DNA from: Thiotrichales bacterium
GTDB taxonomy: Bacteria; Pseudomonadota; Gammaproteobacteria; Beggiatoales; Beggiatoaceae
Length of the DNA: 64,000 bases
Direction: 5' to 3'
Assembly (NCBI GenBank): GCA_016745035.1
Contig: JADGDE010000001.1
Location: 1,297,677 to 1,361,676 of the forward strand
Below the pieces are notes generated by a model. The model was given only the letters and a program-made list of their open reading frames with translations, did not search any database and had not been told where the DNA came from. The position numbers were made by a program, and so were the translations under genes. Position 1 is the stretch's first letter; each line of letters starts with the position of its first letter. This document shows positions 1 through 64,000 of this stretch, in pieces.

Positions 1-553
1 AAGCGTCGCCTACAGCCCCTCAGGCTCAGAGCTTGCCAGCGGCTCCGATGATAAGACGGTGAAACTCTGGGACACAGAGACAGGCAGGCAGCGCCTTGAC
101 TTACATGGACATGAAGGCAGAGTTTGGAGCGTCACCTACAGCCCCAGTGGCAGCCGCCTTGCCAGCGGCTCCGATGATAAGACGGTGAAACTCTGGGACA
201 CAAAGACAGGCGCATGTTTACAGACACTCAGCGGACACAATGGCGCGGTCTTATCTGTCAGCTTTAAAGACGAAAATCACCTCATCAGCTCTGGAGTCGA
301 TAACACCATGCGCCTATGGCGCATCAGCGATGGACTTTGTTTAGCCGTCTGGGTACTCGCCCCTGAGGGCTGGGCGCTCTACCTCGCCCAAGGCTTACCG
401 CGCTATAAATACGGCGGCAATGTGCGTAATTATTTTTGGCATCGGGCGGGTTTGTGCCGTTATGACATCGGCGACTTGGATAAGCTGATTCCCAATCTGC
501 GTATGGATGAGGACGAACCGCTGCCGTTTTGGGATACGCCTGAGCGGGACTAA
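1..553 (+). CDS. WD40-repeat protein, C-terminal part (5' end outside window)
   Basis: The frame is open from base 2, so the gene begins before the window. It shows two nearly identical WD40 repeats of 42 residues (126 nt period), each with SGSDDKTVKLWD, then a third, diverged repeat (SGVDNTMRLW). The repeats are almost the same at DNA level, which points to recent duplication or gene conversion. A tail of about 70 residues follows (APEGWALYLAQGLPRYKYGG ... FWDTPERD) and is not part of the propeller. WD40 propellers are protein-interaction scaffolds; any N-terminal effector domain cannot be seen. A decayed copy of the tail lies at 1337-1566, so paralogues of this protein exist. The family call is secure; the function is not known. 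Confidence 0.85.
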   Translation, partial: SVAYSPSGSELASGSDDKTVKLWDTETGRQRLDLHGHEGRVWSVTYSPSGSRLASGSDDKTVKLWDTKTGACLQTLSGHNGAVLSVSFKDENHLISSGVDNTMRLWRISDGLCLAVWVLAPEGWALYLAQGLPRYKYGGNVRNYFWHRAGLCRYDIGDLDKLIPNLRMDEDEPLPFWDTPERD

Positions 554-651
554 AGCCCCAGCTCCTCCATTAGCCTTGCTATCAAGATAGCTTAGGAACA
601 TGCACAAAATAACTTCAACAACTTTTGCTGATATGCTTCCCCTTTTAAATT

Positions 652-843
652 AAAAGCCCCAACGGGGCGACATTTATATAGCCTAGGGCAACGCCCTAGG
701 TGATTGATGTCAATATATTTTAGCCCTGAAGGGGCGATATAACTTTTGTATTTTTATGTCGCCCCTTCAGGGCTTAATCATTATTATTTTCCCTATCCTA
801 GGGCGTTGCCCTAGGCTTTATTGATTACGCCCTTTCAGGGCTG
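652..843. repeat. nested palindromic repeat block (GCCCTGAAGGGGC / CCTAGGGC type)
   Basis: Several short palindromes are nested. GCCTAGGGCAACGCCCTAGG at 681-700 is matched by its reverse complement at 797-816. Inside them, AGCCCTGAAGGGGCGATA near 722 is matched by CGCCCCTTCAGGGCT near 760. Weaker single copies flank at 656-669 and 826-843. The whole block could fold into one long cruciform-like structure. No protein-coding potential is seen. It occupies most of the non-coding interval between the WD40 gene and the DUF1294 gene. Confidence 0.75.
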
Positions 844-889
844 TCGGCGTGGCAAAGGCAGTTGCATAAATTAATTCGTGTACGTTCCT

Positions 890-954
890 TAGCTGTGCAG
901 CAATGGCGGTTTTTTTGCCTTTTGGGGCAAAAAAGAAGCCTTTGCGTAACATCA
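890..954 (-). repeat. MITE-like repeat R1, copy A (half element)
   Basis: Read on the minus strand this starts TGATGTTACGCAAAGGCTTC and continues through the optional hairpin module (TTTTTTGCCCC/GGCAAAAAAACCGCCATTGCTGCAC) also found in copies G and J. The opposite end of the element is missing. It sits just upstream of the DUF1294 start codon and extends that gene's open frame artificially to 862. Confidence 0.8.
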
Positions 955-969
955 AAAAACAAAGTAAAA

Positions 970-1335
970 ATGAATCTCAATATCTCGACTACCAGTCTCT
1001 TCGCTGTTTTGTTTATCGCCCTGCTGGCGGTATTAGTTTTACTCGGAAAATTGCCAGTTACGGTCTTTATACTTTATCTGGCGTTAAGCCTATCGACCTT
1101 TGTCATTTATTGGCTAGATAAATCCGCCGCCAGACAAGGCAAATGGCGCACCAAGGAAAACACGCTGCACTTGTTGGCATTGGCAGGCGGTTGGCCGGGG
1201 GCGTTAATGGCACAAGAAAAACTGCGGCATAAATCTCACAAACAATCTTTTCGGATTATTTTTTGGATAACGGTTTTAGTCAATTGTGGGCTATTTATTT
1301 GGCTGCTAAGCGTTGATGGGTTTGCCTTGCTCTAA
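970..1335 (+). CDS. DUF1294 family small membrane protein
   Basis: A protein of 121 residues. The frame is open from 862, but the first part is repeat R1, so the ATG at 970 (MNLNISTTSL) is taken as the start. Two hydrophobic segments come first (about residues 8-25 and 30-45). The DUF1294 signature follows: WLDKSAARQGKWRTKENTLH, then LLALAGGWPGALMAQ, then LRHKSHKQSFR, then a last membrane segment (IIFWITVLVNCGLFIWLL). Full-length DUF1294 proteins can carry an N-terminal cold-shock domain; this one is the membrane part only. The function of the family is unknown. There is no clear Shine-Dalgarno sequence. Confidence 0.8.
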   Translation: MNLNISTTSLFAVLFIALLAVLVLLGKLPVTVFILYLALSLSTFVIYWLDKSAARQGKWRTKENTLHLLALAGGWPGALMAQEKLRHKSHKQSFRIIFWITVLVNCGLFIWLLSVDGFALL

Positions 1336-1336
1336 C

Positions 1337-1566
1337 CTTCTACCTCGTTCAAGGCTTACCACGGTATAAATACGGCAGCAATAATAGCTCCAATTTTACG
1401 CGCCGCTGGAGCGACGCAATACGCGTTCCCAAGCTAGAGCTTGGGAACGAGTTGGCGCAGTAAAATATAGCATTGCTATTATTTTTGGCATCGGGCAGGT
1501 TTGTGCCGTTTGCATAAGCTGATCCCCAAGCTTGTGCATGGATGAGGACTAGCCGTTACCTTTTAG
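1337..1566 (+). pseudogene. remnant of WD40-protein C-terminal tail, split by a palindromic insertion
   Basis: Bases 1337-1383 match the tail of the WD40 gene at 365-420 (CTCGTTCAAGGCTTACCACG, then GGTATAAATACGGCAGCAAT). The match resumes at about 1478 (ATTATTTTTGGCATCGGGCA, GGTTTGTGCCGTT) and runs on through GATGAGGACTAGCCGTTACC. Between the two halves lies the palindromic element at 1380-1483. Further small deletions and stops make it non-coding. It is what is left of a second copy of the neighbouring gene. Confidence 0.8.
1380..1483. repeat. palindromic repeat R2, copy 1 (inserted in WD40 remnant)
   Basis: A core of about 57 bp at 1399-1455 includes the palindrome TTCCCAAGCTAGAGCTTGGGAA. 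The same core lies at 35091-35147 with one difference in the first 56 bases. It is bordered here by inverted arms AATAATAGC (1380-1388) and GCTATTATT (1475-1483). Comparison with the intact WD40 tail shows that about 95 bp were inserted at this place. Confidence 0.8.
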
Positions 1567-1580
1567 AGATGGGTTTTATG

Positions 1581-4232
1581 CTAGCTCGATTGCAAATTAC
1601 GGCTGACAATCTCAAACACATCTTTTGATAAGCCTTTTTTATCATGAATCCGTTGTAGTTGCGCTCGCATCAGGGCTTGGCGCTCGGTGTCAAAGCGTTG
1701 CCATTGATTGAAAGCGGAAACCAAACGGGCAGCGGTTTGGGGGTTAAGCGTATCCATTGCCAGCACTTTATCGGCTAAGAAAGCATAGCCTTGCCCGTCG
1801 GCGCGGTGGAAGTGGCGCAGGTTTTGGCTGGCGAAAATATTGATTAAAGACCGCGCTCGGTTAGGATTGCTGAGGGTAAAGTCTGGGTGTTCAGCCAAAC
1901 TTAACACTCGCTCAAAATTATCTTGGCGTTCTGAGGCAGCTTGTAAATGGAACCATTTATCCAACACCAAGGGGTCGTGATGCCAACGCTGATAAAAGTC
2001 CGCCAAAGGCTGACGATATAGCTCATCTTCACGCTGCAACAGGGCTTTCAGTGCCGCTTCTTGGTCAGTCATATTATTGCCCTGTTGATAATGGGCTAAG
2101 ACTAAATCACTTAGCTCTTTATCGTTCTCTAAGCTGGCTAAATAGCTGAGCATGGCATTACTGATTTGCCGCGCGGCAACATCATTTTTTTGATACACAT
2201 AAGGCTTGCCCGCTTGATGATGGGCTTGATAAATCGCCAACATCTCGGCGCGATAATGTGTTGCCAATTCGGTGGTTAAATAGTGATAAGCGTGATGTAA
2301 GGCTTCGACATCAATCACGTCCATTGCTTGAGCGACTAGGCGTGGTTTAGGGAGTTTCAGCGCTAAAGCACGGTATGCCCCATCTAGGCTGTCATCTTGT
2401 AATAACTGCCCAAAGGCTTCTAAATACAGGCTATCAATGTGTAGCTCGCGCCCGTTTTGATGGGCTTCAACCAGTTCTAATATTTGTTGTTGCGCCAGTT
2501 TTTGCCCTGCTTCGCGGCGGTTAAAGGCATCGCTGTCGTGGGCGAGTAAAAAGGCCAGTTGACTTTTGTCTTGGCTGAGACTCAGCTCTACGGGGGCGGA
2601 AAAATGCCGCAATACCGACGGCGTTGGCGCTTGGTTGATGTTGGCAAAACTAAAGCTTTGGGTCACCTCAGTCATTTCCAGTAACATCGTGCCCTCGGCG
2701 CTGTCTTCGTGCCCGACTTGTTGTAAACGGATGTCCTTGCCTTGCGCGTCTAATAAGCCCACGGCTAAGGGAATATGCCACGGCTGCCAATCCTCTTGGT
2801 GTTGTTTTGGCGCTTGTTGGCAATGCAGGGTATAGGTTTGGTTTTCAGCATCATATTCGCCTTTGAGATGCAATTGTGGCGTGCCCACTTGGTCATACCA
2901 ACGCTCAAATTGTTCTAAGTCCGCGCCATTGGCATCCGCCATTGCGGCGCGAAAATCATCACAAGTAACGGCATGGCCGTCATGGCGCTGAAAATATAAA
3001 TCCATGCCTTGGCGGAAACCGTCTTTACCCAGCAAGGTTTCATACATGCGAATCACCGCCGCGCCTTTGTTATAAACACTGACGGTGTAAAAATTGTTCA
3101 TTTCAATATAAGATTCGGGGCGAATCGGGTGTGCCATCGGCCCTGCATCTTCAGGGAACTGCGCCATGCGCAAAATATCCACGTCTTTAATCCGCTTGAC
3201 CGCCTCTGAGGTCATATCGGCAGTGAAACATTCATCGCGATAAACGGTTAAGCCTTCTTTGAGCGTTAATTGAAACCAGTCGCGACACGTGACGCGGTTG
3301 CCTGTCCAGTTGTGAAAATACTCATGCCCGATCACCGCTTCAATGTTTTCATAATCTTCATCGGTGGCGGTTTCGGGGCTGGAAAGCACATATTTGGCAT
3401 TAAAGACGTTTAAGCCTTTGTTTTCCATTGCACCCATATTAAAGTCGCTGACGGCGACGATCATATAAATGTCTAAATCGTATTCGAGTCCGTAGGTCTG
3501 TTCATCCCATTGCATGGATTTTTGTAAGGATACGAGGGCATGTTCGCAATAATCAATATTTTGCGGCTCGACCCAGATTTCTAGCTGCACCTTACGCCCC
3601 GACATCGTCATATATTCGCCGCGATGGGCTTTTAAATTGCCCGCCACCAAAGCAAATAAATAGCTCGGTTTTGGGAAGGGGTCTTGCCACAAGACTTGAT
3701 GACGGCCATCGCCCAAGTCCTCGGTGCTGATGCGGTTGCCGTTGGAGAGCATTACCGGATAGCGTTCTTTATCGGCAACAATGGTGGTGCTGTATTTTGC
3801 CATCACATCAGGGCGATCTAAAAAGTAGGTGATACGGCGAAATCCCTCGGCTTCGCACTGGCTGCAAAAGTTACCGCTAGACTGATATAAGCCTGACAAG
3901 CTAGTGTTATCTTGCGGTTGGATAATCACGGTCGACTCTAAAATGAAAGCATCCGGCACGGCATTGATAGTTAAGCTATTGTCATCGAGTTGATAATCCT
4001 CGACCGCCTTGCCATCAATGCTCAGCGCTTCTAATTGTAATTGCTCGCCATGCAAACATAAGGGCGCATCCGCCTTGGCATCTGGGTTACGCTTAAAGGC
4101 AATGCGGGCATTGACTCGGGTATCGCTTTCTTCTAAGTCAAAGCGTAAATTCACCGTATCGACCCAAAAGTCGGGCGCACGATAATCTGAGCGTAAAATA
4201 GCTTGTGGGGTTGTGGATAAATCAGTCATCAT
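1581..4232 (-). CDS. pepN: aminopeptidase N (alanyl aminopeptidase, M1 family)
   Basis: A cytoplasmic zinc metallopeptidase that removes N-terminal residues from peptides. Its 883 residues are close to E. coli PepN (870). The N-terminal sheet domain runs to about residue 190. The substrate-anchoring GAMENKG motif is near 265-271. The zinc site HEYFHNWTGNRV is near 303-314, with the third ligand Glu about 20 residues later in LKEGLTVYRDE. The rest is the helical C-terminal domain of gammaproteobacterial PepN. The start is one of two adjacent ATGs (MMTDLSTT). A short R1 repeat derivative lies 20 bp upstream. It stands alone, with its own promoter presumably between it and the next gene upstream. 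Confidence 0.97.
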   Translation of the reverse strand: MMTDLSTTPQAILRSDYRAPDFWVDTVNLRFDLEESDTRVNARIAFKRNPDAKADAPLCLHGEQLQLEALSIDGKAVEDYQLDDNSLTINAVPDAFILESTVIIQPQDNTSLSGLYQSSGNFCSQCEAEGFRRITYFLDRPDVMAKYSTTIVADKERYPVMLSNGNRISTEDLGDGRHQVLWQDPFPKPSYLFALVAGNLKAHRGEYMTMSGRKVQLEIWVEPQNIDYCEHALVSLQKSMQWDEQTYGLEYDLDIYMIVAVSDFNMGAMENKGLNVFNAKYVLSSPETATDEDYENIEAVIGHEYFHNWTGNRVTCRDWFQLTLKEGLTVYRDECFTADMTSEAVKRIKDVDILRMAQFPEDAGPMAHPIRPESYIEMNNFYTVSVYNKGAAVIRMYETLLGKDGFRQGMDLYFQRHDGHAVTCDDFRAAMADANGADLEQFERWYDQVGTPQLHLKGEYDAENQTYTLHCQQAPKQHQEDWQPWHIPLAVGLLDAQGKDIRLQQVGHEDSAEGTMLLEMTEVTQSFSFANINQAPTPSVLRHFSAPVELSLSQDKSQLAFLLAHDSDAFNRREAGQKLAQQQILELVEAHQNGRELHIDSLYLEAFGQLLQDDSLDGAYRALALKLPKPRLVAQAMDVIDVEALHHAYHYLTTELATHYRAEMLAIYQAHHQAGKPYVYQKNDVAARQISNAMLSYLASLENDKELSDLVLAHYQQGNNMTDQEAALKALLQREDELYRQPLADFYQRWHHDPLVLDKWFHLQAASERQDNFERVLSLAEHPDFTLSNPNRARSLINIFASQNLRHFHRADGQGYAFLADKVLAMDTLNPQTAARLVSAFNQWQRFDTERQALMRAQLQRIHDKKGLSKDVFEIVSRNLQSS

Positions 4233-4251
4233 GGCTTTTATAGGTTAAGAA

Positions 4252-4302
4252 CTGATGTGACGCACTCATGATGATTTTTCATCTGCCCAGTGTTTAACAT
4301 CA
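4252..4302. repeat. MITE-like repeat R1, copy B (short, diverged)
   Basis: It begins CTGATGTGACGCACTCATGA and ends TTTAACATCA, keeping the two termini of R1 with a shortened centre. It lies between the pepN start and the end of the binding-protein gene. Confidence 0.55.
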
Positions 4303-4333
4303 ATCAAGAAAAAAGCGGCATTTTAGCATAGCC

Positions 4334-5347
4334 TTAAGGCTTTGCTGCTGACCAAAGCTTTTTGATTTCCTCAACGGCTATGCGGGTATCAACATAGGTG
4401 TCGATAGGATGGTTGGGAATACTCTGTTGGGTGCGCAAAAAATTTAGCATTTCGGTGACATATTGCTGCACGCCTTGTTGATTGCGCACTAGCATTTGTT
4501 CGCGTGTTTGGTGAATTTTGCCGCCTTGCATGAAGGCTTGTAATTCAGCATCACTATAACTGCTATTGCGAAACATGGTTTTTTTGGCTAAATCTAAAAA
4601 AGCCACTGCATTATTGGGATCGGTTTGCCATTGCAGTGCTTTAAGCCAACCGTGTAAAAACTTGCGCACGTCCTCTGGGTTATCGCGTAATACACGGCTT
4701 TGTACTACCAAGCCTTCAGGAATCACTCCTGGAAAATCAGCCGAACTATACATGAGCTGTCCTGAGCCATCTTTGACGACTTTGGAAGCTTCAGGGTCAA
4801 AATTGACAATGGCAGCAAAACGTTGATGACGAAAGGACTGGTTTAGGTGTTTAGTATTGGCAATTTCTATGGTTTTCACTTCATTCATTGAAATCTCGTG
4901 CTGGGTTAAAATTTTATGTAAAAAGAAATTCACTGGGGCGGATTTGCTATAAAGTGCAATGCGCTGTCCTTTGAGTTCAGATGTTTTTTGAAAACGTTTG
5001 GATAACACGAATAAATCACCGCCATGAGACCAATCATGTTCATAAATTATTTTATAGCGTTCAGGCGCTTTTGAAATTATTTCTACTGCATTGCCAAGCA
5101 TGACCACGGCAAAATCAATCCGTCCATATCTAAAAGAGGGTAAATTCTCATTATCATAATTGGCAAATTGTCGAACTTTAATTTCTAAGCCTTGCTCGTG
5201 CCAATAGCCTTGTTCTTTTGCCACATGTGCAGTTATCCACGGCATCCATTCGACTAAACCAATTTGATAGGTTTTTGCCTGAATTGTTGGTAGACATAAG
5301 ATAGCTAGCAAAAAGCTACTTATCATATGATTTTGTGTGATCTGCAT
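4334..5347 (-). CDS. NMT1/SsuA-type periplasmic substrate-binding protein
   Basis: A protein of 337 residues with a signal peptide (MQITQNHMISSFLLAILCLP, probable cleavage after TIQA). The mature start (IGLVEWMPWITAHVAKEQGY, then WHEQGLEIKV) is the classic opening of the NMT1/TauA/SsuA class, which binds small organic anions or thiamine precursors for ABC transporters. Later segments (RIDFAVVMLGNAVEI, LKGQRIALYSKSAPVNFFLH, VVQSRVLRDNPEDVRKFLHG) fit the same fold. No permease or ATPase gene lies beside it, so it is an orphan. It may serve a distant transporter or a sensor protein. The substrate cannot be told from sequence. Repeat R1 copy C lies just upstream. Confidence 0.82.
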   Translation of the reverse strand: MQITQNHMISSFLLAILCLPTIQAKTYQIGLVEWMPWITAHVAKEQGYWHEQGLEIKVRQFANYDNENLPSFRYGRIDFAVVMLGNAVEIISKAPERYKIIYEHDWSHGGDLFVLSKRFQKTSELKGQRIALYSKSAPVNFFLHKILTQHEISMNEVKTIEIANTKHLNQSFRHQRFAAIVNFDPEASKVVKDGSGQLMYSSADFPGVIPEGLVVQSRVLRDNPEDVRKFLHGWLKALQWQTDPNNAVAFLDLAKKTMFRNSSYSDAELQAFMQGGKIHQTREQMLVRNQQGVQQYVTEMLNFLRTQQSIPNHPIDTYVDTRIAVEEIKKLWSAAKP

Positions 5348-5397
5348 ATTTTCTGTCCTTTATGCTGAAGCATTGTGATTGCACGGCATATAATTAT

Positions 5398-5480
5398 CTG
5401 ATGTTATGCAAAGGCTAAGCTTCATTATGTAGGTAATTGTTGAATAATGAAGCAAAAAAACGATAAGTGCGTAACGTCAG
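5398..5480 (+). repeat. MITE-like repeat R1, copy C
   Basis: The ends are CTGATGTTATGCAAAGGCT and AGTGCGTAACGTCAG. The centre has diverged and forms a perfect 10-bp stem, GCTTCATTAT / ATAATGAAGC. It lies 50 bp upstream of the binding-protein start codon. Confidence 0.7.
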
Positions 5481-5771
5481 TGATTATTTTTATACCGCCA
5501 TTATAACAAGTTATTTATGAATGTATGAGATAGAATTTTTGTTTTATCCGTGGCATATTCAAATATTCCTCCTCAATTGTTAATGCTAGATTTTTAGGCG
5601 TAATTTTTCAATAAAAATACAAGATTTATTTTACAAATCAAATGATTATATGGCATATACCTTATTGATTTTTACCATGAAATTGTTATCAAAGCTTTAA
5701 TTGTCGGATCAATTCAGGTTAGAATAGATCGAGTTTGCAATGCGCGTGTTAATTGATGTTAGCTAATAGCT

Positions 5772-5804
5772 GTTTTTGCCTGTGAGGAAGCAAAAACTGT
5801 TTTT
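5772..5804 (+). terminator. hairpin followed by T-run, in the leader of the 637-residue ORF
   Basis: The stem GTTTTTGC / GCAAAAAC (5772-5779 and 5790-5797) is followed by TGTTTTT. No gene on the plus strand ends upstream, so if transcription starts before it the hairpin would act as an attenuator for the ORF that starts at 5915. The stem is AT-rich and weak. Confidence 0.35.
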
Positions 5805-5914
5805 AGAGCATAGGTTGACGAAAGAAAAGCCTTAATCGCTTGGTTTTAGTCAACAATTTAATACGGCACGTCATCTCAACTATTAAAAACCAAAGAGATC
5901 AAGAGTAATCCAGT

Positions 5915-7828
5915 ATGGAAGAAGTCCTAGAAATTCGTGATGGTTGTAGTACCCCTGAGCAATTATTAAAAAGTCTCGCCTTTGCTCGTTTTCTAAAAAT
6001 CTATAAACGGGCATTTATCGAAAACCTAGAATCCCGCCCAGAAAGCCGCCAACACGAAGCCAAGCCTAAAATTGAGTTCATCAAAAACATCAAAATTCGT
6101 GATATTGTCGCGATTCTCGATAGCAACCGTGATTCCAAAGCTAAAAATGAACATGATCGCGAATTGGTGCGTTTTTTAGACGGTGCTTTTCATCATTATC
6201 GTGGTAGCGCTTATTCGCGTTTAGTGCGTTTACAAAACAACGTCATTTCTGGCGATAAAGAGACCCCCAATAGCGTCAAGGAAAAAGTCACCCGTAAAGC
6301 CCTGCGTTTATCAAAACTGATTCTTAAAACCCGCCGCCATATGTTGCAAAAAGTCGGCTTGGACATGGGCGTGCGTCGTACCCAAGGGATGGCCGTCTCT
6401 CCCAACGTTACTGCTGGCGAAATCTCTGGGCATTATTTGAACTTGCCCGCCGATTATGTCGATTTGGCCTATGTACCTTTGACCATCAGTGCTGATATTC
6501 AAACCGGGGTCAACTATAACACTCCTTCAAATAAACGCGCTTATCCGTTCTATGAATTAGACTACAATCCATTTAACAGTGCTACATTCAATCCTGATGA
6601 ATGGGTCTCTGTGGCGCTACAAGTTGGCTCAGCTTTAATTGTCGCTTATTTGCATAAATCACGCGGCTGTATTGAAATGGAACCCGGACTGCTTAACTTA
6701 TTCCCCTTTGCTGAAATCACTGACTTAAAAGCCGGTCGTCGTCCTGATGGCGTATTTATTTTTGGTGATCCCAATGCTAAACGCGAAGACTTGGGCTATT
6801 TCTGGGACGAAGACAATCAAATCTTGGTCGGCTTAGTACCCAATTTTGATGAGTACAAATATTTTGGTTACTCTAAAAAACCAATTTTGACCTTACACAA
6901 TGTTATCGCTATTCGTAAAGGTGAAGTGCCTCTGCATTGCGGTTGTACCCGTTATGTGATGCGTTTTGGTGAAAAAACCGGCGAGCCTTATATTGCTGAT
7001 ATGTTGGTCAAAGCGGATGATATGGGTCGTACAGTATTAGAAACCGACGAGCACAACATCACCCGTCCGATTTTCTATGGTACAGAAACGGGTGCATTTG
7101 CTTGCCTTGATGGCTTTAGTGAACAAGCCAAGTTATTGATGCAAGGACGTGAAGTCGGCTATAACCAAGCCACTGGCTCTAATGCCCGTCAAATCGTCCC
7201 TGTAGCAGAAAACAACGAAGTCAAACAAGGTCATGTCTTAGATGTCTTACTTTATGTCAACAACTACACCTTGATTGAAGAAGATGGTTATACCGTCGAT
7301 CATAGCATGACGGTCGATGAAGCAGTGGAACACTTCCGCATGGGGCAACGTGTGGCTGCGGGCAGTACCCAAACCCACCGGGGTAGCAAAGAAATAAGCT
7401 ATTGGGCGAATCCATTCCCATTGTTGCAAGACAATGATGGCACAATTTTACACCCTGATTTGTACGAGCAATTCCAAGACAATGAAGCCCGCTTTATTGC
7501 TGAAGTGAAAAATGCCGTGGCGCGTGAAGAAATGCTTATCGGTGTTGCCTACAGCCAATTAATGGCCGGTGCTTATAAAGACAATACCGATGAGGATGTC
7601 GAACGTTGTGGTTATGATAGCCGTGAAGTGATTGAGCAAAAAGCCCCTGAGCGTTTGGCTGAGGACTTAATCGACTTGATTAAAAAACGCGCTTTACTCA
7701 AACGCGCTCAAGCCGGTGGCGATACTGACCAAGTCAGTATTACCGTTGCACTGGTCGGTGATAGCCGTACTGGTAAATCAGAAACGGCTGAGAAAATGGA
7801 AGGCATCTTAAGCTTGCAATTGGTTTAG
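5915..7828 (+). CDS. unrecognised protein with HprK/PEPCK-like P-loop at its extreme C-terminus
   Basis: A protein of 637 residues that I do not recognise. It is soluble, with no signal peptide or membrane segment. The N-terminal 150 residues are basic and helical. The middle is rich in aromatic and acidic residues (LHCGCTRYVMRF near 346-357, LVKADDMGRTVLETDEHN). The last 31 residues read VSITVALVGDSRTGKSETAE and then stop 15 residues beyond the Walker A lysine (G615 to S622). This P-loop resembles that of HPr kinase/phosphorylase and PEP carboxykinase (GDSGxGKSET). In those enzymes the catalytic core continues well past this motif; here the frame ends and is followed at once by twin hairpins. 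Either the protein is truncated or it has a permuted architecture. A good coding start ATG at 5915 follows CAAAGAGATCAAGAG. A DUF4914-type identity is possible but not verified. Confidence 0.6.
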   Translation: MEEVLEIRDGCSTPEQLLKSLAFARFLKIYKRAFIENLESRPESRQHEAKPKIEFIKNIKIRDIVAILDSNRDSKAKNEHDRELVRFLDGAFHHYRGSAYSRLVRLQNNVISGDKETPNSVKEKVTRKALRLSKLILKTRRHMLQKVGLDMGVRRTQGMAVSPNVTAGEISGHYLNLPADYVDLAYVPLTISADIQTGVNYNTPSNKRAYPFYELDYNPFNSATFNPDEWVSVALQVGSALIVAYLHKSRGCIEMEPGLLNLFPFAEITDLKAGRRPDGVFIFGDPNAKREDLGYFWDEDNQILVGLVPNFDEYKYFGYSKKPILTLHNVIAIRKGEVPLHCGCTRYVMRFGEKTGEPYIADMLVKADDMGRTVLETDEHNITRPIFYGTETGAFACLDGFSEQAKLLMQGREVGYNQATGSNARQIVPVAENNEVKQGHVLDVLLYVNNYTLIEEDGYTVDHSMTVDEAVEHFRMGQRVAAGSTQTHRGSKEISYWANPFPLLQDNDGTILHPDLYEQFQDNEARFIAEVKNAVAREEMLIGVAYSQLMAGAYKDNTDEDVERCGYDSREVIEQKAPERLAEDLIDLIKKRALLKRAQAGGDTDQVSITVALVGDSRTGKSETAEKMEGILSLQLV

Positions 7829-7830
7829 TA

Positions 7831-7877
7831 GAGACGTAGCACTGCTACGTCTCTGAGCCGTAGCAGTGCTACGGCTC
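7831..7877. repeat. twin hairpins R4 (GTAGCAnTGCTAC type), possible terminator
   Basis: Two perfect hairpins stand side by side: GAGACGTAGC-act-GCTACGTCTC (7831-7853) and GAGCCGTAGC-agt-GCTACGGCTC (7855-7877). The second unit recurs at 12431-12453. They start two bases after the stop codon of the 637-residue ORF and end 7 bases before the zapE start. No T-run follows, so their role as a terminator is uncertain. Confidence 0.75.
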
Positions 7878-7884
7878 TACCGAT

Positions 7885-8928
7885 ATGCCACAATCCCCCC
7901 TCCAACACTACCTGCAACAAGTCCAGCAAGGACATTTCCTCCCCGATTCCAGACAACAACAAACCCTAGAAACCCTAGAGCCAAGTTTTCAGCAATTACA
8001 AAACCCACCCAGCCCTTGGCAGCAGCTATTTAAAACAGCGCCGAAACTGCCCCATATGTATCTCGTTGGCGATGTCGGTCGCGGCAAAACCTGGATCATG
8101 GATAATTTTTATCAACGCCTCACACACGTTCCCAAACAACGCTGGCATTTTTATGCCTTTATGCAGCATATCCAAATCCAACTGCAACAACAGCAAGGAC
8201 ACAGCAATCCGCTTGCCCGCATTGCCGCCGAACTGGCAGAGGATTATCGTCTGATTTGCTTAGATGAGTTTTTTATTAATCACATTAAAGAGGCAATGAT
8301 CATACGGCGCTTATGGGAAGTGCTATTGCCGCAAAACCTAATGTTAATCACGACCTCCAATTGTCTGCCGCAAAACTTATACCTCGATGGCGTGCAGCGC
8401 AGGCAATTTTTACCCACAATTGCTTTAATTCAGCAACACATGCAAGTGCTCGATTTGGGCGCAGGACAAGACTTTCGCCGCCTAAAACACGCCGCTTCAC
8501 ATTACTATTACCCCTTAAATGAAAACAGCAGCGCAGCCCTTGCTCAAGGCTTTAGCCGTTGCAGCGCTAAGCAAGGTATTCAAGTGCAGAGTTTATCCCT
8601 TAATGCCCGTGCTTTGCCCGTGATTGCCTATGCGAAAGGCTGTGTTTGGGTCGAGTTTGCCCAGTTGTGTCGAGCGCCGCACTCAGAATTGGATTATCTA
8701 AGCCTTGCGACAATGATTGATGTCTTGATTTTAGCCAATATCCCGCAACTCTCGGATGCTGAAAACGATCAAGTGCGGCGTTTTATCAGCCTGATCGATA
8801 TTCTCTACGACCAACAAATCCGTCTGCAAATCAGTGCTGCTGTGACGCTGGAAGACTTATATGTCGGCAAGATGCAAGCGGATTTTACTCGTACCAAAAG
8901 CCGTTTATATGCCATGACTCATTATTGA
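7885..8928 (+). CDS. zapE: ZapE/AFG1-like cell-division ATPase
   Basis: A protein of 347 residues, slightly shorter than E. coli ZapE (375), an ATPase that acts at the FtsZ ring during constriction and under low oxygen or heat. The family opening (LQHYLQQVQQGHFLPDSRQ) is followed by Walker A GDVGRGKTWIMDNFY (about 62-76), a HxxxFMQHIQ segment, Walker B LICLDEFFINHI (about 122-133) and sensor-1 LMLITTSNCLPQNLY. The C-terminal FxRLKHAA-HYYYPL motif is present. The gene starts only 7 bp after the twin hairpins and has no obvious ribosome binding site. It is in the same direction as dnaK. Confidence 0.9.
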   Translation: MPQSPLQHYLQQVQQGHFLPDSRQQQTLETLEPSFQQLQNPPSPWQQLFKTAPKLPHMYLVGDVGRGKTWIMDNFYQRLTHVPKQRWHFYAFMQHIQIQLQQQQGHSNPLARIAAELAEDYRLICLDEFFINHIKEAMIIRRLWEVLLPQNLMLITTSNCLPQNLYLDGVQRRQFLPTIALIQQHMQVLDLGAGQDFRRLKHAASHYYYPLNENSSAALAQGFSRCSAKQGIQVQSLSLNARALPVIAYAKGCVWVEFAQLCRAPHSELDYLSLATMIDVLILANIPQLSDAENDQVRRFISLIDILYDQQIRLQISAAVTLEDLYVGKMQADFTRTKSRLYAMTHY

Positions 8929-9018
8929 AAGATAAGGATAAAGCAGAAAGCACCGCGCTATTTTACGCAAAAATTAGACTCGGTCTAAGGTTTTGATAAA
9001 TCAATATAAAAAATATCC

Positions 9019-9046
9019 CTTGAAAAAAAAAGGGGCATCCCAACAT
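9019..9046 (+). promoter_or_regulatory. candidate sigma-32 heat-shock promoter of dnaK
   Basis: The -35 element CTTGAAA (9019-9025) is a perfect sigma-32 match. A 13-bp spacer separates it from CCCAACAT (9039-9046), close to the consensus CCCATNT. It lies 87 bp upstream of dnaK, the textbook sigma-32 target. The match is seen in the sequence; the function is inferred. Confidence 0.7.
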
Positions 9047-9132
9047 TGTCAGGCAGAACATACACGCATTTAGCGAAATATCTGTCTGATTTTGAGGCAG
9101 GTAACAAGAATTTATTAAGGAGCTTATAGATT

Positions 9133-11106
9133 ATGTCCAAAATTATCGGTATTGACTTGGGTACAACCAACTCTTGTGTGGCAGTCATTGATGGCAAAGA
9201 GGCTCGAGTCATTGAGAACAGTGAAGGTACACGTACCACCCCGTCTATCATTGCTTATACTGATGATGACGAAATTTTAGTCGGTCAAGCAGCAAAACGC
9301 CAAGCGGTGACCAACCCTGAAAACACCTTGTTTGCCATCAAGCGTTTAATCGGTCGTCGTTTCAAAGACGATGTGGTACAACGCGATGTGAAAATGGTTC
9401 CCTACAAAATTGTTGCTGCTGACAACCAAGATGCTTGGGTTGAAGTCAAAGGCAATAAAATGGCACCACCTGAAGTCTCAGCTCGCGTTTTGATGAAAAT
9501 GAAAAAAACCGCTGAAGATTATTTGGGCGAAGAAATCACTGAAGCGGTGATTACTGTGCCTGCGTACTTCAATGACTCCCAACGCCAAGCGACCAAAGAT
9601 GCAGGTCGTATTGCAGGCTTAGAAGTCAAACGTATCATTAACGAGCCAACCGCAGCGGCTTTGGCTTATGGCATGGACAAAAAACGCGGTGATGCCAGAG
9701 TCGCCGTTTATGACTTAGGTGGCGGTACTTTTGATATTTCCATTATCGAAATTGCTGAAGTTGATGGCGAACATCAATTTGAAGTGCTTTCAACCAACGG
9801 CGACACCTTCTTAGGTGGTGAAGATTTCGATTTACGCATTATCGAATTCTTAGTTGCTGAATTCAAAAAAGACACTGGCGTAGACTTGCATAACGATGCT
9901 TTAGCCCTGCAACGCCTGAAAGAAGCGGCAGAAAAAGCTAAAATCGAATTGTCCTCAGCACAACAAACCGATATTAACTTACCTTACATCACCGCTGATG
10001 CCTCAGGCCCTAAACATCTGAATCTGAAACTGACCCGAGCTAAATTCGAGTCTTTGGTAGAAGAATTAGTACAACGCAGCTTAGAGCCTTGTAAAGTGGC
10101 TTTAGACGATGCCGATTTAAATGCTTCTGAAATTGATGAAGTCATTTTGGTCGGTGGTCAAACCCGTATGCCTAAAGTGCAAGAAGTGGTTGAGCAGCTT
10201 TTCGGTAAAGCCCCACGTAAAGACGTAAACCCTGATGAAGCCGTGGCGGTGGGTGCTGCGATTCAAGGTGGCGTATTGGCAGGTGATGTTAAAGACGTAT
10301 TATTACTTGACGTAACCCCTTTATCCCTTGGTATCGAAACCATGGGCGGCGTGATGACCAAACTCATCGACAAAAACACCACGATTCCTACCAATGAATC
10401 ACAAGTGTTCTCAACCGCTGAAAACAACCAAACCGCCGTCACCGTGCATGTGCTTCAAGGTGAGCGTGAAATTGCCTCAGGTAACAAATCTTTGGGTAAA
10501 TTCGATTTAAGCGATATTCCACCAGCCCCTCGCGGTGTGCCACAAATCGAAGTCTCTTTTGACATTGATGCTAACGGTATCTTGCACGTCTCCGCCAAAG
10601 ACAAAGCCACCGGTAAAGAGCAATCCATTAAGATCACCGCCTCTAGTGGTTTATCTGACGATGAAATCGACAACATGGTTAAAGACGCAGAAGCCCATGC
10701 CGACGAAGATAAAAAATTCGCCGAATTGGTCGCTGCCCGTAACCAAGCTGACGGCATGATCAGCGCGACGGAAAAATCACTCGAAGAAATGGGTGATAAA
10801 GTCGAAGCCGAAGAAAAAACCAGCATTGAAGCGGCGATTGAAGCCCTGAAAGAAGCCATGAAAGGCAATGACAAAGACGACATTGAAGCGAAAACCACCG
10901 CTTTAACCGAAGTCTCTGGCAAATTGGCCGAACGCATGTACGCTCAAGACGGCGCAGACCCTGCGGCAGCGGCGGCAGCAGCAGCGGCAGCTGGTGGTGC
11001 AGGCGCAGGCTTTACCGATGCGGCGCAAGCTGCCGGTGATAAAGCCAATGCCAAAGATGACGATGTGGTTGAAGCTGAGTTTGAAGAAATCAAAGACAAA
11101 AAATAA
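9133..11106 (+). CDS. dnaK: molecular chaperone DnaK (Hsp70)
   Basis: The cytoplasmic ATP-dependent chaperone that folds proteins together with DnaJ and GrpE. All 657 residues are present. The phosphate loop [18 protein letters not shown] opens the protein, followed by [20 protein letters not shown], the [14 protein letters not shown] loop and the hinge motif [16 protein letters not shown]. The substrate-binding domain begins after the [14 protein letters not shown] linker. The tail has an Ala/Gly-rich stretch and ends [13 protein letters not shown], the usual EEVKD-type terminus. The Shine-Dalgarno TAAGGAG lies 10 bp before the ATG. dnaJ follows; grpE is not next to it. Transcription probably starts at the heat-shock promoter at 9019. 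Confidence 0.99.
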
Positions 11107-11133
11107 AGTCTTAGATTTTTTCTAAACGCAAAC

Positions 11134-11164
11134 CGCCGCCCTTAGTTTATTGCTAAAGGCGGCG
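11134..11164 (+). terminator. hairpin between dnaK and dnaJ
   Basis: The arms CGCCGCCCTTAG and CTAAAGGCGGCG pair with one mismatch around a 7-nt loop and are followed by the T-rich stretch TGTTTGTTTATG. It could attenuate transcription from dnaK into dnaJ, giving less DnaJ than DnaK, a common arrangement. Confidence 0.6.
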
Positions 11165-11217
11165 TGTTTGTTTATGCTACTCCATCCTTTTTAGCCCCTT
11201 ATCGAAAAGACAGATTC

Positions 11218-12333
11218 ATGGCAAAGCGCGATTATTACGAAGTCTTAGGTGTTGATAAAAACATCAAACAAGCTGACCTCAAAAAGGCTTATCGCCGTTT
11301 GGCGATGAAACATCATCCCGACCGTAACCCCGACGACAAAGATTCGATAGAAAAATTCAAAGAAGCCAAAGAAGCCTACGAAGTCTTAAAAGACGATCAA
11401 AAGCGCCAAGTCTATGACCAATTTGGACATGCAGGTCTTGAAGGTGGCATGGGCGGCGGTGGTGGCGCTCACGGTGGTGCGGGCTTTGATGTCGGTGATA
11501 TTTTCGATAGCATTTTTGGTGGCGGACACGGGCGACGCGGCGAGCAAGTCTATCGCGGCTCCGATTTACGTTATGATTTAAGCTTGAGCTTAGAAGAAGC
11601 GGTTGCGGGGACAGAGGTCAAAATTCGTGTGCCCACGCATGTGGCTTGTAAAGTTTGCGCTGGTAGCGGGGCGAAAAAAGGCACATCAGCAACCACTTGT
11701 CCTACCTGTCATGGACAAGGCGAAGTGCGGATGCAACAGGGCTTTTTCTCAGTGCAACAAACCTGTCCGACTTGTCAAGGACGCGGTAAAGTTATTTCCG
11801 ACCCTTGCGGTAGTTGTCGCGGTACAGGGCAAGTTAAAGAACAAAAAACCCTGTCGGTTAAAATCCCCGCAGGTGTGGATACCGGTGATCGGATTCGCTT
11901 AAGTGGCGAGGGTGAAGCCGGACCAAACGGCGGCCCTTCAGGCGATTTATACGTACAAGTCCGGGTGAAACCGCATTCAATTTTTGAACGTGATGACAAC
12001 CACTTATTCTGTGAAGTCCCTATCAGTATTTGCACCGCAACCTTGGGCGGCGAACTCGAAGTGCCAACTTTAGACGGGCGGATTTTATTAAAAATTCCAG
12101 CCGAAACTCAAACTGGCAAAACCTTCCGTCTACCTGGCAAAGGCATTACCCCTGTACGTGGTGGCCCTACAGGCGATTTACGCTGTAAAGTCGTGATTGA
12201 AACGCCTGTTAATCTGACTGATGAGCAACAAGATTTATTACGCCAGTTTGAAAATTCTATGAATGGTAGCAATACCGCCCATAGTCCTAAATCTGAGTCT
12301 TGGCTCGATAAGGTGAAACAATTCTTTGAATAG
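11218..12333 (+). CDS. dnaJ: co-chaperone DnaJ (Hsp40)
   Basis: It stimulates the DnaK ATPase and delivers unfolded clients. The ATG at 11218 ([15 protein letters not shown]) gives 371 residues; the open frame begins earlier, but only this start matches the family. The J domain carries the HPD motif ([10 protein letters not shown]). A Gly-rich linker follows, with the zinc domain of four CxxCxGxG repeats ([32 protein letters not shown]) and the C-terminal client-binding domains. It is transcribed with dnaK. Repeat R1 copy D starts 4 bases after the stop codon. Confidence 0.98.
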
Positions 12334-12336
12334 TAA

Positions 12337-12420
12337 CTGATGTTACGCACTAAGCTGGTTTTATCACAATAGTGTGATTTTCCACCTGCCTAGTGAAGCT
12401 TAGCCTTTGCGTAATATCAG
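12337..12420 (-). repeat. MITE-like repeat R1, copy D (short form)
   Basis: An 84-bp copy with ends CTGATGTTACGCACTAAGC and AGCCTTTGCGTAATATCAG, containing the inner palindrome TCACAATAGTGTGA. It begins 4 bases after dnaJ. Confidence 0.9.
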
Positions 12421-12430
12421 ATAGTAAGCT

Positions 12431-12455
12431 AGAGCCGTAGCACTGCTACGGCTTT
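12431..12455. repeat. hairpin R4, third unit
   Basis: AGCCGTAGC-act-GCTACGGCT (12433-12453) is nearly identical to the second of the twin hairpins at 7855-7877. Here TTTAGTATTTTT follows, so it could terminate dnaJ transcripts. Confidence 0.7.
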
Positions 12456-12526
12456 AGTATTTTTGCGCAACTATTGTAAAAACTGCTAGACTTGCGTTCA
12501 GGTTTCACCAGCGATAATTCACCATC

Positions 12527-14413
12527 ATGCAATACTTACGTTCTGCCAGTTTTCTTCTGCTTAATTTCGTCTTATTATTGCCTGCCTGCACCGCCACTAA
12601 AGACAGCCGGGTACAGAAGATTCAAAGCCCTAATGTTGCTGCCCGCCCTTTATTGGCTCAAGGGGATTATCTGGGGGCTGCACAGCAATACTTAAATGCG
12701 ATTGCACATGCAAATAAACCACAGACTAAAGACCGTTATCGTATCCAAGCCATCGAGTACCTGATCAAGGCTAACCGTATTCGTACAGCGGATGCACAAT
12801 TACGTCAATTGCATAGCAATGATGCTGCCATTCAAGCACGTCAACAGATCGCCTATGCTGAAATTCAAATTGCTCAAGGCAATAACGCTGGTGCCGTTGA
12901 GAGATTGACTCAACTCAGCTTAGATAAAATCCCTTTAAGTGCTAGAGTGCGCTATCACCAATTATTTCAATTTGTCTTAGAGCAAGAAGGGCATGAAATT
13001 GCTGCTATTTATCAACGACTGTATTTAGATCCTAATCTTAAAGGAACTGAGCGCCAAGACAATCAAAAGGCAATTTGGCAAGGTTTACAAAAACTAAATG
13101 AGCAACAGTTGCGCAATATGCCAACACCTGCACCGAATACCTTAACCGCTTGGTTATCCTTGGTCTTAGCTTTGAGAGAACATCGCGGGCAAGATGTCAG
13201 CAGTCTTTGGCAACGTTGGCAACAAATGTTCCCCAATCATTCGCTGGACTTAAATTTAATTCAGGCACTTTATCATCAAGGTGGCAGCAGAACGGGGCAA
13301 GCACGTATTGCTAGAAACAATACTTATAATCAACAACATATTGCCGTTTTTTTACCACAAAATCCCCGGTTTAAAAAAATTGCCAATAAAGTCCAAGATG
13401 GCTTGTTATCAGCTTGGTATGAAACAGATGTAAACCAGCGCCCTTTGCTGAGTTTTTATGATGCCAATCCTGAAACGATTGCCGCAGACTATCAAAAGGC
13501 TGTCGATGCTGGGGCACAAATTGCCATCGGGCCTTTAGGTAAAAAAGCCGCAGCAACGCTGAATCAGGCTTATCAACGCTTACCGATTGCCACCGTTTTC
13601 TTAAGCCCTGATCCCAATTTGCACCATAAACATAACGCTTTTCAACTGAGTTTATCCACCAGTCAAGAAGCTGAATTAGTTGCCGATAAAATGTTATTGG
13701 ATGGGTCACAACGGGCAGCTGTGATTGCACCAGATAATGCGTGGGGACAACAAGCATTAGAGGCTTTTTCCGCTCGCTATGAAAGCCGAGGTGGGTCGAT
13801 TGTTGATTATGCCTTATATGGTAAAAATTATGACCGCCCCGTTAAGCAAGTCATTCGGGCGGCTCCTGATTCGGTCTTTATTGTGGCGAAATCCTTAGCA
13901 GGCAGACAATTAGTACCACGTTTTCGTTATTACAAAGGCGGTGGTATTCGTTTATATGCCAATTCGCAAATTTATGCGGGCAATGTCAACCAGCGTCGAG
14001 ATCAAGATTTGAATGGCGTACGCTTTGCTGATTTACCGTGGGTATTATTACAGCGTGATTGGAAACCTGAATTATTATTGAGTCAAGAAAACGGACAAAC
14101 AAGTCCTAGCCGGGGTTTAATTAATAGTGCTCAAGCAGCAGAAAACCCCAGCATTGCCCATAATACTGATGATGGCTTATATCAACAGCTTAAACAACAT
14201 TGGAGCGGGGCGATGCACAGTAATGGACGGCGTTTGCTAGCTTTAGGCGCTGATGCGTTTCGCGTTCTCGACTACCTCTATAGCCCTGAGGCATATCCAG
14301 ATGGCTTTGGTGGCGCAACAGGTTTATTAAAACTGAATCAACAAGGGGTATTGTCACGTCAATTACCTTGGGGACAGTTTAGAGGTGGTACAGCCAAAGT
14401 CATTGCGAAATAA
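12527..14413 (+). CDS. lpoA: LpoA-type lipoprotein activator of penicillin-binding protein
   Basis: An outer-membrane lipoprotein of the LppC/LpoA family. In E. coli LpoA reaches through the periplasm to activate PBP1a in peptidoglycan synthesis. The 628-residue protein has a signal peptide and a lipobox LLPAC (Cys near 22). A TPR-like N-terminal half (LLAQGDYLGAAQQYLNAIAH, ADAQLRQL) is followed by a periplasmic-binding-protein-like half from about residue 265 (HIAVFLPQNPRFKKIANKVQ, QIAIGPLGKKAAATLNQAYQ, VIAPDNAWGQQALEAF). The usual neighbours yraN and rsmI are absent. A ligase-type gene starts three bases after its stop, so the two are probably co-transcribed. Confidence 0.9.
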   Translation: MQYLRSASFLLLNFVLLLPACTATKDSRVQKIQSPNVAARPLLAQGDYLGAAQQYLNAIAHANKPQTKDRYRIQAIEYLIKANRIRTADAQLRQLHSNDAAIQARQQIAYAEIQIAQGNNAGAVERLTQLSLDKIPLSARVRYHQLFQFVLEQEGHEIAAIYQRLYLDPNLKGTERQDNQKAIWQGLQKLNEQQLRNMPTPAPNTLTAWLSLVLALREHRGQDVSSLWQRWQQMFPNHSLDLNLIQALYHQGGSRTGQARIARNNTYNQQHIAVFLPQNPRFKKIANKVQDGLLSAWYETDVNQRPLLSFYDANPETIAADYQKAVDAGAQIAIGPLGKKAAATLNQAYQRLPIATVFLSPDPNLHHKHNAFQLSLSTSQEAELVADKMLLDGSQRAAVIAPDNAWGQQALEAFSARYESRGGSIVDYALYGKNYDRPVKQVIRAAPDSVFIVAKSLAGRQLVPRFRYYKGGGIRLYANSQIYAGNVNQRRDQDLNGVRFADLPWVLLQRDWKPELLLSQENGQTSPSRGLINSAQAAENPSIAHNTDDGLYQQLKQHWSGAMHSNGRRLLALGADAFRVLDYLYSPEAYPDGFGGATGLLKLNQQGVLSRQLPWGQFRGGTAKVIAK

Positions 14414-14415
14414 GC

Positions 14416-15594
14416 TTGACTAGCAAAAACATAAAAACTAAAGCGGCAAATATTAGCGCTGTATTTCTATTGCTAAGTGGTTTTTTTTTACCGCTGTCTA
14501 CCGCTGTCGTTAAAGGTTTTTTGGCGTTATCTGCCAGTTTTGGCGCTATCAATCCAGCCCTATCCACTTGGCGAGTCGCTTTTAGTCACCCGCTGTCATT
14601 GGCGAGTTTATCTTTTTTTGCCATACTCGCATTCGGTGTTATTTATAGTTCAGCGCCCTTGGGCGATGCTTTGCGGATGCTGAGCAAATATAAAGAATTG
14701 CTTTACCTGCCTTTTTTGTTACTCTTATTTACTCAGCCTTTAGCGCAACGCTGGGGTGAGCGGTTTTTTTTTATCGGCTTAAGTTTAACCGTCTTATTTT
14801 CCTATTTAGGCACGTTTGATCTGATTGTCGTCAATCCCGATAATCCAGGCATTCCCAGTAAAAACCGTATCACTCAGGGATTGTTGTTAGCACTAGGGGT
14901 GTATTTAGCCCTGCACAAGTTGCGTTACCACAGCTCATATAAGATTTATTATGGCTTGTTTATCTTGCTGGCTGTGCTGAATATTCTATTTATCGCTGAT
15001 GGGCGCAGTGGCTACGTGGTGTTAGTCGTTTTAGTGCTGCTCTGGGTCTGGCAAAGCCCAAGACCGCAAAGAATCATGCGGCTATTTGGTAGTTTGGCTT
15101 TACTATTATCCGCTTTTGTCATCGCTTATCAATTTTCATCCGCATTACAATTGCGTTTCGATGAAAGCATCAATGCCTTGTTTTATCCCAATGGGGAAAT
15201 TGATTCGAGTCAATTGCGTTTAGAGTTTTTGCACAATAGTTGGCAATTATTACAACAACAAACCTGGTGGGGCAGTGGCACGGGAAGTTTTGCCCATGAA
15301 TACCGCCTTGCTTTTGCTGATAGTTGGACAGTTGCCAGCCATAATCCACATAATGAATATATTCATTTATGGATACAATTGGGCTTTTTAGGCTTGTTGT
15401 TATTACCGGTGTTTTTGTGGCTAATTTGGCAACACGCCCACCATTTACCCAGACAACAAGCCGATAAAATCCAAGCCTTGGTACTGATGTTAGCCTTGGG
15501 TTGTGTGTTTAATTCTTTATTATTAGATTTTACCGAAATCAGCGTGTTTATGTATTTACTCGCTCACAACCTCGCTGGCACGCTTCGACAATAA
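14416..15594 (+). CDS. O-antigen ligase/polymerase-type membrane protein
   Basis: A protein of 392 residues with ten or more hydrophobic segments. It carries the Wzy_C/WaaL family signature in the large periplasmic loop: WWGSGTGSFAHEYR near 291-304, then SHNPHNEYIHLWIQLGFLGL near 313-332. Such proteins join or polymerise lipid-linked glycans at the periplasmic face. The start is a TTG two bases after the lpoA stop; there is no better ATG for 90 residues. It converges on the antiporter gene and overlaps its 3' end by 39 bp. Whether it ligates O-antigen or acts on another glycan cannot be told. Confidence 0.85.
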   Translation: MTSKNIKTKAANISAVFLLLSGFFLPLSTAVVKGFLALSASFGAINPALSTWRVAFSHPLSLASLSFFAILAFGVIYSSAPLGDALRMLSKYKELLYLPFLLLLFTQPLAQRWGERFFFIGLSLTVLFSYLGTFDLIVVNPDNPGIPSKNRITQGLLLALGVYLALHKLRYHSSYKIYYGLFILLAVLNILFIADGRSGYVVLVVLVLLWVWQSPRPQRIMRLFGSLALLLSAFVIAYQFSSALQLRFDESINALFYPNGEIDSSQLRLEFLHNSWQLLQQQTWWGSGTGSFAHEYRLAFADSWTVASHNPHNEYIHLWIQLGFLGLLLLPVFLWLIWQHAHHLPRQQADKIQALVLMLALGCVFNSLLLDFTEISVFMYLLAHNLAGTLRQ

Positions 15595-16938
15595 ATAGGT
15601 TAAAACAGGTGGGGTTAATAAGGTCGTTAAAATCACCACCACAATAATAATCGAAAATACTTGCTCAGAAATCGCCCCGGCTTCTTTACCAATGGTCGCG
15701 AAAATTAAGCCAACTTCGCCACGAGGAACCATGCCCCAACCGACGATCCATTTATTTTTAACCGAGCTAGCACCATAAGCGCTAACTAACTTGCCTGCAA
15801 AAGCGACCAAGGTGATCAATAAAGCGATGCCAATGACACTGAAGTCAAATAAAACGCTCAGATTGACTTGCATACCAATAGCAATAAAAAAAATCGGTAC
15901 AGTAAAATGCCACAAAGGCATGACTAACATTTCCAGAGAATGTTTTTTGTGTTTATCTAAAATAGCTAAAAGATGTTGTTTATCCATGTTGGGAAGCGTT
16001 GTTTCTTGCAGAGCTTTGCGCATGTCCTGTTGAATATCGCGATTACCATAGGTATAACCCTCAAAATACACCTGCTCTAAGATCAAACCCGCCGCAAATG
16101 CACCGACCAAAGGCTCTAAGCCAAATAGGGTCGCGACATAGGAAAACAATAGACAAAAACCAATAACAATCGAAAACTTCATCCCTACTTGGCTATTAAC
16201 TTTGGATAAAGCGTGGCTAATATGTACGGCTAAATAACGCCCGATTAAAAGTGCTGCACTTAAAAAGACAATGGCTTTAACTATAATTAAGCTCACCGCC
16301 GTACTATCCACCGCGCCAGTGGTAGCAATGGCCACAACGACGGCAAGTAAGAGCAGCCCTAAAATATCATCAACCACCGCCGCCCCAAGGACAATTTGTG
16401 CTTCATCGGTGTGGTTTTGTTTTAAGTCCTGAAACACTCGTGCAGTAATGCCGACTGAAGTTGCTGTTAAGGCAGCCCCTAAGAATAAATAAGCAACGGT
16501 GGGTAAACCTGGCAATAACCACGGACCAATCACGTAAGCACCCAAAATAAAAGGTACTAAAATACCAATTAAGGCGACTTGTAGGGCTTCACGCCCACGG
16601 CTGAGTAAATCTTTTAAATGAGTTTCTAAGCCGACTTGGAATAGGAGAATAACGACACCCAGTTCGGCGATAAAATGGAAAATATGGTTATCACGCAATG
16701 GCTCAAACCAAGGTATCCCCAGCCAAACCAAGTTACCCAGCAGGACACCAAGCAATAATTCGCCCAACACCGAGGCTTGTTTCCATTTTTCAATTAGGCT
16801 GGAGAATTTTGCCAGTAGTAATAAAACTGCAATCCATGCAAATTCTTCGCTGATATTGACCGCAGCATCACTGGCAGCAAAAACAAAGGTGAAGGGTAAT
16901 AACAGTCCCAACAGTACCAGCAGATTGATTGCATTCAT
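15556..16938 (-). CDS. CPA2-family cation:proton antiporter
   Basis: A 460-residue inner-membrane Na+/H+ or K+/H+ exchanger. Around twelve membrane segments are visible. Characteristic CPA2 stretches are GELLLGVLLGN, the paired aspartates in LGAAVVDDILGLLLLAVVVA, FAAGLILEQVYF and MVPRGEVGLIFATIGKEAG near the end. It has no C-terminal TrkA-N domain, so it is of the short NhaS/NapA type rather than KefB/C. An N-terminal segment MNAINLLVLLGLLLPFTFVF could be a signal peptide or first membrane helix. The ion cannot be assigned from sequence. Confidence 0.9.
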   Translation of the reverse strand: MNAINLLVLLGLLLPFTFVFAASDAAVNISEEFAWIAVLLLLAKFSSLIEKWKQASVLGELLLGVLLGNLVWLGIPWFEPLRDNHIFHFIAELGVVILLFQVGLETHLKDLLSRGREALQVALIGILVPFILGAYVIGPWLLPGLPTVAYLFLGAALTATSVGITARVFQDLKQNHTDEAQIVLGAAVVDDILGLLLLAVVVAIATTGAVDSTAVSLIIVKAIVFLSAALLIGRYLAVHISHALSKVNSQVGMKFSIVIGFCLLFSYVATLFGLEPLVGAFAAGLILEQVYFEGYTYGNRDIQQDMRKALQETTLPNMDKQHLLAILDKHKKHSLEMLVMPLWHFTVPIFFIAIGMQVNLSVLFDFSVIGIALLITLVAFAGKLVSAYGASSVKNKWIVGWGMVPRGEVGLIFATIGKEAGAISEQVFSIIIVVVILTTLLTPPVLTYLLSKRASEVVSE

Positions 16939-17029
16939 AGGATAAAAAAGCCGTTAATAAAGCTTGGCAGTGTATGAAATTTCGATCAGGGGGTCAATCA
17001 ACAAATTAAGATTGTTACAATATAGATAA

Positions 17030-17098
17030 CTGATGTGACGCACAGACTACTTTTTTATCTCAAAAGGAGGAAAAAACTGCCATTGCTTCACAGCTAAA
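17030..17098 (+). repeat. MITE-like repeat R1, copy E (partial)
   Basis: It starts CTGATGTGACGCACAGACTA and runs into the optional hairpin module, ending CTGCCATTGCTTCACAGCTA. The far terminus is missing. Confidence 0.6.
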
Positions 17099-17165
17099 CT
17101 TGAGTGTTTTGGCGGATAATGATGCTAAGAATAGGAAGATTTAAGTGGAATTAAAAAAGGGGGTA

Positions 17166-17236
17166 AGGCTGAGGTCGGAATCGAACCGGCGTAAACGGCT
17201 TTGCAGGCCGCTGCATGACCACTCTGCCACTCAGCC
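17166..17236 (-). tRNA. tRNA-Cys (GCA)
   Basis: The minus strand reads GGCTGAGTGGCAGAGTGG at the 5' end, with anticodon loop CTGCAAA (anticodon GCA), T-arm GGTTCGATTCC and acceptor stem GGCTGAG/CTCAGCC. The discriminator base is U, as in tRNA-Cys. Its 71 nt match the usual length. CCA is not encoded. Confidence 0.97.
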
Positions 17237-17319
17237 ACAATCATGTGCAAGGGATTTGGGAGTTCTAGTTAAAAACTAGACGTTTGTCATCAAAAAAAAC
17301 GATAACAGAAAGGATTTGG

Positions 17320-17392
17320 AGCGGGAAACGAGATTCGAACTCGCGACCCCAACCTTGGCAAGGTTGTGCTCTACCAGCTGAGCTATTCCCGC
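17320..17392 (-). tRNA. tRNA-Gly (GCC)
   Basis: The minus strand reads GCGGGAATAGCTCAGCTGG, with anticodon stem-loop CAACCTTGCCAAGGTTG (anticodon GCC), T-arm GAGTTCGAATCTC and acceptor stem GCGGGAA/TTCCCGC; the discriminator is U. CCA is not encoded. It lies 83 bp upstream of tRNA-Cys in the same direction, the usual glyW-cysT order. Confidence 0.97.
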
Positions 17393-17419
17393 GTTGTCAT
17401 TGGCTAACCAATTCCGTGC

Positions 17420-17447
17420 ATTATACAGACAAATATTGTCATGTCAA
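17420..17447 (-). promoter_or_regulatory. sigma-70 promoter of the tRNA-Gly/tRNA-Cys unit
   Basis: On the minus strand TTGACA (17447-17442) and TATAAT (17425-17420) are both perfect and 16 bp apart. The -10 box is 28 bp from the tRNA-Gly 5' end. It is the strongest promoter seen in the window. Confidence 0.85.
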
Positions 17448-17562
17448 CTTTTTTTAAAAATTTTTTAACTCTCATCATGCCTATGTGATAGCGAGATTCA
17501 ATCCTAAAGCTATACGGATTGAATCTCACTGCCTGACCCGAAAGCCGTATCTCAGTTATTTA

Positions 17563-17642
17563 CTGATGTTACGGACTAAGCTGGTTTTTATCACAATAGT
17601 GTGATTTTCCACCTGCCTAGTGAAGCCTTTGCGTAACATCAG
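17563..17642 (-). repeat. MITE-like repeat R1, copy F (short form)
   Basis: An 80-bp copy from CTGATGTTACGGACTAAGC to GCCTTTGCGTAACATCAG, with TTA on the left and TTA on the right, as for a 3-bp target duplication. The right-hand TTA supplies the stop codon of the TPR gene (17645-17643). Confidence 0.9.
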
Positions 17643-18185
17643 TTATTTAGCTGTTTCTGTCTCATTCGCAGGCGCAGCACTTTCAGGTGCTGGTGCTGCT
17701 GTCGTGCCATGCGCCCCCTGGGCTTCGTGAGCTGCCTGAGTGGCTTTATTAGCTTCGTCTAGCATTTTACGTTTTTTAGCGATGTATTCAGCCATTTTTT
17801 TCGCTTGTTCCATTTCAGGGTCAAGACTTAAAGCTTGAACAACCATGCCATTGGCTTTGGCATAAGATTGTTGATGCAAATACACTAAAGATAGAGATAT
17901 AAATAGCTTAGGGTTTTTCGGATCGTTGACAATCGCATTTTGATAAGCATCGATGGATTCATTTAATTTTTGTTGTGTCAAAAGTAAAGCGCCTAAGCGT
18001 TCATGGGCTAGTGCGGACTCGGGATACGCTTTAGTCGCAGCAGTAAAAACAGTAGCGGCTTCATCAAGTTTGCCATCAACCCATAGTTTATTGCCTTTGC
18101 TAATGTCTTGATTGACATCGGCAAAACTCAGCGTTGAATAACAGACACCTGCCAATAAAAGGGCTGTGGAAATAATTTTCATCAA
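17643..18185 (-). CDS. periplasmic TPR-repeat protein
   Basis: A 180-residue exported protein with a signal peptide (MMKIISTALLLAGVCYSTLS, cleavage after SFA). Three TPR units follow: NKLWVDGKLDEAATVFTAAT, then ALAHERLGALLLTQQKLNES, then PKLFISLSLVYLHQQSYAKA. The tail is rich in Ala, Glu and Pro (TTAAPAPESAAPANETETAK) and looks disordered. TPRs bind proteins; the partner is unknown. The stop codon coincides with the edge of repeat R1 copy F, so the repeat may have replaced the original 3' end. Upstream is the R1 copy behind bioA. Confidence 0.8.
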   Translation of the reverse strand: MMKIISTALLLAGVCYSTLSFADVNQDISKGNKLWVDGKLDEAATVFTAATKAYPESALAHERLGALLLTQQKLNESIDAYQNAIVNDPKNPKLFISLSLVYLHQQSYAKANGMVVQALSLDPEMEQAKKMAEYIAKKRKMLDEANKATQAAHEAQGAHGTTAAPAPESAAPANETETAK

Positions 18186-18263
18186 GGTCTCTCCTCAGAA
18201 ATGCAATTGATAGAAGCACCAGCTTACCTCAGCTAAATATATTTTTCCTTGATTTATGTCTAA

Positions 18264-18367
18264 CGGATGTTACGCAAAGGCTTCTTTTTTGCCCCAAAAG
18301 GCAAAAAAACCGCTATTGCTCCACGGCTACATTACAAGGCAGGTGGACGCTTAGTGTCTAACATCCG
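18264..18367 (+). repeat. MITE-like repeat R1, copy G
   Basis: A 104-bp copy with altered but mutually matching termini, CGGATGTTACGCAAAGGCT and GTGTCTAACATCCG. The same A-to-C change at both ends keeps them complementary. It holds the optional hairpin module (TTTTTTGCCCC / AAAAGGCAAAAAAACCGC). It ends 3 bp from the bioA stop codon. Confidence 0.85.
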
Positions 18368-18370
18368 TAG

Positions 18371-19681
18371 CTAATTTTGGTAGGCGGCAATGTCTTCAAG
18401 CAATTGGCTTATGGCCTCAAGCAATTGCTTTAATTCGGCAGGAGAGATGCTATAAGCAGGCATTAAATAAAGTAATTTCCCAAACGGGCGTAACCAAATG
18501 CCTAGTTTTATCAAAGCCGGTTGAATTTTTTCTAAATCAACTGGTTGATGGAGCTCAATCACCCCGATTGCGCCCAAAACCCGCGCATTAGCAACGCTGC
18601 TAAGTTGTGCCAATGGCAATAAATAGCGTTTGAGTTGGCGCTCTATTTCGACAACGCGCTGTTGCCAAGGACTATGTAATAACAGTTCAATACTTTTGTT
18701 TGCTACCGCGCAAGCGAGGGGATTGCCCATAAAGGTCGGGCCATGCATCAACACAGGATGGATGCCCTCGGCAATGCCATCACTGACTTTCTCATTGCAT
18801 AAAGTGGCGGCAAAACTTAAATAGCCCCCGGTGATGGCTTTACCTATGCAGAGAATATCTGGGCTGATGCCAGCATGTTCGCAGGCAAATAAACGTCCAG
18901 TGCGTCCAAACCCGGTGGCGATTTCATCAGCGATTAATAAAATGCCGTATTCATCGCAACGCGCCCGCACTTGACGCAAGTATTCGGGGGCATAAAAGCG
19001 CATTCCCCCTGCCCCTTGGACGATGGGTTCTAAAATAATGGCGGCTATATCATCGTGCTGCTGGAGTTGTTTATCAAGGCTATCTAAATCCTGCGCTTGC
19101 CAATGGGCATCATCAGGGCTTTGTGGTGCATCGGCAAAATATTGCGCTATAAGGTTTTGCCCCCATAAGTGGTGCATTCCATTAATAGGGTCGCACACAG
19201 ACATCGCCATGAAAGTATCGCCGTGATAGCCATTACGTATCGTGAGGAGTTTATTTTTATGCCCTTGTCCTTGGGAATAATGGTATTGCAGAGCCATTTT
19301 TATCGCTACTTCGATTGCAACCGAACCACTATCGGCAAAAAATACTTTTTCCAAACCAACTGGAGTCATTTCAACCAAGGTCTGTGCTAATTGGATCGCA
19401 GGCGGATGGGTAATGCCACCAAACATCACATGCGCCATTTGCTCTAACTGTTGATTCAAGGCGGCATTGAGTTCGGGATGGTTGTAGCCATGAATCACGC
19501 TCCACCACGATGCCATGCCATCAATAAGTTCCGTGCCATCGGCAAGTGTTAGCCGTACCCCCGCAGCTTTTGTCACCAAGAGGTTATCTAAAGGTTTTTT
19601 TAATGAGCTATAGGGGTGTAGAATATACTTATGGTCAATTGCCAATAAAGCTTGTGCGTCTATTGTCTGCTCGTGTGTCAT
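18371..19681 (-). CDS. bioA: adenosylmethionine-8-amino-7-oxononanoate aminotransferase
   Basis: A PLP enzyme of biotin synthesis that converts 7-keto-8-aminopelargonate to 7,8-diaminopelargonate with S-adenosylmethionine as amino donor. All 436 residues are present, as usual for BioA. Motifs: ELIDGMASWWSVIHGYNHPE, HVMFGGITHPPAIQLAQ, FADSGSVAIEVAIKMALQYH, RNGYHGDTFMAMSVCDP, the acidic LLIADEIATGFGRTG, and the PLP lysine in LCIGKAITGGY. WWSVIHG and YHGDT separate BioA from other class III aminotransferases. No other bio genes are nearby, although in many bacteria it is beside bioBFCD. Confidence 0.97.
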   Translation of the reverse strand: MTHEQTIDAQALLAIDHKYILHPYSSLKKPLDNLLVTKAAGVRLTLADGTELIDGMASWWSVIHGYNHPELNAALNQQLEQMAHVMFGGITHPPAIQLAQTLVEMTPVGLEKVFFADSGSVAIEVAIKMALQYHYSQGQGHKNKLLTIRNGYHGDTFMAMSVCDPINGMHHLWGQNLIAQYFADAPQSPDDAHWQAQDLDSLDKQLQQHDDIAAIILEPIVQGAGGMRFYAPEYLRQVRARCDEYGILLIADEIATGFGRTGRLFACEHAGISPDILCIGKAITGGYLSFAATLCNEKVSDGIAEGIHPVLMHGPTFMGNPLACAVANKSIELLLHSPWQQRVVEIERQLKRYLLPLAQLSSVANARVLGAIGVIELHQPVDLEKIQPALIKLGIWLRPFGKLLYLMPAYSISPAELKQLLEAISQLLEDIAAYQN

Positions 19682-19793
19682 TTGTAAGGGTTCTCGAAAG
19701 ACGAAAAATAATAAGGTCCATTGGCTCGACCAACGGGCGGTTATTTAGCCTAAATATGCAACTAAGGAGGGTTGCTGGTGTTTCACTTAGTTA

Positions 19794-19875
19794 CTAATGT
19801 TACGCACTAAGGCAGTTTTTGCCACAACTAGGGGCTTTTCCCCCTGCCTAGTGGTATTTAGTTGCGTAACATCCG
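19794..19875 (-). repeat. MITE-like repeat R1, copy H
   Basis: An 82-bp copy, CTAATGTTACGCACTAAGGC to TTGCGTAACATCCG, flanked by TTA on both sides. The inner palindrome has changed to AAGCCCC/GGGGCTT-type bases, so the centre is free to vary. Confidence 0.85.
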
Positions 19876-19907
19876 TTAATTACTTCAACTTGTGAGGGAT
19901 TATAGCA

Positions 19908-20732
19908 ATGCGTCAAATCATATCTCGTTTTTTTTCTGTCGTTATTTTTCTCAGTCTTAGCCCGACGCTCAGTGCCGATGTCTTGGTACTGGTGCATGGT
20001 TATTTAAGTGATGCCAATACATGGCACCGCAGTGGGGTGATGGCACAACTACAACAAGCCGGTTGGCAAGATGGTGGGATGTTACAAGGCACACCACGAG
20101 GGGCACAAATTCTAGCCCTACAAGGTCAGGCAACTAAAGCTGATAAGATTGTTTATCGCGCCAATTTGCCCACGTTGGCGGCAATTGAGTTGCAAGCCAA
20201 TGTCCTGACCGACTTACTCGTTCGGGTGCGACAACAACATCCTTATGCTAAACTGACCTTAGTTGGACATTCTGCGGGGGGAATTGTTGCCAGAGCTGTT
20301 TTAATTCGTCATCCTGCGCCCAAGGTGAACGCCCTCATTACCTTGTCTGCACCCCATTTAGGAACAAGGGCTGCTGAAGCGGCTTTAGATGCGACGGATA
20401 TTCCGTTTCCTATGTCGACTTTTGTAGACTTCTTTTCAAGTGGCAGTGGTTACGACATTCTACGTGATTCCTTTTATGTGTTAAGGGATCTCGTGCGTGA
20501 AGCACCTGGCAATTATTTATTTTGGCTAAACCGTCAGGCTCATCCTGATATCCCTTATTATGGGGTGATCTCTTATGGTTATGCGGGTTTAGTGCCTGCT
20601 TATAGTCAAGATATGAGCCGCGTACCTGCGCTACACAATAAAGCACATGTGTGGGCAGGGGTAGGTATACACGAGCTTAGCCCACAGGACGGACAAAGCA
20701 TTTTGGCAATTTTGGCTGATATGCGCAAATAG
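19908..20732 (+). CDS. exported alpha/beta-hydrolase (lipase/esterase-like)
   Basis: A 274-residue protein with a signal peptide (ISRFFSVVIFLSLSPTLSA). The oxyanion-side motif VLVLVHGYLSDANTWH follows cleavage directly. The nucleophile elbow GHSAGG is near 121-126, inside LTLVGHSAGGIVARAVLI. A later LITLSAPHLGTRAAE strand, Asp residues at DATD and a C-terminal HVWAGVGIHEL can supply the rest of the triad. The layout resembles PGAP1/triacylglycerol-lipase-like enzymes. It is probably periplasmic or secreted. The substrate is unknown. The RT-like gene starts 155 bp downstream, across a hairpin. Confidence 0.85.
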   Translation: MRQIISRFFSVVIFLSLSPTLSADVLVLVHGYLSDANTWHRSGVMAQLQQAGWQDGGMLQGTPRGAQILALQGQATKADKIVYRANLPTLAAIELQANVLTDLLVRVRQQHPYAKLTLVGHSAGGIVARAVLIRHPAPKVNALITLSAPHLGTRAAEAALDATDIPFPMSTFVDFFSSGSGYDILRDSFYVLRDLVREAPGNYLFWLNRQAHPDIPYYGVISYGYAGLVPAYSQDMSRVPALHNKAHVWAGVGIHELSPQDGQSILAILADMRK

Positions 20733-20747
20733 CTTGCGTCCCGCGCT

Positions 20748-20776
20748 GATACGACTTTGTGTTTCAAAGTCGTATC
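20748..20776 (+). terminator. perfect 12-bp hairpin after the hydrolase gene
   Basis: GATACGACTTTG and CAAAGTCGTATC pair perfectly around a 5-nt loop, 15 bases after the stop codon. GCCTGGTTTTTGCC follows. It may act as a terminator or belong to a dispersed hairpin family. Confidence 0.55.
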
Positions 20777-20887
20777 GCCTGGTTTTTGCCTTTATTTAGC
20801 ATTGCGTCTTATCATACCTTTATCCAATGCTTATGCCGTTCATTGCCACTGTTTGCGTTGCCTTGCGCGTTAATTATTTGAACGCAT

Positions 20888-22123
20888 ATGTTATTACTTG
20901 ACTCAACCCCTAAATTTTCATGGCAAACTTTTCTTAAAACACCGTCAACACAGGCGTTACTTCCTTTGATAAGTTCTGAAACTGAACTGGACGATGCTTA
21001 CCAATGGCTGCTACATCTGGTCGATGTACATCATTTAGATATTCATTGGCGCTTACCCACCGATTGGAAGGATTATCGAACACAATTACAAGCGCATATT
21101 TTTTCACAAGAATATCGTTTTCATACCCCACATGTCATCACCCAGCAACAGAACAGCTTATTATTATGGTCGCTACGCGATACGCTGATTTTACGGGCAA
21201 TGGCGCAGGTATTTTCTAAGAATTTACCCAATCACCCGCAATTATGGGAACATGATCAAAAAGATAGCCGTGGCGCTAACATAGCCCAACAATTATTTGG
21301 CTCTATACAACAATACACCCAAGCTTACCCACAAGCCTATGCCTATGTTGCCCATTTGGAACTCAACCCCAGCAACCGCCAACAAAATCGCGGTTTGTGT
21401 AAACTCATCGGTCAGCATATTAGTTTAGAATCACAATTGCAGCACTTACTTTATAGCTACTTGTCCCAAACCCACGCGCTAAGCCATCGAGATACCTTAT
21501 TTGACCCCCTAGCACCCCTGTTATCGCAATTATTACTCCAGAGTTTAGATGGCTATATGCAGCACAGTCGTTATTTTTATGCTCGTCATTTTGGTGAATG
21601 GTTATTTTTAGCACAAGATAAGGCACACTTAGAAAATGCGATATATCATGCCAATCGCCATTTAAAAAAACAGGGTTTACATTTATATGTTAGTCCACGG
21701 GTGGTTAACCGCTTGAGTTGGGGGGTGAGTTTTTTGGGCTTTAATTTTAATGAAAACCAGTTTGAGCCGGTTACCTTAGCCCATGAAAAACGTGATCAAC
21801 ATCTGCTCATTTGTTATCAGCAACGGGTAGAGGAACATGATATTCAACATTATCTGAGCTGTTGGCAACGTTGGGTCAATGCTGGGCTGGACAATTGTCC
21901 GGGGATGGATGAAAAAACCATCTTCAAAACCCGTCGCCATTCGAAACTTCCTTACCGTTTACAACGTTTTTTGTTATGGTTTGCTTGGGTTCGTATCCCT
22001 TTATTTATTGCTCTCACCTTGGGTAGTGGTATATTTTTAGGTGATTTTTTGATGGAAATGGTGGATGATACACTAGACCTAGCTGAACAATTTGAACATT
22101 TTATGAATCCACGCTATTGGTAA
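20888..22123 (+). CDS. membrane-anchored reverse-transcriptase-like protein with degenerate active site
   Basis: A 411-residue protein whose order of motifs follows bacterial reverse transcriptases of the DGR/group II type. SLRDTLILRAMAQVF (95-109) resembles RT2. YVAHLELNPSNR (153-164) sits where RT3 normally has YxxxDixxFfd, with the Asp replaced by Glu. DPLAPLLSQLLLQSLDGYM (206-224) matches RT4, and YARHFGEWLFLAQDKAH (231-247) matches RT5, where YADD has become HFGE. LKKQGLHLYVSPRV (259-272) matches RT6 and WGVSFLGFNF (278-287) RT7. A thumb-like YLSCWQRWVNAGL follows. Near residues 361-384 there is a membrane segment (LLWFAWVRIPLFIALTLGSG). All three catalytic carboxylates are altered, so polymerase activity is unlikely. 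A beta-barrel gene starts 15 bp downstream. The relationship is my reading of motifs and needs a profile search. Confidence 0.65.
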   Translation: MLLLDSTPKFSWQTFLKTPSTQALLPLISSETELDDAYQWLLHLVDVHHLDIHWRLPTDWKDYRTQLQAHIFSQEYRFHTPHVITQQQNSLLLWSLRDTLILRAMAQVFSKNLPNHPQLWEHDQKDSRGANIAQQLFGSIQQYTQAYPQAYAYVAHLELNPSNRQQNRGLCKLIGQHISLESQLQHLLYSYLSQTHALSHRDTLFDPLAPLLSQLLLQSLDGYMQHSRYFYARHFGEWLFLAQDKAHLENAIYHANRHLKKQGLHLYVSPRVVNRLSWGVSFLGFNFNENQFEPVTLAHEKRDQHLLICYQQRVEEHDIQHYLSCWQRWVNAGLDNCPGMDEKTIFKTRRHSKLPYRLQRFLLWFAWVRIPLFIALTLGSGIFLGDFLMEMVDDTLDLAEQFEHFMNPRYW

Positions 22124-22138
22124 CTCAACGAGTTTCTT

Positions 22139-22861
22139 ATGAGAAAAATATATCATTTTATCTTTGCTGCTACACTTTTATTACAAACAGCTATTAGCTT
22201 TGCTGATGACAATGAATTAAGTATTTTACCCAATGTAGAAATCTCGACCCGTCAATTTGATTATGTCTCCAATGATAATACCGTTGCCGGTGATATTGTC
22301 ACCGCAGGCTTAGGGCTGAGCCTGACTTATCAGCGCTTTTATGCCAATATCCGTTTAGAAAACAGCCTGTCCTCAGACAATGAAAATGCCAGTGGTTTTG
22401 TGGGTAATGACAGTGCGATTAGTTTCAGGCGCAGCGATTTTACCCTCTCCACCGGTTATGCATTGGAAAATACTTTTATTTTGTTTGCAGGCTATAAACA
22501 AGGCAAAACCACCATTGATGCCAGCACAGCCAATGCCAGTAGTAGTATTGAATTAGTCGGTCGTGGCTTTTTTATTGGGGCAGGGGCAGGGGCAAAAATT
22601 CGGGACTGGGGTGTTTTATCTTTCAGTGCCGCTTATGCCGATTTGGATAGTGAATACCAAGATGCTCAAAACCCCAGCCTTAATGGCCATGCCAGTGGGA
22701 CGAGTTTATCTGTGAGCTGGAAAAGCCCGCTGACAAATAACTGGTCCTATCAATTAGCCTTGGTGCGGCATGATTATGCTTATGCAGGTTTTCCCCGCAG
22801 TAATTTACGCATTCAAGAAAACATTCTTTCCTTACGCCTTAGTTTAGCTTACCGTTTTTAA
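22139..22861 (+). CDS. outer-membrane beta-barrel protein
   Basis: A 240-residue protein with a signal peptide (MRKIYHFIFAATLLLQTAIS, cleavage after SFA). The mature part alternates polar and hydrophobic residues in strands of about ten (VTAGLGLSLTYQRFYANIRL, LSTGYALENTFILFAGYKQG, ILSLRLSLAYRF). It ends with Phe, the BAM-complex sorting signal. It resembles small OmpW/OmpA-barrel type proteins of eight to ten strands. It begins 15 bp after the RT-like gene and ends 2 bp before the acetyltransferase, so the three are probably one transcript. No specific family is recognised. Confidence 0.75.
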   Translation: MRKIYHFIFAATLLLQTAISFADDNELSILPNVEISTRQFDYVSNDNTVAGDIVTAGLGLSLTYQRFYANIRLENSLSSDNENASGFVGNDSAISFRRSDFTLSTGYALENTFILFAGYKQGKTTIDASTANASSSIELVGRGFFIGAGAGAKIRDWGVLSFSAAYADLDSEYQDAQNPSLNGHASGTSLSVSWKSPLTNNWSYQLALVRHDYAYAGFPRSNLRIQENILSLRLSLAYRF

Positions 22862-22863
22862 TC

Positions 22864-23349
22864 ATGAATACAAATGCTCCTTTACAAAAAATTGCCGACG
22901 ATGTTGTGTTAGGTAATGATGTCAAAATATTTGATTTTGTTAACCTCTATGGTTGTAAAATCGACGATAACACCAAGGTCGGTACCTTTGTCGAAATTCA
23001 AAAAGGCAGTTACATTGGTAAAAATTGCAAAATTTCCAGCCATAGCTTTATTTGTGAAGGCGTGCATATTGATGACAATGTTTTTATTGGTCACAGTGTC
23101 ACGTTCATCAATGATCTTTTTCCGCGAGCAACTGCTGATGATGGCAGTTTACAAACCGAGGCTGATTGGCAGTGTGTGCCTACACACATAGAAAAAGGTG
23201 CATCCATCGGTTCTGGCTCTACGCTATTAGGCGGCATTCGGGTCGGTGAAAAAGCTATTGTCGGCGCAGGCTCGGTGGTGACCAAAGATGTGCCAGCGCA
23301 TAGTGTGGTTGCCGGAAATCCTGCACGCGTATTGCGCACCTTAGCATAA
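22864..23349 (+). CDS. hexapeptide-repeat sugar N-acetyltransferase (WlbB/WbpD/FdtC-like)
   Basis: A 161-residue left-handed beta-helix acetyltransferase. The hexapeptide pattern is clear (VLGNDVKIFDFVNLYGCKID, IGKNCKISSHSFICEGVHID, GASIGSGSTLLGGIRVGEKA, VGAGSVVTKDVPAHSVVAGN). The family end NPARVLRTL is present. Such enzymes acetylate the amino group of nucleotide-activated amino sugars. The next gene is a DegT-type sugar aminotransferase, which is the partner expected for making a 3-acetamido-3-deoxy or 2,3-diacetamido sugar for surface glycans. The exact sugar is not fixed by sequence. Confidence 0.88.
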   Translation: MNTNAPLQKIADDVVLGNDVKIFDFVNLYGCKIDDNTKVGTFVEIQKGSYIGKNCKISSHSFICEGVHIDDNVFIGHSVTFINDLFPRATADDGSLQTEADWQCVPTHIEKGASIGSGSTLLGGIRVGEKAIVGAGSVVTKDVPAHSVVAGNPARVLRTLA

Positions 23350-23470
23350 AACTAATAGCAGCTTCACGCTCATGAATCTAGTACAATGCCTCACAGCCTG
23401 GTTCTAATGCTGGGTTTTTTTGATGATAGTTTTTACGATTAACAGCCCCACACATACTGAAGTTATAACT

Positions 23471-24574
23471 ATGCAAGTACCTTTTTTAGATCTCAAGGCT
23501 CAATATGCTCAAATTAAAGATCAAGTGCAGCCTGCCTTGATCGATGTCATGGAAAATACCGCCTTTGCTGGTGGCTCTTTTGTGGCTGAATTTGAGAAAA
23601 ATTTTGCTGATTACTGTCAGTGCAAACACGCTATTGGTGTCGGCAGTGGTACAGAAGCCTTATGGGTGGCTTTGGTGGCAATGGGTGTTAAACCTGGTGA
23701 TGAGGTGATTACCGCTGCTAACACCTTTATTGCTACCGCCGAGGCGATCAGCTTCGCTGGTGCAACCCCCGTGTTTGTTGATGTTGAAGAACATAGCTAT
23801 AACTTAGACCCAGTACAAGTGGAAGCGGCTATCACCGACAAAACCAAGGTGATTATTCCCGTGCATCTTTATGGGCAAATTGCCTCTATGGATCCTGTGT
23901 TAGCGATTGCGAAAAAACACGGTTTACGGGTGCTAGAAGATGCGAGCCAATCTCATGGCGCAACCTCCAGCGAGCGCCGTGCAGGCTCTATCGCCGATGC
24001 CGGTTGTTTTAGTTTTTATCCGGGAAAAAATTTAGGCGCTTATGGCGAAGCGGGGGCGATTACTACCAATGATGACGAACTCGCTGCAACCATGCGCCGT
24101 TTTCGCGATCATGGGCAGGCGAAAAAATATTACCACGATATGGTCGGCTGGAATGCCCGCATGGATGGCTTCCAAGGGGCTGTTTTAGATATTAAACTCA
24201 ACTATTTACCTGAATGGACAAAAGCCCGCCAAGCCCATGCTGCACAATATAATCAACTGCTGGCTGAACATGCAGGCATTCAAATTCCCAGCGTCAGCGC
24301 TGGCAATGAGCATGTCTATCACATTTATGCCATTCGGACACAAAACCGCGATCAAGTGATGCAGGCTTTAGCCGAAAAAGGCGTGGCTTCGGGAATTCAT
24401 TACCCGATCCCTTTACATTTACAAACGGCTTATGCAGATTTAGGCTATAAACAAGGGCAATTCCCGGTTGCTGAGCGCTGTGCCGCTGAACAAATTTCTT
24501 TGCCAATGTATGCCGAACTGACGGAGGCACAAATTGCTTATGTGGCTGAGCAATTAAAATATATTGTAGCTTAA
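23471..24574 (+). CDS. DegT/DnrJ/EryC1-family sugar aminotransferase
   Basis: A PLP-dependent aminotransferase acting on nucleotide-linked keto sugars. The start is taken at 23471 (MQVPFLDLKAQYAQIKDQV), the usual opening; the frame is open from 23420. The 367 residues show AIGVGSGTEALWVALVAMGV, DEVITAANTFIATAEAISFA, LEDASQSHGA and the PLP lysine in SFYPGKNLGAYGEAGA (about 183-198). The C-terminus has HVYHIYAIRTQNRDQ and the GIHYPIPLHLQTAY motif. It pairs with the acetyltransferase just upstream, like WlbC-WlbB or FdtB-FdtC. Confidence 0.93.
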   Translation: MQVPFLDLKAQYAQIKDQVQPALIDVMENTAFAGGSFVAEFEKNFADYCQCKHAIGVGSGTEALWVALVAMGVKPGDEVITAANTFIATAEAISFAGATPVFVDVEEHSYNLDPVQVEAAITDKTKVIIPVHLYGQIASMDPVLAIAKKHGLRVLEDASQSHGATSSERRAGSIADAGCFSFYPGKNLGAYGEAGAITTNDDELAATMRRFRDHGQAKKYYHDMVGWNARMDGFQGAVLDIKLNYLPEWTKARQAHAAQYNQLLAEHAGIQIPSVSAGNEHVYHIYAIRTQNRDQVMQALAEKGVASGIHYPIPLHLQTAYADLGYKQGQFPVAERCAAEQISLPMYAELTEAQIAYVAEQLKYIVA

Positions 24575-24646
24575 AATAAAATTGGGCAATAACCGCACGG
24601 TTGTTGCCTATCTGTCTTTCGTTTTCATCATTAACTGTCAAAACGC

Positions 24647-26923
24647 TTGTTACATTCAACGACACTCAATAAACAAACACTATTCATCGCTTGGCTCTGG
24701 ATGAGTCTGGTGTTTGCTTGTTTGTTGATTCCTGCTTTCTATGCCTATCAAAATAAGCAAGTTGATGACTTACAAACAAAAATGGTCGAAGTGGCAGCGA
24801 TGATAAGTCAACAAGTGACCATGGCTTTGCAATTAAAAGACAAAGAAGAAGCCATGCGCTTAATGCAGGGCTTGCGGCATATTGAATTGATACATTATGC
24901 CGAGTTACGCGATGACAAAGGCTATTTATTTGCCGTGTTTCAAGATCCGCAAAATCCCTTGATTCGTCCACGTTATTTAGAAATGACCCAAAAAGCCCAT
25001 TTTTGGATCCAACGCCAACAATTAAACCTTAATTACCCCATTGGTTACGAGTCAAAACAGCATGGGCAATTGTATATTCAAATTCGTTTAGATGGTATTT
25101 ATAGCCATAGCCAAGAATTTATCTATTTCGCCGTTGCTATCAGTGTGCTATTACAACTTATCTTCTTACCTTTATGGGGGGCTATTTTTCGTTGGCAACT
25201 CCATCCCATCCAGCGCTTATTAGCCTTGTTTGAACAAATAAAACAAACGGGCGATTCGCATTTGCGCCCCACGGGTAAAACGCACAATTATGAATTACAA
25301 ACACTACAGCAAGCGGTTCATAATCTATTAAATAATTACGATGTCTTACAAGACAAATTGGATTATGCCGAAACACAAACCTCGGCTGCCAATATCGCTA
25401 AATCACAATTTTTACTCACCATTAGCAATGAAATCCGCAGTCCTATGAATGGGGTTTTGGGGATTACCGAAGTCTTATTAGATACAAAGCTTGACTCGCA
25501 ACAACAAGAATTAGGACAAATTATTCATGACTCCGGGACACGCTTATTAAGCATTCTTAATGATATTTCTGAATATAGTAAGCTTGAAGCCGGACAACTG
25601 AGTTTGTATATCAGCCAATTTAATTTAAGCAATTTATTAAAAAACTTAGTCGACGAGTTTGCCCCACAAGCACAACAAAAAAATATTCACTTTCATGTGC
25701 TAATGCGAGACGAATTGCCCAGTTTAGTACGTGGTGATGAGTCACGTTTGCAACGTATTTTGCACAATCATCTCGCTAATGCGATTAAATTTACCCATAA
25801 AGGTGAAGTCAATTTTCAAATTTATATCAGTCATGAAACCGACGAATTCTTAGAACTGGGCTTTAGTATTCGTGATACAGGCGTAGGCATTGATAAAAAA
25901 ACTTTGGCACATTTATTTGAGGTTTTTCCCGAAGCATCGAGCACAGAGCGCAAATATGGTGGAACAGGCTTACCTTTGGTGATTAATAAAAAACTCTGCC
26001 AAATGATGGGGGGCGATATTCATTGCCATAGCATCAGCGGTGAGGGCACGACTTTCCAAATCAGTGTTAAATTGGAAAAGGTCGATTCAGACACCTCCCA
26101 ACCACATAGCGGGCAATCCTTGCAGGGTTTAAATATTTTATTATTACTCCCCATTGCTGAAACACAAGTATTACAACATTATTTGAAAAAATGGTCAGTC
26201 AATGTTGAAGTGTTAAGTAAAAAAGAGGGGATAGAAAAACGCCTTAAAGTAGTGATTGCTCAACAAAAACATCATATTTGTATTTACAATGCCAACATGG
26301 TTTCTCAATTAAGCCAAACCTTACAAGATATTATTACCCAAGATGCATTAACGCCTGTCTTCTCTTTTATTCAATTACAATACCAAACAAAAAATAATAG
26401 CCAAGAGACGCAATCTTTGAGCTATCCTCTATTTCCCAACCAACTCTACCGTAGTGTAAAACGCCTTTATTTGAAAAATAGAGAAGAAACACTATGGTAT
26501 AGCCTGACCCAGTCTAAACATTTACAGTCTAAACAAGCCTATCGCGACCACCATGTCTTATTGGTAGAGTCCAACCCGATTAACCAACAAGTGGCGAAAC
26601 TGTATTTGAATAAACTCTCTTGTTCTGTCGATGTGGTCGAAAGCGGTGCAGATGCCCTCGCCTGTTTAAATGAAGAGCACCCTTATGATTTGTTGCTAAT
26701 TAATTGCAAACTGGTAAAAGATGATGAAGGCTTAAGTACCACCCGTAAAATTCGCCGGAAAGAAAAACAACACAACCCTGAAGAACCCTTGCCAATTATC
26801 GCCTTAATCGCACATGCCAACAGCCAAGAGCAACAACGCTGTTTAGATGCGGGGGCAAATGATTGGCTCAATAAACCGTTTAATAAAACTCAGCTACAAC
26901 AGATTTTGGATAAATGGTTATGA
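24647..26923 (+). CDS. hybrid sensor kinase homologue lacking both phospho-acceptor residues
   Basis: A 758-residue inner-membrane protein: first helix (about 11-33), a periplasmic domain to about 155, second helix (156-180), HAMP-like linker, HisKA, HATPase and a C-terminal receiver. The H-box reads ISNEIRSPMNG, with Asn261 (AAT at 25427) in place of the phospho-accepting His. The ATPase domain keeps the N-box (NHLANAIKFTH) and G1 (RDTGVGID), but G2 is GGTGLPL. In the receiver the Asp site reads LLLINCKL (Asn686), the acidic pair LVEDN is LVESN, and the Thr is Ile (IIALIAHA); the Lys (LNKPF) stays. It should therefore be unable to autophosphorylate or receive phosphate in the usual way. The start is uncertain: TTG at 24647 or ATG at 24701. 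Its end overlaps the murL-like gene by ATGA. Confidence 0.85.
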   Translation: MLHSTTLNKQTLFIAWLWMSLVFACLLIPAFYAYQNKQVDDLQTKMVEVAAMISQQVTMALQLKDKEEAMRLMQGLRHIELIHYAELRDDKGYLFAVFQDPQNPLIRPRYLEMTQKAHFWIQRQQLNLNYPIGYESKQHGQLYIQIRLDGIYSHSQEFIYFAVAISVLLQLIFLPLWGAIFRWQLHPIQRLLALFEQIKQTGDSHLRPTGKTHNYELQTLQQAVHNLLNNYDVLQDKLDYAETQTSAANIAKSQFLLTISNEIRSPMNGVLGITEVLLDTKLDSQQQELGQIIHDSGTRLLSILNDISEYSKLEAGQLSLYISQFNLSNLLKNLVDEFAPQAQQKNIHFHVLMRDELPSLVRGDESRLQRILHNHLANAIKFTHKGEVNFQIYISHETDEFLELGFSIRDTGVGIDKKTLAHLFEVFPEASSTERKYGGTGLPLVINKKLCQMMGGDIHCHSISGEGTTFQISVKLEKVDSDTSQPHSGQSLQGLNILLLLPIAETQVLQHYLKKWSVNVEVLSKKEGIEKRLKVVIAQQKHHICIYNANMVSQLSQTLQDIITQDALTPVFSFIQLQYQTKNNSQETQSLSYPLFPNQLYRSVKRLYLKNREETLWYSLTQSKHLQSKQAYRDHHVLLVESNPINQQVAKLYLNKLSCSVDVVESGADALACLNEEHPYDLLLINCKLVKDDEGLSTTRKIRRKEKQHNPEEPLPIIALIAHANSQEQQRCLDAGANDWLNKPFNKTQLQQILDKWL

Positions 26924-28281
26924 GTTTTAAGCCCGCAGACTATCAATGTTTTCGCTTTCTCAGTTGGGCTTATGATGAGAGCGCTTGCAGCGCCCATTTT
27001 GATTATACCCTAGATGATGCCCATCATTTTAGTGAAACCCTGCATTTTCCGGGCGCGAGTACAACACTCCATCAAAACCAAAAAGAAGCGTTAGAACAAG
27101 TTTTAGCCATGCTGCATTTAATCATCGGCATCAGCTATTATAAAACCGCAATGCCCAAGCAGATACAAATCGACACCTCGGTAAGTATTTCCGCGCAGCA
27201 AGCCGAATTTTTACAACATTTTTATCAACAAGGCTTGGGCGAATTTGCCTACCAAAACCAAGTGGACTTGCCACGGGTACGCTTTCCGGTACAACACACA
27301 CAGACAAAAACAAACGCTTACACCCTGCCCAAGGGCACAGTCGTGCCCTTAGGTGGTGGCAAAGATTCCCTTGTGAGCTTACGCACTTTAGAGCAAACTG
27401 GGCGGGCGTTTCGTTTATTTTCCGTGGGCAAATCGGCTTTAATCCAAAGCGTTGCCGCACATAGCGCCATTGAACATATCCGCGTAGAACGTCAACTTAG
27501 CCCGCATTTATTCGAACTAAACCAACAAGGCGCACTCAACGGACATGTGCCGATCACAGGGATTATTGCCCACATATTAGCAGCGGCGGCGATTTTATAC
27601 GGCTTTGATAGCGTGGTGATGTCAAACGAACGCTCAGCCAGCCAAGGCAATCTGGATTATCAAGGCATCGAAATCAACCACCAATACAGTAAAAGCCTCG
27701 CCTTTGAACGTGCCTTAGACCAACAATTTCAACAACTATTACCTGGGCTGCGTTATTTTTCCCTGTTGCGCCCCTTATCTGAATTGGGCATTGCCCGCCT
27801 GTTTGCTCAACAAGCACAAGCCTATTTCCCCGTGTTTTCCAGCTGCAATCGCAATTTTAAAATACTAGCCGATAGCCCGACATCACGCTGGTGTTTAGAT
27901 TGTCCCAAATGCCGTTTTGTATTTCTTGCCCTCGCGCCCTTTTTACCTAAAAGAAAACTGCTGGATATGTTTGGCAAAAATCTACTCGATGATGCCGAGC
28001 AACAAGCGGGCTTTGATGCCCTGATCGGCTATCGCGCACATAAACCCTTTGAATGTGTTGGCGAATTGGAAGAATCCATCGCTGCTTTTTGGCAGCTAAG
28101 CCAAAATAAAGCCTGGAAAGAGGACTTATTAGTCAAACGCTTTGCCGCTGAAATCGTGCCGCAATGGCAACAAACAGCGGGGGATTTAGACCAACTTTGG
28201 CAAAACAGCCTTGCTGCTAGCGATGAGCATAATATCCCAGTGGATTTTTTCCCCGAACTAGCATTGATCAGCGCTGCATAA
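26920..28281 (+). CDS. murL: MurL-like UDP-MurNAc-L-Ala-L-Glu epimerase
   Basis: A protein of about 453 residues resembling MurL, which with MurD2 in Xanthomonas gives an alternative route to D-Glu in the peptidoglycan precursor by epimerising the terminal L-Glu. The PP-loop-like motif VVPLGGGKDSLVSLRTL is near 143-159. VVMSNERSASQGNLDYQGIE and a cysteine pair in RWCLDCPKCRFVFLALAP fit the family. The ATG at 26920 overlaps the upstream stop as ATGA; an ATG at 26914 is also possible. No murD2 or murI is in the window. Translation is probably coupled to the pseudo-kinase gene. The family call rests on recalled motifs. Confidence 0.75.
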   Translation: MSFKPADYQCFRFLSWAYDESACSAHFDYTLDDAHHFSETLHFPGASTTLHQNQKEALEQVLAMLHLIIGISYYKTAMPKQIQIDTSVSISAQQAEFLQHFYQQGLGEFAYQNQVDLPRVRFPVQHTQTKTNAYTLPKGTVVPLGGGKDSLVSLRTLEQTGRAFRLFSVGKSALIQSVAAHSAIEHIRVERQLSPHLFELNQQGALNGHVPITGIIAHILAAAAILYGFDSVVMSNERSASQGNLDYQGIEINHQYSKSLAFERALDQQFQQLLPGLRYFSLLRPLSELGIARLFAQQAQAYFPVFSSCNRNFKILADSPTSRWCLDCPKCRFVFLALAPFLPKRKLLDMFGKNLLDDAEQQAGFDALIGYRAHKPFECVGELEESIAAFWQLSQNKAWKEDLLVKRFAAEIVPQWQQTAGDLDQLWQNSLAASDEHNIPVDFFPELALISAA

Positions 28282-28282
28282 A

Positions 28283-28351
28283 ACTGGCTGTATGAGTTTA
28301 TTAACTGATTTTCCGCCTGCCTAACGGTACTTACTCTTTGTGTAACATCAG
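28283..28351 (-). repeat. MITE-like repeat R1, copy I (damaged)
   Basis: The right end is intact (TTTGTGTAACATCAG) and the middle CCGCCTGCCTAACGGTACTT is recognisable; the left end has decayed. It starts one base after the murL-like stop codon. Confidence 0.6.
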
Positions 28352-28489
28352 TTATTAAAAGTCCGTCATATAGACTTATATGGTAGAATTTTAGATCTAC
28401 GCCCTAGATTTAGAGAATCTAAATTAACTTAACCAATTGATTTGTATTGTTAAAAAATATAAATACTTTTAGCTTTAGCCAATAATTAA

Positions 28490-28622
28490 CTGATGTTACG
28501 CAAAGGCTTCTTTTTCTGCCTTAAAGGCAGAAAAAACCGCCATTGCTGCACGACTAAGCTTTCACTAGGCAGGTGGAAAATCACACTATTGTGATAAAAA
28601 CCAGCTTAGTGCGTAATATCAG
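28490..28622 (+). repeat. MITE-like repeat R1, copy J (long form)
   Basis: The fullest copy, 133 bp, from CTGATGTTACGCAAAGGCT to AGTGCGTAATATCAG, flanked by TAA on both sides. Compared with copy D it contains an extra module of about 50 bp (CTGCCTTAAAGGCAG hairpin, then AACCGCCATTGCTGCAC) after AAAGGCT. Together with copy I it fills much of the 365-base gap before the FIST gene; the rest shows nothing. Confidence 0.92.
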
Positions 28623-28646
28623 TAATTAAATATTTTAATAGACCTT

Positions 28647-29771
28647 ATGAGCCAAAATTTAAAATGGCAGCAAGCCAGCACACAAGCAGCTGATCCAAAT
28701 ATTGCTGTCAGTGACATTTATCAACAACTAACTCTCGATAACCCCGCCTTAATTATTTGCTATTGCAGCCCAGGCTATAATCGCGAGCAATTGGCAGAGG
28801 CACTGAATCAACATTTTGCTGGCTTACCGCTGATCGCTTGCACAACAGCGGGGGCAATCAGTCAAGCAGGATATAATCACAGCCAATTAGTCGCACTGAG
28901 TTTGGATCAAGCCGATTTTCAAGTACAACATTTACGTATTGATAATTTACAACAATTCAATATGGCTAATACCCAAAGACTTTGTAACGCCTTGCGAGCA
29001 CAAATAAATACAGCTCCAGAACAACATTTTGGCTTTTTACTCGTCGATGGTTTATCCAAACGTGAAGAAGTGGTGGTGAGCACCTTATATGAAGCCCTTG
29101 ATGGTATTCCACTTTTTGGCGGCTCGGCAGCCGATGGACTCAACTTTGAGCAAACCCATATTTATCATCAAGGTCAGTTTCACAGCGACTGTGCCTTGTT
29201 AACCTTAATTCAAACCCGCCACCCTTTTCATGTGTTTAAAACGGAGCATTTTCACGCCACTGATAAAAATGTGGTAGTTACCGAAGCCGATGCCGCAGAA
29301 CGGATTGTTTATGAATTTAATGGCGCACCAGCGGCACAAGAATATGCGCGTTTATTGGGCTTAAGTGTTGAAGCGCTTGCCCCGCCTGTGTATGCCGTCT
29401 CGCCTTTGGTGGTCAAAGTCGCCGGGCAATACCATGTGCGTTCGATTTTAGGTCGTAATCCCGATGATAGTTTGTCTTTTTACTGCGCTATCGATACGGG
29501 CGTGGTGCTTCGTATTGCTGAGTGTGGGGATTTAATTGCTAACTTACATAACCGTCTAGAGCATGTCAGCGCTCGCTTTGGAGAACCCGATTTAATCCTT
29601 GGCTGTGATTGTATTTTACGGCGACTAGAAATTGAGCGAAAACACTTACACCAACCGATGCAAGCCTTGATTGAGCAATACAACTTATTTGCTTTTAATA
29701 CCTATGGCGAACAATTAAATGCTTTACATATCAATCAAACATTTACTGGCGTAGCCATTACAGCTAAGTAA
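28647..29771 (+). CDS. FIST-domain sensor protein (NosP-like)
   Basis: A 374-residue cytoplasmic protein with the FIST N and FIST C domains. Typical FIST-N stretches are LIICYCSPGYNREQLAEALN, IACTTAGAIS and FGFLLVDGLSKREEVVVSTL, followed by PLFGGSAADGLNFEQTHIYH. The C-terminal half contains AAQEYARLLGLS, RSILGRNPDDSLSFYCAID and LGCDCILRRLEIE. Some FIST proteins (NosP) bind haem and sense nitric oxide, controlling a histidine kinase encoded beside them. Here a soluble kinase gene starts 28 bp downstream, the same arrangement. Whether this one binds haem cannot be judged from sequence. Confidence 0.88.
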   Translation: MSQNLKWQQASTQAADPNIAVSDIYQQLTLDNPALIICYCSPGYNREQLAEALNQHFAGLPLIACTTAGAISQAGYNHSQLVALSLDQADFQVQHLRIDNLQQFNMANTQRLCNALRAQINTAPEQHFGFLLVDGLSKREEVVVSTLYEALDGIPLFGGSAADGLNFEQTHIYHQGQFHSDCALLTLIQTRHPFHVFKTEHFHATDKNVVVTEADAAERIVYEFNGAPAAQEYARLLGLSVEALAPPVYAVSPLVVKVAGQYHVRSILGRNPDDSLSFYCAIDTGVVLRIAECGDLIANLHNRLEHVSARFGEPDLILGCDCILRRLEIERKHLHQPMQALIEQYNLFAFNTYGEQLNALHINQTFTGVAITAK

Positions 29772-29799
29772 AATGCTTGTATTAATTTAGAGAAAAATA

Positions 29800-30777
29800 A
29801 TGAGTAAAAAAAATACCACTGATATGGAGATAAAGACGAACGCACATACAGCTGAGATAGAAAAATTACAACTGCGTATTCAACAACTTGAAAAAACCAA
29901 CCGGGTACTTATCCAACAAGTTGAACACACCACCAACAAGCAAGGCAATGCCTTTGCTATGTTTCAACAAGCCTTACGCCTAGAAAAACAATCTTTAACC
30001 GATAAAAAGCACCATCAACGGACTCAAAAAGAAAAACAACAAGCCGAGGCGGCAAGTGCGGCAAAAAGTAGCTTTCTTGCCAATATGAGCCATGAACTGC
30101 GTACACCAATGAATGCCATTATTGGCTACAGTGATATGCTGCGTGAAGAAGCAGAAATAGACGGTTTGAGTGCTTATGTTAAAGATTTAGATAAAATTCA
30201 AATTTCAGCGAAACAGCTCTTAAGCCTGATTAATGATGTGTTGGATTATTCTAAAATTGAAGCGGGTAAAATGCAGATTTACACTGAAAGCATTCATATC
30301 CCTGAACTGATACAAGAGCTTTATATCACGATACATACCTTAGCGCTGAAACAAGGCAACCATATTGATCTTGATTATGATCAATACTGTCCGCCTTTAT
30401 ATTCCGACATCACCAAAGTTCGGCAAATCATACTCAATCTATTGAGCAATGCCTGTAAATTTACCCATCAAGGTCATATCACCTTAAAAGTCCGTCAACA
30501 ACGGTTGCAAAATAAATACTATTTTATCTTTCAAGTCATTGATAATGGGATAGGTATTGATAATCAGCATCAAAATAAATTATTCAAACCGTTTAGCCAA
30601 GTTGATGATTCCACCACCCGTAACTACGGCGGCACAGGCTTAGGCTTAAGTCTATCTCGTCAACTAGCGGAAATGTTACAAGGTGAAATTCATGTGCAGA
30701 GTGAATCGGGCAAGGGAAGTTGCTTTAGCTTATATTTACCGCATTATCGAGTGAAAATGAAATCAGTGGCAAATTAA
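29800..30777 (+). CDS. soluble histidine kinase paired with the FIST protein
   Basis: A 325-residue protein with no membrane segment. An N-terminal coiled coil ([20 protein letters not shown], residues 18-60) leads to HisKA with an intact H-box [18 protein letters not shown] (about 95-112). The HATPase domain has the N-box [14 protein letters not shown]1 [10 protein letters not shown]-box FKPFSQVD and G2 [11 protein letters not shown]. It has no input domain of its own, so the FIST protein encoded just upstream is the likely input. It lacks a receiver domain, so its output regulator must lie elsewhere. It converges on dnaA. Confidence 0.92.
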
Positions 30778-30854
30778 CAACTGCCCTAGCCAGATAAATA
30801 TGCCGAGTACCGTGAATATTCCCAGAGATGAATGCAAATCACTATCACAAATGT

Positions 30855-32321
30855 TTAGTTTTGACGAAAGTTTTCCATCAAATTGAGATAGTCTTGATAG
30901 TCTTTAGGGCTTTTATTTTGGAATTGATGCACCACGCGGCAACTGTGTAATACCGTGCTGCGATCTTTGCCACCAAAAGCCCGCCCTAAAGCCGGGAGAT
31001 TTTCTTGGGTGAGTTCTTTTGCTAGCGTCAGGGCAATTTGACGTGGGCGCACAATTTGGCGTGAGCGGGATTTGGATAATAATTCTTGTATCGAGATATT
31101 GAAATAACTCGCTACTTGCTGCTGTATTTCGGCAACTGTCCAAGCTTTTTCTTGGTGGGTTTGAATAAAATCATCCAAAATTTGTTGGGCAAAATTCAAA
31201 TCAATATGTTGGTTCATTAGGCGGGCATTAGCAACCAAACGATGCAAAGCGCCTTCTAGCTCGCGGACATTGGGGGAGACATTTTCGGCGACAAATAAGC
31301 TCACATCATCGGTGAGTTTTAATTTCGCCTGCTCAGCTTTGGTGTTGACAATATCGACACGGGTGTCCACCGAGGGCGCATCGACTTTGATGCTTAAACC
31401 ACTGGCAAGGCGTGAGCGTAAGCGTTCCTCTAGCCCACTTAAAGCCCCTGGAGTGCGATCACAGGTAATAATGATTTGTTGGTGTCCTTCCATCAGCGCG
31501 TTAAAGGTGTGAAAAAACTCTTCTTGTGAGCGCATTTTACCGAGTAAAAATTGTATATCGTCAATCAAAAGCACATCGACAGAGCGATAATATTGTTTAA
31601 ACTCATCAATACGACGCTCTTGCAGGGCTTTGACCATTTCACTGACAAAACGCTCAGAATGTAAATAAACGATCCGTGAGTCGGGTTGTTGTTGCTCCAG
31701 TGAGTGCCCCACCGCGTGCATTAAATGGGTTTTACCTAAACCCACGCCACCATAGAGAAATAAAGGATTAAAACCACCGTGGTGTAGTGCTTGCTGAGAG
31801 GCTGCGTGCGCGAGTTGGTTCGATTGCCCAGTCACAAAATTATTGAAAGTATAACGTGGATTGAGCGGGCTTTCGTAGCGCGGATTTAAGCGATTGGGCT
31901 TGGGTGCTAAGCAGACATCGTTACTTGGTGAAGTGAAGTGTGTTGTGCTTTGTCTTTGCTTTGGTCGGTGCGTTTTTGCTTTCGCAGCTGGCGTATCAAA
32001 ATTAAAACTCAAATTTTCACTTGAGGGACGTGGTTTGGTTTTGTGTCGGCTTTTACGTCCTTGTGGACGACTACCAACTTGTAATGCAAGGCTGATACTT
32101 TTGCCGTGGTTAAGCTCGGTTAATAAGCTTTCTATGCGCTGAAAAAAATGTGTTTTCACCCATTCGAGTACAAAGCGATTAGGCGCGAGCAAATGCCAAG
32201 ATTGCTCAGCGTTTTGTTCGCTGTGGTGTAAATGTAAGGGGCGAATCCATGTATTAAACTCTTGGGCAGATAAATCTAGCTCCAATTGCTTAAGGCACGC
32301 ATTCCAAAGCGCTTGCGTCAC
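30855..32321 (-). CDS. dnaA: chromosomal replication initiator DnaA
   Basis: The protein that binds DnaA boxes and opens oriC. Its 488 residues comprise domain I (LWNACLKQLELDLSAQEFNT), a long basic linker (about 95-160), the AAA+ domain starting NPRYTFNNFVTGQSNQLAHA with Walker A GGVGLGKTHLMHAVGH and Walker B VDVLLIDDIQFL, and domain IV with the signature GRAFGGKDRSTVLHSCRVV. The start is GTG (32321-32319), giving VTQALW. It is transcribed away from rpmH. dnaN, normally the next gene, is not downstream; a convergent kinase gene is there instead. Confidence 0.98.
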   Translation of the reverse strand: MTQALWNACLKQLELDLSAQEFNTWIRPLHLHHSEQNAEQSWHLLAPNRFVLEWVKTHFFQRIESLLTELNHGKSISLALQVGSRPQGRKSRHKTKPRPSSENLSFNFDTPAAKAKTHRPKQRQSTTHFTSPSNDVCLAPKPNRLNPRYESPLNPRYTFNNFVTGQSNQLAHAASQQALHHGGFNPLFLYGGVGLGKTHLMHAVGHSLEQQQPDSRIVYLHSERFVSEMVKALQERRIDEFKQYYRSVDVLLIDDIQFLLGKMRSQEEFFHTFNALMEGHQQIIITCDRTPGALSGLEERLRSRLASGLSIKVDAPSVDTRVDIVNTKAEQAKLKLTDDVSLFVAENVSPNVRELEGALHRLVANARLMNQHIDLNFAQQILDDFIQTHQEKAWTVAEIQQQVASYFNISIQELLSKSRSRQIVRPRQIALTLAKELTQENLPALGRAFGGKDRSTVLHSCRVVHQFQNKSPKDYQDYLNLMENFRQN

Positions 32322-32736
32322 GTTTTAATCCAAAAAGTCCATCAAAGATGTTGCAGAAACCGCTATTAAAAGTTCTGCTTGTGAGAGTGAGCTGGTTAGT
32401 TTACCCCCTTAGTATCACCTGAGTCTAGTCGTTATTTTCTTCAAGTAATAGGTTAAAAAATAAGCATAATCCACTGATTTTTAATCAGTTAATTTTTATA
32501 AAAAAAAGCTTGCAAAAAATATTTTGCGACGATTCAAAGAGATAGCTGGCACGAAAAAAATCAAAAAAAATTCTCACAACTAACATTGCTTTTTATTAGG
32601 GTTTAATTATATAATTGAGCGTTTTAACCTGATTTGGATACAGCCTGCTTTTTAGCGCGGGGTCGCTGAAACTTAACATCAATACTGGTGTTTATCACTT
32701 AGGCTGTTTGACTATCGTAAACACAGGCATAGCAGC
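32322..32736. other. dnaA-rpmH intergenic region
   Basis: These 415 AT-rich bases separate the divergent dnaA and rpmH genes. They must hold both promoters. In some bacteria oriC lies here, but I found no exact DnaA box (TTATNCACA) on either strand, only loose matches such as TTATCACTT near 32693. A plausible rpmH promoter is listed separately. Confidence 0.5.
32586..32615 (+). promoter_or_regulatory. candidate rpmH promoter
   Basis: TATAAT at 32610-32615 is a perfect -10 box. TTGCTT at 32586-32591 is a fair -35 box with an 18-bp spacer. The leader to rpmH would be about 115 nt. Confidence 0.45.
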
Positions 32737-32871
32737 ATGAAAAGAACATTCCAACCTAGTAATTTAGTTCGCAAACGTCGTCACGGTTTCCGTAGCCGCA
32801 TGGCAACCCGTGGTGGTCGTGCTGTCATTCGAGCTAGACGTGCTAAAGGTCGTCATCGTCTCAGCGCTTGA
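32737..32871 (+). CDS. rpmH: 50S ribosomal protein L34
   Basis: A 44-residue basic ribosomal protein, too short for a 60-residue ORF list. It reads [18 protein letters not shown], then [19 protein letters not shown], the near-invariant bacterial L34 sequence. It is followed by rnpA in the conserved rpmH-rnpA-yidC order. Confidence 0.98.
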
Positions 32872-32888
32872 TAGAGTGCCTTATAAAC

Positions 32889-33272
32889 GTGAACGATCAG
32901 CAAGCTAACGGTAATCAACGTTTTTCTGCTGATCGTCGCTTATTGACAGCGGCGGATTTTAGTCACGTTTTCAAAAAACCGAAAAAATCAGCAGATCGCT
33001 ACTTTATGTTGTTAGCGACTCCAGGGCAGCAGCAGCGCCCGCGGATGGGACTTGCCATTGCTAAAAAGCGTATCAAACGTGCGGTTGATCGTAATCGAAT
33101 CAAACGCTTAGTTCGAGAGAGCTTTCGTCAACATCAAAACCTGCCTGTCATCGACATTGTGGTGATGGCAAATCATAGCGCCAAAACTGCATCTAATGCA
33201 GTGCTATTACAAGCCTTAGAAAAACACTGGCACCGCTTAGCCCGTTTACGTTTTCATTCCCAAACCCGCTAA
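32889..33272 (+). CDS. rnpA: ribonuclease P protein component
   Basis: The basic protein subunit that helps the RNase P RNA mature tRNA 5' ends. The GTG at 32889 (VNDQQANGNQRF) gives 127 residues and a start 17 bp after rpmH, as in E. coli; a TTG overlapping the rpmH stop is the alternative. The family shows FSADRRLLTAADFSHVFKKP and the RNR signature AIAKKRIKRAVDRNRIKRLV followed by RESFR. yidD, often the next gene, is missing: only 48 bp separate rnpA from yidC. Confidence 0.96.
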   Translation: MNDQQANGNQRFSADRRLLTAADFSHVFKKPKKSADRYFMLLATPGQQQRPRMGLAIAKKRIKRAVDRNRIKRLVRESFRQHQNLPVIDIVVMANHSAKTASNAVLLQALEKHWHRLARLRFHSQTR

Positions 33273-33320
33273 GGCCACTCGATAAACTCGAATGTTGCCT
33301 TTATCCAAAAATGGACGATC

Positions 33321-35045
33321 ATGGATAACCTTAGACTAATCCTTATTATGACTTGGGTCTTTATGGGCCTGTTGGTGTATCAAAGCTGGCAAGAAGACTA
33401 TGTCCAAATGCCACAGACGACGCAAGCACCGGCACAACCTAGTCTTACGGGTACAAATACACCGCCTGTCTCTAGCGAAGTCAATAAAGACGATGTCCCG
33501 CAGGCAATTGCCCAAGCGGGTAGCCCTGTCCCCAGCAGCAATCCTGACGCTCCACAACAACATACCGGTTTTTTTGATACCGCGCAGCGTGTCAAAGTTA
33601 AAACCGATGTCTTAGATGTCGAAATTGACAGTGTTGGCGGCGATATTCGCTTGATTAACTTATTGGCTTATCCTGAAAATGCCAAACAACAAGAGATTCC
33701 TGTCACTTTCTTTAATGACATGCCCCCGCAATTATTGGTTTTACAATCGGGTTTATTGAGTGGCAACGATGCCAAGCTTGCACCTAGCCATGTCGCCCGT
33801 TACCACATTGAACAAGATCGCTATGCCCTCGCCGATGGCGCAGAAGAAGTAAAAGTGCGCTTGCTTTGGGACAATGGCACAGGCATTCAGGTCGAAAAAA
33901 TCTATGTGTTCAAACGCGGTAGTTATAATATCCAAGTCAGCCACAAAGTTAGCAATACCAGTGATCAAGCGTGGCACGGACAAGTGTATGGACAGTTACA
34001 ACGCAACGCTTTTGCGGGCAAAAACACCTCAAGTTTGCTTTATACCTACACAGGTACAGCGATTAAAACCCCAGAGTCTCGGTTTGAGAAAATTGATTTT
34101 GGCGACATCGAAGAAATGGGCAAACGCGCCTATGTCACCAGCCAAGGTACATTAAGCAAAAGCAACCAAGCAGCGTGGGAAGATGGTTGGCTGGCGATGT
34201 TGCAGCATTATTTTGTTGCCGCTGTGATTCCACCTAAAGAGCAGTCTTATATTTATTACACCAGTTTACCCAGTGCCGGACGTTACGTCATGGGTGGCAT
34301 GGGTGCAGGCGTACAAGTTGCCAGCGGTACTAGCCAAAACTTTGATTTTCAATTCTACGCTGGTCCAAAAATCCAAGAAGATTTAGAAGTGCTCTCCGAG
34401 GGCCTGGAGCTAACTGTCGATTATGGTTGGCTATGGTTTATTGCTCAACCCTTATTCCATGTACTTAAATGGCTCTACAGCTTCCTAGGTAACTGGGGCT
34501 GGGCGGTGGTTTTCCTCACTTTGCTGATTAAACTTGCTTTCTATAAATTATCCGCCGCCAGCTATCGCTCAATGGCAAATATGCGCCGGATGCAACCACG
34601 TTTAGTGGCGCTAAAAGAACGTTACAGCGATGATCGTTCCGGCTTAAATCAAGCAATGATGGACTTATATCGCAAAGAGAAAATTAACCCCTTGGGCGGT
34701 TGTTTGCCGATTTTGATTCAGATTCCTGTGTTTATTGCCCTATACTGGGTCTTGCTCGAAAGTGTCGAATTGCGCCAAGCCAGCTTTATTTTATGGCTGC
34801 AAGACTTGTCCTCGCCTGATCCTTATTTCATTTTGCCTTTACTCATGGGCGCGACCATGTTTATTCAGCAAAAACTCAATCCTGCACCGTTAGATCCAGT
34901 GCAAGAAAAAGTGATGATGTTTTTACCGATCATTTTCACCGTCTTCTTTGCCTTCTTCCCTGCGGGTTTGGTTTTATACTGGGTGGTCAACAACGCCCTG
35001 TCGATTGCGCAACAATGGGTAATCACTAAAAAAATTGCTGGTTAA
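33321..35045 (+). CDS. yidC: membrane protein insertase YidC
   Basis: Inserts and folds inner-membrane proteins, alone or with SecYEG. The 574 residues match the Gram-negative type: an N-terminal membrane anchor (LRLILIMTWVFMGLLVYQSW), a Pro/Gln-rich linker, a large periplasmic beta domain (about 80-345) and five core membrane segments. The core includes GNWGWAVVFLTLLIKLAFY, then KEKINPLGGCLPILIQIPVF and the last VNNALSIAQQWVITKKIAG. The usual following gene mnmE is absent; comEC comes next across repeat R2. Confidence 0.98.
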   Translation: MDNLRLILIMTWVFMGLLVYQSWQEDYVQMPQTTQAPAQPSLTGTNTPPVSSEVNKDDVPQAIAQAGSPVPSSNPDAPQQHTGFFDTAQRVKVKTDVLDVEIDSVGGDIRLINLLAYPENAKQQEIPVTFFNDMPPQLLVLQSGLLSGNDAKLAPSHVARYHIEQDRYALADGAEEVKVRLLWDNGTGIQVEKIYVFKRGSYNIQVSHKVSNTSDQAWHGQVYGQLQRNAFAGKNTSSLLYTYTGTAIKTPESRFEKIDFGDIEEMGKRAYVTSQGTLSKSNQAAWEDGWLAMLQHYFVAAVIPPKEQSYIYYTSLPSAGRYVMGGMGAGVQVASGTSQNFDFQFYAGPKIQEDLEVLSEGLELTVDYGWLWFIAQPLFHVLKWLYSFLGNWGWAVVFLTLLIKLAFYKLSAASYRSMANMRRMQPRLVALKERYSDDRSGLNQAMMDLYRKEKINPLGGCLPILIQIPVFIALYWVLLESVELRQASFILWLQDLSSPDPYFILPLLMGATMFIQQKLNPAPLDPVQEKVMMFLPIIFTVFFAFFPAGLVLYWVVNNALSIAQQWVITKKIAG

Positions 35046-35057
35046 AATCGGCTAATG

Positions 35058-35167
35058 TCTGCCGCGATTAATACTAATTTCAATATTAATCGCGCCGCTG
35101 GAGCGACGCAATACGCATTCCCAAGCTAGAGCTTGGGAACGAGTTGGGGTGGTAAAATCGCGGCAGA
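35058..35167. repeat. palindromic repeat R2, copy 2
   Basis: The same core as at 1399-1455 lies at 35091-35147, including TTCCCAAGCTAGAGCTTGGGAA. Here it is enclosed by different inverted arms, TCTGCCGCGATT (35058-35069) and AATCGCGGCAGA (35156-35167), a perfect 12-bp pair. It sits between yidC and comEC and could form a long terminator-like stem. Confidence 0.85.
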
Positions 35168-35226
35168 TATATTTAAATCCTTAAAATTTTTTCGCTTAAA
35201 CTCAATATTTTAAATCTCATGTTTGT

Positions 35227-37584
35227 ATGTTACTGCTCAGCCTCGCGTTCTTTGCAGGCGTTTTAATCCTCCAAAGCTTTCCGGCTTTACCCCCCAGCGA
35301 TTTAATCGCGGCGGTGTTACCTTTCTTATTTACCTACGCACTGTATCAACCAAAAATACGGCTAGCCATTGTACTTTTCTTAGGTTTTTTCTGGGCAAAT
35401 TGGCAAGCAGAACAACAACTCCGGCTCGATATTCCCCCGCAGCTATGGCAACAAAAATTAGCATTGACGGTCAAAGTTCAGCACATCAGCCGTGCGTATG
35501 ACAATAAAACCGAATTTGATGCCCAGCTAATAGCCGCCGAACGCCCTGAGATTAAAGCGCAAAAACTGCGCTTGACGTGGTATCACCGCAACACACCCAA
35601 ACCTGATTTAGAGGTCGGGGAAACATGGCGTTTATGGGCAAAACTCAAACCTGCTATTGGCTATCGTAATCAACACAGCCGTGACCATAGTTTGTATTTA
35701 TATCGCCAACATATTCGTCATCAAGGCGCAGTACAGCTCAAGCCTGAATTGCCTCGGCGACTGGCTGCCGCTGAGTTTTCAGGTCTAAACCATATCCGCC
35801 AACAGATTTTACAAGCCATCCGTCAAGGACTGGGAGAACACCCGCAGCGGGGTCTGGTTGAAGCCTTAACGATTGGCGTGCGTGAAGAAATTAGCTATCA
35901 AGACTGGCAAACCCTAAAGCATACCGGCACATCACATTTGATGGCGATTTCAGGCTTGCATATTGGTTATGCGGCGGCAGCGGCATGGCTGTTGTTCTCA
36001 TGGCTATATCGCCATAGTGCGCCGATACAGTGGCTGAATATTGTCCCAGTACCGACGGTGGCATTTGTTGCTATGATTTTTGGGGCAGGTTTTTATGCGG
36101 CTTTGTCCGGTTTTGCGATTCCAGCCCAGCGGGCGCTGATGATGCTCACCATCCCGGTTTTAGCGCGCTTGCTATTTAAGCGTGTGCCTTTGGATAAAGC
36201 CTTATTACCAACTTTTGTGCTGATTTTGCTGTGGGATAGCTCGGTGGTGTTATCGGCCAGTTTTTACCTTTCTTTTGTCGCTGTGGCGTTGATATTTTGG
36301 GGTATCAGTGCTTATCCGCATCAGGATAAGCGCACAAAACATGCACAGGATAAGAGCCTAAAAACTAAATATCGCCCCTCATGGTCGTTTTTAGCCCCCG
36401 TCAAAAATTTATTTTGGGTCTCTACTGTGATCATGATTGGCATGTTGCCCCTAACTTTGTTTTGGTTCGGTGGCGCATCTTGGATATCTCCTTTTGCCAA
36501 CCTTATCGCCATCCCGGCTGTCGCTTTGTTGATTTTACCGCTGATTTTTTTCGCCTTAGCGCTCTTGCCTTTCTCTGCAAGTCTGAGCGGAGAACTTTGG
36601 ACATGGAGTGCCGATGCCCTTGGCTATGTGTTCTGGTATTTACATCAACTGGAAAACATCGGTTTATACTGGGATTATGGCGCTATCAACGCTATTCAAT
36701 TATTGATTGCCTTGTTTGCTACCGTGTTATTTTTACTTCCCAAAGGCGTGTTACCGCGCTGGTTGTTGGGTTTGTGTGTGTTTTTATTGCTTTATCGCCC
36801 GGAATCAACGCTAAAACCGGGGATGCTACAGGTCTCGGTGTTTGATGTCGGGCAAGGCTTGGCGATTTTATTACGCACCGAGAAACACAGCTTGCTCTAT
36901 GACACCGGAACACGCAAAGCCACACGCCAAGTCGTGTTGCCGCACTTAAAAGCGGTTGGGATAACCCATTTAGATAGCTTACTTTTGAGTCATAATGATT
37001 ATGACCATAGCGGCGGCACATCCTTACTAGATAAAACCCTAAGCATTGGGCAATTATTCAGCAGTGAGCCACAGGCATGGCAACAATTGGGCTTGCCGAT
37101 AACACACTGTCAGCGCGGACAAACATGGCAATGGGATGGAGTCGATTTTGAAATATTGCACCCATTGACTACCTATGAATTACGCACAGACAATGATAAC
37201 AGCTGTGTGTTAAAAGTCAGCACAGGTACGCATAGCCTTTTAATCACTGGCGACATTAGCCGTAGGGCTGAGGGTTTTTTATTGCAAATGCAATACGACA
37301 AACTCAAGAGTGATGTACTGATTATTCCCCATCACGGTAGCAACTCCTCATCCCGCCAGCGTTTTATAAAAACCGTTGCCCCGCAATGGGCGATAGCCAG
37401 TACCGGGTTTTTAAATCCTTATCGCCATCCTCGAATGGAAGTTGTACAAGCTTATCAAACACAGGGGGCAAAGGTTTTGGATACGGCACAAACGGGAGAA
37501 ATCCAATTATTTTTTGATGCTAGCCATCGCCCTGTGGAGGTGAAAACCCAAGCACGACGCTATTGGCAAGCACTGTATGATTGA
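35227..37584 (+). CDS. comEC: ComEC/Rec2 DNA-uptake channel
   Basis: An inner-membrane protein that takes single-stranded DNA into the cytoplasm during natural transformation. Of 785 residues, the N-terminal third holds membrane helices and an OB-like domain (LALTVKVQHISRAYDNKTEF). The competence domain follows, with the conserved HTGTSHLMAISGLHIGYAA (about 236-254) and AGFYAALSGFAIPAQRALMM. The C-terminal metallo-beta-lactamase domain starts at VSVFDVGQGLAILLRTEKHS and has SHNDYDHSGG (HxxxDH type) and a later IIPHHGSNSSS. It appears full length. Its 3' end is 4 bp from the convergent sensor kinase. Confidence 0.95.
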   Translation: MLLLSLAFFAGVLILQSFPALPPSDLIAAVLPFLFTYALYQPKIRLAIVLFLGFFWANWQAEQQLRLDIPPQLWQQKLALTVKVQHISRAYDNKTEFDAQLIAAERPEIKAQKLRLTWYHRNTPKPDLEVGETWRLWAKLKPAIGYRNQHSRDHSLYLYRQHIRHQGAVQLKPELPRRLAAAEFSGLNHIRQQILQAIRQGLGEHPQRGLVEALTIGVREEISYQDWQTLKHTGTSHLMAISGLHIGYAAAAAWLLFSWLYRHSAPIQWLNIVPVPTVAFVAMIFGAGFYAALSGFAIPAQRALMMLTIPVLARLLFKRVPLDKALLPTFVLILLWDSSVVLSASFYLSFVAVALIFWGISAYPHQDKRTKHAQDKSLKTKYRPSWSFLAPVKNLFWVSTVIMIGMLPLTLFWFGGASWISPFANLIAIPAVALLILPLIFFALALLPFSASLSGELWTWSADALGYVFWYLHQLENIGLYWDYGAINAIQLLIALFATVLFLLPKGVLPRWLLGLCVFLLLYRPESTLKPGMLQVSVFDVGQGLAILLRTEKHSLLYDTGTRKATRQVVLPHLKAVGITHLDSLLLSHNDYDHSGGTSLLDKTLSIGQLFSSEPQAWQQLGLPITHCQRGQTWQWDGVDFEILHPLTTYELRTDNDNSCVLKVSTGTHSLLITGDISRRAEGFLLQMQYDKLKSDVLIIPHHGSNSSSRQRFIKTVAPQWAIASTGFLNPYRHPRMEVVQAYQTQGAKVLDTAQTGEIQLFFDASHRPVEVKTQARRYWQALYD

Positions 37585-37588
37585 AGAT

Positions 37589-40500
37589 CTATTGATGCAA
37601 CCAGACCCTTAATAAAGAAATTAATTTATCCATATCAATCGGTTTGGCTAAATAATCGCTTGCGCCTGCCTCAATACATTTGGCTCTGTCGCCTTTCATG
37701 GCTTTGGCAGTCAGGGCGATGACGGGGAGTTTGCGATAACGGGATTGTTTACGAATCTCGCGCATGGCTTCATAACCATCCATTTCTGGCATCATGATGT
37801 CCATCAAGACTAAGGCAGTATCGGCATGGTCTTGCAATTGCTGTAAGCCTTCTTTGCCATTGGGAGCCATGATCACATCAATACTTTTCTCCTCTAACAT
37901 TGCCGCTAGCGCAAAACTATTGCGTGAATCATCATCAACGATCAGGATTTTTTTGCCTTTTAAGATTGCTTCTTTATCATGCACCATGTGCAGCATTTGC
38001 TGTTGTTCTTTCGGTAGGTTTTGATTGACCTCGTGTAAAAACAAACTGGCTTCATCTAAAAGACGTTCGGGTGAGTGAACTTCTTTGATATTTAAGTTTG
38101 CTTGGCAAGCAAGTAGCTGTTTTTCTTCGGCTTCGTTAAGTTCTCTTTCGGTGTAAATAATGATAGGAATAAGGATTTCTCTATCGACTTCGCTAAGTTT
38201 TACCAACAAATCCATGCCGCTGTCTTTTTCAATGCTGACATCCAAAATAGCGCATTCAAACTGTTGGTTTTGTAGCTGTAACAACGCCTCTTTTTTATTA
38301 TTAATCAATTTGGCATTGATTTGGTCGTTGGCTAAGACATCGAGAATATTTTGGCTATGCGTTTCATCATCGGTGATAATCAATAAATCTTTGACTGATT
38401 TTAAAATAAAACGCTCCATTTTTTTGAATGCGTCAAATAAGTCGCCCATGCTCACAGGTTTAAGGGCATAGCCAACTGCCCCCATTTGTTGGGCGGCTTG
38501 TTGGTCATCTCGACCCGACATAAAATGCACCGGAATATGGCGGGTATCGGGGTTTTCTTTGAGTTTTTCCATCACTGTCCAACCATCAATTTGTGGCAAG
38601 CCGACATCGAGCATGATCGCGCTGGGGAGTAGCTCGGAGGCGAGTTCCAAGCCTTCTTTGCCATCTTGGGCTGAAATGCATTTGAAATTCTTTTCACGGG
38701 CTAATTCCATAAGAATTTTTGCAAAGGCTTGATCGTCTTCGATGATTAATAAGCTTTTATCATGGGCTTTTAATTGATACCGATCATCAAGCACCTGATC
38801 TTTGGGGGCAAGCACCGGCTTGCTGACAGGTCTTGTTGTCGGTGCGGGTTTTGTCGGTTTTTCCTCGGTTTTTTCTTCGCTTTGTGGCTTTGCTTTCGCA
38901 GCTGTGCTTATGTGTTGCGGTGCTTTTTCCGAAGTTTTGATTTGAATGTTTTCCGGCAAGAAAATAATAAATTCAGCCCCTTGATCTTGCTCGCTGTGCA
39001 GATGAATTTCCCCGCCCATCAATTGGGTCAATTGTCGAGAAATAGATAAACCTAAGCCCGTGCCGCCAAAGCGCCGACTGGTAGAGCCATCTTCTTGTTG
39101 GAAAGCTTCAAATATGACTTTTTGTTTTTGTTTCGATATGCCGATGCCGCTGTCTTTAACACTAAAGACGATGCTGTTTTGGGCATTTAAACCACTTGCG
39201 GATAAATCTTCTTCGGCATGAGGACGGCGTAGGCTTAAAGTGACTGCTCCATCCAAGGTAAATTTGAAGGCGTTGGATAATAAGTTATTGATAATTTGCT
39301 GTAAACGCTGCGGATCGGTATAAATACTCTCCGGCAAATCTGCTCCCAAATCAATTGCAAAGCCCACCGATTTTTCTTCTGCCACATGGGCAAATTTTTG
39401 TTTGAGATTGGCGGTGATTTGCTCCAAATTGATTGATTCTGGGTGAATCTCAATTTTGCCCGCTTCGACCTTGGATAAATCCAAAATTTCATTGATTAAG
39501 TTTAATAAGTCAGCCCCCGCCCCGTGGATGGTGCGCGCGCATTCAATTTGTTTTTCGTTTAAATTGCCGTCTTTATTGCTCTCCAAGAGTTGCGCTAGAA
39601 TCAATAAACTATTGAGCGGGGTACGCAATTCATGCGACATATTGGCCAAAAATTCAGATTTGTATTTACTTGCCAATTCTAGATCTTCGGCTTTTTTCTT
39701 AATTAAATCTTGGGCTTGTTCCAGCGCCGTGTTTTTTTCTTCGACAGCTTGTTGTTGCTGGCGCATTTCCCGTCCACGCTCTTCGAGCATGTGATTGGCT
39801 TGGCTTAATTCTTCTTGCTGAGATTGCAATTCTTCGGTTTGGCTTTGTAGCTCTTCGGTTTGGCTTTGCAATTCTTCATTGCTATGCTGCATCTCTGCTT
39901 GTTGTGCTTGTAATTGGGTTGATTGCGCTTGGCTTTGCTCGAGTAGCATTTGTGTGCGCGTGCGCGATTCGGAGGCATTGATGGCAATGCCTATATTGGT
40001 CATTGCTTGGATTAAAAAGTCATGCTGCATGGGACTAAACGTGCTGGCAGAGCCTAATTCAATCACGCCTTTGACCTCATCTTCATAAAGAAAAGGGATT
40101 AATAACACTTCTTTGGGCACAGCCTGAATTAAGCCTGATTGCACCACATGGCTACATTCCGATTCGGTTTGCTGGCGAACAATGGCTTTTTTCTCCAGCA
40201 CGGCTTGCCCGACTAAGTCCTCGCCAATATAGAATTTTTGTTTCAGTTTTTTCTTATCGAGGCTATAGCCGTAAACGGCGGTGATTTCTAACCAAGTACG
40301 GTGATTATTTTTAGTGTCTTTGCTTTTGTGCATATACAGCAAGCCAATTTGCGCGCCCAAATAATTGACTAAAAAATCAATGGTATTTTTAGCCAAAATT
40401 TTGATGCTTTGCTCGCCACGTAAACGCTCATTCAATTGTGCTTGCCCATTTTTTAACCACGCTTGGCGATCATTTTCTATGGTGCTGTCCATCAATTTGG

Positions 40501-42160
40501 TCGCTGTACTTTCTAGCGCCTGTTTGACCCCGATAAAATTGCCCGCAAATTGTCCTTGTACCTCGACATCGGTATCCCCTTGCGCGAGTTGTTCTAACAC
40601 ACTATTGGTTTCATCAATAATTTCTTGTAAATTATTTGCCATGCTGTTGGTGGCTTGTTTAATTTGGGCAAAGTCTCCGGGGAAATCTCGTTCTATACGG
40701 GCCGTTAATACCCCATTAGCGAGTTGCTCACAGGCATTGCTGGTATCTTTGACCAAACTTTGTAAATTGGTCGCGCTTTGATTCATCGCTTGTTTAATTT
40801 GGCTAAAATCACCGACAAAATCTGCTTCAATACGGGCATTAAAGTTGCCTTTAGCCAGTTGCCCAGAGACTTGATTGATATTGCCAATCACGCCGCGTAA
40901 ATTGACAATCATGCCCTGAAAAGCACTTGCCATTTGCCCGATTTCATTGCGACTTTTAATATCAATTTTTTGATTAATGTCTCCCGCCGCTAAGCGTCTG
41001 GCAATCTCAGTGATTTTTAATAAAGGTGTGGTCATGGTTTTACTGAAAAACCACGCTAATATTGCCACGATTAGGCTACATAGCAGGGTGATTAAAATAA
41101 TATCCTTACCTAGTTCAGTAACAGCGGCATAAATTTCTTCGACATCTTCTTCAACAATCACAGCCCAATTTAGTTCTTGAATAGGCAAGGGCTTATAAGC
41201 TGATAGGGTTAAGACATCACGGTAATCCTTTTCTTCACTGATCCCGATTTTACCTGCTAAAGCCTGCTCAACAGCACGGGTGCTAACCGCTTGTTGTAAA
41301 ATACTGCTCTCATCAGAAAACAAAGAATCTGAGCGCATTAATTTATCCGCACCAACAATATAACTCTCACCAGAGAGACCTAAACCGGTGCGCTCTTGCA
41401 TAATGGCGTTAATTTGTTTGATGGATAATTGAAAAATTAAAATCCCCACCAGTTTATTATTTTCAAAAACCGGGGAGCCAATAAAAGAAGCCGGGGCATT
41501 GGAGGGGGCGTAAAAAGAAAAATCAATTAACGTCGCTTGTTTTTCGTGCTGCCCCGCCATGATTTGATTAAACAATTCAGCAATATTGCTTTGGCTATAT
41601 TCGCCAAACTGTAGGGAAGTCCCAAAATCTTTTTCCTTAAACACACTGTAAACAATCGTGCCTGTATGAGGCTCGACTAAAAAAACATCATAATAACCAT
41701 AGGTTTGTTGGTATTGCCGAAACATGGGGTGATATTGGGCATGAACCTGACTATAGTCACTTTGGTCTTTAGCATCGATTAAATCAGGCTTATTTAAATA
41801 ATGTTGCTGCAGTTTCTGCATTAACTCCGCTTCAGTGGCGTTTTTGTTGATTTTTAAGGATTCAAGCGACAAGTCAAAAGCACTGATAGCAGAGATAACC
41901 GATGGATTATTAGCAAAAACATGAATATCAGCCAAGCGTTCTTGAAAATAGGCAGAAATTTGCTTGGTTTTAATATCTCTAATAGCGGTTAATTTATGCG
42001 CGCTTTCTTCATATAAAGTCGCTTTACTTTGTTGATAGACAAAGCTCCCAGCAATCAGTAGGGGAATAATGCTAATACTTAAAAATAGTAGAATCAGTAC
42101 GCCTTGTAACGAACTAAAAAAACCAATTTTTTGTTCATTATTAGCAGGGGGAGATGGCAT
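37589..42160 (-). CDS. giant hybrid sensor kinase (Cache-HAMP-GAF-HisKA-HATPase-three receivers)
   Basis: A 1523-residue inner-membrane protein. A first helix (about 15-38) and a periplasmic double-Cache-like domain lead to a second helix near 350. Three HAMP-type units follow in series (RRLAAGDINQKIDIKSRNEI, KGNFNARIEADFVGDF, NGVLTARIERDFPGDF). A GAF domain comes next (LGAQIGLLYMHK ... VIELGSASTFSPMQHDFLIQ) and then a coiled coil with tandem EELQSQT heptads. The H-box [18 protein letters not shown] and the ATPase boxes ([27 protein letters not shown]) are intact. Receivers 1 to 3 have LDVGLPQIDG, LDVSIEKDSG and MDIMMPEMDG, all with the acceptor Asp. The stimulus is unknown. It may serve chemosensory or stress control. 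Confidence 0.93.
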   Translation of the reverse strand: MPSPPANNEQKIGFFSSLQGVLILLFLSISIIPLLIAGSFVYQQSKATLYEESAHKLTAIRDIKTKQISAYFQERLADIHVFANNPSVISAISAFDLSLESLKINKNATEAELMQKLQQHYLNKPDLIDAKDQSDYSQVHAQYHPMFRQYQQTYGYYDVFLVEPHTGTIVYSVFKEKDFGTSLQFGEYSQSNIAELFNQIMAGQHEKQATLIDFSFYAPSNAPASFIGSPVFENNKLVGILIFQLSIKQINAIMQERTGLGLSGESYIVGADKLMRSDSLFSDESSILQQAVSTRAVEQALAGKIGISEEKDYRDVLTLSAYKPLPIQELNWAVIVEEDVEEIYAAVTELGKDIILITLLCSLIVAILAWFFSKTMTTPLLKITEIARRLAAGDINQKIDIKSRNEIGQMASAFQGMIVNLRGVIGNINQVSGQLAKGNFNARIEADFVGDFSQIKQAMNQSATNLQSLVKDTSNACEQLANGVLTARIERDFPGDFAQIKQATNSMANNLQEIIDETNSVLEQLAQGDTDVEVQGQFAGNFIGVKQALESTATKLMDSTIENDRQAWLKNGQAQLNERLRGEQSIKILAKNTIDFLVNYLGAQIGLLYMHKSKDTKNNHRTWLEITAVYGYSLDKKKLKQKFYIGEDLVGQAVLEKKAIVRQQTESECSHVVQSGLIQAVPKEVLLIPFLYEDEVKGVIELGSASTFSPMQHDFLIQAMTNIGIAINASESRTRTQMLLEQSQAQSTQLQAQQAEMQHSNEELQSQTEELQSQTEELQSQQEELSQANHMLEERGREMRQQQQAVEEKNTALEQAQDLIKKKAEDLELASKYKSEFLANMSHELRTPLNSLLILAQLLESNKDGNLNEKQIECARTIHGAGADLLNLINEILDLSKVEAGKIEIHPESINLEQITANLKQKFAHVAEEKSVGFAIDLGADLPESIYTDPQRLQQIINNLLSNAFKFTLDGAVTLSLRRPHAEEDLSASGLNAQNSIVFSVKDSGIGISKQKQKVIFEAFQQEDGSTSRRFGGTGLGLSISRQLTQLMGGEIHLHSEQDQGAEFIIFLPENIQIKTSEKAPQHISTAAKAKPQSEEKTEEKPTKPAPTTRPVSKPVLAPKDQVLDDRYQLKAHDKSLLIIEDDQAFAKILMELAREKNFKCISAQDGKEGLELASELLPSAIMLDVGLPQIDGWTVMEKLKENPDTRHIPVHFMSGRDDQQAAQQMGAVGYALKPVSMGDLFDAFKKMERFILKSVKDLLIITDDETHSQNILDVLANDQINAKLINNKKEALLQLQNQQFECAILDVSIEKDSGMDLLVKLSEVDREILIPIIIYTERELNEAEEKQLLACQANLNIKEVHSPERLLDEASLFLHEVNQNLPKEQQQMLHMVHDKEAILKGKKILIVDDDSRNSFALAAMLEEKSIDVIMAPNGKEGLQQLQDHADTALVLMDIMMPEMDGYEAMREIRKQSRYRKLPVIALTAKAMKGDRAKCIEAGASDYLAKPIDMDKLISLLRVWLHQ

Positions 42161-42562
42161 GAGATATTCCTCTAAACGAAATACAGCAGCAACTTATCAT
42201 AGCGACTACGAAACCTATACGTGGCGGTCAACTTATTTTTTGATATTACGCAAAGACACAAAAAACCGCCATTACTCCACGACTAAATACGACTAAGCGG
42301 TCGGAAAAGCCCCCTAACCGGCTTAGTACGTACTAACCGGCTTAGTACGTAACAGCAGTTATTTTTAGTTTCTTAGACAAAATCTATGGGGCTAATGGGG
42401 AGAAGTATGGCTGATTTCTTTGGTGCACAAAAAGCATTGTATTATCTGGTTGATTTAATTTTTATAGGCAACCAGTATAGCGAAGGGAGAGTATAGTATC
42501 CATTAATTTTTTCATAATGCTAATTGTTTACTTAAGATGTATTTTAATGATTAATAATATGC
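42161..42562. other. gap between two sensor-kinase genes
   Basis: These 402 bases hold R1 copy K. The remaining 200 bases next to the REC-PAS kinase are AT-rich, with no gene-like frame. Confidence 0.5.
42241..42358 (+). repeat. MITE-like repeat R1, copy K (rearranged)
   Basis: It starts TGATATTACGCAAAGACAC and contains the module AACCGCCATTACTCCACGAC. At its right end a unit of about 19 bp, AACCGGCTTAGTACGTACT, is duplicated in tandem before the terminus. It lies about 80 bp upstream of the giant kinase start. Confidence 0.7.
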
Positions 42563-44266
42563 TTATGTTATAACTTTGTTTTGTCCGGTTTGATATAAGC
42601 GTTCGGTTTCTGGCTCATCTGTGATTTGAGAATGCACTTGCGCAGGCAAACCTAAGGTAAAGGTACAGCCCTTATTTTCTTCACTTTCAATGGCGATATG
42701 ACCGCCCATCATTTCTGCAAAATGTTTAGCCAGCGCCAGACCTAAGCCCATACCGTCATGTTGTCGAGTTGAGGAGGCATCTTCTTGCGAAAATGCTTGA
42801 AAAACCTTGTCTTGCTTATCTACAGCAATCCCAACACCGTTATCAATCACGGCAAAATATAACCATTCTGTTTGCGTTTCTATATGTCGCTTCACTTGCA
42901 GTTTAATTTGCCCTTTTTGAGTAAACGTGCAGGCGTTACGGATGAGGCTTAATAAGGTTTGCCGCACTTTTTTGACATCGGTAAACAAATACCCAATATC
43001 TTCGCTATATTCGAGTTGGAAAACATTATTATTTTCAGCTAACCAAGGTTTAATTGTCTCATTGATATTTTGCAATAAGGGGATTAAGGGAACCGATTCA
43101 TTACAAAAAGCCAGTGCCTTGGTTTTTCCTGATTCAATATTAGAAATATCCAAAATATTATCAATCAAATCTAATAAGCGCTGCCCGGCGGCTAAAATCT
43201 TTTCCATATCATTGAGATAATCATTAAATAGGGTATCGTTTTCAATTTGATCACAAAAATCTTCAGATAAAATTTCGCTATAGCCAATAATCGCATTTAA
43301 AGGGGTACGTAACTCATGACTGACATTGGCTAAAAACTGGGTTTTTGTTTGGTTAGCTAATTCAGCTGCCTTTTTTGCTTGTCGCAATGAGGTTTCCACT
43401 TCTTTACGCAAGGTAATGTCACTAAAAGACATGACGCAGCCAATCACTTCATTACTATCAATCAAGGGGGCGGCGATATATTCAACGGGTATGGCTGTTC
43501 CATCTTTGCGCCAAAAAACCTCATTATTGATACGCTGACTCTTAGGTTTAGAGTTTGCCGATAACATATGGCAAACGGGACAATCATTTGGGGGGTAAGC
43601 CCGACCATTTTCATATGAATAATGAATCATTTCATGCTGCGGTTTACCAAGCATTTCCTCTGGGGTATAGCCGAGCATTTTGGCGGCTGCAGGATTTAAA
43701 AAGGCGATTGTGCCATCCAAAGCCATGCCAAAAATGCCCTCTTCGGTACTGTCTAAAATCAGTTGGTTTTGGCGGCTTAATAAACTTAAGGCGGTTTGTG
43801 CTTGTTTGCGCTCTTCCACTTCGTTACGTAAGTGTTGATTGGCTGCGCGCAAAGCTTGGGTATGTGAGTGTTCACGTTCTATAAAATGCAAATAAGTGCG
43901 AATGCGACTTAGCAATTGTTCTGGGTCAATGGGTTTGGTCAAATAATCGGCCGCACCGACAGCAAAACCTTTTTGGCGAAAATCTTCTGATTTATAAGCA
44001 GCGGTTAGAAAAACGATGGGAATATCGCGGGTTTTTTTACGTGATGATAAGATCTCTGCGACCTCAAAGCCATCGATCTCCGGCATTTGAATATCGAGAA
44101 TAATTAAATCAATAGGATACTGGGCAACACAATGTAAAGCATTATTGCCAGAATTAGCCTCAATAACGGTCACATCAATATGTTCGTTTAATAGGCTTTT
44201 TAGTGTAAATAAATTGTTCAGATTATCATCAACAATGAGAATCTGCGCTTTGTATTTTGTATCCAT
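42563..44266 (-). CDS. receiver-PAS-histidine kinase
   Basis: A 567-residue soluble kinase. The ATG at 44266 (MDTKYKAQILIVDDN) is chosen because it follows a perfect AGGAGG and opens the receiver; the frame runs back to 44338 only through repeat R1 copy L. Receiver: LIVDDN, IILDIQMPEIDG with intact Asp, LTAAY, YLTKPID. PAS: EEGIFGMALDGTIAFLNPAA with a cysteine pair (PPNDCPVCHM) inside it. HisKA: NVSHELRTPLNAIIGYSE. ATPase: SLIRNACTFTQ, VIDNGVGIA, GMGLGLALA. The N-terminal receiver suggests control by another kinase, perhaps the giant hybrid kinase encoded next to it. Confidence 0.93.
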   Translation of the reverse strand: MDTKYKAQILIVDDNLNNLFTLKSLLNEHIDVTVIEANSGNNALHCVAQYPIDLIILDIQMPEIDGFEVAEILSSRKKTRDIPIVFLTAAYKSEDFRQKGFAVGAADYLTKPIDPEQLLSRIRTYLHFIEREHSHTQALRAANQHLRNEVEERKQAQTALSLLSRQNQLILDSTEEGIFGMALDGTIAFLNPAAAKMLGYTPEEMLGKPQHEMIHYSYENGRAYPPNDCPVCHMLSANSKPKSQRINNEVFWRKDGTAIPVEYIAAPLIDSNEVIGCVMSFSDITLRKEVETSLRQAKKAAELANQTKTQFLANVSHELRTPLNAIIGYSEILSEDFCDQIENDTLFNDYLNDMEKILAAGQRLLDLIDNILDISNIESGKTKALAFCNESVPLIPLLQNINETIKPWLAENNNVFQLEYSEDIGYLFTDVKKVRQTLLSLIRNACTFTQKGQIKLQVKRHIETQTEWLYFAVIDNGVGIAVDKQDKVFQAFSQEDASSTRQHDGMGLGLALAKHFAEMMGGHIAIESEENKGCTFTLGLPAQVHSQITDEPETERLYQTGQNKVIT

Positions 44267-44288
44267 AATCCTCCTTTCATCATAGTTA

Positions 44289-44373
44289 CTGATGTTACGC
44301 ACTAAGCCAGTTTTTGTCACAATAGAGTTATTTCCCACCTACCTAGTGATATTTAGCCTTTGCGTAACATCAG
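44289..44373 (-). repeat. MITE-like repeat R1, copy L (short form)
   Basis: An 85-bp copy from CTGATGTTACGCACTAAGC to AGCCTTTGCGTAACATCAG. It lies 23 bp upstream of the start codon of the REC-PAS kinase, so it probably overlaps that gene's promoter region. Confidence 0.9.
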
Positions 44374-44468
44374 ATAATTACACAAAATTTAATTCATGGG
44401 AATATTTTTATCATATGAAGCTGATGCTCACCCTATGAAGATGACGTATTTATCATGTGAGATACTTA

Positions 44469-44647
44469 GAGTCTATGCGACATATGAATAATCTACTGCA
44501 AATCCGCTATTTTGGTCTAATTCCGCGCTTTTATTTAAAAAAAGGATTCTTAACGACTCACTCGTCGTTAAGTTCGCCTCATAAAACCACGGAATTAGCC
44601 TCAAAATATCTGATTTTCGCGACGATTCCCATACCTCGCATAGACTC
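44469..44647. repeat. 179-bp MITE R3 with ends GAGTCTATGCG
   Basis: A long imperfect palindrome. The outer ends are GAGTCTATGCGA and TCGCATAGACTC. Inside them AAAT-TATTTTG-CTAATTCCG pairs with CGGAATTAG-CAAAATA, and the centre is the hairpin TTAACGACtcactcGTCGTTAA. TTA flanks it on both sides (44466-44468 and 44648-44650), a 3-bp target duplication. The end GAGTCTATGC also borders the IS5-type remnant at 56220. It encodes nothing recognisable and is presumably non-autonomous. The 44374-44861 gap otherwise shows no gene. Confidence 0.85.
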
Positions 44648-44861
44648 TTAAGGTATGGCATTATGGGTCGTTGTGTGCATTTGGCTCTCATTTTATATTT
44701 ATTAGCTGAGCTTATACCGCAAATTGATAACAGAGACAAGTGCGCTATGATTAATGACATCTTGCACCCTCTTGGCTTTGTCCTTATTATGCCTAAATTG
44801 AATATGCCAGCAGAACACTATGGTATTTGTATGCACCCGCTAACAGTATTAGGAAATAAAT

Positions 44862-46175
44862 ATGTTTAGATTAAACCCAACACTCATCGGCTTTAGTCTG
44901 TTGTATTTGCTATCTCCTGCCACTATTGCACAGGACTTGGGCAGTTTTTATCAATTAGCTAAACAATCCAATCCTAACTTAAAAATCAGTGACACAGAAC
45001 GACAAGTTGTTGCCAGCCGACGAGATCAAGCGGCTACGGCTTTTCGTCCACAAGTTAATTTAAACGGGCGTTATAGTAAAAGTTTTGATGCTGGCAGCAA
45101 TAATGATGGCACACAATATGGCTATAGCCTTAGTTTAGATCAGGCGTTATATGCCAAACCTTCTCGAATTGCCCTTTCGCAGGCAGAATTAAATCAACAA
45201 AGAGCCGAATATAGTTATCAAGCCACAGCGCAAAACCTCATGCTACAGGTGTCTGAACGGTATTTTGATATATTGAAAGCACAAAATAACCTAGAGTTTG
45301 CGAAAAATAATAAAGCCACGGTGCAAAAACAATTAAACCAAAGCCAGCAAAAATTTGAAGTGGGGGTCAGCGCCATCACTGATGTGCGGGAATCTGAAGC
45401 TTTATATGATTTGGCGATTGCTGAAGAAATCAGTGCAGAAAACCAACGGCAAATCAGTTTAGAGCGTTTGCGTGAGTTAGTCGGTGATTATAAGCAATCT
45501 CCCAGCATGTTTACTGGTGAACTACAATTGATCCCACCTCAACCAAATGAGATTGATGCTTGGGTCACAGAAGCATTAGCCCAGCATCCGTTATTAAAAA
45601 ATGCCCAATTACAAATTCGCATTGCTGATCAAGAAATTGACAAACGTCGCAGTGTTAAGCGCCCTAGCGTTAATCTACAGCTCTCACATGGCTATAATCA
45701 TAGCAATGTTGGTTTTGCCGATGGCGGTAGCTTGCAACACAGTATCGGTGTGGTCGCCAATATGCCGATTGATTTAAGCGGACGAATTCGCGCTAATACT
45801 GCTGAGGGGCGTTTATTGTATCAACAAAGTTTAGACTCCAAAGAACAACAAAGTCGTCAGATCCAGCAACAAACACGGGCGGCTTATTTGAATGTGGTCT
45901 CTGCCATTAGTCGAGTAAAAGCTTTACGACAAGCTTTGCGTTCTAGCAATACGGCTTATGAATCCACCAAAACCAGTTTTGATGTTGGCAGCCGTACAGT
46001 GGTCGATGTCTTAAATGCAAAAAGAGCTTACCTACAAACCGAGCGAGACCTCTTTGCCGCAGGTTATGATTATTTGCTCAATACTTTGCGCTTAAAACAA
46101 GCGGTGGGCAGTTTGTCTGAACAAGACTTAGAAAATATTGAAAATGTTTACCGTCAACATAGCGAGGATAAATGA
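44862..46175 (+). CDS. TolC-family outer-membrane efflux protein
   Basis: A 437-residue TolC-like channel protein. After a signal peptide (LNPTLIGFSLLYLLSPATIA) come the two repeated coiled-coil/strand halves. Family traits are LAKQSNPNLKISDTERQVVA, the VSERYFDILKAQNNLEFAKN stretch, QSQQKFEVGVSAITDVRESE and, in the second half, TKTSFDVGSRTVVDVLNAKR and YLLNTLRLKQAVGSL. TolC proteins join inner-membrane pumps or type I exporters to the outside. No membrane-fusion or pump gene lies beside it. The next gene overlaps its stop by 4 bp. Confidence 0.93.
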   Translation: MFRLNPTLIGFSLLYLLSPATIAQDLGSFYQLAKQSNPNLKISDTERQVVASRRDQAATAFRPQVNLNGRYSKSFDAGSNNDGTQYGYSLSLDQALYAKPSRIALSQAELNQQRAEYSYQATAQNLMLQVSERYFDILKAQNNLEFAKNNKATVQKQLNQSQQKFEVGVSAITDVRESEALYDLAIAEEISAENQRQISLERLRELVGDYKQSPSMFTGELQLIPPQPNEIDAWVTEALAQHPLLKNAQLQIRIADQEIDKRRSVKRPSVNLQLSHGYNHSNVGFADGGSLQHSIGVVANMPIDLSGRIRANTAEGRLLYQQSLDSKEQQSRQIQQQTRAAYLNVVSAISRVKALRQALRSSNTAYESTKTSFDVGSRTVVDVLNAKRAYLQTERDLFAAGYDYLLNTLRLKQAVGSLSEQDLENIENVYRQHSEDK

Positions 46176-46576
46176 CTACTTTTTTAATTATTTCCAGTAT
46201 TTGGGCGGTGCTGTCTTTACTGCTATTAGCCTTATCTTGGAATTTAATTCGTATAGGTGATGTCAAATGGCATCGTAATTTGATGCTATTTCTCAGTGTC
46301 ACTGGGGTGATTTTTGTTATCGTTTACCTAATCAATCAAACCTGGTATACGCCATTGCAATTACCGCCGGGGTATTTTCCTTGGCTAGTTGTGCACGGTA
46401 TTAGTGGGCTGATTCCGCTGGTGGGAGCATTTATTTTAATTATTTCTCGCCTTTATGCGAGTCCCCAACATCACTTTAATCATTATCACCGCTATTATGG
46501 GCGCGTATTTAGTCTCTTTTGGGTATTTGCGCATTTGGGAGGCTTGTACAACGCTGCCTTATTGTTGACTCGCTGA
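46172..46576 (+). CDS. DUF420-like small membrane protein
   Basis: A 134-residue protein with four hydrophobic helices. Three conserved-looking histidine spots (VKWHRNLMLFLS, WLVVHGISGL, HYHRYYGR) and the end FWVFAHLGGLYNAALLL fit DUF420. The Bacillus member of that family (CtaM/YozB) is needed for maturation of a haem-copper oxidase. Its ATG overlaps the tolC-like stop (ATGA), so translation is coupled. The assignment is by pattern only. Confidence 0.6.
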   Translation: MTTFLIISSIWAVLSLLLLALSWNLIRIGDVKWHRNLMLFLSVTGVIFVIVYLINQTWYTPLQLPPGYFPWLVVHGISGLIPLVGAFILIISRLYASPQHHFNHYHRYYGRVFSLFWVFAHLGGLYNAALLLTR

Positions 46577-46591
46577 TTATTGAGGAAATGC

Positions 46592-47482
46592 ATGTTCAAA
46601 GTCTTTTTGCTTTTACAGTCCATGCGTTTACCTTTTTTAATTTTAACCCCTATTTGTGTGTTTTTAGGGACAAGTGTCCTTATCCATCAACATATTCCTA
46701 TTAATTGGATTTTACTTAGCCTAGGCACAGTGGGTGCTTTATCGGCACATATCGCGGTTAATTTACTCAATGAGTATATAGATTTTAAATCAGGGCTAGA
46801 TTTAGAAACTAAAAAAACGCCTTTTAGTGGTGGCAGTGGTGTATTACCACAATATAACGAGATGCTCGGCTTGGTGCTCTCTTTCGCCTTATTTACTTGG
46901 CTAACGACCCTAATGATAGGTGGGGTTTTTATCAGTATTTATGGAATTGATATTTTATTTGTCGGTTTGCTTGGGGTGATATTAATTTCCACCTATACCC
47001 CTTGGCTTAACCGTTTACCTTGGTTGTGCTTAATCGCTCCAGGGCTAGGTTTTGGTATCTTGATGCCTGTCGGGATTCAATTTGTTCTGACGGGATATTA
47101 CGATTTTTTAATCTGGAAAATTGCTCTCATTCCCTTTTTTTTATTCAATAACCTACTGTTATTAAATCAATATCCTGATATAGTGGCAGATAGAAATCGA
47201 GGGCGGCGACACTTCCCTATTAGTTATGGCATCGATCGCAGTAATGAAATCTATCTCTTATTTACGTTTGCCAGTGGCTTTTTTTTATTATTGTGGGTAA
47301 GTTTTGGCGAGCTGCCAAGAACAAGTTTAGCTGCTTTAGCACCTTGGTCTTTATCTTTTGTCGCTTTATATGGTGCGCTAAAATATAAACAGAACCTGGG
47401 GCAGTTTCCTCGCTATTTAGCTGCCAATGTTGCAGCGAGTGTCTTGACCCCGTTGGTTTTGGCAACAAGTTTACTGGTTTAA
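46592..47482 (+). CDS. UbiA-family prenyltransferase (MenA-like)
   Basis: A 296-residue inner-membrane protein. The ATG at 46592 (MFKVFLLLQSMRLPFLILTP) follows GAGGAAATGC. Two aspartate-rich Mg-binding motifs are present: NLLNEYIDFKSGLDLETKK near 71-89 and LNQYPDIVADRNRGRRHFPI near 190-209. About eight membrane segments are visible. Such enzymes attach polyprenyl chains to aromatic acceptors; the GGSGVLPQ segment and GRRHF are most like MenA (DHNA prenyltransferase) relatives. Menaquinone synthesis cannot be confirmed from this window. It follows the DUF420 gene by 15 bp. Confidence 0.8.
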   Translation: MFKVFLLLQSMRLPFLILTPICVFLGTSVLIHQHIPINWILLSLGTVGALSAHIAVNLLNEYIDFKSGLDLETKKTPFSGGSGVLPQYNEMLGLVLSFALFTWLTTLMIGGVFISIYGIDILFVGLLGVILISTYTPWLNRLPWLCLIAPGLGFGILMPVGIQFVLTGYYDFLIWKIALIPFFLFNNLLLLNQYPDIVADRNRGRRHFPISYGIDRSNEIYLLFTFASGFFLLLWVSFGELPRTSLAALAPWSLSFVALYGALKYKQNLGQFPRYLAANVAASVLTPLVLATSLLV

Positions 47483-47567
47483 CAACGCCTTTTTTCTGGC
47501 GCTTGATCGTAAACAAACTGAATAATCTCATGTGTTGAAATATGTATAAATAATGGGGTAATTTTTT

Positions 47568-48785
47568 ATGGAAAAAACAAAAATTATAAGCACGTATGTT
47601 AAAACCATTCTTCTGAGTGTGGTATTAGTTACCGGGATTTGTTTATTTCAATTAAGTTTTGTACTCGAAGTTGCCTCTATTTCAATTAAAACCTTATTTA
47701 TCCCCTTATTGGCTGCAATTGCCATTGGCGCTTTTAGTGCGACCGTATTGGTTTATCGCCAATTAACCCCAGAACACCCTTTAAAAATATACCTAACCTA
47801 TACATTTTTAAGTCTTTGTATTATTGAAACATTTTTTACTTTACAAGTTATTTTTGTCTTAAAAGACTTTAAGCCACAATATGCAATTGTGCCAACCGTT
47901 TTATCTATCGTCATTGGTTTATTACTCAGTACCGTGATTTTATTTAAGCAACGTTTACAAAAAAGCCATGAAGATATTGCCGCCGCCCATGATGAAATCC
48001 AAAGTTTAAATAAGCGTTTAGAAACCGATAATCTGCGCATGAGTGCCGAGTTGGAAGTCGCGCAACGTTTACAACAAATGCTCTTACCAAGCACCGCTGA
48101 TTTGAATAATAATGAGCAATTGCAAATCGCCAGTTTGATGCAAGCGGCTGATGAAATTGGCGGTGATTATTATGATGTCATCGAACACAATAAACACACC
48201 CGTATTGTGATTGGCGATGTCACCGGGCATGGCCTTGAAAGTGGTGTTTTGATGCTGATGGTACAAGCAGCACTGCGCACTTTAGTCATTCACGATGTCA
48301 CCAATCCGATTCAGTTATTTAAGAGCTTAAATCAAAGTATTTATGAAAATGTTGAACGCACACAAATGGACAAAAACTTAACCTTAACCATGTTGGATTA
48401 TTGTGATGGCAATGTCACTATCACAGGGCAGCATGAAGAAGTATTGATCGTGCGTAAATCGGGTGAGATTGAGCGCATTGATACCTTAGAGTTGGGTTTT
48501 ATGATTGGCTTAGAGTCTGATATAGGACATTTGCTTGCCAGTGTGGATGTGCAGTTATACCAAGGCGATGGCATCGTTTTATACACTGATGGGCTGATTG
48601 AAGCGCAAAATGCGGCAAAAGAAACCTTTGGCGTTGAGCGTGTGTGTGACCTATTGCAAAATTGCTGGCAACAATCCACCGCAGAGGAAGTGATTGAGTT
48701 TATCATGAATGGTTTACACGACTATACCGCCACCAAAGAACTCGAAGATGATTTAACCTTATTGGTTTGTAAGCAAATCACTTGA
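47568..48785 (+). CDS. membrane SpoIIE/RsbU-type PP2C phosphatase
   Basis: A 405-residue protein. Four membrane helices (to about residue 128) precede a coiled coil (LQKSHEDIAAAHDEIQSLNK). The PPM/PP2C phosphatase domain starts with SAELEVAQRLQQMLLPS, the family's linker helix. It has GGDYYDVIEHNKHTRIVIGD for metal binding, GHGLESGVLMLMVQAAL, LYTDGLIEAQNA and a final ELEDDLTLLVCK with the last metal-ligand Asp. Such enzymes dephosphorylate anti-sigma-antagonist proteins; no partner kinase or STAS protein is nearby. It overlaps the convergent gspJ-like gene by 27 bp. Confidence 0.92.
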   Translation: MEKTKIISTYVKTILLSVVLVTGICLFQLSFVLEVASISIKTLFIPLLAAIAIGAFSATVLVYRQLTPEHPLKIYLTYTFLSLCIIETFFTLQVIFVLKDFKPQYAIVPTVLSIVIGLLLSTVILFKQRLQKSHEDIAAAHDEIQSLNKRLETDNLRMSAELEVAQRLQQMLLPSTADLNNNEQLQIASLMQAADEIGGDYYDVIEHNKHTRIVIGDVTGHGLESGVLMLMVQAALRTLVIHDVTNPIQLFKSLNQSIYENVERTQMDKNLTLTMLDYCDGNVTITGQHEEVLIVRKSGEIERIDTLELGFMIGLESDIGHLLASVDVQLYQGDGIVLYTDGLIEAQNAAKETFGVERVCDLLQNCWQQSTAEEVIEFIMNGLHDYTATKELEDDLTLLVCKQIT

Positions 48786-49394
48786 AGCTTTTGGACGAAT
48801 TGGCGTTTGTGGCAATTCAAATAAACGCTTAATTTCTCCCCATTCAGTATGCTTAAAATGCAGTTGTACCGCGATCAGCTCTGAGGGCTGTTGTGGGTTT
48901 TCTTGGTTCGGTGGCCACGTGTCATGTGCTTGTTGTTTGGCATCAATATATTGCCAATTCAATTCGCTGATGTGGCTTAATAAGCTCAAACGTTGCATCT
49001 GACTATCTTGGGCGCGATCCAACACTTGCCAATCGCCACGGTATAAACTGCCCTCTTCAACAAACCACGCTAACCGTTGTAAATCACTGCGTTTTTCTTG
49101 ACGATAATTCGCCAAACCACTGCGGCTAAAACGCAAACCTTGCCGATCACCGATAAAAGCCGCTTGTGTGTCGCCAAACTCATTGCGAATAGGGCGGGCA
49201 ATCGCTTGTTGTAAATCAGTCTCTAGCCGTTGTAGTGTCAGTTGCAAACGTCGTAGTTGGTTTTCTTGCTGTTCTAAATATTGTTGGGTACTTAAAAACT
49301 GCCCCAAACCTTGATAACTGATCAAACTTAAAATACTAAATACTGCGAGGGCAACTAACAGCTCTAACAGGGTAAACCCTGTGGATTTATTCAT
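48759..49394 (-). CDS. gspJ: type II secretion minor pseudopilin GspJ
   Basis: A 211-residue pseudopilin. The ATG at 49394 (MNKSTGFTLLELLVALAVFS) is right: the prepilin peptidase site G^FTLLE is six residues in. The frame runs further back only through the preceding amidase gene. After the hydrophobic helix come GspJ features (LGQFLSTQQYLEQQENQLRR, LRFSRSGLANYRQ, LQRLAWFVEEGSLYRGDW). GspJ caps the pseudopilus with GspI and GspK, but neither is here, so it is detached from any gsp operon. Its ATG overlaps the amidase stop by 8 bp, indicating translational coupling. Confidence 0.9.
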   Translation of the reverse strand: MNKSTGFTLLELLVALAVFSILSLISYQGLGQFLSTQQYLEQQENQLRRLQLTLQRLETDLQQAIARPIRNEFGDTQAAFIGDRQGLRFSRSGLANYRQEKRSDLQRLAWFVEEGSLYRGDWQVLDRAQDSQMQRLSLLSHISELNWQYIDAKQQAHDTWPPNQENPQQPSELIAVQLHFKHTEWGEIKRLFELPQTPIRPKASSDLLTNQ

Positions 49395-50274
49395 CCTTAT
49401 CGCTATCTGTCTTATTGTCTTTAGGGGCTTGGGGGCTGACCAAGGTTTTAGGCGGTTCTGGCACAGGTAATAAGGGTACATTATCCAGATAGGCGGTTTC
49501 TTTGGGAAAGGCAGCAAAACGCAAAATAGCCCGCTCTAAAGCGGCGATAATCAGTTGTTGATAGACTTTTTGACTGAGTTTTTTTTCCTCAAGCTGATTG
49601 ACGATTACCCCACATTCAAACAACACGGCTGGCATTTTACTGCGCCGTAAAATCACCAATTCATCATATTGATAAATGCCTTTTTCGGGGACGAGTAAAC
49701 GTCGATTTTCACCTTCAATGGGTTCTTGATGATGTGGGCTGGGGCTAAAATCTAAACTAAGCAATTCCTTGGCAAGCATATCGGCAAAAATTAAGCTTTG
49801 CTGAGCTTTGCGATTATGCTCGGAGACAAACACAGAAAAACCCGAAAAATCATTACTATAGTGCTGGGTGTGGTCTTTATATTGCCAAGGCTTTAAGTAT
49901 TTATCTTGTACCGAATCATGGTGAATAGAGATTAATAAATCAGCACGTTTGGCATTGGCAAAGCTGGCGCGTGAGTGTAATGGCATTTCAGGATTACGCT
50001 GGCTGATAATAAAACTGCGCTTAAATCCTTGCATTAATAAGCGTTTGAGCAATAATTCAGCAATAATTTTATTAAAGGCATATTCATTTACCCCAGTGGC
50101 ACTGCTAGCACCTGGTTTTTTTGGTGAATGACCGACATCAATAGCAATGCTCAAATCACGGTTGATACACTCAGCCGAACTAGAAGGCGCAAGCAGGCTT
50201 AAGAAAATAAAACTCAGCAAAAAACTGGTTATTGGGACGGGGAAATATAACATAAGCCACTCATTTATAAGCAC
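49387..50274 (-). CDS. N-acetylmuramoyl-L-alanine amidase (Amidase_3)
   Basis: A 295-residue exported zinc amidase that splits the peptide from the glycan of peptidoglycan. A signal peptide (YFPVPITSFLLSFIFLSLLA) is followed at once by the catalytic domain: AIDVGHSPKKPGASS (zinc His), NEYAFNKIIAELLLKRLL (zinc Glu), DLLISIHHDSVQ (zinc His) and VLFECGVIVNQLEEKKL with the catalytic Glu. There is no AMIN or LysM domain. The Pro/Asp-rich tail is probably disordered. The ATG at 50274 overlaps the upstream stop by 14 bp; 50253 is an alternative. Confidence 0.92.
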   Translation of the reverse strand: MLINEWLMLYFPVPITSFLLSFIFLSLLAPSSSAECINRDLSIAIDVGHSPKKPGASSATGVNEYAFNKIIAELLLKRLLMQGFKRSFIISQRNPEMPLHSRASFANAKRADLLISIHHDSVQDKYLKPWQYKDHTQHYSNDFSGFSVFVSEHNRKAQQSLIFADMLAKELLSLDFSPSPHHQEPIEGENRRLLVPEKGIYQYDELVILRRSKMPAVLFECGVIVNQLEEKKLSQKVYQQLIIAALERAILRFAAFPKETAYLDNVPLLPVPEPPKTLVSPQAPKDNKTDSDKDE

Positions 50275-50965
50275 GCTGACGCTTGGTCACACGCTGTTTT
50301 TCTAAGACAATTTTTGCTTGTCCCTTGGCATCAAAAACCAAATGCCAAGTGTGTTTTGCTTCCCCATCGATGCGCAAAGGTTCTTTAGCTTTGCGCTTGG
50401 GGTTATGTACAGAAAAATGTAAATCGTAATGCACGACGGTTTTTTGTGCATGGTCGCTGATATTCAAATTGCCGAGCAAATGTTGATCAATCTCCGGCCA
50501 ACGTTCAAAAAAATCTATTTTTTCTTGCCTTACCATCAATTTTTCGACAAAACCCCAATCATAATAGTCGATTTCATCAGCATAATAATTCATTAAACTG
50601 TCAATATCATTACTGGCCAAAGCACTAAAATAACCTTGAATAAAATTGACGACTTGCTTGGTCATCGGGTGAGAGGGAGATTTTTGAGTGATGGTGCTGG
50701 GATGAGCAAGACCATTGAAGACCTGCAAGGTTTCATTGTTTTTAATATTTTTGATGCTGACCGACTGTAACTGCCGTGTTTCAGCATGTTGCGCCCAAGC
50801 TAACTGCTGGTTATCACTAAAAATAAACACCAGTGTATACAGGCTAAATAAAATACCTAACAGCAAACACATGCCAAAATAATTTTGTTTCGCATAAGGA
50901 AGATTGGCAGTGTTTGGCGATGATGAAGGCAAGCGGCGGTAATAGGCTTGTTGTCGTTTATTCAT
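50261..50965 (-). CDS. membrane-anchored NTF2-like protein
   Basis: A 234-residue protein starting at the ATG at 50965 (MNKRQQAYYRRLPSSS), which follows a GGAG. One membrane helix (about 31-50, GMCLLLGILFSLYTLVFIF) leads to a periplasmic domain of about 130 residues. That domain (VVNFIQGYFSALASNDIDSL, MNYYADEIDYYDWG, KHTWHLVF, EKQRVTKRQR) matches the C-terminal domain of the Ser/Thr kinase encoded upstream (FVGNYFAATERADIEALLNA, YAERVDYFHWG, RHTWKLIKE, EKQQVIERKR). The fold is probably NTF2/SnoaL-like. The two proteins thus share an extracytoplasmic domain. No function is known. Confidence 0.75.
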   Translation of the reverse strand: MNKRQQAYYRRLPSSSPNTANLPYAKQNYFGMCLLLGILFSLYTLVFIFSDNQQLAWAQHAETRQLQSVSIKNIKNNETLQVFNGLAHPSTITQKSPSHPMTKQVVNFIQGYFSALASNDIDSLMNYYADEIDYYDWGFVEKLMVRQEKIDFFERWPEIDQHLLGNLNISDHAQKTVVHYDLHFSVHNPKRKAKEPLRIDGEAKHTWHLVFDAKGQAKIVLEKQRVTKRQRAYK

Positions 50966-51136
50966 AATGACTCCGGCGTTTAACAACGCACTTTTGGCAA
51001 TATTCCATTTAGCCGAGACAACAGAATCGGATAAATATTGTCGGCACATGGGATTTTTAGCAAGATAGTTGCCAAAAAGCCTAAGATTGTTCAAAACGGG
51101 CCAGGAAAAAGTATCAATGCAAACGCGGAGAAAACG

Positions 51137-52609
51137 TTAAGAGCTGGTTTGATTTAAGGCTTTGTGATAACGCTTGCGTTCAATGACCTGCTGTTTTTCT
51201 GAAATGATTTTATATTGCCCATCTTCTTTAATCAGTTTCCAAGTATGGCGGGCTTTGCCTTCAATCGTGTTAAATGCCTCATCATACTTATTGGGGTTAT
51301 GGGTATAAAAGCCCATTAAAAAGCTGACAGAAACCACCTCTTTTTTACCCAAGCCATCCATTAATTCTAAGTCACTGATGAGGGCGTAACGCACCTCAGG
51401 CCATTTATCAAAATAACTGGTTTTATCCATACGTACCGCAGCACGATTGGTTGGCCCCCAATGAAAATAATCGACCCGTTCGGCATAAGCATTAAGCAAG
51501 GCTTCAATATCGGCCCGTTCGGTTGCCGCAAAATAATTGCCGACAAAGCCCTCAATTTGCTGTTTTTGTTGCTGCCTGACTTCCTCAGGATTGGTATAAA
51601 AGCCGTGATACAGCCAATACCCCGTTGGCAATAAAAATAATAACGCCACTAAAGCCCAAGCCCACGGCGAAATCTTACTCGGCTTATCTGCCGTTTTAGC
51701 CACTTTTTCAGCATTTGGCATAATATTCAGTGGCAAGGATACTAAAGCTTCGCGCCACTGGGTCAAATCTTGCGGACGCGCATCTTCATCCAAAGCCAAA
51801 GCCCAATCAACCGCGCGTAATATCTCCATTTTATATTCACCAGCACAGCTATCCACCGCACGGGGCATATCGTCGCGCTTCAAGCGCCCAACCACTTCAG
51901 TGGGGATATTGCCCGTCATAGAGTAATACATCACGCCACCCAAAGCATAAATATCAGTCCACGGCCCTTGCGTGCTCTTATTATCATACTGCTCAAAAGG
52001 CGCATAACCGGGGGTAACAATGCTGGTTAAACTGGTACTGCGCTGACCGATGGCATAACGCGCTGCACCAAAATCGAGCAACACCGGGGTATTGTCTTCT
52101 TTACGAATAAAAATATTTCCCGGCTTAATATCGCGATGTAGAAAACCGGCCTTATGCACCGCTTCCAAGCCATCAATAATCGGTAAAATAATATCCATCA
52201 AAGCGCCTTCATCAAGGCGATGTTCACGTTTGAGAATAGCTGAGAGACTTTCGCCTTCTTGATACGCCATAACCATATAAGCGGTGCGGTGGGCTTCAAA
52301 AAAACGCATGACTTGAACGATATTGGGATGTTGAAACTGAGCTAAGGTACGCGCTTCCATGATGAAGCGTTGCAAGCCCCACTCAAAGGCTTCCTCGTCG
52401 GTATTAGATTTGGCATAAACCGTACTCACGCCCTCACGGACGGCTAATTCATTAGGGAGATATTCTTTAATAGCGACCCATTGATCTAAATGGATGTCTT
52501 TGGCGAGATAGGTGATGCCAAAACCACCGTGACCAATCACAGAATCAATCACATATTCTTCTATTTCAAAGCCTTGGGGCAATGCATTTCGATGTTGTGG
52601 TCTCTGCAT
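51137..52609 (-). CDS. transmembrane Ser/Thr protein kinase with periplasmic NTF2-like domain
   Basis: A 490-residue Hanks-type kinase (start ATG 52609, MQRPQHRNALPQGFEIEEYV; an upstream in-frame codon at 52630 is less likely). Kinase motifs are intact: GHGGFGITYLAKD, the lysine in VAIKEYLP, HRDIKPGNIFI, LLDFGAARYA and the APE-like GYAPFEQYD. One membrane helix follows (ALVALLFLLPTGYWLYHGFY, near 325-345). The extracytoplasmic domain of about 135 residues is the NTF2-like domain also carried by the next protein. It is first in a minus-strand run of four genes ending with an amidase and a pseudopilin, so it may sense or control events at the cell wall. This role is inferred. Confidence 0.93.
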   Translation of the reverse strand: MQRPQHRNALPQGFEIEEYVIDSVIGHGGFGITYLAKDIHLDQWVAIKEYLPNELAVREGVSTVYAKSNTDEEAFEWGLQRFIMEARTLAQFQHPNIVQVMRFFEAHRTAYMVMAYQEGESLSAILKREHRLDEGALMDIILPIIDGLEAVHKAGFLHRDIKPGNIFIRKEDNTPVLLDFGAARYAIGQRSTSLTSIVTPGYAPFEQYDNKSTQGPWTDIYALGGVMYYSMTGNIPTEVVGRLKRDDMPRAVDSCAGEYKMEILRAVDWALALDEDARPQDLTQWREALVSLPLNIMPNAEKVAKTADKPSKISPWAWALVALLFLLPTGYWLYHGFYTNPEEVRQQQKQQIEGFVGNYFAATERADIEALLNAYAERVDYFHWGPTNRAAVRMDKTSYFDKWPEVRYALISDLELMDGLGKKEVVSVSFLMGFYTHNPNKYDEAFNTIEGKARHTWKLIKEDGQYKIISEKQQVIERKRYHKALNQTSS

Positions 52610-52847
52610 GAGGGTTCCAGTCACTGTCAAACGTCAAGTTTATCTCCCGCATCCCTTCGGGCGACCTGCGAATTATCCCACACTTTTTTCAGAATAAAAA
52701 CAAGCTTTATACAGCAAAGTGGCAAGAAACGGCTTTTTTATGCCATTAATCGCGATTTAACTTGCAATTTATCAGGGAATCAGACAAGATTTCAAGCTTT
52801 TATGATGTCACGCATACGCTGTATAGCGCTAACCTACAAGAGAGACT

Positions 52848-54062
52848 ATGTCCAAACAAACTGATGTCAAAAAGGTTGTTCTTGCCTACTCCGGCGGCTT
52901 AGATACTTCTATCATTCTGCGCTGGTTACAAACTGAATACGACTGTGAAGTAGTCACCTTTACCGCAGACATTGGGCAAGGTGAAGAAGTCGAACCTGCA
53001 CGCAAAAAAGCCGAGGTCATGGGCGCATCGGCGATGTATATCGAAGACTTACGCGAAGAGTTTGTCCGTGATTACGTTTTCCCTATGTTTCGCGCCAACA
53101 CCATTTATGAAGGCGAATACCTGCTCGGCACATCTATCGCTCGCCCTTTGATTTCCAAACGCATGATCGAAATCACCAATGAAACCAATGCCGATGCCAT
53201 CTCTCACGGTGCTACCGGTAAAGGCAACGACCAAGTGCGTTTTGAACTCGGCGCTTATGCCCTCAAACCCGACGTAAAAGTCATCGCCCCTTGGCGTGAA
53301 TGGGACCTAAACTCCCGCGACAAATTAATGCAATACGCCGCTGAACACGACATTCCTGTGGAAATGAAACGCGGCAAAAAATCGCCTTATTCTATGGATG
53401 CTAACTTACTGCACATTTCTTATGAAGGCGATATTTTAGAAGATCCTTGGAATGGGCCTGAAGAAGACATGTGGCGCTGGACCGTTTCCCCGGAAGCCGC
53501 GCCCGACAAGGCAACCGAACTCGTTTTTGATTATGTCAAAGGCGATATTGTTGCCATTGACGGCAAAGCCATGACCCCAGCCGAGGTATTAACTTATCTT
53601 AATAAAGTCGCAGGCGAAAATGGTATTGGTCGCCAAGACATCGTTGAAAACCGCTATGTCGGCATGAAATCACGCGGCTGTTACGAAACCCCCGGTGGTG
53701 TGATTATGCTCAAAGCCCATCGGGCGATGGAATCCCTAACTTTAGACCGGGAAGTTGCGCACTTAAAAGACGAACTCATGCCACGTTATGCCAGCCTCAT
53801 CTACAACGGTTACTGGTGGAGTCCAGAGCGCGAAATGCTACAAACCATGATTGATGCCTCACAAGTCACAGTCAATGGTCAAGTACGTGTCTCTCTCTAC
53901 AAAGGCAATGTCACTGTTAGCGGTCGTCAATCAGCTTCTGATAGCTTATTTGATGAAAGCATCGCTACTTTTGAGGATGATGAAGGCGCATACAATCAAC
54001 AAGATGCCGAGGGCTTTATCAAGCTCAACGCCCTGCGTATGCGGATTGCTGCGGGTAAATAA
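52848..54062 (+). CDS. argG: argininosuccinate synthase
   Basis: Makes argininosuccinate from citrulline, aspartate and ATP in arginine synthesis. The 404 residues open with [20 protein letters not shown], the PP-loop of the family. [40 protein letters not shown] and [17 protein letters not shown] are hallmark segments. It is of the short (type 2) class, not the E. coli type. No other arg gene is adjacent. R1 copy M begins 6 bases after the stop. Confidence 0.98.
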
Positions 54063-54067
54063 ATTAA

Positions 54068-54152
54068 CTGATGTTACGCAAAGGCTAAATCCCACTAGAG
54101 AGGTGGAAAACCACCATTTTGAGATAAAAATAGGTTTAGTGCGTAACATCAG
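54068..54152 (+). repeat. MITE-like repeat R1, copy M (short form)
   Basis: An 85-bp copy from CTGATGTTACGCAAAGGCT to AGTGCGTAACATCAG, flanked by TAA on both sides. A further hairpin (CCCCAG 54168-54173 with CTGGGG 54188-54193) lies just beyond and may end argG transcripts. Confidence 0.9.
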
Positions 54153-54324
54153 TAAATTAACAACCAGCCCCAGTCATCTACGCTATGCTGGGGTTGTTCC
54201 CCTTCCTTGTTTACTATCGTTTCTGTGATAGTTAAATAACACTCGAGACCAAGGTCACAACGCCCATGAATATTGGTGCGTTATCGCTTTGTAACTCCCC
54301 ACTGTTTCTTATACCAAAACCCCT

Positions 54325-56144
54325 ATGAACCACGCTGCTCACAATAAACTTGTCTCTTTTATTTGGTCAATTGCCGATGATTGCTTGCGCGATGTGTATG
54401 TACGCGGTAAATACCGTGATGTGATTTTGCCGATGGTGGTGTTACGGCGCTTAGATGCCTTGCTCGAAGGGAGCAAAGAGGCGGTGTTAAAAGAACTGGA
54501 TTTTCAGCGCCAGACGATGGAGTTCACCGACTTGGACAAGGCGGGCTTAAAGCGCGCTTCTGGCTATGTGTTTTATAACATCAGCAAATGGACATTGCCA
54601 AAGCTGTTTAATACCGCCAGCAATAACCAACAGATTTTATTGGCCAATTTTGAAGAATACCTCAACGGCTATAGCGACAACGTTACAGAAATCATCGACA
54701 AGTTCAAACTTAAATCCCAAGCCCAACACATGGCGGAAAAAGATGTGTTGTTGGATGTGTTAGAAAAATTCACCTCGCCCGAAATCAACCTAACCCCAGA
54801 AGAAAAAACAGACTCCGAAGGCAACCCTCTGCCCGCGTTGAGCAACCTTGGCATGGGCTATGTCTTTGAAGAGCTGATTCGCAAATTTAACGAAGACAAC
54901 AACGAAGAGGCAGGAGAGCATTTTACCCCGCGTGAAGTCATCGACCTGATGACGCACTTGGTGTTTGCGCCTGTGAAAGAGAACTTGCCCCCCGTGATGA
55001 GTATTTACGACCCCGCCCGCGGCTCTGGCGGCATGTTGACCGAATCGCAAAACTTTATCCAAGACCCAGAAGGGGAAATACGCGCCAGTGGCGATGTGTA
55101 TTTATTCGGCAAAGAAATCAACGATGAAACCTACGCCATTTGTAAATCGGACATGATGATTAAGGGCAACGACCCCGCCAACATCCGCAACGGCTCGACC
55201 TTATCGGTGGATGAATTTGCCAGCAACCGCTTTGATTTTATGCTATCCAATCCGCCTTATGGCAAAAGCTGGGCGAGCGAACAAAAATATATTAAAGATG
55301 GCGCGGATATTATCGACCCGCGTTTTCAAGTCAACTTAGCAAACTATTGGGGCAAAGAAGACACGCACGATGCCGCGCCGCGCTCCAGCGATGGGCAATT
55401 GTTGTTCTTAATGGAAATGGTCAGCAAGATAAAATCCCTTAAAGATAGCCCCAACGGCTCTAGCCTCTTTACTGGCGATGCGGGCAGCGGTGAGAGCAAT
55501 ATCCGCCGCTATCTTATCGAAAATGATTTATTAGAAGCCATTATCCAATTGCCCAGTAATTTGTTTTATAACACCGGGATTACCACCTAACCGCCGAGGC
55601 ATTGGCGGCGCAATTTGGCGAACAGTGCTTTGATGATTTTAATGAATTTCAAACGCAGGTAAATCAAAAGCTCAAAACCTTGGGCTTAAAACCCAGCGCC
55701 ACGGCAAAAAAAGCCATATTAAACGCCGTGAGTGTCTATGATGAAAACGCCGCCAAAATGGTGGCGAAAAAGCACCAGCTCAGCGGCGATAAATTGGCGG
55801 CTTTGCTGGCACATTTACGCTGTGAGGTGGAGGATTTGCCGTATTTTGGTTATTACCCCAGCGACAAGGCGGGGGAATATCTTAGCTATGAGCCAAGCAG
55901 TGATTTGCGCGATACCGAGTCGATTGCCTTAAAAGAGACGATTTTGGATTATTTCTTTGCCGAGGTAAAACCGCATGTAGCAGAGGCTTGGATTAAATTG
56001 GATTCGGTGAAAATTGGTTATGAAATCAGTTTTAATAAGTATTTTTATCGGCACAAAGCTTTGCGAGATATGGAGACCGTGGCAAAAGAGATTTTGGCGC
56101 TAGAAAGCGAGGCGGAAGGTTTGATTGCTGAGATTTTGGCATAG
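54325..56144 (+). pseudogene. hsdM: broken type I restriction-modification methyltransferase (hsdM)
   Basis: The first part (54325-55590) is a normal HsdM N-terminus: LVSFIWSIADDCLRDVYVRG, the SAM motif DPARGSGGMLTES, and the catalytic FDFMLSNPPYGKSW. It stops after LPSNLFYNTGITT, where the family continues with YIWVLS. A second piece (55602-56144, other frame) is the HsdM C-terminus: SSDLRDTESIALKETILDYF, HVAEAWIKLDSVKIGYEISF and NKYFYRHKALRDME. A central segment, probably well over 100 codons, is missing at the junction near 55590, with a frame change. No hsdS or hsdR is seen. N6-adenine methylation by this copy is therefore unlikely. Confidence 0.88.
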
Positions 56145-56219
56145 CCCCAAGGGGGCTAGGGAAAAGACATTGAAAAGAAAAAAATATCCCAATTAAAACA
56201 ACAAATATTTTATCTCTAA

Positions 56220-56843
56220 GAGTCTATGCCGAGTTTAATGATATTAGTTAATTTCACGATTAAAAACCAAAATAACTAATCTATTTCTTCTAAAGCATGT
56301 TTTAATGATATTCGTGATGCAGCAATATATACCATTGCTTCACTCGACTTTGTTGTTCTTTCATATTCCCTAGCTAATCTTCTATTTCTTGTTAACCATA
56401 CAAAGGTGCGTTCTACAACCCATCTTTTCCGAATAGGCTTAAATCCTTTTTTTGATTTTCGCTGTTTTATTTCTATATCACAGTTATATTGTGATTTTGC
56501 AGTTGTTACAAAATTGCCTCTATATGTATTATCTGCCTATATTTTTTTACTTTATTTCTAGCAAGTTTACGAGATGTATTATTTATTTTTTCAAATAAAC
56601 CTATTTCCATAAATTTAAGATAATGATGATTAACTGTTTTATATGGAGGGAAGTCATGAGGCAAATATTGCCACTGAACATCTGTTTTATTGATATAAAA
56701 TATAGAATTTAATATTTTACGATATTGTTCCAAACTTACTTTCGGTCCTCTTGTATACGGACAGTTTTCTTCGACGATAGGAGCTAAAATCTCCCATTCA
56801 ACATCTGTTATATAGCTTTTTCTTTTCATTCTGAATATATTTA
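56220..56843 (-). mobile_element. IS5-family-type insertion sequence remnant
   Basis: One end is visible at 56220: GAGTCTATGC preceded by TAA, the same end and target type as the 179-bp MITE at 44469. The transposase inside is broken. The other end is missing because an IS1-type element begins at 56844, only 14 bp before the transposase start codon. Confidence 0.75.
56276..56829 (-). pseudogene. IS5-family-type transposase, internally deleted
   Basis: The N-terminal part (ATG 56829) reads MKRKSYITDVEWEILAPIVE and then RGPKVSLEQYRKILNSIFYI and WQYLPHDFPPYKTVNHHYLK, the DUF4096-type IS5 N-terminus. After about 95 residues the frame changes. A second segment reads ADNTYRGNFVTTAKS, then KKGFKPIRKRWVVERTFVWL and TRNRRLAREYERT, and ends at 56276. 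This is the C-terminus with the catalytic Glu region. The middle, with the two catalytic Asp residues, is absent. It cannot be an active transposase. Confidence 0.85.
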
Positions 56844-57660
56844 GGGTAGTCGTGTCTCAGTAGTGATAAGTGTAGAATACACGAGTTTAGTCAGCTAATA
56901 AGGATGAACATGTTAAAATGCCCCCGTTGTCAATCGCAAGCTATTGTAAAGAATGAAAGTATTCATACAGGAAAACAAAAATATGCCTGTAAAGACTGTC
57001 GTCGCCAATTTGTAGAAAATCCACAAAATAGTAATCAAGCCATTCCTCCAGATACGATAGCTCTTATTGATAGATTATTACTCGAACGACTGGCTTTGAG
57101 TGCTATTGCTAGAGCTGTTGGTGTTTCTTTATCGTGGTTGCAAAGATATACGAATAAAAAATATGAACAAATACCACGTGAGGTACAGGTCAGAAAAAAG
57201 TCTAAACGCAGACTCACCATTGAATGTGATGAGATGTGGTCATTTGTGCAAAAGAAGAAAAATAAGCAATGGATATGGCTTACTTTAGACCGTGAGACTC
57301 GAGAGATTGTTGGTGCATATGTTGGAAAACGTGATGCTCAGGCAGCTCAAAAACTTTGGGATTCTTTGCCCCCTGTCTATCGGCAGTGTGCCGTATCATA
57401 CACTGACTATTGGGAAGCTTATCAAGTCGTTTTACCTAGCAAACATCATCATGCTATTGGCAAAGAAACGGGGCTTACTAATCATATTGAACGTTTTAAT
57501 GGCACGATGAGGCAATGTGTTTCCCGCTTGGTTAGAAAGGCTTTATCTTTTTCTAAAAAAATCGAAAACCATATTGGCGCTCAGGTATTTTATTCATCAT
57601 TATAACCAGTCATTATGCTTAGATAATTGAATTTATACCACTACCCGTACACGACTACCC
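56844..57660 (+). mobile_element. IS1-family insertion sequence, apparently intact
   Basis: The inverted ends are GGGTAGTCGTGTCTCAGTAGTG (left, 56844) and its partner CACTACCCGTACACGACTACCC (right, ending 57660), 19 of 22 matching. It is about 817 bp long with one transposase gene. The flanks (GAATATATTTA and CCACATTTTTT) show no target duplication, so one side has been lost by adjacent deletion or recombination. Confidence 0.85.
56904..57605 (+). CDS. IS1-family transposase (single-ORF type)
   Basis: A 233-residue transposase. The InsA-like N-terminus has the zinc finger (CPRCQSQ ... CKDCRRQF) and a helix-turn-helix (LALSAIARAVGVSLSWLQRY). The InsB-like catalytic part has the DDE set: Asp in IECDEMWSFVQ, Asp in SYTDYWEAY and Glu in NHIERFNGTMRQ. 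In E. coli IS1 the two parts are joined by a -1 frameshift; here they are one continuous frame. All catalytic residues are present, so it may be active. An ATG six bases inside (56910) is an alternative start. Confidence 0.93.
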   Translation: MNMLKCPRCQSQAIVKNESIHTGKQKYACKDCRRQFVENPQNSNQAIPPDTIALIDRLLLERLALSAIARAVGVSLSWLQRYTNKKYEQIPREVQVRKKSKRRLTIECDEMWSFVQKKKNKQWIWLTLDRETREIVGAYVGKRDAQAAQKLWDSLPPVYRQCAVSYTDYWEAYQVVLPSKHHHAIGKETGLTNHIERFNGTMRQCVSRLVRKALSFSKKIENHIGAQVFYSSL

Positions 57661-57725
57661 CCACATTTTTTCTGCACAGCCACGGTTCTTAATGATTTAA
57701 ATTCACCTTTTAAAGTCGAATATTC

Positions 57726-57836
57726 TTATGCTTCAGGGTCGTCTCCGCCTTCTAAGAAAAATAAAGCCGGCCAGAATAATATTAAACCGACACCCATTAG
57801 AGTTAAGTGGATATGCGCACAGATAAACGCTTGTGC
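57726..57836 (-). pseudogene. 3' scrap of a small membrane-protein gene
   Basis: In the minus strand the frame reads AQAFICAHIHLTLMGVGLI and then LFWPALFFLEGGDDPEA before the stop at 57726. An in-frame stop lies just upstream (TGA at 57839-57837), so the N-terminus is missing or shifted. The GLxLFWPALFFLxGGD pattern is familiar from small proteobacterial membrane proteins of unknown function. The IS1-type element lies 66 bp away. The rest of the 57661-57881 interval shows nothing. Confidence 0.4.
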
Positions 57837-57881
57837 TCATTTGCGGTTTTATACTAAGCATCGCTATTTATGGAATTACTA

Positions 57882-58658
57882 TTATCTTCGATAAGCTAGC
57901 CAAAGTAATATGATGCCTATAACCACCATCGGCAAACTGAGTAAATGTCCCATGGTTAACCAATCGAAGGCAAGATAGCCGATATGTGAGTCAGGAAGAC
58001 GGAAAAATTCGACAAAACTACGGAAGCTGCCGTAGCCGATTAAAAATAAGGCAGAGACGGCACGAATGGGGCGATCTTTGCCGGAGAACCACCAAAGGAT
58101 AATGAATAAAACGATGCCCTCAAGCAGTAGTTCGTATAAGGGCGAAGGATGGCGTGGTATCTTATCCACATGTGGAAATACCATCGCCCACGGGACTTGC
58201 GTCGGTGCGCCCCACAATTCGCCATTGATAAAATTACCTAAACGCCCAAAACCTAAACCTAAAGGGACTAGTGGTGCAATAAAATCGGTGACGGTAAAAA
58301 AGCTGAGTTTTTGATGTCGCCCATAGAGCCACATGGCGAGAAACACGCCCAACATGCCACCATGAAAAGACATGCCGCCTTGCCAAACGGCAAAAATTGC
58401 CAGCGGGTTTTGTAGGTATTCATTGAAGTTATAAAACAGGATATAGCCAATACGCCCGCCTAACACAGCACCGAGCGCACCATAAAAAATCAAGTCCGCG
58501 ACTTGCTCACGGTTAACTGGGCTACCTTGTCGGTCAGCACGTTTATTCCCCAGCCACCAGGCACTACTGAAGGCAAGTAAATACATCACCCCATACCAGT
58601 GTATTTTGACTTTACCGAGGTCTAATAAAACGGGGTCAATCTCAGGATAAGGCAGCAT
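57882..58658 (-). CDS. lgt: prolipoprotein diacylglyceryl transferase
   Basis: An inner-membrane enzyme that adds diacylglycerol to the lipobox cysteine of prolipoproteins, the first step of lipoprotein maturation (for example LpoA in this window). The 258 residues hold seven membrane segments. GAVLGGRIGYILFYN, WQGGMSFHGGMLGVF and the Lgt signature GRLGNFINGELWGAPT are present. It lies 10 bp from the end of the M61 peptidase gene in the same direction, so the two may be co-transcribed. Confidence 0.97.
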   Translation of the reverse strand: MLPYPEIDPVLLDLGKVKIHWYGVMYLLAFSSAWWLGNKRADRQGSPVNREQVADLIFYGALGAVLGGRIGYILFYNFNEYLQNPLAIFAVWQGGMSFHGGMLGVFLAMWLYGRHQKLSFFTVTDFIAPLVPLGLGFGRLGNFINGELWGAPTQVPWAMVFPHVDKIPRHPSPLYELLLEGIVLFIILWWFSGKDRPIRAVSALFLIGYGSFRSFVEFFRLPDSHIGYLAFDWLTMGHLLSLPMVVIGIILLWLAYRR

Positions 58659-58667
58659 AGCTTTTCT

Positions 58668-60491
58668 TTAAGGGCATAAGCTGGCAAGCCAGCATTGACG
58701 GTGTTGCATGTCTTGTTTACTTACAGTTTGTTTTACACGTAAGACACACGTATCAGCAGGGGCAGCTTCAAAACTGAGCTTAAACACTCTGAGGATATCA
58801 CCACGAAAGGCATGAATTTCGACTTGATCACCGACGACAAAACGGTTAATAATCGGGTCAAAATTCTGCTGGGTAATTTTAATCCCTGCAATTGCTAAAA
58901 GTTCATCTTTACCCGCAAGCCCGGCTTTTTGGGCAGGACTGCCTTCATAAACATGGGCTATCACTGAACGACGGTTTTTCTTTGATAGGCGAATGCCTAA
59001 AACGGCTCGTTGACCTTGTTGTTTTTCAGATAACCATTGACCGCCGCCCATGTCATCGGCATTAACCGCCGGCTGGAATTGGTGTTCGACCCCGATACTA
59101 TCAAACATTTTTGCTAGAGGCAGATCTTCACAACCATAAACATAGCGCCTAAAAAAGTCGCTTAAATCTAAACCACTGAGTTCTTCTATCAGTTTTTGTA
59201 GCCCTTCTTCAGGCATACCGATCAGGGGTTTACCATAGCGTTCCCATGCCTCTGTCATCACTTCGTTGAGGTTAATATCACTATCGCAGCGCAACATTAA
59301 ATCCAGAGCAAAAGCGATGAGTGAGCCTTTGGCATAATAGCTCACGGTGGCATTGGGGCTATTTTCATTTGGGCGATAGGCTTTTATCCACGTATCAAAA
59401 CTAGACTCTGCGACACTTTGCTTCAAACGCCCTTGTCCACGGTGAACATGGGTGATGGTTTTGGCAATCAGGCGTAAATAACGATCTAAGGAAATCAGTC
59501 CACTTCTTAATAGATTGAGATCATCATAGTAGGAGGTGATACCTTCAAAAACCCACAATTGGCGGGTATACGCTTCTTTATCGAGTTTATAAGGCAAAAA
59601 GACGCTGGGTTTGATGCGTTTGACATGCCATGCATGAAAATATTCATGGCTACATAAACCTAGAAAGCGTAAATAATTTTCGCTCACATTGAGCTCACCT
59701 TTGCGCGGAAAGAGTTTGCGTTGGCAAAACAGGCTACAACTGTGGCGATGTTCAAGCCCCCCGTCATTAAGCCCTGATGCTGAGACCAGAAATACATAAC
59801 GTGGCATCGGCGGAAACTCACCAAACATTTGCAAATGACCTTGGCAAATTTTGCTCAAGTCCTCACACATACGTTCTCTATCAGCCCAATGGGTTCCACT
59901 GATAATTAAATCGTGTGGTACGCCAGCGACATCAAAGCTATCAACACTAAAGTCTCCCATTTCTACCGGGTGATCGATTAAATCGTCGTAATTTTCAGCT
60001 TGATAGCCACCAAAACTATAACGTTCGGCGGTTTTTTCGCGAAAGCTCGTACCGACTCGCCAATCGCTATATTGTTCACCTTCGGGAGCCATGAGTTCGA
60101 CATCACAGGCTTGTTGTTCTTGCCCGATCACCTGCATAAACACACACGCACCATTGAAGTAAGCATGGAAGGTATCCAGATGCGCACCACGCACAGATAA
60201 ATCCCAAGCATAGACATCGTAGCTGATTTGGATAGCGCTATCGCATGGCACACAACGCCAAGTACATTTATCAGTTTTTTCGACTGCAAGCGGTTCACCT
60301 TGGAGGGTGCTGGCTTCAAAACGGGTCACATGTTGAGCGTATTCCCGAATCAGATAGCTGCCTGGAACCCATGTGGGCAGACGAAAACTTTGCCCTTTAG
60401 AATTAGGTACAGCCACTGTACAACGCACCGTAAATAAGTGTGCCTCTGGCTGGCTGGGTTGAATTTGATAAGATAAAACAGGAGACAACAT
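58668..60491 (-). CDS. M61-family peptidase with PDZ domain (glycyl aminopeptidase type)
   Basis: A 607-residue metallopeptidase. The N-terminal beta domain (FRLPTWVPGSYLIREYAQHV) precedes the zinc site LCSHEYFHAWHVKRIKP (HExxH near 278-282), with the third ligand Glu downstream in LWVFEGITSYYDDL. A C-terminal PDZ domain lies at about 515-580 (RSVIAHVYEGSPAQKAGLAG, KDELLAIAGIKI). Length and order match the Sphingomonas glycyl aminopeptidase family. No clear signal peptide is seen, so it is probably cytoplasmic. Substrate preference is unproven. Confidence 0.92.
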   Translation of the reverse strand: MLSPVLSYQIQPSQPEAHLFTVRCTVAVPNSKGQSFRLPTWVPGSYLIREYAQHVTRFEASTLQGEPLAVEKTDKCTWRCVPCDSAIQISYDVYAWDLSVRGAHLDTFHAYFNGACVFMQVIGQEQQACDVELMAPEGEQYSDWRVGTSFREKTAERYSFGGYQAENYDDLIDHPVEMGDFSVDSFDVAGVPHDLIISGTHWADRERMCEDLSKICQGHLQMFGEFPPMPRYVFLVSASGLNDGGLEHRHSCSLFCQRKLFPRKGELNVSENYLRFLGLCSHEYFHAWHVKRIKPSVFLPYKLDKEAYTRQLWVFEGITSYYDDLNLLRSGLISLDRYLRLIAKTITHVHRGQGRLKQSVAESSFDTWIKAYRPNENSPNATVSYYAKGSLIAFALDLMLRCDSDINLNEVMTEAWERYGKPLIGMPEEGLQKLIEELSGLDLSDFFRRYVYGCEDLPLAKMFDSIGVEHQFQPAVNADDMGGGQWLSEKQQGQRAVLGIRLSKKNRRSVIAHVYEGSPAQKAGLAGKDELLAIAGIKITQQNFDPIINRFVVGDQVEIHAFRGDILRVFKLSFEAAPADTCVLRVKQTVSKQDMQHRQCWLASLCP

Positions 60492-60607
60492 CGCATTGAG
60501 TCAGGTTGGTGTATCGGTCGAAATGACCGCAGACAAGGGATAAGAAAGTTAAAAGCATCCTAGCACAAGCTAAACAGCTAGGCGATGACTTTTATAGTGG
60601 AGGCGAT

Positions 60608-62221
60608 TTATTCAGCCTGATCAAGATCGGGCGTTGCATTTTGCTGTTCGGGCAAAAAGATAAAGAAGGTCGAGCCTTTGCCGAGTTCGGATTCTACGCT
60701 AATTTCACCTTGGTGTGCTTGCATAATATCTTGACTAAAGGGTAAGCCAAAGCCTGTTCCTTCTTCGCCAGAAGTGCCTTTGCGGCTAGTTTTTTCTTCA
60801 ACGCGGAATAGTTTTGGCAATAAATCCTCAGGCATCCCCATGCCTGTGTCAGCAATGGCGATAGTATGTTTGGCTTTGTCATCAGGCATATAGCAACAAA
60901 TTTGCTGGCCACGGCTACAGAATTTGATTGCATTGGAAATCAAGTTTTGTACCACTTCGCCATACAGGGTTTTATCGGCATGTAAGGTTACACCTTCAGG
61001 CACATCATTACTGATTTCGATGCCTTTTTGTTTCGCTAAATAGCTCAAATGATTAATGGCATTAGCCGTGACGGCTCTGGCATCAACAGCCGAGGTTTCG
61101 ATACTAATTTTACCGCTTTGTAAGCGCCCGATATTAAGTACATCACCAATCATTTGAATGGAGGATTTACCGATACCGATGAGTCTCTCAACAATGTCTT
61201 GATGCTCCTCATCCAAAGGCGTTTCATCGTCAGTTGCCATGAATTCAAGTGCCGAGAGCATACCTGCTAGAGGGGAGCGCAAATCATGCGCCACCAAGGC
61301 AACAAACTTATCTTTAATCGCATTGGCATCTTTGGCTTTTTGGTTGGCAGTCAATAACTGTTCATTAGCTTGGGTTAATTCTTCGGTACGTTGCTCGACT
61401 AATTCTTCCAAATGGTTACGATAAGTCCGTAATTCATTTTCGTTTTTAATCCGTTCGGTGACATCCTGAATTGTACCCATCAGACTGATGATTTGCAGAC
61501 TGCCCTCAACTTCACCAATACTGCATTCCCCTTGAACATGAACAATCCGTTCCACATCATCGGGTAAAATAATTCGGTGTTCAAAATTAAATGCTTGCCC
61601 ATTGTCTCTGGCATTGAGAATTTGCTCACTTAAACCGCGATCTTCAGGATGAATACACTGGACATAATAATCAAAGGTAGGGCTGAGTTGATTCGGGCGT
61701 AAACCAAAAATACGATAAATCTCATCTGACCAATAGAGTTTGTCTTGTACTAAGTCCCATTCCCAGTTACCGACATGGGCAATGGCTTGCGCGTGAGCCA
61801 AGCGTGCTTCACTTTTGCCAAGGTTATTAATCGCTTCACTAGAGCGTAAAACATAACGCACGCGATGGCTAAGCAAGGGGAAGGTAATCGGTTTGGTAAT
61901 AAAGTCAGTTGCCCCGGCTTCATAGGCTTTATTAATGGAGTCAATATCATCCAAACCTGTGACCAATAAAATGGGGATATGTGCGCCATTAGGCAGTTTG
62001 CGGATTTTATGGCAGGTGGTGAAACCATCCATCCCTGGCATCATGACATCAAGTAAAATCATGTCAGGGAGGTTTTTTTGGAATGATTTGAGTGCGACTA
62101 GACCGTCTTCAGCCTCATCAACGATAAATCCGGCCTTTTTTAGCGTATGACGCATAAGTAGACGCATAGTTGCGTCATCATCAACCACTAAAATACGTTT
62201 TGCTTCGTTATTTTTGTCCAT
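60608..62221 (-). CDS. receiver-PAS-histidine kinase
   Basis: A 537-residue soluble sensor kinase starting at the ATG at 62221 (MDKNNEAKRILVVDDDATMR); the frame opens earlier only with a TTG. The receiver has MILLDVMMPGMDGF with the acceptor Asp and DFITKPITFPLL. PAS_3 domain: AHVGNWEWDLVQDKLYWSDE, IYRIFGL. A coiled coil (LRTYRNHLEELVEQRTEELT) leads to HisKA, whose H-box is ALVAHDLRSPLAGMLSAL, the HDLRxPL subtype. The ATPase has NLISNAIKFCS, IADTGMGMPE and EGTGFGLPFSQDI. Its receiver suggests control by an upstream kinase. The partner is not evident. Confidence 0.93.
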   Translation of the reverse strand: MDKNNEAKRILVVDDDATMRLLMRHTLKKAGFIVDEAEDGLVALKSFQKNLPDMILLDVMMPGMDGFTTCHKIRKLPNGAHIPILLVTGLDDIDSINKAYEAGATDFITKPITFPLLSHRVRYVLRSSEAINNLGKSEARLAHAQAIAHVGNWEWDLVQDKLYWSDEIYRIFGLRPNQLSPTFDYYVQCIHPEDRGLSEQILNARDNGQAFNFEHRIILPDDVERIVHVQGECSIGEVEGSLQIISLMGTIQDVTERIKNENELRTYRNHLEELVEQRTEELTQANEQLLTANQKAKDANAIKDKFVALVAHDLRSPLAGMLSALEFMATDDETPLDEEHQDIVERLIGIGKSSIQMIGDVLNIGRLQSGKISIETSAVDARAVTANAINHLSYLAKQKGIEISNDVPEGVTLHADKTLYGEVVQNLISNAIKFCSRGQQICCYMPDDKAKHTIAIADTGMGMPEDLLPKLFRVEEKTSRKGTSGEEGTGFGLPFSQDIMQAHQGEISVESELGKGSTFFIFLPEQQNATPDLDQAE

Positions 62222-62457
62222 AAACGTCAACAGCCTGGCACTCAATGAAGGCCTTAAAATTATTGATTAACTAACACTAATAAAATGATCATACATTTGC
62301 CGATTATAACACAGAGCACTAAGGATATTAATGCAATATTATGATCAAATCAGGGCTAAAGCTGATGGTCATGATATTTTTTTCAGCACCAAAAATTATT
62401 CCACATCCCGCAGTAAAACCCGTTATAATGCGCGGCTCAGTCTAGGAAGGATATATG

Positions 62458-63177
62458 ATGCGTCCCAGTGGTCGAGCACTTAACAGTTTGCGCGAAGTAA
62501 CAATAGAGCGCCAGTACACCAAACATGCCGAAGGATCGGTATTAATCAGTTTTGGTGATACCAAGGTGTTGTGTACTGCCAGTATCGAAGAGCGTGTGCC
62601 TTTTTTCCTCAAAAATAAAAAACGCGGCTGGGTTACGGCTGAGTATGCCATGTTGCCCCGCTCGACTCATACCCGCAGCCAACGCGATGCCAACAAAAAC
62701 AAACCCAATGGCCGCTCTCTAGAAATTCAACGCTTGATTGCCCGCTCTATGCGTGCGGTAGTCGATTTAGAAGCCTTGGGCGAGCGCACCATCACCTTAG
62801 ATTGCGATGTCATCCAAGCCGATGGCGGCACACGTACCGCCTCTATCACAGGGGCTTATGTCGCCCTCCAAGATGCTTGCAATTATTTAGTGAATACCGG
62901 CAAACTCGACAAAAACCCTTTACACGGCGCAGTGGCTGCGGTCTCTGTCGGTATTTATCAAGGTGAGGCGGTGCTAGATTTGGATTATGTCGAAGATTGC
63001 CAAGCTGAGACCGACATGAACGTGGTCATGAATGACGCGGGTGCATTTATCGAAGTCCAAGGTACCGCCGAGGGACACGCATTTCAGCGCAGTGAACTCG
63101 ATCATATGTTAGATTTTGCCGCTGCCGGTATTACCGACTTATTGGCATTACAACAGCAAGCATTGTCCGCGGACTAG
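62458..63177 (+). CDS. rph: ribonuclease PH
   Basis: A phosphorolytic 3'-5' exoribonuclease that trims tRNA 3' ends. [20 protein letters not shown] is the family start; the ATG at 62458 is preferred over the one at 62455, with AGGAAGG 7 bp before it. 239 residues. The signature motifs are [76 protein letters not shown] and [21 protein letters not shown] box lies at 62424-62429, with no good -35. smpB follows after 7 bp. Confidence 0.97.
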
Positions 63178-63184
63178 GTGCAAG

Positions 63185-63664
63185 ATGGCGAAGAAAAAAG
63201 CAAAACAACCCAGTAACACCATTGCCCTGAACAAAAAGGCAAAGTTTGACTTTTTTCTTTTAGACCGTTTTGAAGCGGGTATGGTGCTTGAGGGCTGGGA
63301 AGTGAAAAGCCTGCGCTCAGGTCGAGTGCAATTGCGCGACTCCTATGTATTGGTAAAAAATAACGAAGCATGGCTATTAGGGGCTTTAATTACCCCGCTG
63401 ACAACCGTTTCTACCCATGTTCACCCCGATCAGCAACGTACCCGTAAGCTGCTGTTACACCGCAAAGAATTAGATAAATTAATCGGCGCTGTGGAGCGAA
63501 AAGGGCAAACTTTAGTGCCAACGGCGCTGTATTGGAAAAAAAATCGTGTTAAACTGGAGATTGCTTTGGCTCAAGGTAAGAAGAGCCATGATAAACGCGA
63601 TACCGAACGTGACCGCGATTGGCAACGCGAAAAACAACGCTTATTTAAGAAGCATGTGGCTTAA
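63185..63664 (+). CDS. smpB: SsrA-binding protein SmpB
   Basis: Binds tmRNA and brings it to stalled ribosomes for trans-translation. The ATG at 63185 ([20 protein letters not shown]) gives 159 residues. Motifs: [38 protein letters not shown], the [20 protein letters not shown] segment and a basic tail ending [17 protein letters not shown], which enters the ribosome decoding site. It is 7 bp from rph and likely in one operon with it. The ssrA gene is not in the window. Confidence 0.97.
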
Positions 63665-63705
63665 GCTTTTGGGTTTTCATTAAGAGTAATAACGATAACG
63701 ACATT

Positions 63706-64000
63706 ATGGCAAGCATAGAAATTGACGGAAAAATTTTTGAAGCCGAAAACGGTCAAATGCTCATCGAAGTAGCGGACGCGGCTGGTATCCCGATCCCCCG
63801 TTTTTGTTATCACGAAAAATTGTCTGTTTCTGCCAATTGCCGCATGTGTTTGGTCGAAGTCGAAAACGCACCCAAACCTTTACCCGCTTGCGCGACCCCT
63901 ATTATGGACGGCATGAAAGTCCATACCCGCTCCGATTTAGCCCGCGAAGCGCAAAACTCGGTGATGGAATTTCTCTTAATCAATCACCCTTTAGATTGTC
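63706..64000 (+). CDS. nuoG: NADH-quinone oxidoreductase subunit G (5' part)
   Basis: The gene begins at ATG 63706 and runs out of the window after 98 codons. The N-terminal [2Fe-2S] domain of complex I subunit NuoG is clear: MASIEIDGKIFEAENGQMLI, then PRFCYHEKLSVSANCRMCLV with three cluster cysteines, and PLPACATP with the fourth. VMEFLLINHPLDC begins the next cluster-binding region. It starts 41 bp after smpB rather than behind nuoF, so the nuo genes are split here. HoxU-type proteins are similar but usually lack this exact spacing. Confidence 0.9.
   Translation, partial: MASIEIDGKIFEAENGQMLIEVADAAGIPIPRFCYHEKLSVSANCRMCLVEVENAPKPLPACATPIMDGMKVHTRSDLAREAQNSVMEFLLINHPLDC

Follow-up and report, generated by a model that had tools for sequence, protein, structure and literature searches.

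We identify a gene descended from a UG4-group reverse transcriptase (RT) in which the polymerase site has been erased, with every catalytic aspartate lost. It occupies positions 20888-22123 of the forward strand of the window, by which we mean the whole 64,000-nucleotide stretch of Thiotrichales bacterium DNA that was analysed. This pseudo-RT, a UG4 derivative of 411 residues, is intact, stands alone, and is catalytically dead; it carries a predicted C-terminal membrane anchor, and the erased site together with the anchor indicates that the product is probably a membrane-bound binding protein and not an enzyme. In the literature that we found, no job is known for the UG4 group. On balance we favor the interpretation that a UG4 RT was co-opted here as a membrane-tethered, non-catalytic protein-binding scaffold, of which the topology, the current selection, and the protein binding are the parts that we infer.

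Descent from a UG4 reverse transcriptase and loss of the polymerase site

The assignment to UG4 rests on the PADLOC RT_UG4 profile, which matches residues 31-335 (20978-21892, covering RT-like fingers, palm, and thumb) at E=5e-31, with a generic RT model second at 6e-11. Weaker matches include the NCBIfam group II RT model (6e-4) and, in the PDB, Cas6-RT-Cas1 (1e-3) and G2L4 RT (0.03). An earlier, sequence-only reading of this DNA had called the protein RT-derived and proposed a search against RVT_1; Pfam returned no match and RVT_1 was not reached, but the UG4 profile bears out the kinship itself. In PHROGs the best match reached E 0.013, to a family whose function is unknown, and was not accepted as real. 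The structure prediction and fold search proposed in the same reading point the same way: an AlphaFold2 model built from an alignment of 43 sequences (mean pLDDT 78.6) matches G2L4 RT with E=3e-11 in Foldseek and Z=24.2 in VIA, where group II, DGR, DRT, and retron RTs and Prp8 (Z 13) rank lower. By this model the pseudo-RT has an RT fold, a claim that leans on homologues because folding of the single sequence gave an unusable model (pLDDT 39.5). The protein is nevertheless highly diverged. Its mean identity to other UG4 RTs is 21%, against 32-44% for their own means, and its terminal branch is about eleven-fold longer than the median (4.92 versus 0.44), a length that blurs placement within or outside UG4.

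Near-invariant residues are lost proportionally more often at the active site than elsewhere. The RT3 aspartate, present in all 42 other aligned UG4 sequences, is Glu158 (codon 158, 21359-21361), and the R(F/Y)MDDW of UG4 reads RHFGEW at residues 233-238, so that HFGE (codons 234-237, 21587-21598) replaces (F/Y)MDD. An active RT is recognized by the RT3 Asp and the xxDD carboxylates; here these are Glu158 and HFGE. Also changed are the motif-D lysine (to Pro), the motif-B serine (to Ala), and two RT3 tyrosines (to Ser and Asn). In RTs, it is at those active-site positions that the metals are bound and the incoming nucleotide is held. The alignment has 42 near-invariant columns (conserved at 90% or more), and the pseudo-RT departs from 26 of them, comprising 10 of the 11 active-site columns, which were picked by motif and not by distance in the structure, and 16 of the 31 elsewhere. 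Retention is accordingly 1/11 at the active site versus 15/31 in the remainder (Fisher p 0.03).

The sequence-only reading was correct on the sequence of the gene itself, namely its motif changes including the RT3 replacement, its membrane segment, and its unbroken reading frame, except that it took YADD to be the ancestor of HFGE, where the motif of the family is xMDD. It also looked to conservation of HFGE in homologues. Among 32 readable homologues, fetched with the pseudo-RT as query and without a catalytic pattern, and including some from other RT groups, 31 keep DD and the exception (L011) has DE; YMDD is also kept in three fimbria-linked plasmid UG4 RTs. Homologues thus keep YxDD, the outcome which that reading had set against itself, and the gene is a lone degenerate copy, although mere decay is disfavored for the reasons given below.

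Decay, retained catalysis, or a binding role

Could the gene simply be decaying, an RT lost so recently that its frame has merely not yet been broken? We regard this as unlikely. There is reason to consider it: the branch is very long, the genome's other UG4 copy has a broken frame close to the N-terminus, and many UG4 ORFs elsewhere are fragmentary. In addition, scans of genome and viral contig collections with pseudo-RT peptides recovered no orthologue, searches at family, order, class, and phylum level returned distant RTs only, and a plasmid search gave no match. Yet the frame has stayed unbroken and free of stops while 10 of 11 active-site positions were lost, and about half of the remaining near-invariant residues are kept. 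When real UG4 genes were mutated at random until they were as distant from the others as the pseudo-RT is, they acquired 8-26 stops and never none (90 runs); this simulation begins from extant UG4 genes, and late death of a fast-evolving functional RT stays compatible with it. Codon adaptation of the pseudo-RT (0.677) falls within the range of 26 neighbors (0.63-0.74), whereas composition-weighted synonymous codons give 0.52 ± 0.02. Host-like codon usage and zero stops, against at least 8 simulated, make simple decay unlikely and uphold the earlier view that this intact gene is not a simple pseudogene; taken with the long branch, they suggest that the protein was selected through most of its divergence and the catalytic site was not. 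Because the pseudo-RT is an orphan found in one genome only, selection today is something we infer. That the protein instead still polymerizes, by way of an atypical site, is very improbable. Its two remaining carboxylates do stand at catalytic columns, as Glu158 and Glu237, but the first Asp of xMDD has become Gly, and the motif-B serine, the motif-D lysine, and both RT3 tyrosines are gone.

Another reading is a non-catalytic RT whose role at the membrane is still to bind nucleic acid, comparable to the Prp8 RT-like domain or to degenerate organellar maturases. Such a role would fit the kept RT fold and the presence of Prp8 among the structural matches, and organellar intron proteins without YADD are documented (PMC4424553). 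The charge of the protein makes this reading improbable. The RT part holds 25 Lys+Arg, compared with 31-69 in 42 active UG4 RTs, and its net charge is -4 against a UG4 mean of +11.8 (pI 6.7 versus 9.2), with Lys or Arg missing at about 10 of 17 mostly basic columns. This loss is not simply a matter of host composition, since the FMDD-bearing UG4 copy in the same genome has a net charge of +11 and a pI of 9.1. With its positive charge lost, binding of nucleic acid by the RT part is doubtful, and the partner would more likely be protein than RNA or DNA; the charge shift is compatible with protein binding and is no proof of it. Of the non-polymerase role put forward by the sequence-only reading, nucleic-acid or protein binding at the membrane, the first option is therefore made less likely by the missing basic residues and the second favored. 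In addition, His (7.9%) and Gln (10.8%) are unusually abundant in the RT-like part relative to active UG4 RTs, and the His content of that part exceeds that of all 26 neighboring proteins (maximum 4.5%).

The membrane segment and the gene neighborhood

A membrane helix at about residues 361-384 (21968-22039) is plausible from the model and from hydropathy, with Kyte-Doolittle windows of 1.85 (361-379) and 1.84 (370-388), in support of the segment proposed earlier at this place. The predicted helix is preceded by a basic segment, KTRRHSKLPYRLQR, and followed by an acidic tail, which under the positive-inside rule would place the RT part in the cytoplasm.

The anchor is probably, though not certainly, of UPF0114 origin. 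Residues 341-395 (21908-22072) resemble the N-terminal helix of UPF0114 (PF03350); within them, residues 341-392 align with the start of a UPF0114 protein (L200) from another genome of the same class at 32% identity, a match picked from a 369-genome search. The C-terminal segment and the UPF0114 protein align with a local score of 94 (shuffle maximum 51), and the host's own UPF0114, fetched independently of that match, comes out first of the other 424 membrane ORFs. In hhalign the expected register is recovered with P 4e-4, against 0.03-0.25 for shuffles; Pfam PF03350 has no match in the C-terminal 77 residues. Some 50 C-terminal residues thus resemble the first membrane helix of UPF0114, whereas the remainder of that domain is absent and the likeness lies below Pfam detection. 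We also considered homology of the anchor to the KLP...FLAL segments of fused UG4 RTs and rejected it, as the local scores against the two tested (23 for L003 and 25 for L010) equal those of shuffles (means about 22). The anchor appears to differ in origin from those of the UG4 fusions.

In the reading that we favor, a UG4 RT lost its polymerase site and retained part of the RT scaffold, and the beginning of a UPF0114 (YqhA-like) gene is the probable source of the membrane helix at its 3' end. Most likely this yields an inner-membrane protein with one helix and an RT-like body in the cytoplasm, acting as a non-catalytic binding scaffold.

Upstream, a terminator-like hairpin (20747-20777, forward strand, a consensus match only) lies 3' of a hydrolase gene and sets the pseudo-RT gene apart from it. 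A weak promoter-like site follows at 20786-20815 (forward strand), in a sequence where such sites are no more numerous than in shuffles. Downstream on the same strand, and probably on the same transcript, are genes for an outer-membrane beta-barrel-like protein (22139-22861), 15 nucleotides from the end of the pseudo-RT ORF, and for a hexapeptide acyltransferase (22864-23349), 2 nucleotides further on. An Rfam scan of positions 17000-25000 found two tRNAs and no other known structured RNA, and a structured RNA partner of the pseudo-RT gene was set aside on this basis.

The shared transcript with the barrel gene, suggested by the sequence-only reading, remains probable from the short gap, but the adjacency is not conserved. 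The barrel protein has matches in 33 of 43 genomes of the family, and at 19 other barrel loci examined, each in another genome, no adjacent RT is detectable and other genes precede the barrel. A conserved RT/beta-barrel pair is thereby disfavored and, as no orthologue of the pseudo-RT turned up in the collections searched, the idea that dead membrane RTs with a barrel partner form a conserved class is not sustained. Since the barrel is family-wide and has other genes 5' of it elsewhere, the barrel gene was most likely already in place in this lineage when the pseudo-RT came to lie beside it; the two products may be functionally linked. The barrel protein has no Pfam match, and the protein encoded before it often ends in TPSF or APSF.

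UG4 relatives and comparison with known systems

UG4 RTs co-occur with fimbrial domains in 66% of cases (PMC8934634), and in three plasmids we find them either within fimbrial operons or at their ends. In these three unrelated plasmids the UG4 RT lies directly 3' of chaperone-usher fimbrial genes (L254 5971-6957, L255 6157-6987, and L256 6160-7080). Across 81 UG4 loci, no recurring non-RT neighbor stood out. The second UG4 copy of the host genome (L014, C11:1204248-1205042, reverse strand) has an intact FMDD and a frame shifted near its N-terminus, and its 3' end is partly repeated downstream.

Beggiatoaceae, the same family, also contain UG4 fusions (L030, L031, L040, L041, L044, L047, and L099) in which the RT is followed by an in-frame hydrophobic or signal-like segment. 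Unlike the pseudo-RT, these keep xMDD and run on into exported domains. Among those compared (L044 459-1973, L047 5887-7437, and L099 350-1837; L040 201-1718 and L041 5839-7422), the RT part shares about 85-98% DNA identity, dropping to about 35-50% right at the RT end, where a signal-like segment is followed by an exported domain that diverges fast and carries a membrane helix at its C-terminus; between L040 and L041, identity returns to 57-91% further on. This pattern could have arisen through cassette exchange, homogenization of the RTs, or directed diversification. A Thiotrichaceae UG4 fusion (L011 697-3258 and L032 5959-9699) has FMDE for FMDD and LPRPLGEGRGEG-type repeats in its RT region.

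The pseudo-RT adds to this association of UG4 with the cell surface, which in plasmids takes the form of fimbrial neighbors and in Beggiatoaceae that of in-frame exported-domain fusions. A broader and more tentative proposal is that it is a bacterial, non-organellar pseudo-RT domesticated as a membrane-tethered protein scaffold serving the cell envelope, in a lineage that has repeatedly joined UG4 RTs to membrane or exported segments. With other UG4 RTs (PADLOC RT_UG4) it shares a full-length profile match, the RT fold and, loosely, the surface-gene theme; it differs in that it has lost its active site and basic charge and has gained a C-terminal membrane helix. Parallels are the Prp8 RT-like domain and degenerate organellar maturases, in which the RT fold was likewise kept after polymerase residues were lost (PMC4424553 for maturases). 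Those proteins work with intron RNA, whereas near the pseudo-RT gene two tRNAs are the only known structured RNAs, and its RT part is not basic. If our interpretation is correct, RT scaffolds in bacteria can be turned to protein-related work, much as that of Prp8 serves RNA work in eukaryotes.
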